DNA of 64,000 nt, taken from NCBI RefSeq assembly GCF_001278845.1, contig NZ_CP012590.1, forward strand, positions 3,472,001-3,536,000, read 5' to 3'. This document shows, one piece after another, positions 1-64,000 of the stretch (position 1 is the stretch's first letter; each line of letters opens with the position of its first letter). The notes under the pieces are model-generated. The model had not been told where the DNA came from and made no database searches. It worked only from the letters and a program-made list of their open reading frames with translations. The DNA comes from Actinomyces sp. oral taxon 414. Its GTDB lineage: Bacteria; Actinomycetota; Actinomycetes; Actinomycetales; Actinomycetaceae. The position numbers and the translations under genes are program-made.

Positions 1-8
1 CCTGCCTC

Positions 9-713
9 ATGCTCCTGGTGCTCCCTGAAGGATCTTCCGGACCCGCCCTCATTCTCATCGTCATATCAACATCCGCGACCACGGGGATATTCGCCCTGCT
101 CCGGTGCGCCGCGCGCCGCGAACGCACCCCGTCGCACAGGCCCCTGCTCCCCATAATGCGAAGACTCCCGGCCGATCGGCGCGCGGCACTGCGCCTGCGC
201 TATCTCGGCGAATGCCGCCGCCTGCCCGCCGTCATCGCCCTGGCCGAGGCCGCCTTCATCGCGTGCGCAATGGGGCGCTTCGGCATGTCGGTCGCGGGGG
301 CGGTGCACATCGGGGGCGCCCTCGTCGCCTCGGCCTGCGTCTGCGCCGTCGGAGAGGCCGAGTCCACGCGGGCGGGGCGATTCTCGCGCAGGCGCTACGA
401 GGTCGCCGATCCCGAACTCGTCCGCGCCGGCGCCCCAATGATTCTGATCCCCGTGTCGGCCGCACTGGCCCTGACGGGGATACTGGCGGCCGTGAACGGC
501 GGCGCGGCGGACGCGCCGTCGATCGCGGCCGGCGCCGGGCACCAGCTCATCGCCGCGCCGCTCCTGCTGGCGGCAATGGTGCGATTCAGCGCGACCAGGA
601 CGGTATCGCCGCTCGCCGAACTGATATTCCTCCTCATCATGCTGACCCCCGGTCTGGCCGTCCTCGCCGGGGCGGCGACGCTCATCCACCGGAGAGGACG
701 GCGCCGTGCTTGA
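9..713 (+). CDS. Membrane protein, probable ABC transporter permease partner
   Basis: The protein is about 234 residues with several hydrophobic segments near residues 10-32, 75-115, 140-165 and 175-228, so it is probably an integral membrane protein. I recognise no family motif. Its stop overlaps the start of the next ABC ATPase gene by 8 bp (GTG at 706, TGA at 711-713), so the two are translationally coupled and it is likely the membrane half of that transporter. The reading frame is open to the window edge, so the true start may lie upstream and the gene may be 5' partial. Confidence 0.6.
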   Translation: MLLVLPEGSSGPALILIVISTSATTGIFALLRCAARRERTPSHRPLLPIMRRLPADRRAALRLRYLGECRRLPAVIALAEAAFIACAMGRFGMSVAGAVHIGGALVASACVCAVGEAESTRAGRFSRRRYEVADPELVRAGAPMILIPVSAALALTGILAAVNGGAADAPSIAAGAGHQLIAAPLLLAAMVRFSATRTVSPLAELIFLLIMLTPGLAVLAGAATLIHRRGRRRA

Positions 714-1449
714 AATAGAAGGGCTGGTGCACCGGTACGCCAACGGCCGCGGGGTGGGCCCCGTGTCCCTGCGCGTCAGAGCGGGCGAGGCCCTGGGCGT
801 CGTGGGCCCCAACGGCGCGGGCAAGAGCACGCTCTTCAACGGCCTGTGCGGCTCGGGCCCGCTGTCCGGGGGAGCCGTCAGGCTCAACGGCCGCGACACG
901 GGGCGGCGCCTGCCCAGTGCGGCGGTGGGCTTCCTCCCCGAGACCTGCCGGCTCCTCCCCTCGATGACCGCCCTCCAGGCGGTCGCCTTCGAACGGGGCG
1001 TGCGGGGCCTGGCCGTGAGCGACTCCGGGCTGGCCGACGCGCTGGGCGCCATGGGGGTCGACGACGCCGGTGACGCGGCCGTCTCCGCCCTGTCCCAGGG
1101 GATGCGCCGGAGGGTCGGCATCGTCTGCGCATTCCTCGGATCGCCGCCGGTGGTGGTCGCCGACGAGCCCCTCAACGGCCTGGACGTCGACGGCGTCCTC
1201 CTCTTCCGCGATCTCCTGCGCGACTACCTCGCGCACGGCGGCGCGCTCCTCATCTCCAGCCACATCCTCGATCTCCTGGACGAGGTGTGCGCCCGCGTCC
1301 TGCTGCTGCGAGACGGCCTCGTCGTCGAGACGATCGACGCCGACGGCGGGCGCGTCGAGCAGGCCTACCGGCGACTGCGGGCCGAGTCGTCGGAGGCCGC
1401 GGAACCGCGGGCCGGCGCACGGGCCCACCGGCGGCCGCGGGCCGACTAG
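706..1449 (+). CDS. ABC transporter ATP-binding protein
   Basis: A 247-residue ATPase that would power transport by the upstream membrane protein. Walker A GPNGAGKST lies at residues 34-42, the signature region LSQGM lies before the Walker B stretch VVVADEPLNGLD, and the switch histidine is in ISSHILD. Length and motifs match the single-domain ATPases of ABC-2-type exporters. The last 25 residues are Arg/Ala-rich and probably not part of the fold. The substrate cannot be read from the sequence. The GTG start is supported by the 8-bp overlap with the preceding gene. Confidence 0.9.
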   Translation: MLEIEGLVHRYANGRGVGPVSLRVRAGEALGVVGPNGAGKSTLFNGLCGSGPLSGGAVRLNGRDTGRRLPSAAVGFLPETCRLLPSMTALQAVAFERGVRGLAVSDSGLADALGAMGVDDAGDAAVSALSQGMRRRVGIVCAFLGSPPVVVADEPLNGLDVDGVLLFRDLLRDYLAHGGALLISSHILDLLDEVCARVLLLRDGLVVETIDADGGRVEQAYRRLRAESSEAAEPRAGARAHRRPRAD

Positions 1450-1524
1450 CGCGGAAGGCCCGGGCGGGACCCCGCCGCCCCGCGGCCGACTGCGGGGCCG
1501 CCCTCCTCCCGGGCGGCGAGCCCC

Positions 1525-1676
1525 CGCCGCCCCCGCTCGGCTCAGCGCAGCGCCGTCGGGTCCCGTGAGGAGCACGGCCGACGGGCCGCCGCCCCCGCTC
1601 GGCTCAGCGCAGCGCCGTCGGGTCCCGTGAGGAGCACGGCCGACGGGCCGCCGCCCCCGCTCGGCTCAGCGCAGCG
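1525..1676. repeat. 62-bp tandem repeat, about 2.5 copies
   Basis: The segment from CCGCCCCCGCTCGGCTCAGC repeats with an exact 62-bp period (anchor CTCAGCGCAG at 1541, 1603 and 1665) with almost no variation. The last copy runs into the 3' end of the response-regulator gene on the minus strand, whose stop is at 1666-1668, so the stop codon and last codons of that gene are duplicated downstream of it. The near identity of the copies suggests recent tandem duplication. Confidence 0.9.
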
Positions 1677-2136
1677 CCTCCAGGGCGCGGGCGGCGTCCA
1701 GGGCCCGCAGGTGCGCCAGCGGGTCCAGGCCGGCCTCCAGGACGAAGTCGGTCAGCTGGGCGCGGACCACCTCCTGGAGCCGGGCGGCCCGCCAGGGCTT
1801 GGCGATGTAGTGGTCCAGCCCGGCCTCGTTGACGGCCCGGATCGTGTCCGCCTGGTCCGCCTGGCCGGTGACCAGCACCTTGCGCGCATCCGCCGTGCGC
1901 TCGTCGCCGGCCATCTCCACGAGCATGTCGACCCCGCTGCGCCCGGGCAGCCGGTGGTCGGCCAGGATGAGGGCGACGACGTCGCCGTCGCCGTCGATCT
2001 CGTCGACGACCTCGAGGGCGTCGTCGACGTCCTCGGCCGGCTCTATGCGCACCGTATCGGCGAAGGGGGCGAGATCGCCCAGGACGGCGTCGCGGACCTC
2101 GGGCTCGTCCTCGACGACGACAATGGCGAGTTTCAT
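1666..2136 (-). CDS. Receiver-only response regulator
   Basis: A 156-residue CheY-like receiver. The acidic pocket is E9/D10/E11, the phospho-acceptor is D60 in LADHRLPG, T90 and K113 (IAKPW) are the conserved switch residues, and Y110 is the aromatic switch. After the receiver (to about residue 125) there are only about 30 residues and no DNA-binding domain, so output must be by protein contact. Its ATG overlaps the kinase stop by 4 bp (ATGA), making it the partner of that kinase and the last gene of a transporter-kinase-regulator operon. Confidence 0.9.
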   Translation of the reverse strand: MKLAIVVVEDEPEVRDAVLGDLAPFADTVRIEPAEDVDDALEVVDEIDGDGDVVALILADHRLPGRSGVDMLVEMAGDERTADARKVLVTGQADQADTIRAVNEAGLDHYIAKPWRAARLQEVVRAQLTDFVLEAGLDPLAHLRALDAARALEALR

Positions 2137-4238
2137 GGCTGATCCTTCCTCTCAGGGGCCCGCTGCGGCGGCTCGGCGGGCAGTCGGACGGTGACGCGGG
2201 TGCGCCCGGGGCGGGAGTCGACGGCGATGGTGCCGCCGTGGGCGTCGACGACGCTCTTGGCCAGGCCCATGCCCAGTCCCAGCCCGAAGCGGACCCGGCC
2301 GTGCTTGGTGGTGAAGCGGGGCTCGAAGATCCGGGGCAGGACCTGCGGGTCGATGCCGGGGCCGTTGTCCGTCACGTCCACGCGCACGCCGTCGGGCTCG
2401 CCCGCCACGGCGATGACCAGCCGCGGGGCGAAGTCCGACGGCTCCCCGGCCCCGCCGTCCGGCGCATCCCCGGCCCCGGCCGCCGCCCCGGCGCCCGCCC
2501 CCGCGAGCGCGTCGGCGGCGTTGGACAGGATATTGGTCCACACCTGGGCGAGCTCCCCGGCCCGCCCGGGGACGGCGCCCACCTCGGCGTAGTCGCGCTC
2601 GATGGCCACGTCCCGCAGCCGGTGGGCGGTCAGGCGCAGCGAGTCCTCCAGAACCTCGCGCACATCGACGTCCTGGACCATCTCCCCCTCGGGGCGCACG
2701 TAGGTGGACAGGGCGGACACGAGCCCGCGGATCCGCTTGGTGGCCAGGGCGACATTGCGCTCCTGCCGGCCGACCGAGGCGGCCGCGAGCGCGGTGGCCA
2801 GCCGCCGCGGGTCGCCGGCCAGGTCCCGCACCCGCTGCGGGTCGGAGTCGGCGTCCAGGCCCAGGGACACGAGCCGGCGGGCGAGCTCGCGGTCGCCCAC
2901 CACCGCCTCCAGCGCCCGGCGGGCGGCGCGCTCCTGGCGGGTCGAGGCGGCCGGGCGGGTGCGGGCGTGCGCGGCGGTGCTCAGCACCATCTCGCCGTCG
3001 GGGTGCCCGGCCAGCAGGGAGGCCAGGTCCTCGCGCAGGTGGGCGTTGGCCCCCTCCAGGGCGGCCACGGGGTTGTTGAGCTCGTGGGCCACGCCGGCGG
3101 CCAGCTCGCCCAGGGTGGCGAAGCGCTCCTGGGCGAGCAGCTCCAGGCGGGCCTGCTCCAGGGCCTCCAGGGCCTGGGTCGCCTGGGCGCGCTCGGCCTC
3201 GACGGCGGCGGCGAGCTCGATCTTCTCCACCTGGAGGACCTCGGAGCGCGACAGCCGCGTGGTGAGCGAGCCGATGATCAGGGCGGCCAGGGTCTGCTCG
3301 GTGGCGGGGTTCTCGCGCAGCGCCCGGTCGAGCTGCTCGATGGACAGCAGGATGAGCTCGACGTCGGTGGTCGTGGTGGCGGTGACGTAGGCGCGCCCCT
3401 GGGTGGCCAGGGAGACCAGGCCGACGATGCGCCCGGTGGTGGCGTGGTGGAGCGTGACCTCGCCGACCCGGGTGTGGCGGGTCAGGGCCACGGCCCCGGA
3501 CACGACGACGCAGACGGCGTCGACCACCTGGCCCTGGTGGGCCAGGCGCACCCCGGGGGGCAGGTGCAGGCGCGGGCGCGGGCCCAGGACGGCCTCGCAG
3601 GCGGCGATGAGCTCGGCGGTGAGGCGGTCGTTGGAGTGGTTGAGGGCCTCCAGCAGCGGGGAGCGGCCCTCGGGCGGCTCGTCGGCGCGGCCCAGGCGGT
3701 GGCGGCGCTCGTCGTCGGGCAGATGGTCGCGCATCCACCGGCTGGTCTGGGCGGCGGCGCGGTCGGCGATCGCCCCGGGCGTCCACGGGACGACGACGAC
3801 CTCGCGGATGAGGTCCTCGTCGACGGCCCGCCCCAGGTCCGTCAGCTCGCTGCGCTCGGTGAGCAGGACCAGGCGCGCCGAGGCCAGGACCGGGTAGTGG
3901 TCGATGGCGGCGGCGACGTCGTCGAGGCTGCCGACCTCGTCGGTGGCCACGATGAGGGGGACCCGCCCCAGGGGCTCGGGGCCGGAGGCGGCGCGGGCGA
4001 AGAGCTCGGCGAGGGTGCGCACGCGCAGGACGTCGGCGGCGGCGCGCACGGCCGGCTCGATCTCGTGGGCGGCCTGGCTGCCCAGGGAGGCGGGCGAGAC
4101 GACGGCGACCACGAGGCGCTCGGGCCCCGACCCGCCGGTCGCATCGTCGGTCCCGGGCGCGGCGGGCCCCGGCCCGGCCGGGCGGGGCCGCGCCGTCGGC
4201 TCCCGGGCGTCCCCCCCGGCTCCGGCCGGGGCGCTCAC
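2133..4238 (-). CDS. Sensor histidine kinase with CRP-like (cyclic-nucleotide-binding) domain
   Basis: A 701-residue soluble kinase. An N-terminal alpha/beta region (about 40-170) looks like a degenerate receiver. A cyclic-nucleotide-binding or CRP-like beta barrel follows at about 220-320 (LPPGVRLAHQG, then VSGAVALTRH), then a coiled coil at 335-375, the H-box ELAAGVAHELNNP with phospho-accepting H385, and a C-terminal HATPase domain with N-box TNILSNAADAL, DNGPGID and the GLGLGMGLAKS lid. No membrane segments are visible. The GTG start at 4238 overlaps the transporter stop as GTGA. A much longer open frame runs upstream but is the shadow of the transporter gene. The kinase probably couples transporter state or a cytoplasmic ligand to the receiver-only regulator. 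Confidence 0.88.
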   Translation of the reverse strand: MSAPAGAGGDAREPTARPRPAGPGPAAPGTDDATGGSGPERLVVAVVSPASLGSQAAHEIEPAVRAAADVLRVRTLAELFARAASGPEPLGRVPLIVATDEVGSLDDVAAAIDHYPVLASARLVLLTERSELTDLGRAVDEDLIREVVVVPWTPGAIADRAAAQTSRWMRDHLPDDERRHRLGRADEPPEGRSPLLEALNHSNDRLTAELIAACEAVLGPRPRLHLPPGVRLAHQGQVVDAVCVVVSGAVALTRHTRVGEVTLHHATTGRIVGLVSLATQGRAYVTATTTTDVELILLSIEQLDRALRENPATEQTLAALIIGSLTTRLSRSEVLQVEKIELAAAVEAERAQATQALEALEQARLELLAQERFATLGELAAGVAHELNNPVAALEGANAHLREDLASLLAGHPDGEMVLSTAAHARTRPAASTRQERAARRALEAVVGDRELARRLVSLGLDADSDPQRVRDLAGDPRRLATALAAASVGRQERNVALATKRIRGLVSALSTYVRPEGEMVQDVDVREVLEDSLRLTAHRLRDVAIERDYAEVGAVPGRAGELAQVWTNILSNAADALAGAGAGAAAGAGDAPDGGAGEPSDFAPRLVIAVAGEPDGVRVDVTDNGPGIDPQVLPRIFEPRFTTKHGRVRFGLGLGMGLAKSVVDAHGGTIAVDSRPGRTRVTVRLPAEPPQRAPERKDQP

Positions 4239-5722
4239 ACCAGCCCCATCCACGACCACAGGGTCGGCATGACCAGCACGAGGACGGTCGTGCCCGCGAC
4301 CCCGATGACGATCCCGACCCGGGCCATGTCCGCGGTGGAGACCTCGCCGGTGGCGTAGGCGATGGCGTTGGGCGGGGTGGAGATGGGCAGGCTCATGCCC
4401 AGCGAGCAGGCCAGGGCCAGGACCACGGCGATCGTCACCGGCTCGAGCCCCTCGATGCCGCCGGCCAGGCCCATCGCCAGGGGGATGAGCAGGTTGGAGG
4501 CGGCCGAGTGGCTGATGACATTGGACATGGCCAGCCCCAGCGCCCCCATGACCACGACGACCGCGAGGGCCGGCATGGCCCCCCAGTCGAACAGCCCCAG
4601 CAGCCACACGTCCAGGCCGGTGTCGCCCACGCCGTCGCCCAGGGCGATGCCCCCGGCCACGAGCCACAGCACCGGCCACGACAGGCGCCCGAGGTCCTCC
4701 CCGCCCATGACGCCGGTGACCAGCAGGGCGATGACGGCCAGGAAGCCGACGACGTTGGCGCTCATCCCGTGCAGGGACTCGGTCATCCACAGCAGGATCG
4801 TGGCGGCGGCGATGACGTAGAAGGTGACGGCCCGCCGGTCGGTGTGCCAGGTGGCCCGCATGTCCAGCTCGATGCCCAGCCCGGCGGGGATGAACAGGAC
4901 GATGAGCAGCAGCCAGGCGCCCAGCAGGATGACGAGCATGAGGGGCACGGCCATGACCATCCAGGAGGCGAAGGAGATGTGGTGGCCGCGCTCGGCCAGG
5001 GCGCCCAGGGCGATGGCGTTGGGCGGGGTGCCCACCGGGGTGCCGATGCCGCCGACGTTGGCGGCCACAGGGATGGACAGGGCCAGGCCCGCGCGGGGGC
5101 GGCCCTCGGGCAGGGCACCGAGGATGGGGATGACGACGGCGAACATGGTGGCGGTGGTCGCCGTATTGGACATGAACATGCTCAGCAGCGCGGTGATGAC
5201 CATCAGGCCCAGCACCGTGCGCCGGGCCGAGCCGGTGAAGGGCTTGATGAGCACGGCGGCGAGGTTCTTGTCCAGGTGGTACTTGGCGGCGCCGTCGGCG
5301 ATGAGGAAGCCGCCCAGGAACAGGATGATGACCGGGTTGGCCAGGGCGGCCAGGAACTCGGCGTAGTGGGTGGCGCCGGCGGGCACGGGCAGGAGCGCCT
5401 GGTCGGAGACCAGCAGGACCTCCAGGCCGATGACCAGGACGGCGGTGGCGACCAGGGGGATGGCCTCGGTGACCCACAGGACGATTGCCAGCAGGAAGAT
5501 GGACAGCATGCGCTCGCCCGGGTCGTCGAGCCCGGGGACGTCGAAGGCCAGGGGGACGGCGAAGACGACGGCGCCCAGGACGAGCCCGATGATCCGGCGG
5601 AGGCCCAGGGGCTCGTCCACTGCGCGGCGGGCGCTGTCCGCCCGGCGCCGTCGGGCGACGCCCCGGGAGGCGGCGTCCGCCTGGCGGTCGGTGTGGGGGC
5701 GGCGCGCGCGCGGCGTCGGCAT
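4235..5722 (-). CDS. DASS/SLC13-family anion (di/tricarboxylate) symporter
   Basis: A 495-residue, multi-spanning inner-membrane protein of the divalent anion:sodium symporter type. An N-terminal basic tail of about 45 residues is followed by about 11-12 hydrophobic helices. The two family repeats with the SNT-type signatures are visible: MSNTATTATMF with GTPVGTPPNAIALG in the first half, and MSNVISHSAASNLL with STPPNAIAYATG in the second. Likely substrates are C4-dicarboxylates or citrate, but sulfate cannot be excluded. The start is the ATG at 5722, with AGGAGG about 8 nt upstream; longer in-frame starts lack a ribosome-binding site. It is the first gene of the transporter-kinase-regulator operon. 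Confidence 0.88.
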   Translation of the reverse strand: MPTPRARRPHTDRQADAASRGVARRRRADSARRAVDEPLGLRRIIGLVLGAVVFAVPLAFDVPGLDDPGERMLSIFLLAIVLWVTEAIPLVATAVLVIGLEVLLVSDQALLPVPAGATHYAEFLAALANPVIILFLGGFLIADGAAKYHLDKNLAAVLIKPFTGSARRTVLGLMVITALLSMFMSNTATTATMFAVVIPILGALPEGRPRAGLALSIPVAANVGGIGTPVGTPPNAIALGALAERGHHISFASWMVMAVPLMLVILLGAWLLLIVLFIPAGLGIELDMRATWHTDRRAVTFYVIAAATILLWMTESLHGMSANVVGFLAVIALLVTGVMGGEDLGRLSWPVLWLVAGGIALGDGVGDTGLDVWLLGLFDWGAMPALAVVVVMGALGLAMSNVISHSAASNLLIPLAMGLAGGIEGLEPVTIAVVLALACSLGMSLPISTPPNAIAYATGEVSTADMARVGIVIGVAGTTVLVLVMPTLWSWMGLV

Positions 5723-5941
5723 ATGGGTCCTCCTGGGCACGTACGTACGCGATCGGGCTACCGACGACCGGGCCGGCGGGAGCCGGGAGGCCGAGGGCGA
5801 CCCGGCCTCCTTGCCGGGTCCCGGGGAGCATAGGAGGCGCCCCCGCACCGGGATCGGGACCAAGGGCCCGGGCGGGCGCTGTGGCGCCGCCGCTTCCCGA
5901 CACGCCGCCGCGGCCCTTGAGTCCCCCTCCCAGCCCCGGGC

Positions 5942-6778
5942 TCAGCCGGGCGGCGCCACCCGCCGCAGCCAGGCGTCGACGACGTCGTAGAAGCCGGCCG
6001 GGCGGGTGCGGCGCACGTCGTGCCCGGCGCCGGGCACGAGCGCCGTCTCCACGTGCGCATTGGCCAGGCGCTCCAGGACCTCCAGGCCGTCTCGACCCAC
6101 GCGCGCCGAGCCCGGGCGGTCCCCGGTGACCAGGAGGGTGGGCACCCCCAGGGCGGCCATGCCCTCCTCCCAGGCCACCGGCGGGGCGACGACGCCGGTG
6201 CGCAGCAGCCCGGCGTCCACGCGTTGGGAGGCCCACACGCCGGGCAGGACCTCGACGTCGGGTGCCTCGCCGCCGGCCAGGGCGCGCGCCGCCGCGGCGG
6301 CCGGGTCGGCGCACACGGCGGCGGCGGCCCGGGCGCGGGCGGCGCCGCGGGCGAGGAGCTCGGCGGGGGTGCGCGTGCCGTAGCGGGCCGGGTCGATGAG
6401 GACCAGGCCGCGGACGAGTCCAGGGCGCCGGGCGCCCACGACCATGGCGGTGGCCGCGCCCATGGAGTGGCCGATGAGCACCGGGGGCGGCGGCGCGACC
6501 AGACCCAGGGCGGCCCGGCCGCGCCGCTGGGCGTCGAGGTCCTCCAGGACGGCGACGACGTCGTCGACCAGGACCTGCCCGGCGCGTTCGAGTTCGGCGG
6601 GCGTCCAGCGCGGGGACAGGCCGTGACCGCGGGCGTCCACGGCGACCACCCGGTAGCCCCGGGCGGCCCAGTGGTCGATGGCGTCGGCCTGGGAGGCGGC
6701 CGAGGAGGTGATCCCGTGCAGGAGCACCAGGGCGGGGGCGTCGTCGGGCCCGACGACAATGCGGGCGAGATCGCTCAC
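5942..6778 (-). CDS. Alpha/beta-fold hydrolase
   Basis: A 278-residue hydrolase of the alpha/beta superfamily. The oxyanion loop region is LLHGITSSA, the nucleophile elbow is GHSMG (IGHSMGAATA), an acid is likely in LVTGDRPGS, and the catalytic histidine is in GAGHDVRRT near the C-terminus. It is soluble and has no signal peptide. The GTG at 6778 is chosen because GGAG lies at the right distance upstream and the family fold begins at once. It is paralogous to the protein at 10199-11212: both share HGIT-S-A, DARGHG-SPRW and GHSMG. The substrate is unknown. Confidence 0.85.
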   Translation of the reverse strand: MSDLARIVVGPDDAPALVLLHGITSSAASQADAIDHWAARGYRVVAVDARGHGLSPRWTPAELERAGQVLVDDVVAVLEDLDAQRRGRAALGLVAPPPPVLIGHSMGAATAMVVGARRPGLVRGLVLIDPARYGTRTPAELLARGAARARAAAAVCADPAAAAARALAGGEAPDVEVLPGVWASQRVDAGLLRTGVVAPPVAWEEGMAALGVPTLLVTGDRPGSARVGRDGLEVLERLANAHVETALVPGAGHDVRRTRPAGFYDVVDAWLRRVAPPG

Positions 6779-6876
6779 GGACGGCTCCTTGACTTCTGAA
6801 TTCCCCTTCGGAACGTGTCGAGCATAGGTCCGCCCGGCGTCCACCGCCCGCGCACCACGGGGCGCCGCCGCGCGGA

Positions 6877-6882
6877 TAGCCT
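6877..6882 (+). promoter_or_regulatory. -10 element TAGCCT of luxS (leaderless)
   Basis: TAGCCT ends 7 nt before the luxS ATG and no Shine-Dalgarno sequence lies between. The spacing would place the transcription start at or within a base of the start codon, as in the leaderless transcripts common in Actinobacteria. No convincing -35 is seen. Confidence 0.55.
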
Positions 6883-6889
6883 TGGGGCC

Positions 6890-7474
6890 ATGAGCCAGTA
6901 CACGCAGACCTCGGGACCGCGTATGAACGTCGAGTCCTTCAACCTCGACCACACGCGGGTGGCCGCGCCCTTCGTGCGGGTCGCCGACCGCAAGCGCCTG
7001 CCGGGCGGCGACGAACTGGTCAAGTACGACGTGCGCTTCTGCCAGCCTAACCGCGAGCACCTGGACATGCGGGCAGTGCACTCCATCGAGCACCTGACCG
7101 CCGAGCTCATGCGCAACCGCACCGACCGGCTCATCGACTTCGGGCCCATGGGCTGCCAGACCGGCTTCTACGCCCTGACCCTGGGGCTGGAGCCGGCCGA
7201 GTTCCTGCCGCTGCTGGAGGCGACCCTCCACGACATCCTGGGCGCCGACGAGGTGCCCGCCGCCAATGAGGTGCAGTGCGGCTGGGGCGCCAACCACTCC
7301 TTGGAGGCGGCGCAGGCGGCGGTGCGCGAATTCCTGGCGGCGCGCGACGAGTGGGAGGTCATCATCCCCGACGCCGGCCCCGGGGCGCCCGAGAATCCCG
7401 CCGGCCCCGCCGGCCCCGCCGACCCCGGCACCTCCAGCGTCCCCTCCGACCCCGAGCAGGGCGACCGGCCATGA
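6890..7474 (+). CDS. luxS: S-ribosylhomocysteine lyase LuxS
   Basis: LuxS splits S-ribosylhomocysteine into homocysteine and 4,5-dihydroxy-2,3-pentanedione, the precursor of autoinducer-2. The zinc ligands are H64 and H68 in the HSIEH motif and C130 in VQCGWG; the catalytic C89 sits in MGCQTG and E67 is present, so the enzyme should be active. The usual 150-160-residue fold is followed by a Pro/Gly/Ala-rich tail of about 30 residues (163-194) that is not part of the family. The ATG at 6890 has TAGCCT 7 nt upstream. It overlaps the next gene by ATGA. mtnN, the preceding enzyme of the pathway, is 3.9 kb downstream. Confidence 0.97.
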
Positions 7475-8388
7475 CGTCGCTGGAGCCGTCCTCCTACGGG
7501 GTCGTCGTCGTCCCGCAGAGCCCGACCCTCCTGCTCACCGTCCTCCTCCAGCCGGGGATGATGCTGCTGGCCTACCTCGTGGGCCGCCTGACCCGCCGGG
7601 TCCTGCGGCGCTGGCACACGACCCTGTCCTCCTCGGCGGCGACCCTCACGGCCCTGCTGGGCCTGTGGGGCGGGCTGGCCGTGGGGACCTGGGTCTTCAC
7701 GGAGGACTACCTGTGGGCGCCGCGCCTGCTGCTGTGCGCCCTCGCCTCCGCCGTGCTGGTCATCATCCTCACCTCCTTCGTCGCCACCTGGCTCCAGCGC
7801 GAGCCCGAGCTCGAGCCGATCGCGGTGGTGGCGGCCCGCGGGGAGTCGGCGACCCTGGAGTTCAAGTCCTCGGCGCGCGTCAATCTGCGCACCGGCAAGC
7901 GCGACGACGTCATCGAGACGGTCGCCGCCAAGACCGTGGCGGCCTTCCTCAACTCCCGCGGCGGCACCCTGCTGCTGGGTGTGGACGACGCCGGGCGCCT
8001 CATCGGGCTCGGCCCGGACTACACGACGCTGCGCCACGAGGACGCCGACCGCTACGAGCTCTTCCTGCGGGATCTGTGGCGCGTGCGCCTGGGGGCCAAT
8101 GCGGCGGCCCTGCCGCGCCTGGACTTCGCGCCGGCCGCCGACGGCGACGGCGAGGTCTGCCGGATCACCGTGCCGCCGTCGCCGGCGCCCGTGTACCTGT
8201 CCGGCCCCAAGGGCAAGGGCGGACGCGAGCTGTGGGTGCGGGCGGGCAACTCCACCCAGCGCCTGGAGGTGGATGACGCCGTGGCGTATGTGGCCCAGCG
8301 CTGGCCGCGCGAGGTGCGCCCGACGCTGCGCAGCCGATTCGGCGCCTACCTGCTCTACCACCGCCGCCCGGCCGACGCCCCCGAGTGA
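7471..8388 (+). CDS. Membrane-anchored AlbA_2 (Schlafen-type) domain protein
   Basis: A 305-residue protein with two or three N-terminal transmembrane helices (about residues 18-35, 48-72 and 78-105), then a soluble domain resembling the AlbA_2/divergent-AAA (Schlafen) fold. The signature is [14 protein letters not shown] followed by [27 protein letters not shown]. Family members are putative nucleic-acid-binding proteins; the membrane anchor is the unusual part. The ATG overlaps the luxS stop by 4 bp, so it is co-translated with luxS, but no functional link is known. The stop codon lies inside the first of several direct repeats. Confidence 0.75.
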
Positions 8389-8649
8389 GCGCGGCCCCAT
8401 GCCTACTCGAACCGGACCGGACCTCCGTCATGGGACGCTTTCCGAGTGAGCGCGGCCCCGTGACGGCCTGTGGCTCAACGAGTCCTTCGCGCACTCCCCG
8501 AGTGAGCGCGGCCCGGTGACGTCCGGTTGCGGCCCCGTTGACGGGTTCGAGACGGTCCCGGGGGCGATCCCACCCCGAACGCGGAGGACCTGGGGTCGCG
8601 GTCGAGGCTGGCGCAGTCGAAGATCCCGCCCCGAACGCGGGGGGAGCGG
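8376..8649. repeat. Degenerate direct repeats with 56/61-bp spacing
   Basis: CCGAGTGAGCGCGGCCC occurs at 8381, 8442 and 8498 (steps 61 and 56). A second, related-looking repeat GATCCC(A/G)CCCCGAACGCGG occurs at 8566 and 8622 (step 56). The first copy contains the stop codon of the AlbA_2 gene. The stretch between the second and third copies reads on the plus strand as GLWLNESFAHS, which is the conserved M1 aminopeptidase motif. No gene is visible from 8389 to 8947. The pattern could be a decayed CRISPR-like array or local duplication. Confidence 0.5.
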
Positions 8650-8673
8650 CCCGATCCGGCCGGGGGCGGCGCT

Positions 8674-8807
8674 GAAAAAGGTGGCTCCCGCGTATCTTTC
8701 ACGCCCCACCGCCGCCCCGACCCGCCGTAAAACGGCGGAATGACGCCACATCCCGCGCAAACGACACCACGATCGACCCCCAATGATATGCAAGAACCAC
8801 CTTTTTC
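8674..8807. repeat. 134-bp inverted-repeat element, copy A (MITE-like)
   Basis: The element begins GAAAAAGGTGGCTCCC and ends with the imperfect complement (CCACCTTTTTC). A smaller hairpin CCGCCGTAAAACGGCGG lies inside. It is about 93 % identical to 9958-10090, in the same orientation, and weaker similarity continues 25-45 bp beyond both ends. It is too short to code. The terminal inverted repeats and the copy number of two suggest a non-autonomous mobile element. Confidence 0.7.
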
Positions 8808-8916
8808 AACCGCCCGACCGCCCCCGATCCGCCCCCACGGACCGCCCGACCGCCCCGTCCGATCGGCAGACCTCTCCGGGCGACGAAGTTGTGGATGACT
8901 TCACTGAAAAACGCAC

Positions 8917-8925
8917 TTATCCACA
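8917..8925 (+). other. DnaA box TTATCCACA
   Basis: A perfect TTATCCACA, with a weaker inverted match (TTGTGGATG) 28 bp upstream. It lies just before the AbiEi-like gene in an AT-richer pocket. It could titrate DnaA or make the gene replication-linked; this is inference. Confidence 0.5.
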
Positions 8926-8947
8926 GATGAAGCCGCAGATATTGTGA

Positions 8948-9847
8948 TTGAGGCCTCGCGAACGGATGCTTCTCCACATGCGCTACAACGAGAAGCGGGA
9001 CGCCGTACTGCGTGCGCTGGCGAATGCGCACGGAGCGGCCAAGCAGCGGTTCCTCGTCCCCCTGGAGCACGACCGCCGCACCCTGGCCCGCATGGTGGCC
9101 GAGGGTGCGGTCACCCGCCACCCGCAGCACGTCATCGCCCTGCCGGGAACAGATCAACGCATCATCATCGCCCGGCGCCTGGGCGCCCTCATCACCTGCG
9201 CGCACGCGATGGACCGCTACGGAATCGCCCTTCAGAGGAGCTCCGACAGTCGGCTCCACCTCATCGTCCCCCGCGGCAGGCGCCTCGTCTACGGCATCGG
9301 ACACGCCGTCATCCACCATGTCGCCGACGTCCACGTCGATCCGCTCGGCTCGCCCTTCGCCGACCACGAGACCGCGATCCTCACCTTCATGCGTTGCGCA
9401 CCGGAGTTGGACGCGCTCATCGCTCTCGATTGCGCCCTCCGCGGCGGCATGGTCGTTCGCGACCAGCTTCTCGCCAGACTGCGGGGCCCGCGCAACAGCC
9501 CCATGCGTGAGCTGCTCGCCCGCGCCAACCCGAAAGCGAGATCCATCCTGGAGACCATTGCGCGCTACGAACTGGAGGAGGCGGGAGCCGTGCCGGATGT
9601 CGCCGTCGAGGTGCCGATCGGGGAGCTCGACCTCACCCTGGGGTTCCTCGCGATCGAGCCCGATGGCTACGCCTTCCACTCCTCCTTGGCCGACTGGACG
9701 CGGGACCACCACCGCGATCAGTGGCTCCTGCTGCACGGGATGATACCGCTTCATCTGACCGCCCAGCAGGTCCTGGCGCACCGGACGGTCGAAATCGTCC
9801 GTCCCATCGCTGAACAGCTCGGATGCTGGCCCGCCGACGCCAGGTGA
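8948..9847 (+). CDS. AbiEi-like / DUF559-type protein
   Basis: About 299 residues. The C-terminal part (LDLTLGFLAIEPDGYAFHSS, then DHHRDQWLLLHGMIPLHLTAQQV) follows the pattern of actinobacterial proteins with an N-terminal AbiEi-like winged helix and a C-terminal DUF559/Vsr-like endonuclease fold, often annotated as type IV toxin-antitoxin antitoxin. No adjacent AbiEii toxin gene is seen, so function is unknown. The start is uncertain: TTG at 8948, or ATG at 8966 or 8978; no clear ribosome-binding site decides. The gene sits alone between two direct copies of a 134-bp element, like a cassette. Confidence 0.65.
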   Translation: MRPRERMLLHMRYNEKRDAVLRALANAHGAAKQRFLVPLEHDRRTLARMVAEGAVTRHPQHVIALPGTDQRIIIARRLGALITCAHAMDRYGIALQRSSDSRLHLIVPRGRRLVYGIGHAVIHHVADVHVDPLGSPFADHETAILTFMRCAPELDALIALDCALRGGMVVRDQLLARLRGPRNSPMRELLARANPKARSILETIARYELEEAGAVPDVAVEVPIGELDLTLGFLAIEPDGYAFHSSLADWTRDHHRDQWLLLHGMIPLHLTAQQVLAHRTVEIVRPIAEQLGCWPADAR

Positions 9848-9932
9848 GGCTCCCGCGCACTCCTCGGCGGACTCGCCGGCTCCGGCGTTGACACGAAGAC
9901 CGACCGTTTCGAGGCTCCCGCGCACTCCTCGG
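9846..9932. repeat. 22-bp direct repeat after the AbiEi-like gene
   Basis: GAGGCTCCCGCGCACTCCTC followed by GG occurs at 9846-9867 and again at 9911-9932, a 65-bp step. The first copy includes the end of the stop codon of the preceding gene, the same arrangement seen after the response-regulator and AlbA_2 genes. Confidence 0.8.
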
Positions 9933-9957
9933 ACCCGATCCGGCCGGAGGCGGCGCT

Positions 9958-10090
9958 GAAAAAGGTGGCTCCCGCGTATCTTTCACGCCTCACCGCCGCC
10001 CCGACCCGCAGCAAAACGGCGGAATGACGCCACATCCCGCGCAAACGACACCACGACCGGCCCCCAATGATACGCAAGAGCCACCTTTTC
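9958..10090. repeat. 134-bp inverted-repeat element, copy B (MITE-like)
   Basis: The second copy of the element at 8674-8807, one base shorter. Its ends match each other almost perfectly: GAAAAAGGTGGCTCCCGCGT at the left against GAAAAGGTGGCTCTTGCGTA read from the right. With copy A it brackets the AbiEi-like gene in direct orientation, so recombination between copies would delete the gene. Confidence 0.7.
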
Positions 10091-10198
10091 CGACCGCCCG
10101 GCCGCCGCCCGACCGCCCCCGACCTGCGCTCACGGACCGCCCGGCAGGGGAGGAGCGCCGAGAGCCGCCCCCGCCCGCCCCGGCCGTAGGCTCCGGGC

Positions 10199-11212
10199 GT
10201 GACCGCGCCCGAACCCGCCACCTTTACACCCCCGCCCTCCGCCGCCTGCTCACCCCCGCGCCTCGCACTTCCCGCACCAGCCTCACCGGCCGCTGCCGCG
10301 CCCGCGCCCCTGGCCCGCCACCTGGCGGGCCCCCTCGACGACGCCTCCGCCCCCGTCCTGGTCCTGTCCCACGGCATCACCGACTCCGCGGCCTGCTGGG
10401 CGGAGGCCGTCGACCGCTGGAGCGCGGCCGGCTACCGGATCGTGGCCCTCGACGCCCGCGGGCACGGGGACTCCCCGCGCTGGGACGCCGAGGACCTCGC
10501 CAATCAGGCGACCGCGGGCGCCCGCCTGGCCGCGGACCTCGAGACGACCCTGGAGGACCTGCGCGTCCACGGCCTGCGCCCCTCCCCGCACGCTCCCGAC
10601 GCGGGTGCGCTGACCGCGCCGCTGGCCGTCGTCGGCCACTCCATGGGCGGGGTGACCGGCCTCGACGTCGCCGCCCGCCGCCCCGATCTGGTCGACGCCG
10701 CGATCGCGGAGGACCCGGCCTTCACGACGCCCGCCTGGAACCGGCTCCTGCGGCTGGGCGCCTTCCGCCAGGTCCGCGAGATGAAGTCCATCGCCGCCGA
10801 CCCGCGGGCGCGCTTCGAGAAGGAGACGCGCGAGAACCCGACCTGGTCGCACCGCGAGGTGCGCGCGAGCGTCGAGGCCGGCGCCGGTGTGGACCTGGGC
10901 TTCATCGCCCTGGGCTGCGTGGGCCCGCCGACGCCGTGGCAGGAGGTCGTCGACAACCTGGCCGTGCCCACGCTCATCGTCACCGGCACCGACCGGGTGG
11001 TGCTGCGCGGGGAGTACCTGACGAATATCACGCGCCGCGCCAATCCACGGATCTCCACGGCGGTCGTCGTGGGGGCGCCGCACTGCGTGCGCCGGACTCA
11101 TCCCGAGCGCTTCCACGCCGTGACCGACCCCTGGCTGCGCCTCCACCTCCCCCCCTTCCCTTCACCGAAACCGGCGGAAATGACACGCGAGACCGGCGGA
11201 TACTGCACATAA
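10199..11212 (+). CDS. Alpha/beta-fold hydrolase (paralogue)
   Basis: A 337-residue alpha/beta hydrolase. An Ala/Pro-rich N-terminus of about 40 residues precedes the fold. LSHGITDSA, DARGHGDSPRW, the nucleophile elbow GHSMGG, VTGTDRVV as the likely acid region and the histidine in GAPHCVRRT are in family order. It is the longer paralogue of the hydrolase at 5942-6778. The GTG start has TAGGCT 6 nt upstream (10187-10192), so a leaderless transcript is likely. The last 20 residues after LRLHLPP are low complexity. The substrate is unknown. Confidence 0.85.
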   Translation: MTAPEPATFTPPPSAACSPPRLALPAPASPAAAAPAPLARHLAGPLDDASAPVLVLSHGITDSAACWAEAVDRWSAAGYRIVALDARGHGDSPRWDAEDLANQATAGARLAADLETTLEDLRVHGLRPSPHAPDAGALTAPLAVVGHSMGGVTGLDVAARRPDLVDAAIAEDPAFTTPAWNRLLRLGAFRQVREMKSIAADPRARFEKETRENPTWSHREVRASVEAGAGVDLGFIALGCVGPPTPWQEVVDNLAVPTLIVTGTDRVVLRGEYLTNITRRANPRISTAVVVGAPHCVRRTHPERFHAVTDPWLRLHLPPFPSPKPAEMTRETGGYCT

Positions 11213-11221
11213 TGCCCACAG

Positions 11222-11242
11222 TTATCCACAGCCTGTGGATAA
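11222..11242. other. Inverted pair of perfect DnaA boxes
   Basis: TTATCCACA and its complement TGTGGATAA are separated by GCC, giving a 21-bp palindrome about 140 bp before mtnN. Both boxes match the consensus exactly. It could be a DnaA-titrating or DnaA-regulated site. Confidence 0.65.
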
Positions 11243-11258
11243 GAGGGCCGGTGCCAGA

Positions 11259-11318
11259 CCATGGCCCCGACGGAGCGAACCAGGGCCCCGACGGGGCGGA
11301 CCAGGGCCCCGACGGCGG
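11259..11318. repeat. 21-bp tandem repeat, three copies
   Basis: CCA(T/G)GGCCCCGACGG recurs at 11259, 11280 and 11301 with an exact 21-bp step between the DnaA-box pair and the mtnN promoter. No function is evident. Confidence 0.8.
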
Positions 11319-11382
11319 TTTCGGCTCCGCTACGACTACGGGCGCCGCCACCGCACCGGCCCGCCCGACCTAGGCTCGGCGC

Positions 11383-12279
11383 ATGAGCACCGCCGTCCGC
11401 ACGCCCCGGCCCGTGGCCGCCCTCGTCGTCGTCGCCATGGACGAGGAGGCCCGGCCCTTCCTCGACGCCCTCGCCCCGTTCGACGACGTCGATGAAGTCC
11501 TCCTCCTCGGGGCGGCGCGGGCCCGCAGCCTCGCCCTGCCCGGTGCGGCCGCGGTGGGCGGCGGCGCGCTCGCGGTGGACGGCGGCGCACCCGCGGCGAT
11601 CGGAGCGGATGCGGGGCCGGGCGGCGATTCGATTGGCGGATCACCCGCCGACCAACTCGTCCCCCGGGCCGGGCGGCGTCCCGCCGGGCCGCGCGAGCTC
11701 GTGCTCGTCCGCTCGGGCATCGGGCTCGTCGCGGCGGCGAGCGCGCTGGCCACGGCCCTGACCCGCCTGGCCCCCGCCGTCGTGCTCTCGGCGGGCACCA
11801 CCGGCGGGCTCGGACGCGAGGTGGCGGTGGGCGACGTGTGCGTCTCGACGACCCTGGCATACACCGACGCCGACGCCACCGCCTTCGGCTACGCCCACGG
11901 CCAGACGCCCGGCCAGCCCGCCGTCTTCGAGGCCGACGCCGCCGTGCTGGCGCGCGTGGAGGCGGTCGGTCCGGCGGCGCTGCGCGGGGCGACGGCGTCG
12001 TCCGCCGACGCCCGGATCCGCGCTGGTCAGATGCTGGCGGGCAACTCCTTCGTCACCGCCGCGAACGCGGGCCGGGTGCGCGAGCTCTTCCCGGGTGCGG
12101 TGAGCACGGACATGGAGTCGACGGCGCTGGCGCAGGTGGCGGCGAGTGCGGGGGTCCCCTTCGCCTCGGTGCGCGGCGTGTCCGACCTGTGCGGGCCGGA
12201 GGCGGGCCAGGACTTCCACATCGGCGCCGACGAGGCGGCGGCCCGCTCGGCCGCGGTCGTGCTGGCGGCGCTGGGGTGA
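11383..12279 (+). CDS. mtnN: 5'-methylthioadenosine/S-adenosylhomocysteine nucleosidase
   Basis: MtnN (Pfs) removes adenine from S-adenosylhomocysteine and methylthioadenosine, making the S-ribosylhomocysteine used by LuxS. VVVAMDEEARPF at the N-terminus, SAGTTGGLGREVAVGDV in the middle and STDMESTALAQVA near the C-terminus match the family, with the purine- and ribose-contacting glutamate in DMES. At 298 residues it is about 65 longer than usual; the excess is an Ala/Gly-rich insertion near residues 50-105. The ATG has TAGGCT 6 nt upstream (11371-11376) and no ribosome-binding site, which suggests leaderless expression. Confidence 0.9.
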   Translation: MSTAVRTPRPVAALVVVAMDEEARPFLDALAPFDDVDEVLLLGAARARSLALPGAAAVGGGALAVDGGAPAAIGADAGPGGDSIGGSPADQLVPRAGRRPAGPRELVLVRSGIGLVAAASALATALTRLAPAVVLSAGTTGGLGREVAVGDVCVSTTLAYTDADATAFGYAHGQTPGQPAVFEADAAVLARVEAVGPAALRGATASSADARIRAGQMLAGNSFVTAANAGRVRELFPGAVSTDMESTALAQVAASAGVPFASVRGVSDLCGPEAGQDFHIGADEAAARSAAVVLAALG

Positions 12280-12336
12280 GGCGGGCCGGGCGGGGCGATC
12301 GCTGCGCCGTCGGCCATTCTTGGTTAGGCTCGCCGT

Positions 12337-13479
12337 ATGGCTGCTGGACTGGAGCATCTCGTCGTGGAGGGGCTCGGACCGATTCGTCGCGTCGAATTGG
12401 ATCTGACAACGGATATCACCGTGCTCATCGGCGCCAACGGCTCCGGCAAGTCCAATCTTGTCAGCGCCCTCGAGCTGGTGGCGCGCATATGGGACGATTC
12501 CTTCCAGGACTACCTGTATAGGCGCGGAGGCATCAGCAATATTCTCTTCGAGGACAGCCGGGGGCGGGCGGAGCACATTCTCATCGAACTGCTTCCCGGT
12601 TTCGGTGAGGATGATCGTCGAAGCGGTTACGGCGTTGTCCTCGCTCCTGATCTCCTGGGGGACTCGGACCGGGCGAGAATTCAGGAACGGCACCTGTTCC
12701 AGCCCGGCCGGGATCGGAACGACATTCACCGGAGTATATTCAGACACGGGCTGCGCAGTTCCGTCCGCCAGATTGCGGACTCCGAGGAGGCGTGCGGGTA
12801 CGTCGAAAACCTCATCCCCATCCTGGAGGGTTGCCGGGTCTTCCATTTCGACGACGTCTCCGGCGACGCACCGACCAAGGGATGGTCGACGGTCGGCGAC
12901 GATCTTGCCCTGCGCTCAAATGCAGAGAATATCGCCGCTTATCTTCTGCGCGTCAGGGAGGAGCATTCCCTCCAGTATCAGCGAATCGTCGCCGCCATCC
13001 GCGCCGCCACGCCGTTCTTCGACGACTTCGTCCTGGAACCTTCATCGAATGAGCGGATCCGATTGCACTGGAGGCAGCGGGGGCTGGACCGCACCTTCCT
13101 GGCCCGGGAGGCGAGCGACGGCATGCTGCGTTTCATCTGCCTGGCGACCCTCCTGCTGGGACCGGACCGCCCCGCGACGATCATCCTCGACGAGCCCGAG
13201 CTCGGCCTGCACCCGATGGCAATCCACCTAATCGCCGAGATGGCCCGCACTGCGGGGCGAAGCGGACACAGGGTCATTCTCGCCACGCAGTCGGTGCCGT
13301 TGGTCTCCCATTTCGAATTGGGCGAAATCGTCGTCGTGGACAGGATCAACGGCGCCACGGCCGTACATCGTCCCGACGAGGATCTTCTCAAAGCCTTCCT
13401 GGACGACTACTCCACCGGAACCCTGTGGGAGATGAATCTTCTGGGTGGTCGTCCTTCTTACGCGGAGGCGGCATTATGA
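12337..13479 (+). CDS. AAA ATPase of the SMC/OLD-like type, candidate defence protein
   Basis: A 380-residue single-subunit ATPase. Walker A GANGSGKSN is at 32-40, an ABC/SMC-like signature SDGMLRF at about 260-266, Walker B TIILDEPELGLH at 281-292, and the switch residue in ILATQS at about 314-319. The layout fits the AAA_15/AAA_21 ATPases found with nuclease partners in OLD, Gabija and Septu-like systems. Its stop overlaps the next gene by ATGA, so the ATPase and the DUF4276 protein are made together. TTAGGCT ends 6 nt before the ATG, giving a leaderless promoter. Anti-phage function is inference from domain pairing. Confidence 0.85.
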   Translation: MAAGLEHLVVEGLGPIRRVELDLTTDITVLIGANGSGKSNLVSALELVARIWDDSFQDYLYRRGGISNILFEDSRGRAEHILIELLPGFGEDDRRSGYGVVLAPDLLGDSDRARIQERHLFQPGRDRNDIHRSIFRHGLRSSVRQIADSEEACGYVENLIPILEGCRVFHFDDVSGDAPTKGWSTVGDDLALRSNAENIAAYLLRVREEHSLQYQRIVAAIRAATPFFDDFVLEPSSNERIRLHWRQRGLDRTFLAREASDGMLRFICLATLLLGPDRPATIILDEPELGLHPMAIHLIAEMARTAGRSGHRVILATQSVPLVSHFELGEIVVVDRINGATAVHRPDEDLLKAFLDDYSTGTLWEMNLLGGRPSYAEAAL

Positions 13480-14126
13480 GGCAGGTCTGCCTACTCGTCG
13501 AGAGGCAGACCGAGGAGGCGATCGTTAACACTCTGATGACCGATGCGGCCGCAGCCCGTAGTATCTACCTCACTCCGATCATCGTGCACACCTCGTTGAC
13601 GCCGACGGGGGCTTCCCGGGGAGGCGGCTCCTGGAAGCACTACGACAGGCAGCTCAACGATCTGCTGTCACAGTCCCACTGGGATGCCATCGGCCTCATG
13701 GTCGACTATTACGGGTATCCCTCGGGAGCACCCGGCTTCGAATTACCTGAGGCGCCCGGCAATCAGCGTCAGCCGCAGATCGTCGAAGCTCTCAAAGGCC
13801 ACTACTCCGATCCACGATTCCATCCCCTTGTGGTTCTTCATGAGATCGAGTCGCTCGTCCTCGCCGCTATCGATGCAGGGGGCGGCCGTGATCTTCTGAG
13901 CGAGAAGACGATTGAACATCTCATCCGCCTCATGGCCGATGCCGGCGGCCCCGAGAACATCAACGGCGGTGAAAGGACAAGTCCTTCCAAACGGCTTCTC
14001 GCACTCGAGCCCGAATACGGGAAGACGAGCACCGGCATCTCAATCCTTCGAGAAGCCGGCCTTGCGGCAGTGCTCGACCGCTGCCCCGTGTTCGCCGCAT
14101 GGTGGCGCGGGCTCCTGGCCTGCTGA
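13476..14126 (+). CDS. DUF4276 (TOPRIM-like) protein, ATPase partner
   Basis: A 216-residue protein matching the DUF4276 pattern: a first strand ending in an acidic residue (CLLVERQTEE, E9), then GLMVDYYGYP (D77) and VLHEIESLVL (E123, E125). These acidic residues fit a TOPRIM-like nuclease site. Family knowledge links DUF4276 with AAA ATPases, as a split version of the ATPase-TOPRIM arrangement of OLD proteins. The ATG at 13476 overlaps the ATPase stop by 4 bp. Toxicity or nuclease activity has not been shown for this pair, and other roles are possible. Confidence 0.75.
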   Translation: MRQVCLLVERQTEEAIVNTLMTDAAAARSIYLTPIIVHTSLTPTGASRGGGSWKHYDRQLNDLLSQSHWDAIGLMVDYYGYPSGAPGFELPEAPGNQRQPQIVEALKGHYSDPRFHPLVVLHEIESLVLAAIDAGGGRDLLSEKTIEHLIRLMADAGGPENINGGERTSPSKRLLALEPEYGKTSTGISILREAGLAAVLDRCPVFAAWWRGLLAC

Positions 14127-14269
14127 GAGCCGCCCCGCCCAGCGCCACCCGCGCATGGACTCCGGTGAGGCAGAGGTCTGCCCGCCTGTTCGACCGGCAG
14201 ACTGCTCGACCGACCCGCCAAGTCCGGCCAGACGACTCCGTCTCATGGCTCCGCACACTCCTTTTGACA

Positions 14270-14311
14270 TACGTGGACTCTCACGTACATTTGTACGTGA
14301 GAGTCCACGTA
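14270..14311. promoter_or_regulatory. Perfect palindrome, 20-bp arms, probable operator
   Basis: TACGTGGACTCTCACGTACA is followed after TT by its exact reverse complement. Inside each arm a shorter match TACGTGRACT/TCACGTAC also repeats. It ends 14 bp before the ATG of the ATPase pseudogene, with GGAGG between, which favours an operator or attenuator over a terminator; no T-run follows. It is perfect although the gene behind it is broken. Confidence 0.65.
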
Positions 14312-14325
14312 CACCGGAGGCGGTC

Positions 14326-15454
14326 ATGGATCTGGACCCCATCGTTCCGCAGCCTGGCAACGATCGGGACCCGGCACACTTCGTCAGCCGCGTGGAGACC
14401 ACGACGCGGACCCGCGAGCGACTCAGGGTTGGGGCGAACCTGCTGCTCACCGACCCCAGGCGCATGGACAAGACCTTCTGGATGCGCACTTTCGCCGCCG
14501 CAGAACCATCGTTCCGTGCATATCTTATCGATTATCAAGGAGTCGGTACGGTCAAGGATTTTCTCACTAAAACCGCCGAGACTCTGACACAAGACAAAGG
14601 ACTCCCCGCAAGAGTCCGAGCACTGCTGTCGAAGATCTTCAACCACGTGGAATCATTTGGTGTCTCAGGGGCACTTACAATCACGATCGACCACCCTCCG
14701 GTATCGCCGCACCTCAGACGAAACCAATGCCAGAACCGTTCCTTTAGTCATGATGGACGAGGCCCCCATGGCTATTGACAACATCGCTCGACATGAGAAC
14801 AAGCAGGCGGCCAGAGAACTCCTTCAAACGCTACGCTCACTCAGGCAGGGGAGAATGAGGGTGAGATGGATTGTCACCGGTTCCATCGGATTCCACCATG
14901 TCTTGCACTCGATCGGGGCGACTAGTGGCGACCTCGCGGACCTCGAGCCGCTTCATCTTGGTCCAATGCCAGACGGAGAAGCACGCAAACTGGCTCAGCG
15001 TATCCTGATCGGCATAGACTAAATTCCGACAGACCCTATCGTCTCCGAGCTCATTTCTATTGGAGGAGACATACCATCGATTCTACAAAAAGTCGCGAGC
15101 ATTCTACGACAGCGCAAACGCGGAGTACTGAATCCGCAGGATGTCAGGGAGTGCTTTGAGGACATCATCGACGACAGGGACGAGTTCTTTTTTCTCAAGC
15201 ACTTGGGAGAGAGGATTGATCCGTACTACGGCACTCGTGCCGGCCTGGCTCGGAAGGTGCTCGGCGCAGCGGTTTCCATGAACCGAGATTGGATTAAAAT
15301 CACCGAATTTCTTCCGGATGAGGGCGTCGGTACCATTATCGACGATCTCTGCAGCGACCACTACTTGGAACACAGAGGACGCTCTATCCGTTGGTGGTAT
15401 CCGGCGTTCCAATATATCTGGGCACGCAGTCACGATCTTTGGGAACGTTCGTGA
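14326..15454 (+). pseudogene. ATP-binding protein (COG1672-like), frameshifted and stopped
   Basis: The first 110 or so residues (from MDLDPIVPQPG) contain LLLTDPRRMDKTFW, where related ATPases have G-PRRMGKT, so the P-loop glycine is lost. The frame then shifts near 14690-14720: Walker B-like VPLVMMDEAPMAIDN continues in another frame to a TAA at 15020-15022, after which the same frame resumes to 15454 (IPTDPIVSELI to HDLWERS). One frameshift and one in-frame stop make this a pseudogene of about 375 residues. GC is clearly lower than in the neighbours, which suggests acquired DNA. A perfect palindrome precedes it, and it would be coupled by GTGA to the next broken gene. Confidence 0.8.
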
Positions 15455-15570
15455 AAGCAATGTCTCGATTCACTCCTTCGATCATGCCGGCCGAACGCCT
15501 TGAGAGTCTCTTTGTAGTAGTCAGGCATCATATTCTTGACAACCTCATGGGCAGTGTCAAGGAGCTGGGT
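15451..15570 (+). pseudogene. N-terminal fragment of a second operon gene
   Basis: The GTG at 15451 overlaps the ATPase stop (GTGA) and opens a frame reading MPAERLESLFVVV, then HHILDNLMGSVKEL, which looks like real protein sequence. From about 15570 the composition changes to Gly/Arg-rich read-through, and an IS begins about 100 bp later, so only about 40 residues of the gene remain. I do not recognise the family. Confidence 0.5.
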
Positions 15571-15664
15571 ACAACGCCAGGTGGTGGCGGCGGGCGGAGC
15601 GGGGCGACTCGCCGAACCTCCCGCCGCGAGCGCCGCGAGGCTCTTCACGGCCCGAGGGGGCGGG

Positions 15665-16989
15665 CCAGGGGGTCGGCAAAGTCGGTTTAGGTGGTTGGTC
15701 GGGTGATCAGGTCGATGGCTCGTTCGGGGCGTGGGGCCATGGCTCTGGTGGTGGCGGCGATGGGGGCTCGGGGGCCGTGGAAGAGTCTGATGAGGCTGAT
15801 GGCGAGGTTGCGCAGGGCGGCCGAGACCAAAGGGTCCGTTGGCGGTGCGCAGCTGGTGGCGGTCCTCGCCCGTGACCACGTCTCGGATCCAGTGGAGGCG
15901 GTTCTCGATGGCCCAATGGTCCCGGGCCCAGGAGGCGACGGCCTCGGGCTGGGCCTGGTCCATGGGGAGGGAGCAGAACCGGGTGGACCACCTCGGTGGT
16001 CGTCGTCTTCTTCTTGGCCCTGCCGTTGCCGCCCGTGCTCCCGCGCTTCGCGGTGGTTGTGGTGCGTCTGATCCGCACCACCTGGGCGGCGCCGGACAAG
16101 TCGATCCACTCGGGGGCCTCGACGGCCTGGACGGTGCGCCGCACCCGCCTGCCGTGGCCGGTGTCGACGCTCGAGACGGCCGGGACGTCCTTCCAAGGGA
16201 GCTTCTTGAGCGTTTTGCGCAGGGTCTTCTGGTTCGCCTTGACCGTCAGGAGGTAGTGGGCGCCGCGGCTGCGGATCCACTCGGCCGTGCCGGTCTGGGT
16301 GTGCATGGCGTCTGCGGTGATCAGGGCCCCGTCCAGGTCCAGGGGGGCGAGCAGCTCGGGCAGGGCGGGGATCTCGTTGGACTCATCCGACACTCTGCGC
16401 TGCCCCACGACCACTCCGCTCGCCTGGTCCAGGGCCGCCAGGAGGTGGGGGGCCGGGTTGGAGCCGGTGCGGGCCCCGCGCATGGTCTCACCCGTCCACG
16501 GCGATCACCCTGCGGCCGGCGATGGTGCCGGTGCGGGTGAAGAACCAGGAGGTCAGGCGGGCGTCGAGGCCCGCGGGGTCCAGGTCCTTCAGCACCCGCC
16601 TGATCGTGGGCTCACTGGGCAGGGCCCGCCCCGCCTCCAGGCCCAGGGCCCCCAGGTCGGCCGGTTCCAGGTCGGCGGCGTGCTCCCATATCGCCGTCAG
16701 GCTCCGGCATCCCGCCAGTATCCCCGTCACGGCCAGGCACAGGATCGCGGGCAGGGTGTGGCGAACCCCGCGCCGGTCCCGCGGATCGGTCACGCCCTTC
16801 AGGACCTCCCTCAGGGGCTGGCGCGAGGGGGCGGTTGTGGTGGATGATGACATGGCGGCGCGACCCCCCGGCGGCGAGGATGACTAAAGACACCACCCAT
16901 CGTCCCGGCGGGGCCGCGCCGCACCCGCACCAACACGCCAGATCCCCCGGAGATCAGACAACCGGCCGTCGACTTTGCCGACCCCCTGG
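15665..16989 (-). mobile_element. ISAs1-family insertion sequence (decayed)
   Basis: CCAGGGGGTCGGCAAAGTCG at 15665 is repeated in inverted orientation at 16970-16989, giving an element of about 1.33 kb that encloses an ISAs1-type transposase on the minus strand. No clear target duplication is seen. It truncates the operon that starts at 14326. Confidence 0.7.
15687..16853 (-). pseudogene. ISAs1-family transposase, at least three frameshifts
   Basis: The N-terminus (from MSSSTTTAPSR) carries the typical DPRDRRGVRHTLPAILCLAV and PSEPTIRRVLKDLD. The expected AVDGKTMRGAR is split by a one-base gain at 16485-16495. The middle part has the catalytic context DGALITADAMHTQ and HYLLTVKANQKTL. A second shift near 15975 and a third near 15835 break the C-terminal half, which still reads as ARDHWAIENRLHWIRDVV and ALRNLAISLIRLFHG in other frames. 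The copy cannot make an intact transposase. Confidence 0.85.
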
Positions 16990-17081
16990 GTCGGGGCGAT
17001 GTTGCACATTCGACTGGGACTGACTGGCGGTGGACCGGCGGAATCATGCGGAAAACCCCCAATCGGCTCGCGAGGGCGGCC

Positions 17082-17433
17082 TCCAACGTGCAACACTCCC
17101 CGCACAGCCCGAAAAGAACCCGACCGTCCGGAAGCGCCCCCTGCCAAGAACCCCACCCGGGAAGGTTATTCTGGGGCGTCCGAGTGGGACTGGTGGGGCT
17201 CCTGGGGCAACCCGGGGCGGGGGGCTTGTCCAAATCTGCCACAAAGGCGCCCCGGGCCGGGATAGGTCGCGGAGGAAACCGCGGAACATCAACGATTCTT
17301 CTTGCGCACCCCGACTCGATCCGGGCCTTTGTGGCAGATTTAGACACGGACCGGGTCCGGACCGGGTCCGACTGGTCCCACGCGACCCGCGCACCCCATC
17401 TGTCTCAGGTTCCGCTTCTCGCCGCCCCTCCCG
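17082..17433 (+). repeat. 352-bp direct repeat, left copy (long target duplication)
   Basis: Nearly identical to 19133-19484 at an exact offset of 2051. It ends flush with the left end of the IS1634-type element. It contains an IS256-type end (from 17157) and one complete copy of the 118-bp MITE. Confidence 0.88.
17228..17345 (+). repeat. 118-bp MITE, copy 1
   Basis: Starts GTCCAAATCTGCCACAAAG and ends with its complement with one mismatch (CTTTGTGGCAGATTTAGAC). The 80-bp core is shared with the copies at 19279 and 32795. It has no coding capacity. Copies 1 and 2 come from one ancestral insertion, duplicated with the 352-bp repeat. Confidence 0.85.
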
Positions 17434-19132
17434 CCTGAGTCGTGCCAGTTTAGTGCCCCGGACCCAGATTGCTGAGGATTTGCTGTGCGGTTTCGGTGAG
17501 TTGGGGTTGGGCGGTGAGGCGGTGGCCGTTGACGTTGATGGTGACCTCTTGAAGTGGTCTGAGTTCGCGGACGAGTCGCTTGATGCTCATCCCGGTGGCC
17601 TGTTGCAGGTGGCGGGCGACGGCCAGGGAGGCCATCACGACGGTCAGGTGGGCCTCGATCGCGTCGCGGGTGCGGTGGAAGATCGGGCGGGTTCTCAGGT
17701 CGTGCTCGGGTCATGCGGAACGACTGCTCCACGTGCCACAGCTCGTGGTAGGAGGCGATCACCTCGTCGGCCCCCATGACGCCGGCGGGGATGTTGCTCA
17801 CGTAGCCCTTCAGGCCCGCCATGCGCCTGGCGCGGGCCAGTGCGGCCTCGTCGACCACCTGGTCGCCCCGGTGAGTGGCGGGCGAACCGGGTCCCCCTGG
17901 GGCGCCTCCGGCCGGCGACCACCGCCCTGGCCCTGCTCTCCTGGGCCGTGAGCGTCTTGCTGTCGCGGGCGAACCTCTTGGCGGAGTAGACCCATACGGC
18001 CCGCCACGAACCCGGATGAGTGGCGGGGTCCCACACCGGCTCATCGCGGAGGTTCTCGTCCCTCTCGGCGCAGCGGCCACCGCGTCTGGGGGTGATGGTG
18101 TCGATGATCTGCCCGTCGGCGAGGACGTCGCCGTGGAACCGGAAGTGGGCCGCCAGGTCGACGGGGGCCCTGGTCATGCGCGAACCCACGATGAAGCCCA
18201 CGCCCGCCTCATCCAGGGCCGCCAGATTGGCGGCCGACAGCATGCCGGCGTCCGCCACGACCACCAAGTGCTCGATCCCGGCCGAGCGCACGAACTCCCG
18301 GACGACCGGCACGATGGTGGTCGTTTCGGCCCTGTCGCCCTCCCAACAGCCGATCCGCAGGGGGAAGCCGCCCCGGTCCACCAGCAGACCCACGATGATC
18401 TGCGGATCGACCCTGCGCTCCTTGGCAGTCACCGACCCTGCGCAGGTCGTCCTCCTTGTCGGCCTCGAAGTACAAGGTGGTCACGCCTGCAGGCACAGGC
18501 TCAGGTCACCGCCCCCGGTGACGCGGGACAGACAGGCCGCCGCGATCCCGGCGCGCCAGTCGCGCTCGACGCAGCGGGCCAGGGACCGGAACAAGGAGCG
18601 CCTGGCCACCGGCCGGACACCGAGCTCACCGATCACGCGGGGGACCTGCTCCTTGCTGGTGGGCTCGACGCAGCGGGCCAACGCCATCTGCTTGAAGCCC
18701 TCGTCCCCGCCCACCGCCTCACCCAGCCCCAGGCGCTCGTACGCCCCGGACAACGCATCCCACAACAGGGCGCAGCGCTTGGAGTCGACCACCGCGCCCG
18801 CGACGCAGGCCCCGGCGCCCAGGGACTCAAGATCCAGGGCCGCCTGCCCCGACAGTGCGGTGATCCTGTCGCGTCCGGCCCGCACCAGAACGGCCAGCTC
18901 CGCCTCGTCATGGGCCGAGCCCAGGTGCTCCACGATCCGCCGCACCCCGTGCTCCTTGGCCACGATCTGCACGGCCGTGGCTCCCGAAGCGGTGCGCACC
19001 TTCCGGACGAACGGGCTCACACCCCCACCCTACAACCACCCATTAGTGCTCCGCACCCACCACCCCGACCGCACCACGCCAACGAAAAGCCCCCATCACG
19101 ACGCGACGTCGCCAAAACTGGCACGAGTCAGG
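17434..19132 (-). mobile_element. IS1634-family insertion sequence (decayed)
   Basis: The ends CCTGAGTCGTGCCAGTTT (left) and CCTGACTCGTGCCAGTTTT (right, read inward) form imperfect terminal inverted repeats around a minus-strand IS1634-type transposase. The element is about 1.7 kb. The 352 bp on its left is repeated immediately on its right, with both copies abutting the IS ends. Long variable target duplications are a known trait of this group (IS1549, IS1634). Confidence 0.85.
17450..19020 (-). pseudogene. IS1634-family transposase, multiple frameshifts
   Basis: The N-terminus MSPFVRKVRTASGATAVQIV and IEHLGSAHDEAEL style (here VEHLGSAHDEAELAVL) is typical of the family. The body continues in other frames: CWEGDRAETTTIVPVV with VVVADAGMLSAANLAAL (DDE region), then VSNIPAGVMGADEVIASYHELWHVEQSFRM and a C-terminus ending SNLGPGH. 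Breaks near 18485, 18440, 17900 and 17690 separate the pieces, so no full product is possible. Confidence 0.85.
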
Positions 19133-19484
19133 TCCAACGTGCAACACTCCCCGCACAGCCCGAAAAGAACCCGACCGTCCGGAAGCGCCCCCTGCCAAGA
19201 ACCCCACCCGGGAAGGTTATTCTGGGGCGTCCGAGTGGGACTGGTGGGGCTCCTGGGGCAACCCGGGGCGGGGGGCTTGTCCAAATCTGCCACAAAGGCG
19301 CCCCGGGCCGGGATAGGTCGCGGAGGAAACCGCGGAACATCAACGATTCTTCTTGCGCACCCCGACTCGATTGGGGCCTTTGTGGCAGATTTGGACACGG
19401 ACCGGGTCCGGACCGGGTCCGACTGGTCCCACGCGACCCGCGCGCCCCATCTGTCTCAGGTTCCGCTTCTCGCCGCCCCTCCCG
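19133..19484 (+). repeat. 352-bp direct repeat, right copy (long target duplication)
   Basis: Second copy of 17082-17433. It begins exactly at the right end of the IS1634-type element and differs from the left copy by only a few bases, for example GATTGGGG for GATCCGGG near 19370. Confidence 0.88.
19279..19396 (+). repeat. 118-bp MITE, copy 2
   Basis: Identical in layout to copy 1, with perfect 19-bp terminal inverted repeats (GTCCAAATCTGCCACAAAG). It exists because the surrounding 352 bp was duplicated when the IS1634-type element inserted. Confidence 0.85.
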
Positions 19485-19861
19485 GGGCCGAACATGGCGC
19501 CCCGGGAGGATCGTTCCGGGGCGCACCCGACTGCGAGGCCATCAGAACCGCGCAATCATGCGGAAACCGACGGACACACCCGGGGCGGGGGCCCGAACGA
19601 TCCTCCCAGGACGCCAGAATCGGGTCCGGGCCCTGGGCCCCGCTCGCCCCCGACCCCGCCACGGAGCGCCCGTGCAACAGATTCGGACACACCCCGCCCC
19701 ACAAGCCCCATACACCCCACTCAAACACACCCAGAATAACCTTCCCGGGAATCCGCCCCGCAGGAGACCACCCCCACCGCGCTGATCCCCCCCCGCGCCG
19801 TCACCGCCGTCACACTGGTCGGGAAAAGCTCAGCCGCGGTTCGAGCCACCGCCGTCGGAGT
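19485..19861. other. Non-coding remainder of the mobile region
   Basis: No gene is seen. It holds an inverted repeat GGGAGGATCGTTC (about 19504) / GAACGATCCTCCC (about 19596) and the right end of the IS256-type remnant. The thiamine-binding gene ends at its right edge. Confidence 0.6.
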
Positions 19862-20170
19862 TCACCCCATCGCCCGCAGCCGCTCCTCGACCCGCTCCAC
19901 CTTCGCAGTCAGCTGCCCGGTTCGTCCCGGGCGAATATCGGCCTTGAGGACGAGCGCGACCCGCGGGCTCACCTCCGCCACCGCCGCGCAGGCGGCCTTG
20001 ACCACCGCCATGCACTCATCCCACTCGCCCTCCAGGGTGGTGAACATGGAGGTCGTCTCGTTGGGCAGGCCGGAGTCGCGCACCACTCGCACCGCGCGGG
20101 CCACGGCCTCGCTGACCGAGCCGTCGGGGTCGTCGGTGGTGGCGGGGGACACGGAGAAGGCGAGGAGCAT
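19862..20170 (-). CDS. Thiamine-binding protein, MTH1187/YkoF type
   Basis: A 102-residue protein of the MTH1187 (DUF77) family, small alpha/beta proteins that bind thiamine or its pyrimidine part. MLLAFSVSPA at the N-terminus, ETTSMFTTLEGEWDECMAVVKAA in the middle and VALVLKADIRPGR near the C-terminus are characteristic. The start ATG at 20170 has TAGCCT 6 nt upstream on this strand, again a leaderless layout. It is divergent from the phosphoribosyltransferase gene. No thiamine genes are nearby. Confidence 0.85.
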   Translation of the reverse strand: MLLAFSVSPATTDDPDGSVSEAVARAVRVVRDSGLPNETTSMFTTLEGEWDECMAVVKAACAAVAEVSPRVALVLKADIRPGRTGQLTAKVERVEERLRAMG

Positions 20171-20351
20171 GCGGTCAGGCTAGCCCGTCGCCCCGCGCCA
20201 CATCCCCGGCCCGCCCGATCGACTGCGCCGTCGCCCGTCCGCGTTATCCGACGCCGTCGTTGCCGAAACTGCAACCCCTTCGAGACCTTTTCGGGGCCGG
20301 AAGGGTGCGCCCTGCCGTGTCCGGGGCCACGACGCCACTACCCTGGGCGGG

Positions 20352-20945
20352 GTGAGCGAGACGCACGGCCCTCTGTCCACCGCCCCCTCCATCGACTCCA
20401 CCGCGCCCGCCCGACCCGTCTTCGACGACGGCGCCGCCCCGCGGGCCGAATCCGACCGCGAGGAACTCACCTGGGAGTTGTTCGGCATCGCCGAGCGCGA
20501 ACTGGCCGCCCAGATCGTGGCCTCGGGATGGATGCCGGACCTCATTATCGGCATCGCCCGCGGCGGCCTCATACCCGCCGGCGCCATCGGCTACGCGATC
20601 GGCGTCAAGGCGATGGGGGCCATGAACGTCGAGTTCTACACCGGCGTCGGCCAGACGCTCGATGAGCCCGTCGTCCTGCCCCCGCTCATGGACGCCTCCG
20701 AACTGCCCGGCAAGCGGGTCCTCGTGGTCGACGACGTCGCCGACTCGGGCAAGACCCTCAAGCTGGTCATGGAGCTGCTGCGCCACCAGGGCCTGGATCT
20801 GGGCGGGGAGAAGGTGAATGTCGACGCCCGTTCCGCCGTCATCTACCGCAAGCCGCGCAGCGTCTTCGAGCCCGACTACTGCTGGCGCGTGACCGGCAAG
20901 TGGATCAACTTCCCCTGGTCGGTCCTGCCGGTCATCAGGTCCTGA
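20352..20945 (+). CDS. Phosphoribosyltransferase
   Basis: A 197-residue type I phosphoribosyltransferase. The PRPP-binding motif VLVVDDVADSGKTL and the loop LIIGIARGGLIPAGAIGYAIG are intact. The C-terminal WINFPW motif is common in xanthine- or hypoxanthine-guanine-type enzymes, so purine salvage is the most likely role, but the base cannot be assigned. An N-terminal tail of about 35 residues is extra. The GTG start has TACCCT 7 nt upstream. A long hairpin, now split by an IS5-type element, lies downstream and may have been its terminator. Confidence 0.85.
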   Translation: MSETHGPLSTAPSIDSTAPARPVFDDGAAPRAESDREELTWELFGIAERELAAQIVASGWMPDLIIGIARGGLIPAGAIGYAIGVKAMGAMNVEFYTGVGQTLDEPVVLPPLMDASELPGKRVLVVDDVADSGKTLKLVMELLRHQGLDLGGEKVNVDARSAVIYRKPRSVFEPDYCWRVTGKWINFPWSVLPVIRS

Positions 20946-21028
20946 GGGACGCGGACCGGGCAGAATCCGCACGCTGCCCGCGCGCCGCGCGCTGGCCCCT
21001 CGGCCGTCGCGAACGCGTAGGTTTCTAG

Positions 21029-22032
21029 GGCGTGTTGCGTAAGTCGGGTGGGGGCGGCGTGGCGTGCCGGGCGGGGCGAGGCCCTCGGGGTATCACGGGT
21101 GGTGTGAAATCGAATCGCGATACCGGCGAAGGCCTCGGATGACGAGTATAGACGCATCCGCCCGCCATGATCTGACCGATGCCCAGTGGGCGCTGCTCGA
21201 GCCACTGCTGCCCGCCCCTCCGGTGCGGGGCAGGCCCCGCCGCTACCCGCTGCGCGCCATGATCGACGCCGTGCGGTGGCGCACCCGGGTCGGGGCGCCC
21301 TGGCGCGACGTGCCGGCCCGCTACGGGCCCTGGTGGAGGGCGTACGCCCTGTACCGCGCCTGGCAGTTGAACGGGGTGTGGGAGCGCATCGAGGCGGCCC
21401 TGGTCGCCCGGGCCGACGCCGCCGGGAAGATCGACTGGCGGGTGTCGGTGGACTCCACCGCCGTGCGCGCCCACGTCCACGCCGCCGGGGCCCGCGGGGA
21501 CAGCGTCGAGCGCGTGGAGGGGGAGCCGGACGACCACGCCCTGGGACGGTCCCGGGGCGGATGGGGCACCAAGATCCACGCCGCCGTCGAGGCCGGCCTC
21601 GGAGTGATGTCCCTGCTGCTCACGGCCGGGCAGGCGGGGGACTGCCCCATGATGATCCCCGTGCTGGAGGCGATCAGTGTCAAACGGCCCGCCCGCGGAC
21701 GGCCCCGCACCCGCCCGGACCGGGTTCTGGCGGACAGGGCCTACTCCTCCAGGGCCAACCGGGACTGGCTGCGCGCCCACCACATCCGCGCCACGATCCC
21801 GGTCAAGGCCGACCAGGCCGCCAACCGCCGCCGACGCGGCGGCGCCGGGGGCAGACCGCCCGCCTTCGACCCCGACGTCTACAAGGACCGCAACGCCGTC
21901 GAGCGCGGCTTCAGCCGCCTCAAGCACAACCGCGGTCTGGCCACCAGGTACGACAAGCTCGCCGTCCGATACCGGACCACCACCCGCATCGCCGCCATCG
22001 ACCACTGGCTCAAACGACTTACATAACACGCC
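21029..22032 (+). mobile_element. IS5-family insertion sequence, apparently intact
   Basis: The ends GGCGTGTTGCGTAAGTCG and, inverted, GGCGTGTTATGTAAGTCG give 18-bp terminal repeats with two mismatches. CTAG flanks both sides (21025-21028 and 22033-22036), a target type used by IS5-group elements. It encloses one full-length transposase gene and is 1004 bp. Confidence 0.88.
21139..22026 (+). CDS. IS5-family transposase
   Basis: A 295-residue transposase (from MTSIDASARHDLTDAQWALL). N-terminal DUF4096-type pattern LEPLLPAPP, then RVGAPWRDVPARYGPWW; the DDE residues are in WRVSVDSTAVRAH, VLADRAYSSRANR and KDRNAVERGFSRLKHNRGLATRYDKLA. The frame is open from end to end and all catalytic motifs are present, so it is likely functional. 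The ATG at 21139 is chosen; a longer in-frame start at 21064 exists near the IS end. Confidence 0.92.
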   Translation: MTSIDASARHDLTDAQWALLEPLLPAPPVRGRPRRYPLRAMIDAVRWRTRVGAPWRDVPARYGPWWRAYALYRAWQLNGVWERIEAALVARADAAGKIDWRVSVDSTAVRAHVHAAGARGDSVERVEGEPDDHALGRSRGGWGTKIHAAVEAGLGVMSLLLTAGQAGDCPMMIPVLEAISVKRPARGRPRTRPDRVLADRAYSSRANRDWLRAHHIRATIPVKADQAANRRRRGGAGGRPPAFDPDVYKDRNAVERGFSRLKHNRGLATRYDKLAVRYRTTTRIAAIDHWLKRLT

Positions 22033-22195
22033 CTAGTCGAACGCGCAGCTGGGAGGTGCGCGTTCGACTAGAAACCTACGCGTTCGCGAAGATGGATGAC
22101 GACGCCGCGAGCCAGCCGTCACCGCCGCGAGCCAGCCGCGCGACCCGACCCGCGCAGACGACGGCGCTCCACCGGCCTCTACTAGCCTCGGGCCC

Positions 22196-22609
22196 GTGTC
22201 CACCGACGCCGCCACCCACCGTCTCGCCCGAACCGGGGCCATTGTCTGCCTGGTCGTCATTCTGCTGGCAGTCCTGTGGCCCTCGGGCGGGGACATCGCA
22301 CAGGCCAAGAGCATCCTGGGGCTGTGGTTCCTCTCCGAGGCGGACAAGGACGTGGTGCTCAACCTGGTCATGCTCGCACCGCTGACCTTCCTGGGCACAC
22401 TGGGCTGGCCGAGGGTGCCGTGGTGGACGTGGGCCCTGCTCGGCTGCGCCCTGGGCGCGAGCGCGGAGCTGACCCAGCTGCTGGTGACGGCCCTGGACCG
22501 CCGGGCCAGTTGGGCCAACGTCGGTCAGAATGCGGCCGGGTCCTGGGCCGGGGCCCTGGCCGCCCTCGCCGTCATGCGGCTGCGCGTCCGACGACGCAAC
22601 CGCCGGTGA
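22196..22609 (+). CDS. VanZ-like membrane protein
   Basis: A 137-residue membrane protein with about four helices (14-32, 49-68, 75-95 and 110-130). NLVMLAPLTFLG, ASAELTQLL, then RRASWANVGQNAAGSWAG are the conserved VanZ pattern. VanZ of the glycopeptide-resistance cluster gives low teicoplanin resistance; the role of such stand-alone homologues is unknown. The GTG start has TAGCCT 7 nt upstream (22183-22188). No van genes are nearby. Confidence 0.85.
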   Translation: MSTDAATHRLARTGAIVCLVVILLAVLWPSGGDIAQAKSILGLWFLSEADKDVVLNLVMLAPLTFLGTLGWPRVPWWTWALLGCALGASAELTQLLVTALDRRASWANVGQNAAGSWAGALAALAVMRLRVRRRNRR

Positions 22610-23026
22610 GTCCCTTGGCGGCGGTGTGATTCCCGCGGGACTACGGCGTCCCCGGGCCCGCCCGCGCCCGCGGTGACGGCCACGCGGATGGGTACTTGTC
22701 CCCGCCCGCCGGGAGCGGCCCTGCACCCACGACCTGTGGAAAACTACACATCCTGCGCGCGCCGTCCGCCGCCCCCGACACGCGGACCCGGATGCGAAGG
22801 CGTACGGGCCCGGACGGGGGCGCAGCGCATAGGCGAGGGGAGGGAGACCCGGACGGGGAGCGCACGGGGGGAGCAGGTGGGCGAAGATCCGCGCGCCCGC
22901 GCGAGCAACGGCCCCGCTCGCGCGAGCAAGGGGCCGAGGGGCCGAAGTGGCCGGGGCTGCGAACGAGAAGACCCGGAACCGCTGGATTCCAGCCGGTTCC
23001 GGGTCCGCACTCGGCGTGCCTCATCG
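22610..23026. other. Intergenic stretch, no gene seen
   Basis: GC-rich, with short repeats such as CGCGCGAGCAA(C/G)GG(C/G)CC at about 22898 and 22918. One partial DnaA-box match (TGTGGAAAA, about 22735) is present. No coding region is supported. Confidence 0.6.
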
Positions 23027-23110
23027 TGCGCGGGGGGGGACTCGAACCCCCATGATCGTAAGATCACACGGACCTGAACCGTGCGCGTCTACCAATTCCG
23101 CCACTCGCGC
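23027..23110 (-). tRNA. tRNA-Leu (anticodon CAG)
   Basis: Read on the minus strand it starts GCGCGAGTGGCGGAATTGGT, has the long variable arm of class II tRNAs (GTGATCTTACGATCAT), the anticodon loop GGTTCAGGTCC and the T arm GGGGGTTCGAGTCCCCC. The acceptor stem has one A-C mismatch. CCA is not encoded. Confidence 0.93.
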
Positions 23111-23298
23111 GGGAAGCGAGGATGACGATAGCCGCTCGGGACCTCTCGCGTCCAATCAATCCGATCCAGACGTCGGTGAGACCCGTCACCCGTCCGATCC
23201 ACCGGCTCCTCCTCCCCATCCCCCTGGTCACACCGGTTACGATGGGCCCGATGGCTCCGTACCCCCGGAGGAGCCGGTCATCCTGGGAGGTGAGGAAC

Positions 23299-23991
23299 AT
23301 GGGGTTCCTGGACAAGGTCGAGAACGTCGCCGGGCGCGCCAAGTCACGTTTCTCCAACGACGTCGAGCCCATCGAGATCGCCTCGAAGCTGCGCGAGACC
23401 ATGGACAAGCGCGCGGCCTCCTTCGCGCGCGATCGCTCAGTGGTCCCCAACGTCTTCCGCATCCACTTGGCCCCTTCGGACTTCCAGCGCGTCGTGTCCT
23501 GGAGTCAGGACGAGATGGCCCGCCAGATGGAGGAGGTCGCCACCAACCACGCCGCCGAGCAGGGCTACTCCTTCGTCGGCCCCGTCGAGGTCACCTTCGT
23601 ATCCGACGCCTCCTTGACCTCCCCGGTCGAGATCGACTCCTCCACACGCCGCGGCGCGGCCGCCCCGGCCGCGGCGGCCACCGCCTCACCGGCGCATCCG
23701 ATCCTCGACATCGACGGCCAGCGCTACCTGCTCACCGGCCCCATCACCGTCATCGGCCGCGGCAGCGAGGCGGACATCATCGTCGACGACTCGGGCGTCT
23801 CCCGCCGCCATCTGGAGATCCGCCTCATGCAGGGCCACGCCATTGCGACCGACCTCAACTCGACCAACGGCACCTTCGTCGAGGGCCACCGGGTCGACGC
23901 CGCCACCCTCATGGACGGCAACACCCTGACCGTGGGTCGCACGCGCATCATGTTCTGGGATGGCACCCAGGGAGTCGGGACGAACGGGTGA
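23299..23991 (+). CDS. fhaA: FHA-domain protein FhaA (DUF3662)
   Basis: A 230-residue protein. The N-terminal DUF3662 domain (MGFLDKVENVAGRAKS, residues 1-115) is followed by a short Ala-rich linker and a C-terminal FHA domain with GRGSEADIIVDDSGVSRRHLEI and NSTNGTFVEG, which binds phosphothreonine. In mycobacteria FhaA is a target of PknB and acts in wall synthesis with RodA and the lipid II flippase. The ATG at 23299 has GGAGGTGAGGA just upstream. An in-frame ATG at 23251 with TACGAT 7 nt before it could give a leaderless form 16 residues longer. Confidence 0.93.
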   Translation: MGFLDKVENVAGRAKSRFSNDVEPIEIASKLRETMDKRAASFARDRSVVPNVFRIHLAPSDFQRVVSWSQDEMARQMEEVATNHAAEQGYSFVGPVEVTFVSDASLTSPVEIDSSTRRGAAAPAAAATASPAHPILDIDGQRYLLTGPITVIGRGSEADIIVDDSGVSRRHLEIRLMQGHAIATDLNSTNGTFVEGHRVDAATLMDGNTLTVGRTRIMFWDGTQGVGTNG

Positions 23992-24458
23992 GCGAGCTCG
24001 CCTTCACCCTGGCTCGGATCGGGTTCCTGGTCCTGCTGTGGGTCTTCGTCCTTCTCACGCTCCGCGCCCTGCGACGCGACGTCGCCGATATGGCCACACC
24101 CGGTGCCCAGCGGCGCCCCGCCCGCACCTCCGCGCCCGGACCGGCGCGGGCGCAGTCGCACCGCCGAGGCGCCTCCCGCCTCATTATCACCGAGGGGCCC
24201 CTCGCCGGCTCCACGGTCCCACTATCGCCGACCTCCATCTCGATCGGTCGTTCCCCCTCCTGCACCCTGGTCCTGGAGGACTCCTACGCCTCCTCCCGCC
24301 ACGCCCGCATATTCCCCAAGGACGGCACCTGGTGGCTGGAGGACCTCGGTTCAACCAACGGCACGACGCTGGCGGGTCACCCCGTCCACGGAACCGTGGA
24401 GCTCTCCATGGGAGTCCCGGTCAGGATCGGCCAGACGACGCTGGAGCTGCGCCCATGA
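23988..24458 (+). CDS. fhaB: FHA-domain membrane protein FhaB (FipA)
   Basis: A 156-residue protein: one N-terminal membrane helix (about 5-25, ARIGFLVLLWVFVLLTLRAL), an Arg/Pro-rich linker, and an FHA domain (SIGRSPSCTLVLEDSYASSRHARI, then LGSTNGTTLAG). FhaB/FipA recruits phosphorylated partners during division in mycobacteria. The GTG start overlaps the fhaA stop (GTGA) and the gene overlaps pstP by ATGA, fixing its place in the operon. Confidence 0.93.
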   Translation: MSELAFTLARIGFLVLLWVFVLLTLRALRRDVADMATPGAQRRPARTSAPGPARAQSHRRGASRLIITEGPLAGSTVPLSPTSISIGRSPSCTLVLEDSYASSRHARIFPKDGTWWLEDLGSTNGTTLAGHPVHGTVELSMGVPVRIGQTTLELRP

Positions 24459-25831
24459 CAACCTCCCTCCGCTACGCCGCACGCAGCTCGGTCGGGCTCG
24501 TGCGGTCCTCGAACCAGGACTCCGGCTACGCCGGGCCGCATCTGATGGTCCTGTGCGACGGCATGGGCGGTCCCGCCGGCGGCGACATCGCCTCCGCCGT
24601 CGCCGTCGACCACCTGGTGCCGCTCGACGCCGACTCCCACCAGGCCGGCGATCTGCTCGGCCTGCTGCGCGACGCCGTCCAGGCCGCCCACGCCGACCTG
24701 GTCGCCCGCTCCTCCGCCAGTCCCGAGCTGGCGGGCCTGGGCACCACCTGCATCGCCATTATGCGATCGGGCAATAAGCTCGCCATGGTCCACGTGGGCG
24801 ACTCGCGCGCCTATCTCCTGCGCGACGGCGAGCTCACCCAGGTCACCACCGACCACACCTTCGTGGAGTATCTCGTCGAGACCGGTCGCCTCACCCGCGA
24901 GCAGGCCCGTCAGCACCCGCAGCGCTCGGTGCTGCTGCGGGTCCTGGGCGACGCCGAGGGCGAGGTCCAGCTCGACGAGTCCATCCGCGAGGCCGTCCCC
25001 GGCGACCGCTGGCTGCTGTGCTCCGACGGGCTGAGCGGCCCGGTCTCCGCGGCCACCATCGGGGAGGTCCTCGCCGGAGTGGACGACCCCGAGCTGGCTG
25101 CCGAGCAGCTCATCGACCTGGCCGAGCGCGCGGGCGGGCCCGACAACATCACCGCCGTCGTCTTCGACGTCGTCGAGGACGACCCGACCCCCCAGCGCGA
25201 CCCCCAGATCGTCGGCTCCGCCGCCATCCACCGCACCCTGCCCGCCGTCGCGTCGGCGGCGAGTCCCGGGGAGGGCTCGCCCACCACGCCCGCCGCCAAG
25301 GCCGCCGCCCTCGTGGCGGGCCTGGAGGACGCCGCGGACGCCGCGGAGGAGGCCTCCACGCCCGGGGCGGCCGAGGCCCTGGCCGACGCCGAGGAGCGCC
25401 AGCGGCGCCGACGCCGGCGCTCCATACTCGGCACGGTCCTGCTGCTCATCGCCGTCGCCGGCACCCTCATCCTCGTCTACAACTGGACGCAGTCCCAGTA
25501 CTACGTGGGCATTAGCGACGGGAAGGTCGCGATCTACCAGGGCATCCCCCAGACCTTGGGCCCGATCTCGCTCAGTCACGTCGTCGAGACCTACGACGAG
25601 CCCGCCCTCGACGAGCTCGACGAGCGCATGCGCAAGCGCCTGGAGGAGACGGTCCCGCGGATCTCCCTGAACGACGCCCGCACATACATCGAGGACACCG
25701 TCAGCGGCCAGGCCTCCACGCCCGAGGCCACCGCCACTCCGACGCCGCAGACACCACAACCGCAATCGACGAACCCGCAGCCGAGCCCCGCTCCCCGGCC
25801 GAGCGCGAGCCGGCTGCCAGAGGATGCGTGA
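24455..25831 (+). CDS. pstP: PP2C-type Ser/Thr phosphatase PstP
   Basis: A 458-residue phosphatase that reverses PknA/PknB phosphorylation. The metal-binding motifs are present: VRSSNQDS, VLCDGMGGPAGGD, MVHVGDSRAYLL, LLCSDGLSG and GGPDNITAVV. An Ala-rich linker (about 250-320) leads to a transmembrane helix (SILGTVLLLIAVAGTLILVY, about 328-348) and an extracellular part of about 110 residues with a Thr/Pro-rich tail. Start and stop overlap the neighbours. Confidence 0.95.
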   Translation: MTTSLRYAARSSVGLVRSSNQDSGYAGPHLMVLCDGMGGPAGGDIASAVAVDHLVPLDADSHQAGDLLGLLRDAVQAAHADLVARSSASPELAGLGTTCIAIMRSGNKLAMVHVGDSRAYLLRDGELTQVTTDHTFVEYLVETGRLTREQARQHPQRSVLLRVLGDAEGEVQLDESIREAVPGDRWLLCSDGLSGPVSAATIGEVLAGVDDPELAAEQLIDLAERAGGPDNITAVVFDVVEDDPTPQRDPQIVGSAAIHRTLPAVASAASPGEGSPTTPAAKAAALVAGLEDAADAAEEASTPGAAEALADAEERQRRRRRRSILGTVLLLIAVAGTLILVYNWTQSQYYVGISDGKVAIYQGIPQTLGPISLSHVVETYDEPALDELDERMRKRLEETVPRISLNDARTYIEDTVSGQASTPEATATPTPQTPQPQSTNPQPSPAPRPSASRLPEDA

Positions 25832-25841
25832 GGCACCAGTC

Positions 25842-27761
25842 ATGTCCCCTATATCCTCATCCTCCCCGCCGACCCCCGCGGCCATCCCCCTGGCCGTGCC
25901 CGCGCGCAGCACGGGCAGGTGGGCGGAGGCCGGCCTGCTCGTCATCGCCCTCCTGCTGGGCCTGAGCGGTTTCCTCCTGACCGCCGTCAACCGCACCGGG
26001 TCCTCGCCGGCCCAGTTCCTGTCGCTGGCCGGCTGCCTCGTGGTCGCGGCCGTCGTCGTCCATCTATGGGTGCGGCGCACCGCCCCCTGGGCGGACCCGG
26101 TGATCCTGCCGGTGGCGGTGGCCCTCAACGGACTGGGCCTGGCCATGATCCAGCGCCTGGACATGGCCTACAAGATCCTCGAGAGGACGCACAACTACGC
26201 CTCCAAGCAGGCGATGTGGACGGGCGTGGGCATTGTGCTGTTCTGCGCAATGCTGCTGGTGCGCGACTACCGCCTGCTGCGCCGCTGGGACCGCTGGGCC
26301 ATGTGGGGCGGCCTGGCCTTCCTCATCCTGCCCTTCGTGCCCGGCCTGGGCCAGAGCATCAACGGCGCCCGGATCTGGATCCGCCTGGGCCCCATGTCCT
26401 TCCAGCCGGCGGAGATAACCAAGGTGTTCCTGGCGGTCTTCTTCGCCTCCTTCCTCATGGCCAACCGCGACAACCTCGCCCTGGCGGGCCGGAAGATCCT
26501 GGGCGTCAACCTGCCCCGGGCCCGGCACCTGGGCCCCCTGCTGATCGTGTGGGGCGTGAGCATTGTCGTCCTGGTCCTCCAGCGCGATCTGGGCAGCTCG
26601 CTACTCCTGTTCGGGCTGTTCGTCGTCACCCTGTACGTGGCCACCGACCGGCCCAGCTGGCTGCTCATCGGCGCGGCGCTGTTCATCCCGGCGGCCTGGT
26701 TCGCGGCCACCCACCTCAACCACGTGCAGCAGCGCGTCGACGGCTGGCTGCACGCCATGGACCCCGCCATCTACAACCTCGAGTACGGCAGCTCCCAGCA
26801 GCTGGTGACGGGACTGTTCGGCATGGCCTCGGGCGGGCTGCTGGGCACCGGCTGGGGCAAGGGCTACCCCAACCTCGTACCCTTCGCGAACTCCGACTTC
26901 ATTATCGCCTCCTTCGGCGAGGAGCTGGGGCTGATGGGGATGCTGGCGCTGCTCATGCTCTACCTCATTCTCATTGAGCGCGGTCTGCGCACGGCGGTCC
27001 ACCTGCGCGAAGGCTTCGGCAAGCTGCTGGCCGTGAGCCTGTCCTTCACCATCGCCCTGCAGGTCTTCGTCGTCGTCGGCGGCGTCACGCGCCTCATCCC
27101 CCTGACCGGTCTGACCACTCCCTTCCTCGCCTACGGCGGGTCCTCGCTGGTGGCCAACTGGATCATTCTGGCGCTGCTCGTGCGATTGTCCGACGCCGCC
27201 CGCCGGCCGGTGACCGCCGCGCCGCGCATTATCGACACCGCCGAGCTGCCCACGTCCATCCGCAAGAACGTGCTCAATGCCGACACGCCGGACGACGCGA
27301 GCGTCCCGCCGGACCAGGGCCCCGCCGCACCCGTCTCCCCGCCGGAGCAGCACGCTGCGCCCGTCGCGCCCGTCCCCCCGCAGGACCAGGGCCCCGCCGC
27401 ACCGACGCCGTCGAACTGGTCATCCGTACCGCCGAACCAGCCCGTCGCGCCCGCCGCGCCCGTCTCCCCGCCGGACCAGCACACCGCACCCGCCTCGCCG
27501 CTGGACCAGCGCACCGTCCCGCCGGCGCCGTCGAATCAGCCGACCGTCGCCCTGGACCAGCACGCCGCCTCGGCGCCGCCGAACTGGTCATTCGTACCGC
27601 CGAACCAGCCCATCGTGCCCGCCGCGCCCGTCTCCCCGCCGGACCAGCACGCCGCGCCCGTCTCCCCGCCGGACCAGCACGCCGCCTCGCCGGCGCCGCC
27701 GAACCCGCCGACCCGATTCACGAACCCGCCGACCCGATTCACGGAGGGTGGCCGCGCATGA
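25842..27761 (+). CDS. rodA: SEDS peptidoglycan glycosyltransferase RodA/FtsW family
   Basis: A 639-residue protein. The first 460 or so residues form the ten-helix SEDS core that polymerises lipid II, with PFVPGLGQSINGARIWI, QPAEITKVFLAVF, VLQRDLGSSLL, TGWGKGYPNLVP and the conserved ASFGEELG. It acts with the transpeptidase encoded next. The C-terminal 160 residues are an unusual Pro/Ala/Gln-rich cytoplasmic tail made of repeats of PPDQHAAP- and PPNQP-like units, absent from standard RodA (about 400-470 residues). The start at 25842 has GTGAGG upstream; ATG at 25824 is an alternative. Confidence 0.93.
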   Translation: MSPISSSSPPTPAAIPLAVPARSTGRWAEAGLLVIALLLGLSGFLLTAVNRTGSSPAQFLSLAGCLVVAAVVVHLWVRRTAPWADPVILPVAVALNGLGLAMIQRLDMAYKILERTHNYASKQAMWTGVGIVLFCAMLLVRDYRLLRRWDRWAMWGGLAFLILPFVPGLGQSINGARIWIRLGPMSFQPAEITKVFLAVFFASFLMANRDNLALAGRKILGVNLPRARHLGPLLIVWGVSIVVLVLQRDLGSSLLLFGLFVVTLYVATDRPSWLLIGAALFIPAAWFAATHLNHVQQRVDGWLHAMDPAIYNLEYGSSQQLVTGLFGMASGGLLGTGWGKGYPNLVPFANSDFIIASFGEELGLMGMLALLMLYLILIERGLRTAVHLREGFGKLLAVSLSFTIALQVFVVVGGVTRLIPLTGLTTPFLAYGGSSLVANWIILALLVRLSDAARRPVTAAPRIIDTAELPTSIRKNVLNADTPDDASVPPDQGPAAPVSPPEQHAAPVAPVPPQDQGPAAPTPSNWSSVPPNQPVAPAAPVSPPDQHTAPASPLDQRTVPPAPSNQPTVALDQHAASAPPNWSFVPPNQPIVPAAPVSPPDQHAAPVSPPDQHAASPAPPNPPTRFTNPPTRFTEGGRA

Positions 27762-29251
27762 ACCGCCAGATCCATCAGGTCACAATCCTGGTCCTCGTCA
27801 TGTTCCTCACGCTGTGCACCTCGGTGACCAGCGTCCAGGGACTGGCCCGTCCGGCCCTGTGGGAGGCCTCCTCCTCGCAGGGCACGCTGACGACCGACTC
27901 GCGCAATTCCCGCACCGTCTACGCCGAGTTCGGCACGGACCGCGGCCAGATCATCGTCGGCGGCGACGCCGTCGCCGACTCGGTCTCCTCCGACGACGCC
28001 TACGCCTACCAGCGCACCTACCCCCAGGGCGAGCTCTACGCCCCGATCACCGGCTACTTCTCGACCTACTTCGCCTCCATGACGGGCATGGAGCAGGCCG
28101 GAAACAAGCTGCTCAACGGAGAGGATCCCTCGCTCTTCTCCAGCCGCGTCAAGTCCCTCATCACCGGGCAGACCCAGCGGGGCGGCTCCCTGGAGCTGAC
28201 GATCGACCCTGAGGTCCAGCAGGCCGCCTGGGACGCCCTGGCCGGACGCCGCGGCTCCGTCGTCGCCCTCAACCCCTCCACGGGCGCGATCCTCGCCATG
28301 GTCTCCTCGCCCTCCTACGACCCCAATCTGCTGGCCTCCCACGACGATGAGACCGCCCAGGGCGCCTGGGACTCGCTGATCGACGACGAGGCCCGCCCGC
28401 TCGACAACCGCGCCATCGGCGGCAACCTCTACCCGCCGGGCTCGACCTTCAAGGTCCTCACGGTCGCCGCCGGCCTGCGCACGGGCAAGATCACCGCCAA
28501 CTCCGAGGTGGACGCCCCCAATACGCTCACCCTGCCGGGCACGAACCACGCCCTGTCCAACTACGCGTCGGAGTCCTGCGGCAACGGCCGGGTGACGCTG
28601 GCCTACGCCTTCGCCGAGTCGTGCAACACGCCCTTCGCCCAGTTGGCCATGGACGTGGGCGACGAGGCGCTGGCCGACGAGGCCTCCAGGTGGGGCTTCG
28701 GCTCGGACCTGTCGATCCCCCTGTCGGTCTCCCACTCCGTCTACCCGGCCAACGACTCCGTCGCCCAGACGGCCATGGCGGGCATCGGCCAGCAGTCGGT
28801 GCGCGCCACCCCGCTCATGATGGCGATGGTGGCGGCCACGGTCGCCAACGACGGCGAGCAGATGGTCCCGTACCTGATCTCCCAGACCCTCGACGCCGAC
28901 CTCCAGGTCGTCTCGACGACCAAGCCGACGGTGGCGCGCACCCCCATTGACTCCGACACCGCCGCGACCCTCACCAGTCTCATGCAGGAGACGGTCAACA
29001 GCGGCACCGGGACCCCCGCCCAGGTCGCCGGCGTCTCGGTCGCCGGCAAGACGGGCACCGCCCAGACCGGTTCCGACGACGGCGGCCCCATCACCTGGTT
29101 CATTGGCTTCGCCGGCACCGACATTAACAACCCCACGGTCGCCGTCGCCGTCGTGCTCGACGGCGGGGAGCAGATCCCGACGACGGGCACCGGCGGCTCC
29201 GTGGCCGGCCCGATCGCGGCCTCCGTCATCGACGCGGCGGTGGACCAGTGA
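27758..29251 (+). CDS. pbpA: Penicillin-binding protein PbpA (class B transpeptidase)
   Basis: A 497-residue class B PBP that cross-links peptidoglycan at the outer face of the membrane. One N-terminal signal anchor (8-28), a dimerisation region, then the transpeptidase domain with the active serine in GSTFK, SCN in ESCNTPF and KTG in AGKTGTAQ. It is the partner of the SEDS protein upstream. ATGA overlaps join it to rodA, and its stop overlaps the pknA GTG. Confidence 0.96.
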   Translation: MNRQIHQVTILVLVMFLTLCTSVTSVQGLARPALWEASSSQGTLTTDSRNSRTVYAEFGTDRGQIIVGGDAVADSVSSDDAYAYQRTYPQGELYAPITGYFSTYFASMTGMEQAGNKLLNGEDPSLFSSRVKSLITGQTQRGGSLELTIDPEVQQAAWDALAGRRGSVVALNPSTGAILAMVSSPSYDPNLLASHDDETAQGAWDSLIDDEARPLDNRAIGGNLYPPGSTFKVLTVAAGLRTGKITANSEVDAPNTLTLPGTNHALSNYASESCGNGRVTLAYAFAESCNTPFAQLAMDVGDEALADEASRWGFGSDLSIPLSVSHSVYPANDSVAQTAMAGIGQQSVRATPLMMAMVAATVANDGEQMVPYLISQTLDADLQVVSTTKPTVARTPIDSDTAATLTSLMQETVNSGTGTPAQVAGVSVAGKTGTAQTGSDDGGPITWFIGFAGTDINNPTVAVAVVLDGGEQIPTTGTGGSVAGPIAASVIDAAVDQ

Positions 29252-30564
29252 AACCCGAGATCGGCCTGGAGATCCAGGGGCGCTACGAGCTCGTCGAGCG
29301 CATCGCCATCGGGGGGATGGGCGAGGTGTGGCGCGCCACCGACCTGCGCTCGGGGCGGGCCGTGGCCGCCAAGATCCTGCGCCCCGAGCTGACGGGGGAC
29401 GAGATCTTCCTGGCGCGACTGCGGGCCGAGGCCGCCAATTCCCGCGGCCTGCGCCACCCCAACCTCGCCGTCGTGCTCGACGCCGGGGAGCGGGACGGCT
29501 CGGGCTGGATCATTATGGAGCTGGTCCAGGGCCGCCCCCTGTCCGACATACTGGAGGAGCGGGGCACCATGCGCCCCGTCGAGATCCTCACCATCATGGC
29601 GCAGGTGGCGCGCGCCCTGCAGGTGGTCCACGACTCCGGCGTCATCCACCGCGACGTCAAGCCCTCCAACATCCTCATTAACCGCGAGGGCCTGGCCAAA
29701 CTGACGGACTTCGGCATCTCCACGGCCGTGCACCAGCGGCCCATGACCGCCACCGGCATGGTCATGGGAACCGCCCAGTACCTGGCTCCGGAGCAGGCGA
29801 TGGGCAATATGGCCACGCCCTCGGGCGACCTGTACGCCCTGGGCATTATCGGCTACGAGGCGCTCGTCGGGCACCGCCCCTTCACCGGCTCCACCCAGGT
29901 GGAGATCGCCTTCGCGCACGTCAACCAGGAGGTCCCCCCGATCCCCGGGAATGTGCCCAAGGAGGTCCGCGACGTCATTATGGAGCTGCTGAGCAAGTCC
30001 CCGGCGCTCCGCCCCGCCTCCGCCCGCGAGCTCGCCCGCCGCCTCGACCGCATCGTCATCAACCTGCCCAAGGACTCCTGGGATCCGGCCGAGGTCCCGC
30101 TGTGGAGCTCGGCCGGACAGGGCCCGGGGCGGGACTCGACTCCCGCCTCGGGCGCCGGCGCCCGGGAGACGCCCGGCCGGCCGGGCGCTCCGGCCGTCGC
30201 GCGCTCGGCCAGCTCCGGCGGGGAGGCCCCGTCCCGGAGATCCCGCCCCGCCCCGCCGGGCCCGACCCGGCGGGAGGACGAGCCGCGGGGGGCGGAGCGC
30301 CCGGCCGGCCGGCGCGCCGCAGAGCCGGACGGCGGATCCCACAACGCCCCGCACCGGGACCGTGGGGCCGATAGCGACTCGCCGGACCGGTCCGGGGACC
30401 GGCAATCCCGCCCGCGGCGGCCGCCGATCGTCGTCATCGCCGTCGTCGCCGTCGTGGCCCTCGCCATCGTCCTCGTCGTCACCCTGAGTACCCTTGCCCA
30501 TGCGCAACCGGTTTCAGGACATGATGACCTCGTGTCCCCCACCTCATTGAAGGAGGCACTGTGA
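29248..30564 (+). CDS. pknA: Ser/Thr protein kinase PknA
   Basis: A 438-residue kinase. The kinase domain spans about 8-270 with the glycine loop IAIGGMGEVW, the lysine in VAAKIL, HRDVKPSN, DFGIS and APEQAMG. A disordered Pro/Arg-rich linker follows, then a transmembrane helix (about 393-415, IVVIAVVAVVALAIVLVVTL) and a short outer tail. In mycobacteria PknA with PknB controls growth and division through FhaA, Wag31 and CwlM. The GTG start overlaps pbpA. Confidence 0.95.
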   Translation: MKPEIGLEIQGRYELVERIAIGGMGEVWRATDLRSGRAVAAKILRPELTGDEIFLARLRAEAANSRGLRHPNLAVVLDAGERDGSGWIIMELVQGRPLSDILEERGTMRPVEILTIMAQVARALQVVHDSGVIHRDVKPSNILINREGLAKLTDFGISTAVHQRPMTATGMVMGTAQYLAPEQAMGNMATPSGDLYALGIIGYEALVGHRPFTGSTQVEIAFAHVNQEVPPIPGNVPKEVRDVIMELLSKSPALRPASARELARRLDRIVINLPKDSWDPAEVPLWSSAGQGPGRDSTPASGAGARETPGRPGAPAVARSASSGGEAPSRRSRPAPPGPTRREDEPRGAERPAGRRAAEPDGGSHNAPHRDRGADSDSPDRSGDRQSRPRRPPIVVIAVVAVVALAIVLVVTLSTLAHAQPVSGHDDLVSPTSLKEAL

Positions 30565-32432
30565 CCGGCCAGTTCCCCAAGGTCCTCGCGGGCCGTTATG
30601 AGATCCGCGAGATGATCGGCCGCGGAGGCATGGCCGAGGTCCACCTCGGCTATGACAGGCGCCTATCGCGCATTATCGCCATTAAGCTGCTGCGCTCCGA
30701 CATTGCGGGCGACCCCACCTTCCAGGCGCGCTTCCGCCGGGAGGCGCAGTCCGCCGCCGCCCTCAACCACCCGTCCATCGTCTCTGTCTACGACTCGGGA
30801 GAGGAGCAGCTCCCCAACCCCAACGGCGCCATCCGCTCGGTGCCCTACATCGTCATGGAGTACGTCGAGGGGCACACGGTCCGCGAGTTCCTCGGCGAGG
30901 GCGAGGCCGTGCCCATCCCCGAGGCCGTCGAGATCGTCACCGGCGTCCTGGACGCGCTGGAGTACTCCCACCGCGCCGGCATCATCCACCGGGACATTAA
31001 ACCCGGCAATATTATGCTGACCTCGACGGGCGCGGTGAAGGTGATGGACTTCGGCATCGCCCGCGCCGTGGAGGACTCCGCGGCGACCGTCACCCAGACC
31101 CACGCCGTGGTGGGCACCGCCCAGTACCTGTCGCCCGAGCAGGCCCGCGGCGAGGTCGTTGACGCCCGCAGCGACCTGTACTCGACCGGCTGCCTGCTCT
31201 ACGAGCTGCTCACCGGCAAGCCGCCCTTCACGGGCGACTCCGCGGTGGCCATCGCCTACCAGCACGTGCGCGAGATCCCGCGGCCGCCGTCGTCCGTGGC
31301 CGCCGACGTGCCCGAGTCCCTTGACCGGGTCGTGCTCAAGGCCCTGGCCAAGAACCGCGACGACCGCTACCAGGACGCCTCCCACATGCGCGCCGACCTC
31401 CTGGCGGCGGCGCGCGGCCTGAGCGTGAGCGCCCCATCGGCGGAGTCCTGGTCGGCGCCGGCGCCGGCGCCCGCGATGGCCGCCGGCTCCCCGTCCCCGG
31501 CGCCCGCCCCCGCCCCGCCGGCGCCCCCCGCCCCGCCGATGGCGCGCCGGACCCGCACGCCGTCGGCCGCCGCGGAGTCGGAGGACGATCACAGCTCCTC
31601 CCGCCGCTGGTGGGTGTGGGTGCTCCTCATCCTCGTGCTGATCGCGGCGGGCGTCGGCGTCGGCATGCTCATTAAGAACGCCACGGCCGCCCGCCCGGCC
31701 CCGACGCCGTCGGCGACCGTGACGGCGGCGCCGGTCCCGGACGTCGCGGGCATGAGCGAGTCGGACGCGCGCAGTACGATCGAGGGCGCCGGCCTGAAAT
31801 TCGTCAAGGGCGACGACGTCGCCTCGGACACCGTGGAGGCGGGCATGGCGGTCTCCTCCGACCCGGGCGCGGGCGCCTCCGTGCTCCTGGGAGGGGAGGT
31901 CACCGTCCACTTCTCTTCCGGTTCGGCCATGGTCGAGGTCCCCGACGTGACCGGCCTGTCGCAGTCCGAGGCGCGTTCGCGCATCGAGGGCGCCGGCCTG
32001 ACCTGGGGCGATGTGCTGACCGAGGACTCGGCCACCACGTCGGCGGGTCGGATTATCCGCACCGACCCGGGCGCGGGCGCCTCCGTCGGGCGCGGCGAGA
32101 CCATCTCGGTGGTCATCTCCTCGGGCCGGACGACCGTCCCCCAGATCACGAACCTGGAGTCCCAGGAGGCCCAGGACGCGATCACGGGGGCGGGCCTGAC
32201 CTACAACTCCTCCACCGTGGAGGCGACCACCACCGACCCGGCGCTGGACGGCAAGTACGTCATCACCGCCGTCAACCCGGCCGAGGGCACGAGCCTGGAG
32301 ATCGGCAGCGCCGTCAATATCACCATCACTCACTACACCCTCAAGGCGCAGCCGACCGCCACAGCCACCCCGACGCAACAGCAGCAACCGGAGCCGAAAC
32401 CGACCAAGACCAAGGAGAAGGAAGACGACTGA
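30561..32432 (+). CDS. pknB: PASTA-domain Ser/Thr protein kinase PknB
   Basis: A 623-residue receptor kinase. The kinase domain (about 8-275) has IGRGGMAEVHLG, HRDIKPGN and DFGIA; a linker, a transmembrane helix (about 350-370, WVWVLLILVLIAAGVGVGML) and three PASTA domains follow, starting near VPDVAGMSES, VPDVTGLSQSEA and VPQITNLESQEA. PASTA domains sense muropeptides or lipid II outside. Mycobacterial PknB has four, so this is shorter. The GTG start overlaps the pknA stop and has AAGGAGG upstream. It is the last gene of the operon; an IS256-type end begins 7 bp after its stop. Confidence 0.96.
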   Translation: MTGQFPKVLAGRYEIREMIGRGGMAEVHLGYDRRLSRIIAIKLLRSDIAGDPTFQARFRREAQSAAALNHPSIVSVYDSGEEQLPNPNGAIRSVPYIVMEYVEGHTVREFLGEGEAVPIPEAVEIVTGVLDALEYSHRAGIIHRDIKPGNIMLTSTGAVKVMDFGIARAVEDSAATVTQTHAVVGTAQYLSPEQARGEVVDARSDLYSTGCLLYELLTGKPPFTGDSAVAIAYQHVREIPRPPSSVAADVPESLDRVVLKALAKNRDDRYQDASHMRADLLAAARGLSVSAPSAESWSAPAPAPAMAAGSPSPAPAPAPPAPPAPPMARRTRTPSAAAESEDDHSSSRRWWVWVLLILVLIAAGVGVGMLIKNATAARPAPTPSATVTAAPVPDVAGMSESDARSTIEGAGLKFVKGDDVASDTVEAGMAVSSDPGAGASVLLGGEVTVHFSSGSAMVEVPDVTGLSQSEARSRIEGAGLTWGDVLTEDSATTSAGRIIRTDPGAGASVGRGETISVVISSGRTTVPQITNLESQEAQDAITGAGLTYNSSTVEATTTDPALDGKYVITAVNPAEGTSLEIGSAVNITITHYTLKAQPTATATPTQQQQPEPKPTKTKEKEDD

Positions 32433-32605
32433 CTGAATCCGGAAGGTTATTCTGGAGGCGTCTGAGTACGTTTGTGCGATGCGAGGTCATTGAGAGGGCG
32501 GGGGCGACCGGTCGGTCAGTCGGGCTGACGCCCCGCTGCCGGTCGGCGCCGCGCTGGCTCCGGTCAGTGCCGCGCCGACCGCGACCGACCCCTTCCTCGT
32601 CGAGA

Positions 32606-32664
32606 CGTGCATTTTGCACTCGAAAGTGACGGTTGGAACTGCACTTTCGAGTGCAAAGTGCACG
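32606..32664. other. Hairpin with 23-bp arms inside the IS256 element
   Basis: The left arm begins CGTGCATTTTGCACTCGAAA and its complement lies at 32642-32664 with one mismatch and a 13-nt loop. Each arm also contains the smaller palindrome TGCA-TTTTGCA / GTGCAAAGTGCAC. It might act as a terminator for pknB read-through or as a recombination site. Confidence 0.65.
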
Positions 32665-32794
32665 TTTCGGCGTCCGGGGTTGTACGAGGAGGCCGGCGCC
32701 GCGGCCCGCGGGCCCCGTTTGCTCGCCGGGGCGCCCGCCCGGGCCGCCGCCCGGCCCGCGGACACTCTTTTTGACCGGTCCGAGGGCGCCAGCT

Positions 32795-32912
32795 GTCCAA
32801 ATCTGCCACAAAGACCCGTATCGAGCCGGAGCGTGCGAGAAGAAACGTTGATATTCCGCGCTTTTCTTCGCGGCCAATCCCGGCCCGGAGCGCCTTTGTG
32901 GCAGATTTGGAC
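32795..32912 (-). repeat. 118-bp MITE, copy 3 (inverted)
   Basis: Perfect GTCCAAATCTGCCACAAAG terminal repeats and a core that matches the reverse complement of copies 1 and 2 (for example CGAGCCGGAGCGTGCGAGAA). It has exactly the same length but more sequence differences, so it is an independent insertion. Confidence 0.85.
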
Positions 32913-32984
32913 ACACCCCGCCCCGGACCGTCACAGGAGCCCCACCAGCACCAGGTCAAGTCTTTTGGTGTGGTGTTCTTTCGG

Positions 32985-34280
32985 TCAGGTGGTGATGGGG
33001 GGCAGGGCGGCGCGGCCGCCGTCGCCGCCGGTGTTGTCGGTGTGGAGCATGTCGGTCAGGCGCTGCAGGGAGGTCTGGGAGAGGTATCGGCGTTCGCCGT
33101 ACTGCCACTCCTCGTGCTGTTCGAGCAGGACGGATCCGATCAGGGGGCGTGCGGAGTCGCTGTCGGGGAAGACCTGGACGACGTCTGCGCGGCGCTTGAT
33201 CTCGCGGCCCAAGGCGCTCGATGGGGTTGCTGCGGCCGGATCTTGGTCCAGTGCTCGCGGGGGAAGGCCGCGAACGCGGTCAGGTCCGGCTCGGCGTCGA
33301 TCAGCATCCGGGCGATTCTGAAGGGAAGGCGTCCCTCAGGGTGTCGACGACGTGCTGGTACTGGGCCATGACGGCCTCCCTGCTGGTGGGGGCGAAGATC
33401 GTGGAGACCAGGGCGCCCGCCGGCTCGGGTGCGGGCCGAGCCGAGCCCGGGTGGTGATGGTGCGGGCGAAGCGGGGCGCGGCAGCGCTGCCAGGCGGCTC
33501 CGGGAAGGATCGCCCTGACCGCGGCGCGGATGCCGGCGTGGGCGTCACCGGTAGTCCAGGACCACGCCCTCGGGGTCGTGGGGTGAGGGGACCTTGAGGC
33601 CGCGCTCTCGCAGGGACCGCAAGACAAGGAGGTCCAGAAATCGGTGGTCTCGGCGTCGCCCAGGGCCATGCCCAGGATCCTTCCGGCGCCCTTGGGCCGA
33701 CACGCCGGTGGCCACCACCAGCGCCCGGCAGACCACCCGGTGCCCCGCCCTCACGTCCAGGTACGTGGCGTCCACGAACAAGTAGGGGAACCAGGTGTGG
33801 TCCAGGCGGCGGGCGAGGAACTCGTGCACGCCCTCGTCGATGTCCTTGCAGATCCTTGAGACCGTGGAGCGGCTGATCCCGGACTCGTTGCCCAGGGCCT
33901 TGACCAGGTCGCCAGGCCTTGCGCGTGGACACGCCCTCGATCCACGCGGAGCAGCCCGCCGCGCATCTGGGCCTTGTCGACCCGGCGGCGGGGGTGGAGC
34001 AGGGAGGGGAAGAACGACCCGGTGCGAAGCTTGGGGATGGCCAGTTCGACCTCCCCGGCGGTGGTGGCCACCGTCTTGGGCCTCGTGCCGTTGCGGCGGT
34101 TGGTGCGCTGCGGGGTGCGCTCGTAGCGCTGCGCGCCGATCACGGCGGCGGCCTCGGCGTCGACCAGGTCCTGCAGCCCGGCCTGGAGCAGGCGGCGGAA
34201 GACGCCCGTCTAGCAAGATCGGGGTCGGCCAGGACTTCCCGGATCAGCGTGGACACGGCCCACTGGTTCGTGGCGGGCAT
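32985..34280 (-). pseudogene. IS256-family transposase, multiple frameshifts
   Basis: Pieces in different frames follow family order: MPATNQWAVSTLIREVL at the N-terminus, VIGAQRYERTPQRTNRRNG with VELAIPKLRTGSFFPSLL, then DLVKALGNESGISRSTVSRIC and FPYLFVDATYLDVRAGHRV (first catalytic Asp), DAHAGIRAAVRAILPGAAWQ (second Asp region) and WQYGERRYLSQTSLQRL at the C-terminus. At least four frame breaks (near 34200, 33890, 33545 and 33310) prevent a full product. Confidence 0.85.
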
Positions 34281-34483
34281 CGCGGGTGCACTCCTTGTGA
34301 ATCTTGGTCGAGGAACAGGACTCCCACGATGCCCGCCGCCCTCCCGGGCCGGCGGGCCCCTCGACGCCGAGGGCCCCGCGGGAATTGCCACCACACTAAG
34401 AGACGCACCCCAGCACCACGCAGACACCCCCAGAATAAGCTTTCCGGTACGAGAGCGCTGGAGACGGCCGGACGAACCCGTCT

Positions 34484-34639
34484 TCAGACGGTGGCCTCGC
34501 CCGACAGGTGGAAGGTCGCATTGGCCCAGGGGAAGACGAACTCGAAGAGCCCGAGCACCACGAGCACCGTCAGCGCCAGGGCCTCGATCACCCTGAACCA
34601 CGTGGGGCCGGGCAGGTGCCTCCAGATGAATTCGTACAT
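34484..34639 (-). CDS. Small membrane protein next to sortase
   Basis: A 51-residue protein (starts MYEFIWRHLPGPTWFRVIEA) with one hydrophobic helix (18-37, ending in FVFPW). Small proteins of this type follow class E sortase genes in many Actinobacteria; their function is unknown. Its ATG shares one base with the sortase stop (TGATG), so it is translationally coupled. The spacing to the decayed IS256 right end is only 37 bp. Confidence 0.75.
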   Translation of the reverse strand: MYEFIWRHLPGPTWFRVIEALALTVLVVLGLFEFVFPWANATFHLSGEATV

Positions 34640-35400
34640 CAGTTGACCTCCGGGTCGTTGACGATCGAACTGGGACGGCCCTCAGAGCGCGGCATCCAGT
34701 AGGACAGGGTCCCGTGAACGATCCAGCGCTGGTCATTGCCCCACTCGCCGGTCGTGCTGCCGTTGCAGGTGGTGAGGGTGATCATGCGCTGCGTCGGGGC
34801 GCTCGTGGGGTCGTCGGGCACGGGGGCGATGACATCGACGTCGGAGGGGTCAACGATCTCGTGCCCGGTCACGGTGTAGACGTACCAGATGTCCTGCGTC
34901 ACGACGATAATCTCGTCGCCCTCCTGGAGCAGATCGATGCGGCGGAAGGAGTTGCCATTGGTGCGGCGGTGGCCCGCGATGGCGAAGTTGCCGATCTCGG
35001 CGAGCTGCTGGGTGTCGGGGTAGTGACCGGCCGCAGCCTGATCGAGCACGTCGGGACCGGTGCCCTCCAGGATCGGCATATTGTTATTCGTCACCCCGTA
35101 CCACCGGGGGACGACGAGCATGCCGATGGTCCCCCCGTATCCGACGGCGTCCACGGGCGGGGGATCCTCGGTGTGCCGGGTGCCCTCGACGCGGGGGGAC
35201 TCGACCTGGGTCTGCTCGAAGGCCGCACTGTGGACCTGGGCCTTCTCCCGGGCGTCTATGCTGGTCCACCACAACTGCCACACGAGGAACAGGGCGACGA
35301 CGAGGCCAGCCGTGATGAGGAGTTCGCCGACACCGTGGATGATCGCGTCTACGATCCGGCGCCCACGGGGTGGCCTGGCGCGGCGGTGGCGTGGTGGCAT
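34639..35400 (-). CDS. Class E sortase
   Basis: A 253-residue membrane-anchored transpeptidase that links LPXTG/LAXTG-like proteins to the wall. An Arg-rich start and one anchor helix (about 20-43) precede the catalytic domain. The catalytic residues are H144 in AIAGHRRT, C212 in TLTTC and R225 in NDQRW. The length and TLTTC with GHR fit class E, the housekeeping type in Actinobacteria. The ATG at 35400 has AGGAGA upstream. It is divergent from crgA. Confidence 0.92.
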   Translation of the reverse strand: MPPRHRRARPPRGRRIVDAIIHGVGELLITAGLVVALFLVWQLWWTSIDAREKAQVHSAAFEQTQVESPRVEGTRHTEDPPPVDAVGYGGTIGMLVVPRWYGVTNNNMPILEGTGPDVLDQAAAGHYPDTQQLAEIGNFAIAGHRRTNGNSFRRIDLLQEGDEIIVVTQDIWYVYTVTGHEIVDPSDVDVIAPVPDDPTSAPTQRMITLTTCNGSTTGEWGNDQRWIVHGTLSYWMPRSEGRPSSIVNDPEVN

Positions 35401-35600
35401 CGAGTCTCCTGTGTCAAATATTCCGGCAGCCAGTGTAGAAGGCGGGATAGAGGACGAGGCGACCTGGGAACGAAGCGCTCGTCACAGACGATCCCCGCCC
35501 GGCCCTTGGCGGGCGCAGCGCGCCCATGGCCTAGGCTGTACGGCAGACGTGCATGAGAACGCGGCCAGATCCCGGCCGCCCCATCAGCGAGGAGGGCCAC

Positions 35601-36131
35601 GTGGCCGTGTCGGAAGAATCGAAGAGTCCAATGTCCCCGGAGCGGACGGAGGACGCCGAGGAGACGCCCGACGTCGTCGGGGAACCAGAGGCTTCGGACA
35701 AGCCGGACAAGCCGGAGAAGAAGGACAAGCCGGACAAGGAGGAGAGCGGCGAGAACGCCGGCACGTCGAAGAGACGGCCCTTCACCAAGAGGGTCAGGCG
35801 CCGCAAGAACCCGCTGCGCTCGGGCAACCCCGCCAAGGTGGCGGCCGAGCGCGAGCGCATGCAGTCCTCCCGCGCCGCCGCCAACCGCGTCTCCCGGGTC
35901 CCCGTCAAGGTCAAGTCGCTGGGCTCCCCACGTTGGTACGCGCCGACCATGGTCACCCTCATGATCATCGGCCTGCTGTGGGTCGTGGTGACCTACCTGT
36001 CCGGGGGCCATTTCCCGCTGCCCTACTTCGTGCAGCATTACCACCAAGCGGACTGGCGGATCAACGGCAATCTCTATGTGGGATTCCTCATTATGATGCT
36101 CGGCTTCCTGGGGCTGCTGCGCTGGAAGTAG
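35601..36131 (+). CDS. crgA: Cell division protein CrgA
   Basis: A 176-residue protein. The C-terminal half is the CrgA domain with two helices: SPRWYAPTMVTLMIIGLLWVVV (about 110-132) and NLYVGFLIMMLGFLGLLRW at the end. CrgA interacts with FtsZ, FtsI and FtsQ and tunes septum formation. The N-terminal 95 residues are unusually long and charged, with a Lys/Asp/Glu/Pro repeat (KPDKPEKKDKPDK), compared with the 80-100 residues typical of the family. GTG at 35601 has GAGGAGGG just upstream; GTG at 35607 is also possible. TAGGCT at about 35535 may be the -10. Confidence 0.9.
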   Translation: MAVSEESKSPMSPERTEDAEETPDVVGEPEASDKPDKPEKKDKPDKEESGENAGTSKRRPFTKRVRRRKNPLRSGNPAKVAAERERMQSSRAAANRVSRVPVKVKSLGSPRWYAPTMVTLMIIGLLWVVVTYLSGGHFPLPYFVQHYHQADWRINGNLYVGFLIMMLGFLGLLRWK

Positions 36132-36560
36132 CCGGACCTCCCCGTCCACCGGCGCCCAGCCCGTCCGACCCCACCCGACGGCGGCCGCCCCATCCGACGG
36201 CGCCCGGCCCGCACGCCCTGGGCGCGGCGGCCGGATCGGGCCGACGCCACCCGGCCCCTCAGAACTGGCGCCACCCGGCCCCTCAGACCTGGACCTCAAA
36301 CCTGTCAGATCTCTGGACGCGGTCTCGGGGCGCGAGCCCGTGCGCAGGCCCCGTTCGGGCCCGTCCAGGACGCGCCTGTGCGCGGCCGGCGCGAGGGGTG
36401 AGGACCCCCGTGCCGGCATCCAGGCGCTCGACGCCGGTGGTTCGGGCAAGACCGCCAGCCCGTACCGGAGAGGCCACCGGATGACGGGCCGGGCGGGGCC
36501 GATGCTCGGCCCGTCGGCCCCGTGCCCGACCACCCGACGACGGCGCAGCCGGCGGGCTGC
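36132..36560. other. GC-rich intergenic stretch, no gene seen
   Basis: It lies between convergent genes. It contains a 24-bp tandem pair with GCCACCCGGCCCCTCAGA at 36246 and 36270 and other short GC repeats. No coding region or clear terminator is supported. Confidence 0.6.
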
Positions 36561-37082
36561 TCAGGCCTCGTCGACGTCCTCGTCGTCCTCGGCGGAGTCC
36601 GCCCAGTACTCCTCGGCCCAGGGGTCCTCGACGGGCTGGCTGCGGCGCCAGATGATGTAGGCGGCCGCGGCGGCGCCGCCAGCCAGGACGATCCAGCCGA
36701 AGGTCTTGAGGACGCGGTGAGGATTGCGGGGGGTGGGCGGCGGGGCGAGGACGGCCTCGCGGGCGGCGACGGCGGCGCGCTGGGCCCGTTCGCCGACGGT
36801 GCCGGGCGTCTGGGCCGCGGCCTGGGCGGCCGCGGCGGCGCGCTGGGCGCGAGGGATGTAGTCCTCGACGATGCGGGTGCGGGCCTCCTCGTAGGCGGGC
36901 TCCAGGCGCTCCTGCGCCCCCTTGGCGGCGCGGGCCACACCCCCGGCGGCCTTGGTCACACGCGGACCCACCCACTCCGCGGCGCGCTCGGCCTGCTCGG
37001 CGAGGTTCGCGGCGAGCGCGCTGGCCTCTGCACGGAACTGGCTGGTGTCGGTGTTCTTCTCGATGGTCTTGCACAGGGCCAT
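36561..37082 (-). CDS. Hypothetical single-pass membrane protein
   Basis: A 173-residue protein. A helical, Ala/Glu/Arg-rich region (about 15-105, coiled-coil-like) is followed by one transmembrane helix (about 127-147, VLKTFGWIVLAGGAAAAAYIIW) and an acidic C-terminal tail (WADSAEDDEDVDEA). I do not recognise a characterised family; similar membrane proteins occur near the peptidyl-prolyl isomerase gene in related bacteria. ATG at 37082 has TAGGAG at good spacing. It is divergent from the isomerase. Confidence 0.75.
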   Translation of the reverse strand: MALCKTIEKNTDTSQFRAEASALAANLAEQAERAAEWVGPRVTKAAGGVARAAKGAQERLEPAYEEARTRIVEDYIPRAQRAAAAAQAAAQTPGTVGERAQRAAVAAREAVLAPPPTPRNPHRVLKTFGWIVLAGGAAAAAYIIWRRSQPVEDPWAEEYWADSAEDDEDVDEA

Positions 37083-37244
37083 GACATTGCTCCTACCCGG
37101 AAGACGACGGTCGGTAACGGACTGGAGCCTATGGTCGCACCATCCGAGCCCCGGTGCGCATGGTTGATCGGCGCGTTTTGCCTGGGGTGAACACTGGCGC
37201 GCGTGGTCGGACCACGGACCTGCCGATGCGAACGACGTGCGACC

Positions 37245-37775
37245 ATGACGCCCATGGAAGCGACTCTGCACACCAGTCTTGGCGACATCCGCTGCGACCT
37301 GTATCCCGAACAGGCCCCTGAAACCGTCTCGAACTTCGTCGGACTGGCGACGGGGGAGAAGACTTGGATCGATCCTCGCACCGGCGAGCAGTCCAACGCT
37401 CCCCTGTACAACGGGGTTATCTTCCACCGGGTCATCCCCGGTTTCACGATTCAGGGCGGGGATCCGCTGGGCACCGGTACCGGCGGCCCCGGATACGTCT
37501 TCGACGACGAGATCGACCCCTCCCTGTCCTTCGCGACCCCCTACGTTCTGGCCATGGCCAACGCCGGACGCCGCCTGGGCAAGGGCACCAACGGTTCGCA
37601 GTTCTTCATCACCACCGCGCCCACGGAGTGGCTGCAGGGCAAACACACCATTTTCGGCGCCGTCGCCGACGAGGACTCGCGCCGGGTCGTCGACAAGATT
37701 TCCGCCGTCGCCACCGGCCCGGGGGACCGCCCGCTCGAGGACGTCATCATCACCTCGGTCACGCTGACCGAATGA
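37245..37775 (+). CDS. Cyclophilin-type peptidyl-prolyl isomerase
   Basis: A 176-residue cytoplasmic cyclophilin that speeds proline isomerisation during folding. NFVGLATG, the catalytic FHRVIPGFTIQGGDP with arginine in FHR, MANAGRRLGKGTNGSQFFIT and LQGKHTIFGAV are all conserved. No signal peptide. Either ATG at 37245 or at 37254 could start; neither has a strong ribosome-binding site. Confidence 0.93.
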   Translation: MTPMEATLHTSLGDIRCDLYPEQAPETVSNFVGLATGEKTWIDPRTGEQSNAPLYNGVIFHRVIPGFTIQGGDPLGTGTGGPGYVFDDEIDPSLSFATPYVLAMANAGRRLGKGTNGSQFFITTAPTEWLQGKHTIFGAVADEDSRRVVDKISAVATGPGDRPLEDVIITSVTLTE

Positions 37776-37863
37776 CCACCGCCCGCCGCGGACCCGACGG
37801 GTCCGCACCCTCTGAGCGACGCCGTCGGACCACCGTGTTCGACGGCGTCGCCGCACTCAGGAG

Positions 37864-38706
37864 ATGCTCATGACACAGGATCCCCCCGTCCCCACGGACG
37901 CCCCGGTCTGTCCGCGCCACCCCGACCGGGTGGCCTACGTGCGCTGCCAGCGCTGCGACCGCCCGGTGTGCCCGGAGTGCCAGGTCCCCGGCCCCGTGGG
38001 GGTGCACTGCGTGGACTGCGTCCGGCAGGCGCAGGGCCGACGGCGCAGCCCGCGCACGATCCTGGGCGGTCGTCCCTCCGCCGGCGCGATGGTGACGAAG
38101 ACGCTCATCGCGGCCTGCGTGGCGATCGGCCTGATTCAACTCATCATGCCCCTGGTCACGACCCGCTTCGCCTTCTTCCCGGCGCTGGCCCTGGCCGAGC
38201 CGTGGCGCTTCATCACCACTGCCTTCCTCCACGCCTCCCCCATGCACCTGGCCTTCAATATGTGGGCCCTGTGGGTCTGCGGCAGCGTGCTGGAGCCCGC
38301 CCTGGGCCGGTGGCGCTTCCTCGTCTTGTACGGCCTGTCCGCCGTGGGCGGGTCGACCGCCATCTTCCTGCTGTCCCCGCCCGGCTCGCCGTCCTGGCTC
38401 ACCCTGACCGTGGGCGCCTCCGGGGCGGTGTTCGGGCTCTTCGCGGCGCTGTTCGTCATTCAGCGGCGCTTCGGCCGGGACACCTCGGCGATCGTGGGGC
38501 TGCTCGCGATCAACCTCGTCATCTCCGTCCTCGGGTCCGGGATCTCCTGGCAGGGTCACTTGGGCGGCCTGCTAACCGGCGCGGCCGTGTCCGCCGTCTT
38601 CGCCTGGGCTCCGCGGAACAAGCGCGGCGTCTACGCGGTGGGGGGATGCGTGGCCGTGGGCGCGCTCCTGGTGGCCCTCGTGGCCCTGCGGGCAATGCTG
38701 GCCTGA
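37864..38706 (+). CDS. Rhomboid family intramembrane serine protease
   Basis: A 280-residue protein. An N-terminal B-box-like zinc-binding region has eight Cys/His ligands (CPRHPDR, CQRCDRPVCPECQ, CVDC), followed by six or seven helices. The nucleophile serine is in GASGAVFGLF and the histidine in GHLGGLLTG; the HASPMHLAFNMWAL loop is typical. It would cleave membrane proteins within the bilayer; substrates are unknown. AGGAG lies upstream of the ATG. Confidence 0.93.
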   Translation: MLMTQDPPVPTDAPVCPRHPDRVAYVRCQRCDRPVCPECQVPGPVGVHCVDCVRQAQGRRRSPRTILGGRPSAGAMVTKTLIAACVAIGLIQLIMPLVTTRFAFFPALALAEPWRFITTAFLHASPMHLAFNMWALWVCGSVLEPALGRWRFLVLYGLSAVGGSTAIFLLSPPGSPSWLTLTVGASGAVFGLFAALFVIQRRFGRDTSAIVGLLAINLVISVLGSGISWQGHLGGLLTGAAVSAVFAWAPRNKRGVYAVGGCVAVGALLVALVALRAMLA

Positions 38707-39124
38707 GAGGGCGCCCTGGGCCCGGGCAGGACAGCCCGGGCAGGACGCCCCTCCTCCAGGGTCTCTCCCATCACGCCTAACCCCACGCCCTCGGGCCCGG
38801 GCAGGACGCCCTCGGGCCCGTGGCGGAGTGGAAAGCGCCCGTCCGGCCCCGTCGCTCGGGACTCGGGCCGCCGTCGCGCTCGGAGACGGCTTCCGGTCAC
38901 CCGTCCCCCGGGTCACCCGGGCCTCCGGGTCACCCGGGCCTCCGGGTCACCCGGACCTCCGGTCACCCGGACCTCCGACGCCGTGGCGACCGCACACGAC
39001 GGCCCGTCTCGGCCGGCCCGGGCCCCCGCCGCCCGATCCTCATCGCCGGGCGACCCGCCAGACGCGACGACCCGGCTGTGCACAGGCGCTGCGCCGGGCC
39101 GTCTGCGAGCTTGCGGCAAGCGGC
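38707..39124. repeat. Repeat-rich intergenic, including 17-bp tandem repeats
   Basis: GCCCGGGCAGGAC-type repeats occur three times in 38717-38815. GGGTCACCCGGGCCTCC recurs about four times between 38908 and 38970 with a 16-17-bp step. No gene is seen. Confidence 0.75.
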
Positions 39125-39545
39125 TGTGGACAAAGGCTGTGGACAACTCAGAGAGGGGCGACCCGCCCCTTCGAACAGTTTTCCACAGGCTCGCCGACCC
39201 CTGTGGAAACTGGGGAAGCACAATGATGTCATTCGTCCACACCTGTGGATACAGGTGTGGAGAACTGTGGATAACTTTATCCACAGCACTATCCACAACT
39301 GGGGACAACCGCGCCGTCTCGGCACTCGAGACGTCTCGAGCCCGTCCCCACTATCCACCGCCCTGGGGACCCCCTTGATCCACCGCTGTGCATAGCGGGG
39401 TCCCAACCCTGTGGCTTACTCGTTCCGACGGTCGACCAAACAGTGGCTCGAGTCACATATTTTGCGATCCACGATCACATGCTGTTCGAATGCTAGAGAG
39501 CTCTGAGAAACCTTCAAGCTAGGGCTTGAAGAAAGTTATCCACAG
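39125..39545. other. Dense DnaA-box cluster outside the dnaA-dnaN gap
   Basis: About ten DnaA-box-like sites lie in 175 bp: TGTGGACAA at 39125 and 39139, TTTTCCACA at about 39179, TGTGGATAC at 39244, a palindromic pair TGTGGATAA/TTATCCACA at 39266-39285 and CTATCCACA at 39289. Another perfect TTATCCACA is at 39537-39545. The 39420-39540 stretch between is AT-richer than the surroundings and holds CTTCAAGC-TAGG-GCTTGAAG. This resembles an origin or a DnaA-titration locus. Confidence 0.6.
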
Positions 39546-39646
39546 GGTGGTGGAGTCCACGGGACCGTCCGTTTGCGTGCCTCGCCCCCGGGGGGGGAGT
39601 CAGCCGGGGGAGGCGGTCCGCCGGGGGCCTGGCAATCGCCCCCGCC

Positions 39647-39796
39647 GCCTCGCCCCCGGGGGAGTCGATTCGGTGATGTCACCTCAGCTCACATTGTGCG
39701 AGCTGAGCTCGCACGAATCGAGCTCAGGTGGATTTTGTCGAGCCCAGCTCACATCGTGCGAGCTGAGGTGGATTTCAGCGAGCTGAGCTCGCATCG
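39647..39796 (+). repeat. 150-bp inverted repeat, left arm
   Basis: It is the complement of 40502-40651 with about one mismatch. Inside, a unit of about 63 bp occurs twice (CAGCTCACAT(T/C)GTGCGAGCTG, then AGGTGGATTT), and GCGAGCTGAGCTCGC is itself a palindrome. There is no coding capacity. Confidence 0.9.
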
Positions 39797-39859
39797 CGTG
39801 ATCCGGACTCGGCGCGCAGCGGTTCGGTTGGTGCGGGTCCGGTTCCGCCGATCCTGACG

Positions 39860-40080
39860 GCGGCGAGGATGCCGCCGTGGGCGTCACCGGCGACCAGGGC
39901 AACCAGAGGGATGCCTCGGTGGGGTCGTCAGGTAAGCGCGGGACCTACCAGTTCGCGCTCGCGCAGGGAGCACAGGAAGGGACCGTCAATCGACGGTGGT
40001 CTCGGCATCGCCCGGAAGCTGTGTTCTGGGGTCTCGCGGTGGCTCCGGGGCCAGCGGTGGTCGCCGTCAGGGAGCCCGGC
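39860..40080 (-). pseudogene. IS256-family transposase fragment
   Basis: On the minus strand, VAGDAHGGILAAVRIGG resembles the second catalytic-Asp region of IS256 transposases, and nearby bases match the copy at 33537-33680 (GGTGGTCTCGGC(A/G)TCGCCC). Only scattered pieces remain. Confidence 0.5.
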
Positions 40081-40089
40081 GGATCGCCC

Positions 40090-40304
40090 GCCGGCCCGCG
40101 CACAGGCGAATGAGAGGCGGGGATGCCCTCATGAGGCCCGGCCCCAGCCCGCCGGCCCGCACGCAGGCGGGTGAGAGAGCACCGCCTTGCGGGTGGGCTC
40201 GCCGGAGGCGCGCCGGCCCGCACGCAGGCGGGTGAGAGACAGGTTCGTCCCTGGGGGCGCCGGGAGGTCAGGTCGCGCCGGCCCGCGCACAGGCGAGTGG
40301 TGGA
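40090..40304. CRISPR. Short CRISPR-like array, type I-E-like repeats, no cas genes
   Basis: Four 28-bp repeats start at 40090, 40151, 40212 and 40277. The middle two are identical (GCCGGCCCGCACGCAGGCGG then GTGAGAGA) and the outer two differ at 5-6 positions. The first two spacers are 33 bp and unrelated (CGGGGATGCCCT and GCACCGCCTTGC at their starts); the third is 37 bp. The 61-bp period and the CCCGC-ACGCAG-GCGGG core are typical of type I-E arrays. No cas gene lies in this window, so it would be an orphan or decayed array. Plain tandem duplication is the alternative. Confidence 0.35.
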
Positions 40305-40501
40305 ACGGGCGGGGGGACCCGAGTGCGGCCCAGGGGAGGACGGGGAGCTCGCCTGCGGCCCGGTCGATGTCCGTGGCAGAGGACGCGTCTCTCAACGTGG
40401 TGGCAATTCCCGCGGAGCTCCCGTCCAGCGGCCCGTCCGGGGCCTGGTACCGAGCCGACTCCGGGTCGGCCAGGGCGGGTGCGCGTCGGATCCGGCTCGC
40501 A

Positions 40502-40651
40502 CGATGCGAGCTCAGCTCGCTGAAATCCACCTCAGCTCGCACGATGTGAGCTGAGCTCGACAAAATCCACCTGAGCTCGATTCGTGCGAGCTCAGCTCGC
40601 ACAATGTGAGCTGAGGTGACATCACCGAATCGACTCCCCCGGGGGCGAGGC
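40502..40651 (-). repeat. 150-bp inverted repeat, right arm
   Basis: Reverse complement of 39647-39796. The 705 bp between the arms contain an IS256 fragment and the CRISPR-like repeats, so the unit looks like a large flanked cassette or a fossil composite element. Confidence 0.9.
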
Positions 40652-41037
40652 ACGTAGCCGCCGACGCCCTGGCCGCCGACCCCGGCATCACGCCCACCGG
40701 GGCGAGGCACGCGGTCGGACGACGCCGCTAGACCCCGGGCCGCCTCCCCGACCTCCCCGGCCTCCCCGGCCTCGTCCGCCGTCTTCGACGAGATCCCGTA
40801 AGGCCGGTCGCCCGACTCGCCTCAAGGGTCAGTCTCGTGCCGCGCCCGCGCCGCCCGGGAGCTTCAAGACGACGTCGCGGCCAACGCCTCGGTCGCCGTC
40901 GCCGTCGCCGTCGCCGCGCCTGCGCCCGCGCCGCCCAGGGTCTGAGGGAACGCGGACACGAAGAGGGGGACACGGACGCAGAGAGCAGACGGGGAGAAAG
41001 GAGCGAGGGACACGGGAGGGAATGGGAGAAAAGTCGG

Positions 41038-41110
41038 TGGAGCCAACGGGACTCGAACCCGTAACCCCCTGCTTGCAAAGCAGGTGCGCTGCCAATTGCG
41101 CCATGGCCCC
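41038..41110 (-). tRNA. tRNA-Ala (anticodon TGC)
   Basis: Minus strand GGGGCCATGGCGCAATTGGC, anticodon stem-loop CCTGCTTTGCAAGCAGG with TGC, and T arm ACGGGTTCGAGTCCCGT. The 73-nt cloverleaf is complete with no encoded CCA. It follows tRNA-Ile downstream of gyrA, the usual actinobacterial order. Confidence 0.96.
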
Positions 41111-41212
41111 TGTGATGCGGCGGTGTGAAGTTGTGGCAGCCGCGATCGGCGCCTCGTCAGACCGACTCGGTCGTGATCGGCCCCACCGGCCGGATCGGCT
41201 GCGGCCGCCCGG

Positions 41213-41359
41213 TCAGCGGCCCGGCCGTCCGGGCGGATCGGGGATCTCGGTCCACGGCGCCCGCTCGAGGCGCCCGCCCTCGCGGCGGAGCCACGCGACG
41301 TAGCCGAGCACTCCCGCCAACGAGAAAACCGCGGCCGAAACGAGTATCCGGTTCCTCAT
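41213..41359 (-). CDS. DLW-39-like small membrane protein
   Basis: A 48-residue protein (starts MRNRILVSAAVFSLAGVLGY) with one helix (5-24) and the C-terminal motif APWTEIPD, which resembles the DLW-T motif of the DLW-39 family. That family is encoded next to the gyrA-proximal tRNA genes in Actinobacteria, as here between tRNA-Ile and tRNA-Ala. GGGAGGG precedes the ATG. Function is unknown. Confidence 0.75.
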   Translation of the reverse strand: MRNRILVSAAVFSLAGVLGYVAWLRREGGRLERAPWTEIPDPPGRPGR

Positions 41360-41388
41360 GAACCCTCCCATCGTCCCACCGCGGGCGG

Positions 41389-41462
41389 TGGGCCTAGCTG
41401 GACTCGAACCAGCGACCTCATCCTTATCAGGGATGCGCTCTAACCGACTGAGCTATAGGCCC
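41389..41462 (-). tRNA. tRNA-Ile (anticodon GAT)
   Basis: Minus strand GGGCCTATAGCTCAGTCGGT, anticodon loop CCCTGATAAGG with GAT, and T arm GCTGGTTCGAGTCCAGC. The 74-nt cloverleaf is complete and CCA is not encoded. Confidence 0.96.
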
Positions 41463-41511
41463 GTGCGACCGGACGAGATTAACCCACATAGTCTCGGGTG
41501 ACCAAATCGGA

Positions 41512-42033
41512 TTACTCGTCCGCCAGTGTGAGATGAACCCCACCGACGAAGGCGGCCGTCACATTGTACAGGAGTGCGCCGATGGTGGACAGTGCGGTCG
41601 CCAGGATGATGTTGATGACCGCGATGATCGTGGCCATCGAGATCGCCCGCGAGAGCTTGAGGTACTCCAGCAGCGCCGTGTAGGCGTTGGACTTGGAGTC
41701 CATCACCGTGCCCACCAGGTCCCTGATGGTGGAGAACACGTGCATGGCGTCGAGCATGAACCACACGAAGGCGGCCGCCACGACGAGCATGATCCCCGCC
41801 GCCACGCTCAACAGGAAGGAGACCTTCATGACGGAGAGGGGGTTGATGCGCGTGAGCGATAGACGTACGCGCCGTGGGCCCGCAACGGTCTTCTTGCCCT
41901 TCTTCGAGCCCTTGGACGACGCCGAAGCGTCGGCTCCATCGTTCTGGGCCTGGATGGGGTCGGCCGCGAAGGCGGCGGTGCCCTGGTTCTCAGCCTGCCC
42001 ACCCGGGGATGGGAAGGACGCCGGCTGGCTCAT
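41512..42033 (-). CDS. DUF3566 transmembrane protein
   Basis: A 173-residue protein. A disordered N-terminus of about 55 residues precedes the DUF3566 core, with [26 protein letters not shown] and two helices (about 70-95 and 135-160, [27 protein letters not shown]). It is found directly after gyrA in many Actinobacteria; in mycobacteria the homologue (CwsA) is linked to division and wall synthesis. Its ATG overlaps the gyrA stop by ATGA. Confidence 0.9.
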
Positions 42034-44672
42034 GCCTGCTCCTCACTGTCGGTGCCGTGGCCCGACGATACCGCGTCATCGCCACCCCGCGCAGGTCCCG
42101 GGGACGGGGCAGAAACGATGCCCTCCTCACTCTTTCGCCCGGGGCCTCCCGCCGGACCGGACCCGGCCGTCCGATCGTCGTCGAGCTCCCGCTCGGCACT
42201 GCGGGCCACGGCGATAATGCGGTCGCCGTCGTCGGGCTTGGCGAAGGTCACGCCCTGCGTGGCCCGGCCGGTGCGGGAGACCTCGGCCACCGCCGAGCGC
42301 ACGACCTTGCCCGAGGCCATAATGCACAGGACCTCGTCGCCGGGAGCGGTCACCAGCGCGCCCACGAGGGAGCCCCGCTCCTCGACCAGGCTGGCCACCT
42401 TGACGCCCAGGCCGCCGCGCCCCTTGGTCGGGTAGTCGGCGACGGCGGTGCGCTTGGCGTAGCCGCCCTCGGTGACCACGAACAGGTCGGCGTCGCCCCA
42501 CTGCGGGTCGACGACGTCCATGGCCAGCAGCGAGTCCCCCTCGCGGAAGCGCATGCCGGTCACGCCGCTGGTGGCGCGGCCGGTGGGGCGCAGGGTCTCG
42601 TCGTCGGCGCGGAAGCGCAGGGACTGCCCGCCGCGGGAGACCAGGAGGAGGTCCTGACCGGCGCTGAGCAGGGAGGCGGAGACCAGCTCGTCGTTGACCC
42701 CGTCGCCGTTGGCCCGCAGGTTGATGGCGATGACGCCGCCGGAGCGGTTGGAGTCGTACTCGGCCAGGCGGGTCTTCTTGACCAGGCCGCGGCGCGTGGC
42801 CAGGACGAGGTAGTCGGCCTGGTCGTAGTCGCCCAGCTCCATGACCTGGGCGATCTCCTCGTCCTGCTGGAAGGCCAGCAGGTTGGCCACGTGCTGCCCC
42901 TTGGCGTCGCGCCCGCCCTCGGGCAGCTCGTAGGCCTTGGCGCGGTAGACCCGGCCCAGGTTGGTGAAGAACAGCAGCCAGCGGTGGGTGGTGGTGACGA
43001 AGAAGTGGTCGACGACGTCGTCCTCGCGCAGGGCCGCGCCCTTGACGCCCTTGCCGCCGCGGTGCTGGGAGCGGTAGGCGTCGGTGCGGGTGCGCTTGGC
43101 GTAGCCGGAGCGGGTGATGGTGACGACCACGTCCTCCTCGGGGATGAGGTCCTCCATGCTCATCTCCCCGTCGAAGGGCACGATACGGGTGCGGCGCTCG
43201 TCGCCGTACTTGTCGACGATCTCGGCCAGCTCGCTCGAGACAATGCCCCGCTGGCGCTCGGGGGAGGCGATAATGTCGCGCAGGTCGGCGACCCTGGCCC
43301 GCAGCTCCTCGGCCTCCTGCTGGATCTTGAGGCGCTCCAGGGCGGCCAGGCGGCGCAACTGGAGCGACAGGATCGCCTCGGCCTGGGCCTCGTCGACGCC
43401 GAGCAGGCTCATGAGCCCGCTGCGCGCCTCGTCGGTGGTGGGCGAGCGGCGGATGAGGGCGATGACGGCGTCGAGGGCGTCAATGGCCGTCAGCAGGCCC
43501 TGGAGGATGTGCAGGCGCTCCTCGGCCCGGCGCAGCCGGTAGCGCGAGCGGCGCACAATGACGTCGATCTGGTGGGCCACCCAGTGGCGCACGAAGCCGT
43601 CCAGGCTCAGGGTGCGCGGCACGCCGTCGACCAGGGCGAGCATATTGGCGGGGAAGTTGTCCTGGAGCTGGGTGCGCTTGTAGAGGTTGTTGAGGACCAC
43701 CTTGGCCACGGCGTCGCGCTTGAGGACGATGACCAGCCGCTGGCCGGTGCGCCCGGAGGTCTCGTCGCGGATGTCGGCGATGCCGCCGACCTGCCCGTCG
43801 CGCACGAGCTGGGCGATCTTGTCCGCCAGGTTGTCGGGGTTGACCTGGTAGGGCAGCTCGGTGACCACCAGGCACTGGCGGCCCTGGATCTCCTCGACGC
43901 TGACCACGGCCCGCTGGGTGATCGACCCGCGGCCGGTGCGGTAGGCGTCCTCGATGCCCCGGCGGCCCAGGATGGTGGCCCCGGTGGGGAAGTCGGGGCC
44001 GGGGATGCGCGCGATGAGGGCCTCGAGCAGCTCCTCGCGGGAGGCGTCGGGGTGGTCGAGGAACCACTGGACGCCGGTGGCGACCTCGCGCAGGTTGTGC
44101 GGGGGGATGCGCGTGGCCATGCCCACCGCAATGCCCTCGGAGCCGTTGACCAGCAGGTTGGGGAAGCGGGACGGCAGGATGACCGGCTCCTGGTTGCGCC
44201 CGTCGTAGTTGTCCTGGAAGTCGACGCTGTCCTCGTCGATGTCGCGGACCATCTCCATGGCCAGCGGCGCCATCTTGCACTCGGTGTACCGCGGCGCGGC
44301 GGGCCCCAGGTTGCCGGGGGTGCCGAAGTTGCCCTGCCCGGCCACCAGCGGGTAGCGCAGGGACCACCACTGCACCAGGCGCGCCAGGGCGTCGTAGATG
44401 GCCGCGTCGCCGTGCGGGTGGTAGTTGCCCATGACCTCGCCGACGACGCGCGAGGACTTGGAGAAGGAGGCGGTGGGGCGGTAGCCGCCGTCGTACATGG
44501 CGTACAGGACGCGGCGGTGGACCGGTTTGAGGCCGTCGCGCACGTCCGGCAGGGCCCGGCCCACGATGACGCTCATGGCGTAGTCGAGGTAGGAGCGCTG
44601 CATCTCCATCTGGAGGTCGACCGGCTGGATGCGGTCACGGGCGGGTCCGAGCTCGGTGGTGGTCTCGCTCAC
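42030..44672 (-). CDS. gyrA: DNA gyrase subunit A
   Basis: An 880-residue breakage-reunion subunit of gyrase. The catalytic tyrosine is Y129 in AAPRYTECK, and the GyrA box region lies in the C-terminal beta-pinwheel ([10 protein letters not shown]). The quinolone-determining segment reads GDAAIYD with Ala at residue 90 and Asp at 94, the same numbering as in Mycobacterium tuberculosis; Ala at this position is natural there and is linked to lower intrinsic quinolone susceptibility. The start is GTG at 44672 with AAAGGA upstream. It follows gyrB by 55 bp. Confidence 0.97.
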
Positions 44673-44727
44673 GGTTGTCCTTTGCTGAGTGTGAGGTGGG
44701 GCGGGTTCCGGTATCGGCGCGGCGCGC

Positions 44728-46947
<2,220 letters not shown>

Positions 46948-47022
46948 CTATTCCAGAGCGATTCTAGCCCTATTGACGGGCCCGACAGCACCTGCTGGCG
47001 CGTGGCGTGGGCGTGGGCGCGA

Positions 47023-47646
47023 TCACCCGTAGGTGTCCCGGGGCCCACGCGCGCCCCTCACGGGCCCGAAGCGCCCGCGCGTCCAGCTCGGCGCGCCCGG
47101 CCCCAGCACCCGGATCTCCACGCGCGGGGGGTTGCGCGGGCGCGCGCGGCGCATCTCCTCGTCCACCGCCCGCTGGATCGTGGGCATGAGCAGGCGCAGC
47201 TGCTGCGCCCAGGCGCTGGAGGAGGCCCGCAGCTCCAGGCGGCCGACGTCGAAGGACACGATCTCGGCGTGCTCGGCGATCTGAGGGCCCACGATCTTGG
47301 ACCAGCGCACCACCAGCTGCGCCATGGCCAGCTTGCCGGCCCAGCCCCGCTCGGCGAAGGCCCGCCGCAGGTCCGCGCCGCCCGGGCGCGGGTCGAAGCG
47401 CGTGGGCCCGGGGCGGTCGCGGCCGGGGGCCAGTCCCGGGCCGCGGTCGAGCTCGGGGTCCTCGTCGGCGCGGGGCCGACGGCGCCGGGGCGCGTCCCAG
47501 GCGGCCACGCCGTCGACCCCGGCGGTCCCGCGATCGAGGGAGCGCCGCGCGTCGCCGCCCCGGTGGGCGCGCGCCTGGGCGCGGGCCAGGATCTGCAGGG
47601 CCAGGGCGTCGACGTCCTCGCCCGGGGGGAGGGGGGTCTCATCCAC
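47023..47646 (-). CDS. DciA-like DUF721 protein
   Basis: A 207-residue protein. The DUF721 domain is at about 105-180 (GWAGKLAMAQLVVRWSKIVG, then FDVGRLELRASSSAWAQQLRLL), after an Arg/Pro-rich N-terminal half. DciA proteins help load the replicative helicase in bacteria lacking DnaC-type loaders. Located between recF and gyrB as in most Actinobacteria. The GTG start overlaps the recF stop by 8 bp. Confidence 0.88.
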   Translation of the reverse strand: MDETPLPPGEDVDALALQILARAQARAHRGGDARRSLDRGTAGVDGVAAWDAPRRRRPRADEDPELDRGPGLAPGRDRPGPTRFDPRPGGADLRRAFAERGWAGKLAMAQLVVRWSKIVGPQIAEHAEIVSFDVGRLELRASSSAWAQQLRLLMPTIQRAVDEEMRRARPRNPPRVEIRVLGPGAPSWTRGRFGPVRGARGPRDTYG

Positions 47647-48847
47647 GGCTCAGCTCCGATCCCTCCACCCGCCACCGCGCCCCGGCCAGCTCGGTGGGCA
47701 CGTCCTGCTCGGAGGCGGCGGTCACCAGCACCTGCCGGGCGCCGGCCACGAGGCGGGCCAGGGCCCGGCGGCGGGCGTCGTCCAGGGAGGAGAAGACGTC
47801 GTCGAGCAGGAGGACGGGCTCGCCGTCGCCCCCGTAGGCGTCGACGTCGTGGCGCAGCATCTCGTAGGAGGCCAGGCGCAGGGCCAGTGCCAGGGACCAC
47901 TGCTCGCCGTGGGAGGCGAAACCGCGGGCGGGCAGGGGGCCCAGGAAGAGGGACAGGTCGTCGCGGTGGGCGCCCACGAGGTTGGCGCCGCGGTCGATCT
48001 CCCTGGTGCGCAGCGCCCTCATGGCCGACTCCAGGCGGGCGGCGGTGGCATCGGCGTCGGCCAGTCCGGCCTCGACCTCTGGCCGCTCCCCGCCGGCGCG
48101 CGGGTCGGGCTCGGGCGCCCCCTCGTGCAGGGCCAGGCTGGAGCGGTAGGCGATGAACGCGGGGGAGGGGTCCGCGCTGACCGCCCCGTAGGCGTCGGCC
48201 ACCCAGGGCCGCAGGCGCTCGACGACGTCGATGCGCGCGGCGATGAGGCGGGAGGCCGCCGCGGCGAGCTGGGCGTCCCACACCTCCAGGGTGGTCAGCA
48301 TGGAGGCGGTCGGGGTCCGGGCGGCGCGGGCGGACCTGAGCAGGCCGGCGCGCTGGGCGAGGATCTTGTCGTGCTCGGCGCGCACGCCGGCCAGGGCGGG
48401 TCGCAGGGCGACGGCCAGGTCGTCGAGGAGTCGGCGCCGCCCGGCCGGCTCCTCGCGCACCAGGGCCAGGTCCTCGGGGGAGAACAGGACGGTGCGCAGC
48501 ACTCCGAGCAGTTCGCGGGGGCGCACGGATCCCCGGTTGAGGCGGGCCCGGTTGGCCCGCCCGGCGATGATCTCGAGCTCCATGACGGTGGGGCGTCGGC
48601 CGTGGACGACCCGGGCCCGCAGCACCGCTCCGCCAGGCTGCTCCTCCCCCGGCCCGGCGCGGCGTACGAGCGCGGTGTCCGCGCCCGCGCGGTGGCTGGA
48701 CAGGCCCGACAGGTAGTCGACGGCCTCGATGAGGTTGGTCTTGCCCTGCCCGTTGGGGCCGATGAGGGCCGTGACCCCGGGCTCGAGGGAGATCACGAGT
48801 CGGTGGTAGGAGCGGAAGTCGTCCAGGGAGAGGTCGGAGACGTGCAC
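47639..48847 (-). CDS. recF: DNA replication/repair protein RecF
   Basis: A 402-residue SMC-like ATPase that loads RecA at gaps. Walker A GPNGQGKTN is near residue 32, then YLSGLSSHR; the signature LPARGFASHGEQWSLALALRLA and Walker B PVLLLDDVFSSLD are in the C-terminal half. The GTG start at 48847 lies 20 bp after the dnaN stop. Only the short dnaN-recF gap separates it from the clamp gene. Confidence 0.95.
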   Translation of the reverse strand: MHVSDLSLDDFRSYHRLVISLEPGVTALIGPNGQGKTNLIEAVDYLSGLSSHRAGADTALVRRAGPGEEQPGGAVLRARVVHGRRPTVMELEIIAGRANRARLNRGSVRPRELLGVLRTVLFSPEDLALVREEPAGRRRLLDDLAVALRPALAGVRAEHDKILAQRAGLLRSARAARTPTASMLTTLEVWDAQLAAAASRLIAARIDVVERLRPWVADAYGAVSADPSPAFIAYRSSLALHEGAPEPDPRAGGERPEVEAGLADADATAARLESAMRALRTREIDRGANLVGAHRDDLSLFLGPLPARGFASHGEQWSLALALRLASYEMLRHDVDAYGGDGEPVLLLDDVFSSLDDARRRALARLVAGARQVLVTAASEQDVPTELAGARWRVEGSELSRG

Positions 48848-48866
48848 GGGCGCGGGCCCGCCGGTC

Positions 48867-50000
48867 TCAGGCGCCGAAGCGGATCGGCATGATGAGGTAG
48901 CGGAAGGAGGGGTCCGTCTCGCCGCCGATCTCGCTGACGCCGGTGAGCACCGCCGGCTTGGACGGGTGGGTGAAGTCGAAGGTGACGTAGGGCCGGGTGA
49001 TGGCGCCCAGGCCGTCGAGGAGGTAACCGGGGTTGAAGGCCGTGGCGATGTCCTGGCCGTCGAGGTGGGCGTCGAGCTGCTCGGAGGCCCGGGCGTCGTC
49101 GCCGGTCCCGGCGTCCAGCACCAGACTGCCCTCGGTGAAGGACATGTGGATGGGCGTGGAGCGGTCGGCTACGAGGCTCACGCGCCGCACCGCGGCCATG
49201 AGCTCCTCGCGCCCGACGGTGGCGTGGATCGTCGTCGTCTCCGGGAACAGGCGCAGGACCGGGGGGTAGTCGCCGTCGGTCAGCAGGCTCGTGGTGCGCC
49301 GCCCGCCGGCCTCGAAGCCGATGAGCCCGCTGGAGGAGGCGCCGGCCTCCGTCAGGGCCACGGTGATGTCTCCGGTGGAGGTCAGGGACTTGGCGACGTC
49401 GGACAGGGTGCGGGCTTTGAGGAGCGCGTGGGTGGTCAGGCCCGTGTCCTGCGGCGCCCAGGTCATCTCGCGCACCGCCAGGCGGTAGCGGTCGGTGGCC
49501 ATGAGGGTCAGGCGCTCGCCCTCGACCTGCATCTGGACGCTGGTGAGCAGCGGGAGGGTCTCGTCGCGGGAGGCGGCGATGACGACCTGGGCGACGGCCC
49601 GGGCCAGGTCGTGGGCGTCGACGGTCCCGGTCGCGCCGGGCATGGCCGGCAGCCCCGGGTAGTCGTCGGCCGCCATGGCCGCCAGGGAGAAGCGGGCGGA
49701 GCCGCAGGAGACGGCGACCTTGGAGCCCTCGACCTCCAGGTCGACCGGCTTGGAGGGCAGGGACTTGGCGATCTCGGCCAGCAGGCGGCCGGAGACGAGC
49801 ACCACACCGCCCTCCTCGACGTCGGCGGGGACCTGGCAGCGGGCCGAGACCTCGTAGTCGAAGGAGGCCAGGACCAGGGAGCCCTCGTCGGCTTCCAGGC
49901 GCACGCCGGCCAGGACGGGCACCGGGGGGCGGACCGGCACGGAGCGGGCGGTCCAGGTGACGGCCTCGGCAAGGACGTCGCGGTCAACCCTGAGCTTCAC
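48867..50000 (-). CDS. dnaN: DNA polymerase III sliding clamp (beta)
   Basis: A 377-residue protein built of three clamp domains, beginning MKLRVDRDVLAEAVTWTARS and ending YLIMPIRFGA, the normal ends of actinobacterial DnaN. It forms the ring that tethers the replicase to DNA. GTG at 50000 is preceded by AAGGAG. The origin region lies upstream. Confidence 0.97.
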   Translation of the reverse strand: MKLRVDRDVLAEAVTWTARSVPVRPPVPVLAGVRLEADEGSLVLASFDYEVSARCQVPADVEEGGVVLVSGRLLAEIAKSLPSKPVDLEVEGSKVAVSCGSARFSLAAMAADDYPGLPAMPGATGTVDAHDLARAVAQVVIAASRDETLPLLTSVQMQVEGERLTLMATDRYRLAVREMTWAPQDTGLTTHALLKARTLSDVAKSLTSTGDITVALTEAGASSSGLIGFEAGGRRTTSLLTDGDYPPVLRLFPETTTIHATVGREELMAAVRRVSLVADRSTPIHMSFTEGSLVLDAGTGDDARASEQLDAHLDGQDIATAFNPGYLLDGLGAITRPYVTFDFTHPSKPAVLTGVSEIGGETDPSFRYLIMPIRFGA

Positions 50001-50880
50001 GGTGCACTCCTTGTCTGCGCTGCGCCAGTCCCGCCCGCGCGAGTGGCAGGACGATCCGTAGGGAGTCTAGACGCACAGGCCGTATCCGCGTCCATTCGCG
50101 GCGGGTTGCAGGCCGATGACGACGGCGCGGCGGGCCGGGGCGGCGTGCCCGTCGGGGGCGGCGTGCCTGTCCGGGGCGGGCCGGGTGCCGGTCGCCGGTG
50201 ACGCGCTCGGGGCGGCCGTCAGGAGCGGTCCGACGGGCCGGAGCCGGCCCGGGTCCCGAGCGGTCCGGGTCGGCGTCGGAGCGGCGTCGATCCCGGAACT
50301 AGGCGCGGATCGCCTTCGTTGGCAGTTCATGAGTCATCCCGTTGAATTAGTAATTTTAGTAGGTGTTGTAGGAGGTGTGGATTCTGGGGAAAACCCCGGT
50401 TTGCGGCGTCATCCCGGGGGAAGGGGTGTGGACTCACAGATGTGTAGTTCTGTGGACTACTAGCGGTGTCTGTGGATAAAACTAGGGGGCGCCCTCGAGT
50501 ATCCCCAGCGGGGCCCGAGTGATCCACACCCTGAACCCGACTTGTCCACCGTCTGTCCCCAGGGTTATCCACAGGGGTGGAGAGCGGATTCACAGGGATG
50601 AAGGCGGGGCACGTCGCCCCGCACGTCCCTTACGTCCCGTCCGTCCCTTCCGTCCCGACGCGGGGGCGGGACCGACGTCGAGACCGCCGGGCGGGCGTCG
50701 AGATCGCCGGGTAACCCGCGAGAACGTCTGCCGGGGGTACGTCCTCGCGGGTTGGGCGGCGATCTCGCGGGGCAAGTGACGTCCTCGCGGGTTGGGCGGC
50801 GATCTCGCGGACCGCGGCGTCCGGTCCCCGGGTGAGACTGGTCCCCGGGAGCGACCGGCGAGAGGTGCGCCGGGGCGTCT
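50001..50880. other. Origin of replication oriC (dnaA-dnaN intergenic)
   Basis: The 880-bp gap holds perfect DnaA boxes TGTGGATAA at 50471-50479 and TTATCCACA at 50565-50573 plus near matches at 50376, 50427, 50451, 50520 and 50542. An AT-rich run (50341-50370, GAATTAGTAATTTTAGTAGG) in otherwise GC-rich DNA is a likely unwinding element. Closer to dnaA, CGAGAACGTC/GATCTCGCGG-type repeats (50690-50815) recur two or three times. Position between dnaA and dnaN is the standard actinobacterial origin. Confidence 0.85.
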
Positions 50881-52497
50881 TCAGCGGGGCGGGGTCTGGG
50901 CGGCCTGCTTGATGCGGCTGGTGAGCTCGGTGACCTCGTTGAAGGTGGAGCGGCGCTCGGCCATCTGCTTGCGGATCTTGCGGTTGGCGCTCATGACCGT
51001 GGTGTGGTCGCGCCCGCCGAACTCCCGGCCGATCTGGGGCAGGGAGAGGTCGGTCAGCTCGCGGCACAGGTACATGGCCACGTGGCGCACGTGCACGAAG
51101 GTCTTCTTGCGGCTCTCGTTGCACAGGTCGTCAATGGTCATGCCGAAGTAGTCGGCCGTCTGCGCCATGATGAGGGCCGAGGTGATCTCCTCCCCGGCGG
51201 GGTCGGAGATAATGTCCTTGAGGACCATCTCCGCCAGGGTCCGGTCGATGGGCTGCTTGTTGAGCGAGGCGAAGGCGCTGACGCGGATGAGGGCGCCCTC
51301 GAGCTCGCGGATGTTGGTGGTCACCCGGGTGGCGATGTACTCCAGGACGTCCATGGGCAGGTCCAGGCCGTCGGCGCGGGCCTTGCGGGACAGGATCGCG
51401 GTCCGGGTCTCCAGGTCCGGCGGCTGGACGTCGGTGGTCAGCCCGACGACGAAGCGCGAGATGAGGCGCTCCTCGAAGCCCTTGAGCTCGTGGGGCGGCT
51501 GGTCGGAGGTCAGGACGATCTGCTTGTCCTCCATGTACAGGGCGTTGAAGGTGTGGAAGAACTCCTCCAGGGTCTGCTCCTTGCCGCCCAGGAACTGGAC
51601 GTCGTCGAGCAGGAGGATGTCGACCTTGCGGTAGCGGTCCTTGAAGCTGTCCATGTGGCCGTCGGCCACGGAGGCGATGAAGTCGGAGACGAACTCCTCG
51701 CTGGAGACGTACTTGACGCGGATGCCGGGGTAGAGCTTGCGCGCGTAGTTGCCGATGGCGTGCAGCAGGTGGGTCTTGCCCAGGCCCGACCCGCCGTAGA
51801 TGAACAGGGGGTTGTAGGCGCGCTGGTTGTCGTCGAGGCTCAGGTCCAGGGGGTTGAGGTTCGCCCGGGCCGGGGCCTCGGCGACGGCGAAGGCCGCGGC
51901 CCGGGCCAGGCGGTTCGAGGCGCCCTGGACGTAGGTGTCGAAGGTGTAGCGCGGGTTGAGGCGCGAGGCGTCGGGGTTGAGGCTCGTCCTGGACTCCGGG
52001 GACGCCGTCGGCTGCGGGGTGGACAGGTAGCCGCCGTAGTCCGACGGCGGGACGGCGGTCAGCGGCTCGGCGCCCGGCACGGGGGACGGGACGGCGGCCA
52101 GTGGAGTGACGGGCGTCACCGGGGTGGCGGGCGTCATGGGCGAGGGCTGCTGCGGCAGGGAGGTCGGAGTCGGCACCGGGCCGGTCGGCCGCGCGAAGGA
52201 CTGGCGCAGCGTGGGCCCGGGGCGGGAGCGGGGGGAGATGGCCTCCGCGGAGGTGTCGATCGTCACTTCGAAGGCGACGTCGCGTCCCCACACCTGGGCC
52301 AGGGCCCGGCTGATGGCGGGGCGGTTGAGGTCGATGATAGTGCGCGCGAAGGCGAATCCGACGACGAGTACGAGGACGCCGTCGACATCGATGACACGCG
52401 TCATCCGCAGCACGCTGACCTTGCCCGGGCCCAGCTCGCCCGAGGCTGCGAGCAGCTCGAGGGCGGCTTCCCACTTCATGGTGGCCTGGTCGGGCAC
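50881..52497 (-). CDS. dnaA: Chromosomal replication initiator DnaA
   Basis: A 538-residue initiator. Domain I is at the N-terminus ([14 protein letters not shown]), domain II is a long Pro/Thr-rich linker (about 95-205), domain III has Walker [10 protein letters not shown] and Walker [14 protein letters not shown], and domain IV ends with the DNA-binding signature [16 protein letters not shown]. The GTG at 52497 with AGGAGG upstream is chosen over the longer open frame. DnaA-box-like sites lie in its own upstream region, which suggests autoregulation. Confidence 0.97.
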
Positions 52498-52876
52498 GGC
52501 GCCCTCCTGATAACGGTTCGGACTGGTTCGGGGCGGTGGCGCAGAAGCACTCCTCAGTGCCGCCGGAATGCCATCATGGCGGTGATCCACAAGGTTGTCC
52601 ACATGGGGTGGACAACCGGGGTGGACAGCCGGGTGAGATCATATGGCGCGCGCCGGTCAGTGCGCGGGAGGGCCGACGGCGGTGCGCCCGCGCACCGACG
52701 TGGCCGGAACCTCACCGCCCGGGCGTCCCATCCGTTTGACCCCGCCCGAAGACGAACCGTATCGTGGTGCAGACGTTCGTGTGGAATCACGTCCCGATCC
52801 AGGGGACAGCCAATGCGGACGACGGCGCCGCGATCCTCGTGATGCGCCGTTCCGATCGTCGACCAGGAGTACACCC
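52498..52876. promoter_or_regulatory. dnaA-rpmH divergent promoter region
   Basis: It contains DnaA-box-like sites TGATCCACA (about 52583) and TTGTCCACA (about 52595) followed by inverted GTGGACAAC and GTGGACAG copies. It separates the dnaA and rpmH operons. No gene is seen. Confidence 0.6.
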
Positions 52877-53014
52877 GTGACCAAGCGGACCTTCCAGCCG
52901 AACAACCGCCATCGCGCCAAGGTGCATGGCTTCCGCAAGCGCATGTCCACCCGGGCCGGGCGCGCCGTGCTCGCCGCGCGGCGCCGCAAGGGCCGCGCGC
53001 GTCTCGCCGCCTGA
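52877..53014 (+). CDS. rpmH: 50S ribosomal protein L34
   Basis: A 45-residue basic protein, [20 protein letters not shown] to the [12 protein letters not shown] end, full length for L34 of the large ribosomal subunit. It heads the rpmH-rnpA-yidD-yidC operon. Start GTG; GGAG lies 10 nt upstream. Confidence 0.98.
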
Positions 53015-53026
53015 GGTGCTTCCGGG

Positions 53027-53392
53027 GTGCTTCCGGCCGCCCATCGCATGCTGCGCAGTGAGGACTTCACGACCGCGGTGAGATCGGGTGCGCGCAGCGG
53101 GAACCGCAGACTCGTCATCCACTACCGCGCCGGCGGGGCCGGGGCCACGGCCCCGGCGCTCGTCGGCGTCGTCGTGCCCAAGAACCAGGTGGCCCGGGCG
53201 GCCCACCGCAACCGGATCAAGCGCCGCGTGCGCGCCCTCATGGCGCAGCGCACGGCCGGTCTCGAGCCGGGCGCGCGCCTGGTCGTGCGCGCCCTGGCCG
53301 GGGCGGACGGGGCGACGAGCCGCCAGCTGGGCGCGGATATCGACCGGCTGCTGGCCCGCAGCCGCGAGCCGGGGCGGGGGGCGCGACGATGA
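53027..53392 (+). CDS. rnpA: Ribonuclease P protein component
   Basis: A 121-residue protein that assists the RNase P RNA in tRNA 5' processing. [14 protein letters not shown], then the RNA-binding motif [12 protein letters not shown], matches the family. The GTG at 53027 has GAGGTG upstream; an internal ATG at 53048 is an alternative. The stop overlaps yidD by 4 bp (ATGA). Confidence 0.95.
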
Positions 53393-53679
53393 GGGCGCGC
53401 CAACTGCTCATAGCGCCGATCCGCCTCTACCAGGAGCGGGTCTCCCCGGCCCTGCCCCGCTGCTGCCGCTACTACCCGACCTGCTCGGCCTACGCCGTCG
53501 AGGCCCTGACCGTCCACGGCGCCCTCAAGGGCCTCCTGCTCGCTGGCTGGAGGCTGCTGCGATGCAACCCCTTCACCCCCGGCGGCGTCGACCACGTCCC
53601 CGAGCCGGGGGCGTGGCGCTACCGCCACCCCCACGACATCCCCCGACCCGAGTCCACCGGGACGCCGCCGTCCCGCTAG
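53389..53679 (+). CDS. yidD: Membrane protein insertion efficiency factor YidD
   Basis: A 96-residue protein with the full YidD pattern: [49 protein letters not shown]. It assists YidC. The last 20 residues beyond the family core are Pro-rich. It overlaps rnpA. Confidence 0.96.
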
Positions 53680-53766
53680 ACCGACGCGCGGACCGACGGC
53701 GCGCCCGGACCGGGTCCCTCCGGCAGGCGGCGCCCGCCAACGCCGATTCCCACAGCAAGGAGCGCA

Positions 53767-54936
53767 ATGGACACGATTCTCTGGCCCCTCAAGGTGGCCG
53801 TCGCCTGGGTCATGGTCCGCATCCACGACTTCCTCGTCCTCATCGGCATGGGCAAAGGCCCCGGCGCCGCCTGGGTGCTGTCGATCGTGGGACTGACGAT
53901 CGTGATGCGCCTGCTCATTATGCCGCTGTTCGTGCGCCAGATCCGGGCCAGCCGCGGCATGCAACTCATGCAGCCCGAGCTCAAGGCGATCCAGGACAAG
54001 TACAAGGGCAAGAAGGATCAGGCCTCCCGGCAGCGGATGCAGGAGGAGATGATGGCCCTGTACCGCAAGCACGGGACCAACCCCTTCTCCTCTTGCTTCC
54101 CCATCCTGCTGCAGATGCCGGTCTTCTTCGCCCTGTTCCGGGTGCTGGCCAACCTTCAGAGCGTGGCCTCGCACACCTACCCGGGGCACGACTCGATCGG
54201 CCCGCTCACGGCGGCGCTGGCCGACGAGGTCCAGCGCTCCACGGTCTTCGGGGCGAGCCTGTCCTCGTCCTTCATGAACGCCTCCGACAGCGCGACCAAG
54301 ATCGTCACGGTCGTCATGATCGTCATGATGAGCGTTACGCAGTGGTACACCATGGCGCAGCTGAGCACCAAGAACATGCCGGAGTCCGCCAAGACCTCCG
54401 ACAACCCGATGATGCGCTCGCAGAAGATCATGATGACGGTCATGCCCATCTTCTTCGCCTTCACCGGGATCCAGTTCCAGATCGGCGTGCTCGTCTACTG
54501 GGTGACGACGAACCTGTGGACCATGGGCCAGCAGTTCTTCACCATTCGCAATATGCCGGCCCCCGGATCCGAGGCGGAGAAGAAGTACCGCGCCCGGATC
54601 AATGCCAAGCGGGCCCGCAGGGGCCAGCCGAGCCTCGAGGAGGAGGAGGCGGCCAAGCGCGCCGCCGAGGCCGCCGAGCGGGGCCAGGTCGGCGGGCAGC
54701 GCGTTCAGCCCGTGCGCAAGAGCCGGCAGAGGAGGGGCCCGTCCGCCCCGACCGCGCCCGCGGACGCGCAGATCGCCGTGGGCGGCGCGGACGCGGAGGA
54801 GTCGGCGCAGTCGGGCAAGGAGAATGTCGCCGGCCTGACGCCCGAGGAGATCTCCCGCCGTCGTTATGAGAAGCGGGCCCGCCAGCGCCAGCAGCGCAGG
54901 AACAAGAATCAGGGTGGCAAGAAGCGCCGGCGCTGA
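53767..54936 (+). CDS. yidC: Membrane protein insertase YidC
   Basis: A 389-residue insertase with five helices (about 15-55, 100-125, 170-195, 220-245). The core shows GPGAAWVLSIVGLTIVMRLL, MQLMQPELKAIQDKYKGKK, NPFSSCFPILLQMPVFFALF and QFQIGVLVYWVTTNLW. A basic C-terminal tail of about 120 residues (ending KKRRR) probably touches the ribosome. It carries the single positive residue expected in the hydrophilic groove region. Confidence 0.95.
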   Translation: MDTILWPLKVAVAWVMVRIHDFLVLIGMGKGPGAAWVLSIVGLTIVMRLLIMPLFVRQIRASRGMQLMQPELKAIQDKYKGKKDQASRQRMQEEMMALYRKHGTNPFSSCFPILLQMPVFFALFRVLANLQSVASHTYPGHDSIGPLTAALADEVQRSTVFGASLSSSFMNASDSATKIVTVVMIVMMSVTQWYTMAQLSTKNMPESAKTSDNPMMRSQKIMMTVMPIFFAFTGIQFQIGVLVYWVTTNLWTMGQQFFTIRNMPAPGSEAEKKYRARINAKRARRGQPSLEEEEAAKRAAEAAERGQVGGQRVQPVRKSRQRRGPSAPTAPADAQIAVGGADAEESAQSGKENVAGLTPEEISRRRYEKRARQRQQRRNKNQGGKKRRR

Positions 54937-54979
54937 CGGCGCGCCGCCACATCGCCGATCCCACGGAGGGGAGTGCCAT

Positions 54980-55693
54980 ATGAGCGAAAGCAACACCTCG
55001 TCGGCCATGATCAAGCGCCTGGAGGAGGAGGGGGAGGTCGGCGCCGACTACCTCGAGGACCTCCTCGACATTGTCGACCTGGGGGGCGATATCGATATCG
55101 ATATCGATCACGGCCGCGCCTCCATCGCCATAGTCGCCGCCGAGGCCGGGGACGAGCGGGATCTGGCCGATCTCGTCGGCCGCGACGGCGAGGTCCTCGA
55201 GGCCGTCCAGGAGCTGACCCGTCTGGCCGTCCAGGCGCGCACGGGCAACCGCTCGCGCCTCATGCTCGACATCAACGGCTACCGCGCGGCCCGTCGCGCC
55301 GAGCTGGCGAAGGTCGCGCAGGAGGCCGTCAGGAAGGTCCAGCTCACCGGCGAGCCGGTGTCGTTGGCGTCCATGAACCCCTTCGAGCGCAAGGTCTGTC
55401 ACGACGTCGTGGCCGCGGCCGGGCTCGTGTCGGAGTCCGAGGGCGCCGAGCCGCACCGGCACGTCGTCGTCATGCCCGCCGAGGACGAGGTTGACGACGC
55501 CGACGAGGTCGAGGACGCCGACGGCCCCGGGTCGGCCGGGGTCGACGAGACCGCCGAGGTCGACGACGCCCGGACCGGTGACGCCGAGGCCGACGAGACC
55601 GCCGAGGCCGAGGATGCCGACGACGCCGCCGGCCCCGGGTCGGCCGGGGCCGGCGCGGGCGGATCCGAGAGTGCCGAGCGGGACGGGGCCTGA
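54980..55693 (+). CDS. khpB: Jag/KhpB-type RNA-binding protein
   Basis: A 237-residue protein. A KH-like region (DLADLVGRDGEVLEAVQELTRL) and an R3H domain (ARRAELAKVAQEAVRKV, then MNPFERKVCHDVV) in the first 165 residues are the actinobacterial Jag/KhpB pattern. A long acidic, Ala/Asp/Glu-rich tail (about 170-237) is an addition. Located after yidC as usual. GGAGGGG precedes the ATG. Confidence 0.92.
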   Translation: MSESNTSSAMIKRLEEEGEVGADYLEDLLDIVDLGGDIDIDIDHGRASIAIVAAEAGDERDLADLVGRDGEVLEAVQELTRLAVQARTGNRSRLMLDINGYRAARRAELAKVAQEAVRKVQLTGEPVSLASMNPFERKVCHDVVAAAGLVSESEGAEPHRHVVVMPAEDEVDDADEVEDADGPGSAGVDETAEVDDARTGDAEADETAEAEDADDAAGPGSAGAGAGGSESAERDGA

Positions 55694-55698
55694 GGGCC

Positions 55699-56415
55699 GT
55701 GGCGGGCGCCGAGGGTGCGGCCGCCGACCGGCCCGGCGACGCCAGCCGGCCCGACGGTGACGGGCAACCGGCTGGCGGCGGGCGGCCGGCGACCGGACTC
55801 GAAGAGCCCGACGGGCCGATGCGCGAGTTCTTCGGCGCCGCCCTGCCCGGGGTCGAGCGCTTCGCGCGGATGCTGGCCGAGCAGGGCGAGCTGCGCGGGC
55901 TGGTCGGCCCGCGCGAGCTCCCCCGGCTGTGGACTCGTCATCTGGCGAACTCGGCCGCCGTCGTCGACTTCCTGCCCCGCCGCGGCGCCGTGGCCGACGT
56001 CGGGTCGGGGGCGGGCTTCCCCGGCGTCATTATCGCCTTGATGTGTCCCGATCTAGAGGTGACGCTTATTGAACCGATGGAGCGGCGGATCGACTGGCTG
56101 ACCGACGTCGTCTCGGAGCTCGGCCTGGACAATGCGGTCCTGCGCCGGGCCCGGGCCCAGGAGGTCCGCGACCGCTTCGACGCGGTCACGGCGCGCGCCG
56201 TGACCCGGCTGCCCGGGCTCGTCCGCATCACCGCGCCCCTGCTGCGCCCGGGCGGGCGCCTCCTCGCCCTCAAGGGGGCCCGGGCCCGGGCCGAGGTCGA
56301 CGAGGCCAGGCGCGTCATTAAGGGGGCGGGGCTCAAACCCGCCGTCATTCACGACGTCGTCACCCCCGGCGGGGAGTCGACCCGGGTGGTCGAGATCCGC
56401 CGGCGGAAAGGATAG
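55699..56415 (+). CDS. rsmG: 16S rRNA (guanine527-N7)-methyltransferase
   Basis: A 238-residue SAM-dependent methyltransferase (RsmG/GidB). DVGSGAGFPGVIIALM is the SAM-binding loop; LIEPMERRIDWL and VTARAVTRLPGLV are conserved. An N-terminal Ala/Gly/Pro-rich tail of about 35 residues precedes the fold. Start GTG at 55699, 5 bp after khpB. Loss of RsmG gives low-level streptomycin resistance in several bacteria. Confidence 0.94.
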   Translation: MAGAEGAAADRPGDASRPDGDGQPAGGGRPATGLEEPDGPMREFFGAALPGVERFARMLAEQGELRGLVGPRELPRLWTRHLANSAAVVDFLPRRGAVADVGSGAGFPGVIIALMCPDLEVTLIEPMERRIDWLTDVVSELGLDNAVLRRARAQEVRDRFDAVTARAVTRLPGLVRITAPLLRPGGRLLALKGARARAEVDEARRVIKGAGLKPAVIHDVVTPGGESTRVVEIRRRKG

Positions 56416-56541
56416 AGGCGCGGTCGCGACCGATCGGCGGCGGATCGGCGGCGATGCATTCCCGACGGCGTCGTCGGACTCACGTAGACTGGGGTGGCCG
56501 GGCGGTGTGCGCCGTCGGGAAGCCGAACGAGGAGACCAGGG

Positions 56542-57468
56542 TTGTCAGGTTCATCCATCTTCGACCAGCTCCGGGCCGAGCACGCCGTCCTCGAGGATGT
56601 CTCAGCCGTCGGCTTTCCGCGCCCCGAGCAGACTCGGGTGATCGCCGTCGCGAATCAGAAGGGCGGCGTGGGCAAGACGTCGACAGCGGTCAATGTCGCC
56701 GCGGCGCTCGCCGAGGGTGGCCTTCACGTCCTCGTCATCGATGCGGACTCGCAGGGCAACGCCTCCACGGCCCTGGGCGTGGAGCACGGGGAGGAGCACG
56801 CCTCTATCTACGACGTGCTGGTCGAGGGCGTGCGCATCCAGGACGTCGTCTCGCAGACGCGCTTCTCCCAGAACCTGTGGTGCCTGCCCGCCTCGATCGA
56901 CGTCGCCGCCGTGGAGATCGAGCTCATCGACTCCACCGGACGCGAGTCGAAGCTGCGCCAGGCGCTTCGCGACTACCTGCTCAGCAGGAGCGGGGAGGGC
57001 CTGCCCCGGCTGGACTATGTCCTCATTGACTGCCCGCCGAGTCTGGGGATTATGACGATCAACGCCTTCGTCGCCGCCGGGGAGGTGCTCATCCCCCTGC
57101 AGGCCGAGTACTACGCCCTGGAGGGCCTCGCCCTGCTCACGCGGTCGGTGCAGAGGGTCGCCGAGATCCACAATCCGGCCCTGTGCGTCTCGATGATCGC
57201 ATTGACCATGTTCGACAAGCGGACGACGCTGGCTCGGGACGTCGAGTCGGAGGTGCGCACATACTTCCCCGCCGCAACCCTCAAGACGAAGATACCAAGA
57301 TCCGTGCGCGTCGCGGAGGCGCCGTCCTTCGGGGCGCCGGTCGTCTTCTGGAACCCGAGGTCGTCCGGCGCGGTGGCGTACAAGGTCCTGGCTCAGGAAA
57401 TCGCATTGCGGGGCACGGGTATGGAGCTGCCCGAGATCAACGTGCCCGACGACGTTGAGGAGACGTGA
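56542..57468 (+). CDS. parA: Chromosome partitioning ATPase ParA (Soj)
   Basis: A 308-residue Walker-type ATPase that drives separation of ParB-parS complexes. The deviant Walker A KGGVGKTS is at residues 40-47, then [11 protein letters not shown] and [11 protein letters not shown]. The start is TTG at 56542 (LSGSSIFDQ) because GAGGAG lies 8 nt upstream; longer frames have none. It overlaps parB. Confidence 0.95.
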
Positions 57469-58856
57469 TGGCCCAGAAGAAGCGAGGTTTGGGACGAGGC
57501 CTGCAGGCACTCATCCCCGAGGCGCAGACAGAGATCCCGTCCCGGCGTCCGACGGACGTCTTCTTCCCCGAGTCGCGCTTGCCGGCTCGCTCGAAGACGG
57601 TGACGGATGAGGCCTCGGACGCCGCTTCGCGGCATGCCGCGGAGATCGCCTCGACCCTGCTCGCACCCTCGAAGCGGACCCGCGGCAGGAGGTCGTCACC
57701 TCCGACCACCGCGACGAAGCCCTCGGCCGCCGCGGCCAAGCCCAAGTCCGGCAGAGCCAGATCCGGGTCCGAGTCCACCGGGGCGAGGGCCGAGGGGACG
57801 AGGACCGGCCGTCGGCGCAGTCGTGTTTCACGTGAAACACTGATGGCGGACGCTTCCGAGCTCTCCCTCATCGGTCTGGGTGACCGCCTCCAGGACGAGG
57901 CGACGCCGTCGCCGTCGGGCCGGTCGGAGCTGAATATCCCGCTCGAGGCCGCCGGGACCGGGGTGGCCGGTGCCGGTGCGACTGAGCCGGCCGGCGCGAA
58001 GAGCCCCGACGACGAGGATCTGGTTCCCGTGCCGGGTGCGACCTTCGCCGAGCTCCCGGTGGGGATCATCGTCCCCAATCCCCGCCAGCCGCGACAGGTC
58101 TTCGATGAGGACGACATCAGTGAGCTCGCCGCCTCCATTAAGGAGGTGGGCCTGCTCCAGCCGATCGTGGTGCGCCGGGTCGACGGTGAGGACGGCCGGG
58201 CCAAGAGCTATGAGCTCGTCATGGGTGAGAGGCGGCTCCGAGCCGCGAAGGAGGCCGGGCTCGAGACGATTCCGGCGGTGGTGCGCTACACGGAGGATCA
58301 GGACCTCCTGCGCGACGCTCTGCTGGAGAACCTCCACCGCGTTCAGCTCAATCCGCTGGAGGAGGCAGCCGCCTACCAGCAGCTGCTGGAGGACTTCAAC
58401 TGCACCCACGCCGAACTGTCGAAGCGGATCGCGCGGTCGCGGTCGCAGATCTCCAACACGCTGCGCCTCATGAAGCTCCCGCCCCTGGTGCAGCGGCGCC
58501 TGGCGGCGGGCGTGCTCTCCGCCGGTCACGCGCGGGCGCTCCTCGGCCTGCCGGACGCCGCGTCCATGGAACGACTGGCGCAGCGGATCGTGGCCGAGGG
58601 GCTGTCCGTCCGGGCGACCGAGGAGCTCGTCGCGCTGCACGACGAGCCGCAGGACACGCGGCAGACGGCATCGCGCACCCGTCGCAGCGCACCGCTGCCG
58701 GCACTGTCGACGCGACTGTCGGATGTCTTCGATACGAGGGTCAAGGTCACCCGGGGATCGAAGAAGGGGAGGATCACGATCGAGTTCGCGGGCGATGAGG
58801 ATCTGGCGCGGATCGTCGAGACCCTGGTTCCGGGGACGCCGTTCACGGATGACTGA
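57468..58856 (+). CDS. parB: Chromosome partitioning protein ParB
   Basis: A 462-residue CTPase that binds parS and spreads. The N-terminal [12 protein letters not shown] motif contacts ParA; a low-complexity linker of 160 residues is unusually long. The CTP-binding motifs are GERRLRA and [14 protein letters not shown]; the HTH follows ([19 protein letters not shown]), then a dimer domain ending TPFTDD. A parS site lies inside the linker-coding DNA at 57824. GTG at 57465 is a possible alternative start. Confidence 0.95.
57824..57839. promoter_or_regulatory. parS site 1, within parB
   Basis: TGTTTCACGTGAAACA, a perfect 16-bp match to the parS consensus, is embedded in the parB coding sequence (residues VSRET). 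Confidence 0.95.
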
Positions 58857-58871
58857 GACTTGGAAATGGGG

Positions 58872-58912
58872 AAGGGCTCGAGATGTTTCACGTGAAACCA
58901 TCCCGGGCCCTT
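58872..58912. terminator. Hairpin after parB with parS site 2 in the centre
   Basis: TGTTTCACGTGAAACC (58884-58899, 15/16 match) sits at the centre of a 41-bp imperfect palindrome AAGGGCTCGAGATG...CATCCCGGGCCCTT. The same DNA can be the parB terminator and a ParB-binding site. Confidence 0.75.
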
Positions 58913-59016
58913 GCAGGTTCTGCGGGGTTCGAATCGTCGATCCATCGGTTCTCTCAGGTGGGGGGACGAGGTGTGTGGCTCGGGGTCGATCCGGTCACGG
59001 TGGGAGTGGCCTCTCC

Positions 59017-59484
59017 TCAGGCGAGGGAGAAGTGCCTCTTCTTGAGGATCCTGCCGATCGTGGAGTGATCCAGGTTTGGAATCCCGTCCGTCGACGCGAT
59101 CCGCCGCTCCAGCAACCGCAATGACCAGCGCCCGTACCCCTCCGGGGGCTGGGAGCAGGCCAGGGCGATCACCCTGGCCTCCACCTCGGCGGTCACCTTG
59201 GACTCCACCGGCGGCTTGAGCCGGACCTTGCGATTGATCGCCGCCCGAGCCCCGTCCCGTTGCGCATAGTCCTTGGCGACCCGCACCACCGTGGTCACGC
59301 TCACCCCCGATCGTTCGGCCACCTCGCGCTGCGTCAGCCGCCCCTCGTCCCGGCCCTCGTCCAGATCCAACAGGATCCGGGCCCGACGGATCCGCCTGGG
59401 CGCGCCCTGCTCCGAGTTCACCACCTCCTCCAGGAAGCTCCGTTCGTCGCCGCTCAGCACGACCCTCCATAGTCTCGCCGTCAT
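59017..59484 (-). pseudogene. IS630-family transposase, N-terminal part only
   Basis: 155 residues of an IS630-type protein: an HTH region (RLTQREVAERSGVSVTTVVRVAKDY) and the linker to LLERRIASTDGIPNLDHSTIGRILKKR. The DDE domain that should follow is absent; the frame ends at HFSLA. Neither terminal repeat is evident. It is a fossil between parB and the ligase-like gene, with parS sites on both sides. Confidence 0.8.
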
Positions 59485-59617
59485 GACCCAACCCCCTCGA
59501 CCCGTGCAATGCCCTCAGTACGCCCGAACAAACAATCACGACAGTCTACTGCTCGCCGATATGGGCGACAATGGTCGGTATGGGCGACAACGGCCGGCCG
59601 GGGCCGGGGTCTGGGCA

Positions 59618-59633
59618 TGTTTCACGTGAAACG
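59618..59633. promoter_or_regulatory. parS site 3
   Basis: TGTTTCACGTGAAACG, a 15/16 match, lies between the IS630 remnant and the ligase-like gene. Confidence 0.9.
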
Positions 59634-59727
59634 CATCCCGGCCGCCCCGCCGCCGTGGATCGCCCCTGAGTAGGAGTGAGGATCACGCCGCCCGGAACCG
59701 ACCGCCCCGCCGCCACGCCGCCGCGGA

Positions 59728-60696
59728 TCAGGAGGGCGTCACCAGGGGGTGGTGGACGAGGGCGTCGTACAGCTCCGGGAGGCCGCCCTCGGCCTCGGCG
59801 GCGAGGGGGAGGAGAGATGTCTCGGTCATCCCCGGGACGATATTGACGTCAATGAACCACGGCGTGCCCGCGTCGTCGAGAATGAGATCGGTGCGCGAAA
59901 GATTGCCCAGACCCAGGGTGCGGTGCACCGTCATGGCGGTCTCCTGGACGAGCGCGAGCTCGGAGGCGGAGAGGCGGGCGGGGACGAAGTACTCCGAACG
60001 GCCCGGGTTATAGCGGGCGTCGAAGTCGTACTCGCCGTCGGTGACGACCTCCACCGGCGGCAGCGGGCGCGGGCCGTCCCCGGTGTCCACCACGGAGACC
60101 GCGATCTCGCGGCCCGGAACATAGGACTCGATGAGGGCGCGCTCGTCGTAGGCGAAGCAGGCGACCATGGCGCTGCGCAGCTCGTCGGCGTCCGCGGCCA
60201 GCGAGACGCCCAGCCCGGAGCCGCCCTGATTCGGCTTGACGACGACGGGAAGGCCGAGGTGGGCGGCGACGACACCCAGGACCTCCTGCGCCCCGAGCTG
60301 GGAGAAGTAGGTCTTCGGCAACGTCACCGAGTCGGGCGTGAGAACTCCGCCGGTGCGCACCATGGCCTTGGCGGTGGGCTTGAAGGAGGCGCGCTGGCAG
60401 CCGTCGGAGTGCGTGCCCACATACGGCAGGTCCAGGGCGATGAGAACGTTCTGCAGCCCGCCGTCCTCCCCGGGGCCGCCGTGCACGAGCGGCCAGACGA
60501 CGTCGGGCCCGAAGGCGCGCAAGGAGGAGATCATCCGGGCGTCGACGTCGAGGACCAGCACACTGTGTCCGAGGTGCTTGAGAACCTGGGCCACGCGATT
60601 GCCCGAGCGCAGGGAGACGTCCCGTTCGTGGCTGAGGCCGCCGGCGAGGACGGCCACGCGCAGGGGCTCCGTCGAAGGGGCGAAGGTTTCGCTCAT
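59728..60696 (-). CDS. ddl: D-alanine-D-alanine ligase family protein
   Basis: A 322-residue ATP-grasp enzyme. LAGGLSHERDVSLRSG (N-terminal Ddl motif), VHGGPGEDGGLQNVL, PVVVKPNQGGSGLGVS (ATP grasp) and PWFIDVNIVPGMTETSLLP (metal and D-Ala site) are in order. It should join two D-alanines for peptidoglycan precursors. Length is slightly short for Ddl, and the usual EVNTLPGMT reads DVNIVPGMT, so another ATP-grasp ligase is possible. It is 17 bp from the aminotransferase stop. Confidence 0.85.
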   Translation of the reverse strand: MSETFAPSTEPLRVAVLAGGLSHERDVSLRSGNRVAQVLKHLGHSVLVLDVDARMISSLRAFGPDVVWPLVHGGPGEDGGLQNVLIALDLPYVGTHSDGCQRASFKPTAKAMVRTGGVLTPDSVTLPKTYFSQLGAQEVLGVVAAHLGLPVVVKPNQGGSGLGVSLAADADELRSAMVACFAYDERALIESYVPGREIAVSVVDTGDGPRPLPPVEVVTDGEYDFDARYNPGRSEYFVPARLSASELALVQETAMTVHRTLGLGNLSRTDLILDDAGTPWFIDVNIVPGMTETSLLPLAAEAEGGLPELYDALVHHPLVTPS

Positions 60697-60705
60697 GCTG
60701 ACTCC

Positions 60706-62013
60706 TCAGATCTGATCGGGCGCCGGGGCGGTAATGCCCCGCGTCGGGCGGGAGCGAGTCGGTCCGAAGAGCTCGAGGAGCTCCAGGTCCCGGCCCACGA
60801 CCCGCGACAGGCGCCGAACGCCCTCGCGGATCTCGACCGGCTCGGGATAGCAGAAGGACAGGCGCATGTGGTCGTGCCCCGCCCGTCCGCCCGCATAGAA
60901 GGCCGTGCCGGAGACGTAGGCGACGAGGTTCGTCACGGCGCGCGGCAGCATATCCTTGGCGTCCAGGCCCTCGGGGAGTCGGACCCAGACGTAGAAGCCG
61001 CCGTCGGGCACATTCCACGAGCACATGGGCATGAATTCGTCCAGCGCTGCGACCATGGCGTCCCGGCGCTCCCGGTACATCCCCCGGAACTCCCCGATCT
61101 GGCCCCTCCAGTCGAAGGTGTCGAGGTACATGGCGATGGAGTACTGGCCCACGGAGGACGGGCACAGGATCGCGGCCTCGGACGCCAGCTTCATCTTCTC
61201 CCGCACGGCGGGCGGGGCGACCGCCCAGCCGACCCGGTAGCCCGGCGCGAAGATCTTGGAGAAGGAGCTGAGGTAGACGACGTCGTCGGGGGCGATGGTC
61301 TTGAGGGCGGTGTGGGTCTGCCCCTCGAAGCCGAGGAGCCCGTAGGGGTTGTCCTCGACAATGAGAATGCGGTGCCGGCGGCAGATCTCCACGACCCGGG
61401 GGCGGCGCTCCGCGGACAGGCTGACGCCGGCAGGGTTGTGGAAATTGGGCAGGCAGTAGAAGAACTTGACGCGGCGGCCCTCCCGCTCCAGGCGGATGAT
61501 GCGCTCCTCGAGCGCCTCGGGGACGACGCCGTCGGCGTCGATTTCGACCTGCTGGACGTCCGCCTGGTAGGTGGCGAAGATGGAGAGCGAGCCGACGTAG
61601 GTGGGGGCCTCGGCGAGGACGACGTCGCCCGGGTCGATGAAGAGCTCGGTGAGAATGTCGACGGCCTGCTGGGAGCCAGTGGTGACGACGACGTCGTCGG
61701 GGTCGGCGTCAATGCCCTCCAGCATCATGACCTGCGGGATCCACTCGCGCAGGGCGGGCAGGCCCTGGCCGTTGCCGTACTGGAGCGCGCGGCCGCCGTC
61801 CTTGCGGATCATGCGGGCGGTCGCCTCGGCGAGCTCGTCCAGCGGGAGGTCCTTGAGGTTGGGCATGCCGCCGGCCAGGGAGACGACCTCGGGGCGGGAG
61901 GCGACGGCGAAGAGCGAGCGCGTCTCCGAGGCGCGCAGGCCGTGGGCCCGGGCGGCGTAATTGTCCAGCCACGGATCGAGCCGGTTGCCTTTCACCTGGG
62001 GCGCGTCGCTCAC
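60706..62013 (-). CDS. PLP-dependent aminotransferase (class I/II)
   Basis: A 435-residue fold type I aminotransferase of the 2-aminoadipate/MocR-domain type, without a GntR domain. SLAGGMPNLKDLP, VTTGSQQAVDIL, NPAGVSLSAERR, VEDNPYGLLGF and the PLP lysine in YLSSFSKIFAPGYRVGW are present. The GTG at 62013 has GAGGAG upstream. Amino-acid substrate is not identifiable; related proteins act on aromatic or branched keto acids. The likely co-transcription with the ligase-like gene hints at wall metabolism. Confidence 0.88.
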   Translation of the reverse strand: MSDAPQVKGNRLDPWLDNYAARAHGLRASETRSLFAVASRPEVVSLAGGMPNLKDLPLDELAEATARMIRKDGGRALQYGNGQGLPALREWIPQVMMLEGIDADPDDVVVTTGSQQAVDILTELFIDPGDVVLAEAPTYVGSLSIFATYQADVQQVEIDADGVVPEALEERIIRLEREGRRVKFFYCLPNFHNPAGVSLSAERRPRVVEICRRHRILIVEDNPYGLLGFEGQTHTALKTIAPDDVVYLSSFSKIFAPGYRVGWAVAPPAVREKMKLASEAAILCPSSVGQYSIAMYLDTFDWRGQIGEFRGMYRERRDAMVAALDEFMPMCSWNVPDGGFYVWVRLPEGLDAKDMLPRAVTNLVAYVSGTAFYAGGRAGHDHMRLSFCYPEPVEIREGVRRLSRVVGRDLELLELFGPTRSRPTRGITAPAPDQI

Positions 62014-62103
62014 ATCCGTCTCCTCTCCGGCGGGCCTGTCCCGGCCGCGCTCCAAGTCTGCCACGCCCGGCGCGAAGGTCGAAGAAGGGGCTCGGCGTAG
62101 AGG

Positions 62104-62119
62104 TGTTTCACGTGAAACA
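62104..62119. promoter_or_regulatory. parS site 4
   Basis: TGTTTCACGTGAAACA, a perfect match, lies between the aminotransferase and thrC within a partial larger palindrome (GGGGCTCGGCG / CGCTCGGCGCCCC). Confidence 0.95.
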
Positions 62120-62232
62120 TCGCTCGGCGCCCCCGCCGCGCGCCGCCCGACTCGACTCGGATCGTCCCGTCCCGTCCCGGCCCGGCCCGTCCTGAGTCGG
62201 CCCGACTCGGATCTGCCCGGTCCCTCGACTCC

Positions 62233-63690
62233 TCAGCGGCGTACGGCGTCCGCCGCAATGAGCACCCGCAGGCGCTCGACGTCGTTCGGGATCTCGACGA
62301 CGTGCTGCTCGGCGCGGAGCATCTGCGCCAGGGACTCGTCGAGGGGCGGCGCCGATCCAATGGCCTCGGCCACGGTCTCGCCGAACTTCGCGGCCTTCGC
62401 CGTCTCCATGACGAGGATGGGCGCCGGGGCGGGGGTGGGACGCCCGCCTTCCCGCTCCTTCCGTTGGGCCAGGGCGACCGTGACGCCGTCGGCCGTGTGG
62501 GGATCGATGAGCCTGTCGGTGGCGGCGTGGACCAGGCGGATGGCGGCGAGCCGATCCGCGTGCGTCGAGGTGCCGGAGACGAATCCGAACTCCCTGGCCA
62601 TGCGGTCGCGCTGCGCCGACAGGTCGAGCCTGCCGGTGCGCTCCAGTTCGGACCACGCCTCCACGAAGGCCTCCGGGCCCAGGAGGGTGTGGATGAATCG
62701 TTCCAGATTGGAGGCCTTCGAGATGTCCATGGACGGGCTCGACGTCGCCAGGGTCGCCTCGCGCGGGCGCGGCGCGTACACGCCGGTGCGGAAGAACTCG
62801 TCCAGGACATTGTTCTCATTCGTCGCCAGAATGAGGCGCCGGATGGGCACCCCCATGGTCCGCGCCAGGTGCCCGGCGTAGATATTGCCGAAGTTCCCGC
62901 TGGGAACGGCGACGTCCACGCGCGTCTCCGGCCGCGCCCGCTCCGGGACGTCGTCGGAGACGCGCAGCCAGGCCCACACGTAGTAGACGACCTGCGCGGC
63001 GATGCGCCCGAAGTTGATGGAGTTGACCGCGCCGATCGAGTACTCCGCCTTGAAGGCGGCGTCGGCGTTGACCGCCTTGACCAGGTTCTGGCAGTCGTCG
63101 AAGACGCCGTCGACGGCGATATTGTGGATATTGGCGTCCGCGAGGCAGTACATCTGCGCCCGCTGCACCTGGCTCATCCGCCCCAGCGGGGAGAGCATGA
63201 AGACGCTGACGCCCTCGCGCCCCCGGAAGGCGTGCTCGGCGGCCGAGCCCGTGTCGCCGCTCGTTGCCCCCAGGATATTGAGGACGCGCCCGCGTCGGGC
63301 CAGGACGCGGGGGATCGCCTGCCCGAGGAACTGCATGGCCAGATCCTTGAAGGCCAGGGTCGGGCCCTCGGACAGGCCGACCAGCACGAGGCCGTCGGCG
63401 ACCGCGTCGAGCCGGTGCAGCGGCACGACTTCGGCCGGGAAGTGGGGCGGGCCGTAGGCGGCCGCCGTCATCTCGCGCAGGTCGGATGCCGGGATGTCGG
63501 TGGCGTACAGGCCGATGACGCGCGCGGCGAGCTCGGCGTAGGGCAGGGGGCGCAGCGACTCGAGGTCCTCGGCGGTCAGCCGGGGCGTCTCGGCGGGGAC
63601 GGCGAGGCCGCCGTCGGGCGCCAGGCCCTGGAGGAGGACGTCGGTGAAGCCGATGGGGCTCATGCCCCCGCGCGTCGAGATGAACTGCAT
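62233..63690 (-). CDS. thrC: Threonine synthase
   Basis: A 485-residue PLP enzyme that converts O-phosphohomoserine to threonine. MQFISTRGGMSPIGFTDVLL at the N-terminus, the PLP lysine in GPTLAFKDLAMQF, NILGATSGDTGSAAEHAF and VPSGNFGNIYAGHLA are conserved; the long form with an N-terminal domain is the enterobacterial/yeast-like class. The ATG has TAGGGT 6 nt upstream on this strand, so leaderless expression is likely. Confidence 0.96.
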   Translation of the reverse strand: MQFISTRGGMSPIGFTDVLLQGLAPDGGLAVPAETPRLTAEDLESLRPLPYAELAARVIGLYATDIPASDLREMTAAAYGPPHFPAEVVPLHRLDAVADGLVLVGLSEGPTLAFKDLAMQFLGQAIPRVLARRGRVLNILGATSGDTGSAAEHAFRGREGVSVFMLSPLGRMSQVQRAQMYCLADANIHNIAVDGVFDDCQNLVKAVNADAAFKAEYSIGAVNSINFGRIAAQVVYYVWAWLRVSDDVPERARPETRVDVAVPSGNFGNIYAGHLARTMGVPIRRLILATNENNVLDEFFRTGVYAPRPREATLATSSPSMDISKASNLERFIHTLLGPEAFVEAWSELERTGRLDLSAQRDRMAREFGFVSGTSTHADRLAAIRLVHAATDRLIDPHTADGVTVALAQRKEREGGRPTPAPAPILVMETAKAAKFGETVAEAIGSAPPLDESLAQMLRAEQHVVEIPNDVERLRVLIAADAVRR

Positions 63691-63817
63691 ATGCCGACCC
63701 TACCGGTGTTGCGCTGATCCTGCGCCAACCGGCCCGCCCGCGCCCACGCGGGGCCGCACCGCACTCGACGGCGAGTAGTGTGGATGTCGTCAGCGCACAG
63801 ACCCGAACGGCGGCATT

Positions 63818-64000
63818 ATGAACAAGCCCGACGCGATGAGCGAGTTGGAGAAACTCGACGCGGGCCTGCCCTACATGTTCCTGGACCCGCAGGTGGTGGC
63901 GCGCAAGCAGCGCGCCGTCGTCCTGACCCGGGCCTTCAACGACGCCGATCCCGCGGATGCGGCGGGCCAGGAGCGGATCATTCGCGAGCTCTTCGGCTCG
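63818..64000 (+). CDS. Sugar O-acetyltransferase, 5' part
   Basis: The first 61 residues match the N-terminal maltose-acetyltransferase-type domain: ELEKLDAGLPYMFLDPQVV, then RAVVLTRAFN and RIIRELFGS. The hexapeptide-repeat domain lies beyond the window. ATG at 63818; no clear ribosome-binding site. Divergent from thrC. Confidence 0.75.
   Translation, partial: MNKPDAMSELEKLDAGLPYMFLDPQVVARKQRAVVLTRAFNDADPADAAGQERIIRELFGS

Follow-up and report, generated by a model that had tools for sequence, protein, structure and literature searches.

The two 352-bp direct repeats that flank an IS1634-family insertion sequence in the window, by which we mean the whole stretch of 64,000 nucleotides of Actinomyces sp. 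oral taxon 414 DNA analyzed here, are very probably a target-site duplication made when that element transposed. The junctions of its relatives point, with a probability of about 0.5, to a one-end-specific mechanism for such long duplications, in which one end of the insertion sequence (IS) would be joined at a preferred site and the other at a distant, poorly matching one.

The insertion sequence and its flanking repeats

The left copy of the repeat (17082..17433, forward strand) stops at the base before the IS starts at 17434, and the right copy (19133..19484, forward strand) has its first base immediately after the last base of the IS at 19132. The first-pass annotation had claimed just such a repeat, with borders coinciding with the ends of the IS, and mapping upheld both statements: the two copies align without gaps and are identical at 348 of 352 positions, the four substitutions (left versus right) being CC versus TG at 17321/22, A versus G at 17342 and A versus G at 17393. 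A chance match is excluded by the flank-to-flank comparison (E 3e-179). Measured from the outer end of one inverted repeat to the outer end of the other, the IS is 1,699 bp long, and its 18-bp terminal inverted repeats, which have one mismatch, lie at 17434..17451 (starting CCTGA) and 19115..19132 (finishing TCAGG), both read on the forward strand. The first five bases of the right copy, TCCAA (19133..19137, forward strand), fit a TNNNA target pattern, and the opposite junction (17429-17433) is CGGGA when read outward. Neighboring genes encode an ISAs1-family transposase in two frames at 15707-16853 (27.6 and 103.2 bits, cut-off 70) and an IS5-family transposase at 21064-22026 (246.3 bits).

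The assignment to the IS1634 family, also made in the first-pass annotation, is borne out by the element's own transposase, which is encoded on the minus strand of 17434..19132 and split into several frames. Its middle piece (17695..18432, minus strand) scores 129.7 bits against NF033559, for which the cut-off is 100, and 22.1 bits against DDE_Tnp_1, slightly below the Pfam cut-off of 23. The N-terminal piece, 179 aa long (18481..19020, minus strand), reaches 42.9 bits against NF033559, below the cut-off, and the transposase of an intact relative (L069) reaches 398.5 bits. The length of the IS falls within the 1,500-2,000 bp given for the family in the table of De Palmenaer et al. (PMC2266710), and the same table gives the terminal bases as C-----YT; the window ends, CCTGA(G/C)TC, fit this pattern at the first C and at the Y in position 7 but not at the T in position 8. 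Many relatives end CCTGACTT or CCTGAGTT, which fit it.

A second copy and its empty site

A second copy of the IS in the same genome (G000:C1:1255331-1257029; L008 8832-10530) differs from the window IS at 0 of 1,699 positions, and the transposase reading frame is therefore broken alike in both. Because the two copies share the same broken frames, it seems that a defective element was mobilized, presumably by transposase from elsewhere, or else the copies have been homogenized. Direct repeats adjoin the second copy too, 706 bp long on one side and 765 bp on the other (684 identities in 768 alignment columns, with 65 gap columns, 62 of them in one indel). Comparison of another genomic copy had been proposed as a check on the claim that transposition produced the long target duplication, and the claim gains support from it: besides the exact abutment in the window, the second copy is flanked directly by a duplication of its own that differs in length.

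Two genes reach into the repeats at the second copy, trpA with its 3' half and a LuxR-type response-regulator gene with its 3' end; we named both by reading their translations, without a profile. Intact open frames of both genes persist beside the duplication, and IS insertions with a long duplication can thus spare genes, as this one has. The trpA region of G005, the nearest there of 49 genomes of the genus and probably Actinomyces dentalis DSM 19115, lacks the IS. The window species is close to G005, since the two genomes are 95-98% identical around trpA and 90-95% identical in the remaining aligned stretches of 300 bases or more; synteny with G005 is lost in the left flank of the window locus. 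As with IS1549 and IS1634, then, duplication length differs between copies of the element (352 and 706/765 bp in this genome), and at the empty site, seen in G005 for the second copy, the sequence is present once.

The second-copy repeats differ by 22 substitutions, 17 of which can be polarized by G005; the copy with the truncated trpA (L008 8067-8831) carries the derived base at 15 of these 17 and the other copy at 2. This looks like the ordinary, unequally constrained divergence expected of a released duplicate, and with 15 of 17 changes on the truncated-trpA copy we see no need for mutagenic synthesis during transposition. A further unequal duplication pair occurs at L182 (6 of 287).

The dispersed element at the window target

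Inverted ends, GGAAGGTTATTC...GAATAACCTTCC, bound a dispersed element of about 540 bp that lies complete at about 19206-19749 (forward strand); its left part alone is repeated on the other side of the IS at about 17155-17433. The left 352-bp copy accordingly consists of about 73 bp of locus-specific flank and the left 280 bp or so of this element. Positions 73-352 of the repeat are found again at many genomic sites; among the matches listed, none besides the two copies themselves begins before position 70. Paralogues of the interrupted element each stand singly and unbroken, and on both grounds we take the two 352-bp copies to derive from one locus. The first-pass annotation had stated that a 118-bp MITE was doubled in the process, which is right insofar as a portion of a dispersed element lies in the repeat, but the 118 bp are only the central palindrome of the 540-bp element.

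The element occurs in many places in the genome, in several near-full-length copies and as a shorter relative of about 190 bp, and it falls into two haplotype groups. The 14 long copies L012-L025 comprise seven with CC..A, five with TG..G and two of mixed type (L032 duplicates L013 in this comparison). Three of the four differences between the 352-bp copies are these two haplotypes, and the fourth occurs in the left copy alone. The simplest cause of the haplotype differences would be gene conversion that followed the duplication, and mutagenic synthesis is not needed for the window copies either, as the haplotypes of the element account for their differences.

Duplication lengths among related elements

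Relatives were gathered by DNA and protein searches in 49 genus and 213 family genomes. We mapped their ends through CCTGA-like inverted repeats and then measured the abutting repeat, comparing about 4-6 kb of flank for most elements; we kept rows in which at least 12 of 16 end bases matched, and hits without mappable ends (15 in one mapping, 8 in another) were left out. Set 1 comprises 92 elements, 73 with a duplication. Set 2, drawn from the 80 top loci in a scan of named genomes and 12 further loci, comprises 74 elements, 43 with a duplication, after removal of three repeats of set 1 and of L215, which occupies the same site as another row. Since the 12 were picked from 55 mostly for their CCTGA-like ends, set 2 cannot serve to estimate how frequent long duplications are across the family.

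Together, 116 of 166 mapped elements have an abutting duplication. The lengths are 4-5 bp in 24 cases, 8 bp in one, 15-100 bp in 49, 101-300 bp in 31 and 301-1000 bp in 11, with none above 1000 bp. The two copies are identical in 77 of the 92 long duplications (8-971 bp). The longest identical pair measures 937 bp (L179), and the longest of all, 971 bp at L073, is 95% identical and may represent exchange between paralogues. Short and long duplications accompany nearly identical copies of one IS: six copies in G027 that differ by 0-1 bases have duplications of 5, 5, 5, 47, 57 and 67 bp, and four in G039, also differing by 0-1 bases, have 5, 5, 5 and 21 bp. Fifty of the 166 elements have no duplication, although 15 of these 50 have a flank of less than 200 bases and some have doubtful ends.

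Elements with other end types, whose ends are provisional, have duplications of 4-6 bp at L216, L219, L222, L233, L238, L242, L255, L259 and L261 and of 45 bp at L265. We do not claim that long duplications are restricted to one clade. A transposase tree made by a quick method, in which some rows are probably on the wrong strand, was excluded from the evidence.

One locus, L072 (G025; IS at 6001-7697), has a right flank that opens with 15 bases that also open the flank of the IS at L074, an element one base different from the L072 IS. The first 8 of these bases (TCGGGCGC) are foreign to the local repeat and the remainder, CGCGCCA, is common to it, so that some donor flank, a few bases long, appears to have been carried along and joined at a microhomology.

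Junction sequences

The 22 five-bp duplications form a TCWGA palindrome (T 66%, C 82%, W 78%, G 82%, A 66%). In the long insertions, T at +1 together with A at +5 is found at 49 of 174 single junctions, against 0-4 of 174 for the same pair in seven shifted frames. These and the following junction counts omit L008, whose copies are unequal, and the count of 174 also omits five rows added later. The A at +5 cannot mirror the T of the other end, because in these insertions the other end is far away, and the full 5-bp site thus seems to be recognized at one junction.

We scored junctions with a matrix built solely from the five-bp class. The two scores of one long insertion are anticorrelated (rho -0.59, p 1e-9, 89 elements), similarly in the two separately collected sets (-0.57 in set 1, -0.61 in set 2), and at 23 control offsets rho is at most 0.22 in size. 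If an end is called good when its junction scores above zero, exactly one good end is present in 60 of 89 long insertions (41.6 expected), two in 3 (12.2 expected) and none in 26 (35.2 expected). The better end is the one at the transposase 5' side in 46 of 90 elements and the one at the 3' side in the other 44, all 90 oriented by their transposase. Long-insertion junctions have a mean score of -2.2 overall, and even their better ends are weaker than the 5-bp sites (mean 1.7 versus 4.4 bits); with this weakness, and with 26 of 89 insertions having no good end, the specific end is a tendency and not a strict rule.

Just outside the duplication, junctions of the long class favor C at -2 and G at -1, and the 5-bp class has the C at -2 without a preference for G at -1. 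Several other regularities did not persuade us. Odd lengths are in excess at 10-100 bp in set 1 (23 of 27), a trend that set 2 (13 of 22) does not clearly repeat; for lengths above 100 bp the counts are 16 of 28 and 3 of 14. Periods of 2 and 3 in the pooled lengths of 10-200 bp (p 0.006 and 0.003) were picked post hoc among 22 periods. Identity of left -2 with right +2 in 54% of cases (35% expected, z 4.2) is matched by two unrelated position pairs, which reach z 4.1 and 4.6. We claim none of the three.

How the long duplications may arise

We propose that one transposase has two modes of insertion, a view to which we give about an even chance. The concerted mode would produce 5-bp duplications at TCWGA. 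In the uncoupled mode, the transposase would join either IS end to a weaker version of that site, much as it does in an ordinary 5-bp insertion. The second end would skip the partner position 5 bp off and attach to the other strand, the one that gives a duplication, 15 to about 1,000 bp away, where the sequence bears little resemblance to the preferred site. The separated strands would then be filled in, perhaps with the help of a passing replication fork, and the interval would become the duplication. At the window locus the specific end would be that at the TCCAA junction (19133), and the displaced one that at the 17433 junction. The strand separation and the involvement of a fork are inference on our part; a fork setting appears plausible in view of the ceiling near 1 kb and the reported binding of a family member to the beta clamp. 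If the proposal is true, the junctions of most long insertions record which IS end went first.

A version of this explanation, not its opposite, would have the IS ends join sister arms of a fork at different positions, leaving one product duplicated and the other deleted. It could account for the two sites, the ceiling near 1 kb and the copies with no duplication, which may be deletion counterparts or the result of later rearrangements. Thirty elements of the latter kind combine CCTGA/CCCGA ends with 30 or more bases on each side; exactly one end is good in 18 of them, which suits this version, both in 7 and neither in 5. The reported binding of an IS1634-family transposase to the beta clamp (PMC4549789) suits it as well. 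However, coupling between the two ends of these 30 elements falls short of significance (rho -0.15, p 0.43), deletions are not demonstrated (for L096, the one case tried with both flanks, none of the others among the 49 genus genomes had the two flanks together), and sister-duplex joining alone does not predict that a specific end should be paired with an unspecific one. We hold it to be possible, if rather unlikely.

A single very long staggered cut, the strands being cut n bp apart with no separate choice of site for each end, would formally give the same product, with a duplication wherever both flanks were matched. It predicts that site quality at the two junctions is uncoupled, contrary to the anticorrelation that vanishes at the control offsets, and the lengths show no clear helical phasing (p 0.1 for a 10.5-bp period), so we think it improbable. 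Still less probable is that two ordinary 5-bp insertions occurred independently near each other in sister chromosomes or strains and that a crossover between the IS copies then connected one insertion's left flank to the other's right flank, leaving a duplication or a deletion. Such recombination would yield exact abutment and any length, identical IS copies are present in several genomes and elements with no duplication exist, but it requires two insertions less than 1 kb apart for most copies, and it predicts two independent ends of about 4.4 bits each, not the low mean, the strong anticorrelation and the scarcity of doubly good insertions that we observe. The one-good-end pattern is in this sense a quantitative constraint, one that argues against both recombined double insertions and a plain, undirected stagger. 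That the IS merely sits between two distinct copies of a dispersed repeat brought together by paralogue exchange is the least credible reading, for although the window target is a dispersed element and the L073 repeats (970 bp, 95%) lie in transposase-like reading frames with clustered differences, about 70 bp of the window repeat have no other match listed in the genome, which refutes it for the window copy, the repeat at trpA is matched at length solely at that locus in G000, and most long duplications are identical pairs.

Comparison with known systems

Long and variable duplications are already known in this family, as the first-pass annotation had correctly stated. IS1549 of Mycobacterium smegmatis and IS1634 of Mycoplasma mycoides are described as having direct repeats of 8-514 bp that depend on the copy (De Palmenaer et al. 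2008, PMC2266710), and in view of that report the window locus adds another case. The same paper states that no mechanistic model for the variable duplications had been proposed so far, and we recognized none in the open-licence literature searched. Nor did we see there, including in the portions consulted of PMC2266710, PMC4549789 and PMC10359463, a two-mode pattern with one good end. An Acidiphilium transposase of the same family as the window IS is reported to bind the beta clamp (PMC4549789), a paper whose main text contains neither "direct repeat" nor "target site duplication". The comparison of some 90 long duplications and the coupling of their junctions suggest themselves as what is new here.

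The window IS thus resembles IS1549 and IS1634 in family and in its long direct repeats of variable length. Set 1 goes beyond the range of 8-514 bp with six duplications (547-971 bp) and set 2 with one (738 bp), and, as far as those elements are described in PMC2266710, our collection differs further in that copies of the same IS also form a 5-bp class and that the long insertions usually have one specific end. With the typical members of the family, given 5-6 bp repeats in that paper, our elements share the transposase family, the size and the 5-bp class. The targets of those members are described there as AT-rich tracts of 5-6 bp, whereas here the 5-bp class has TCWGA as its site and makes up a minority of the elements collected.
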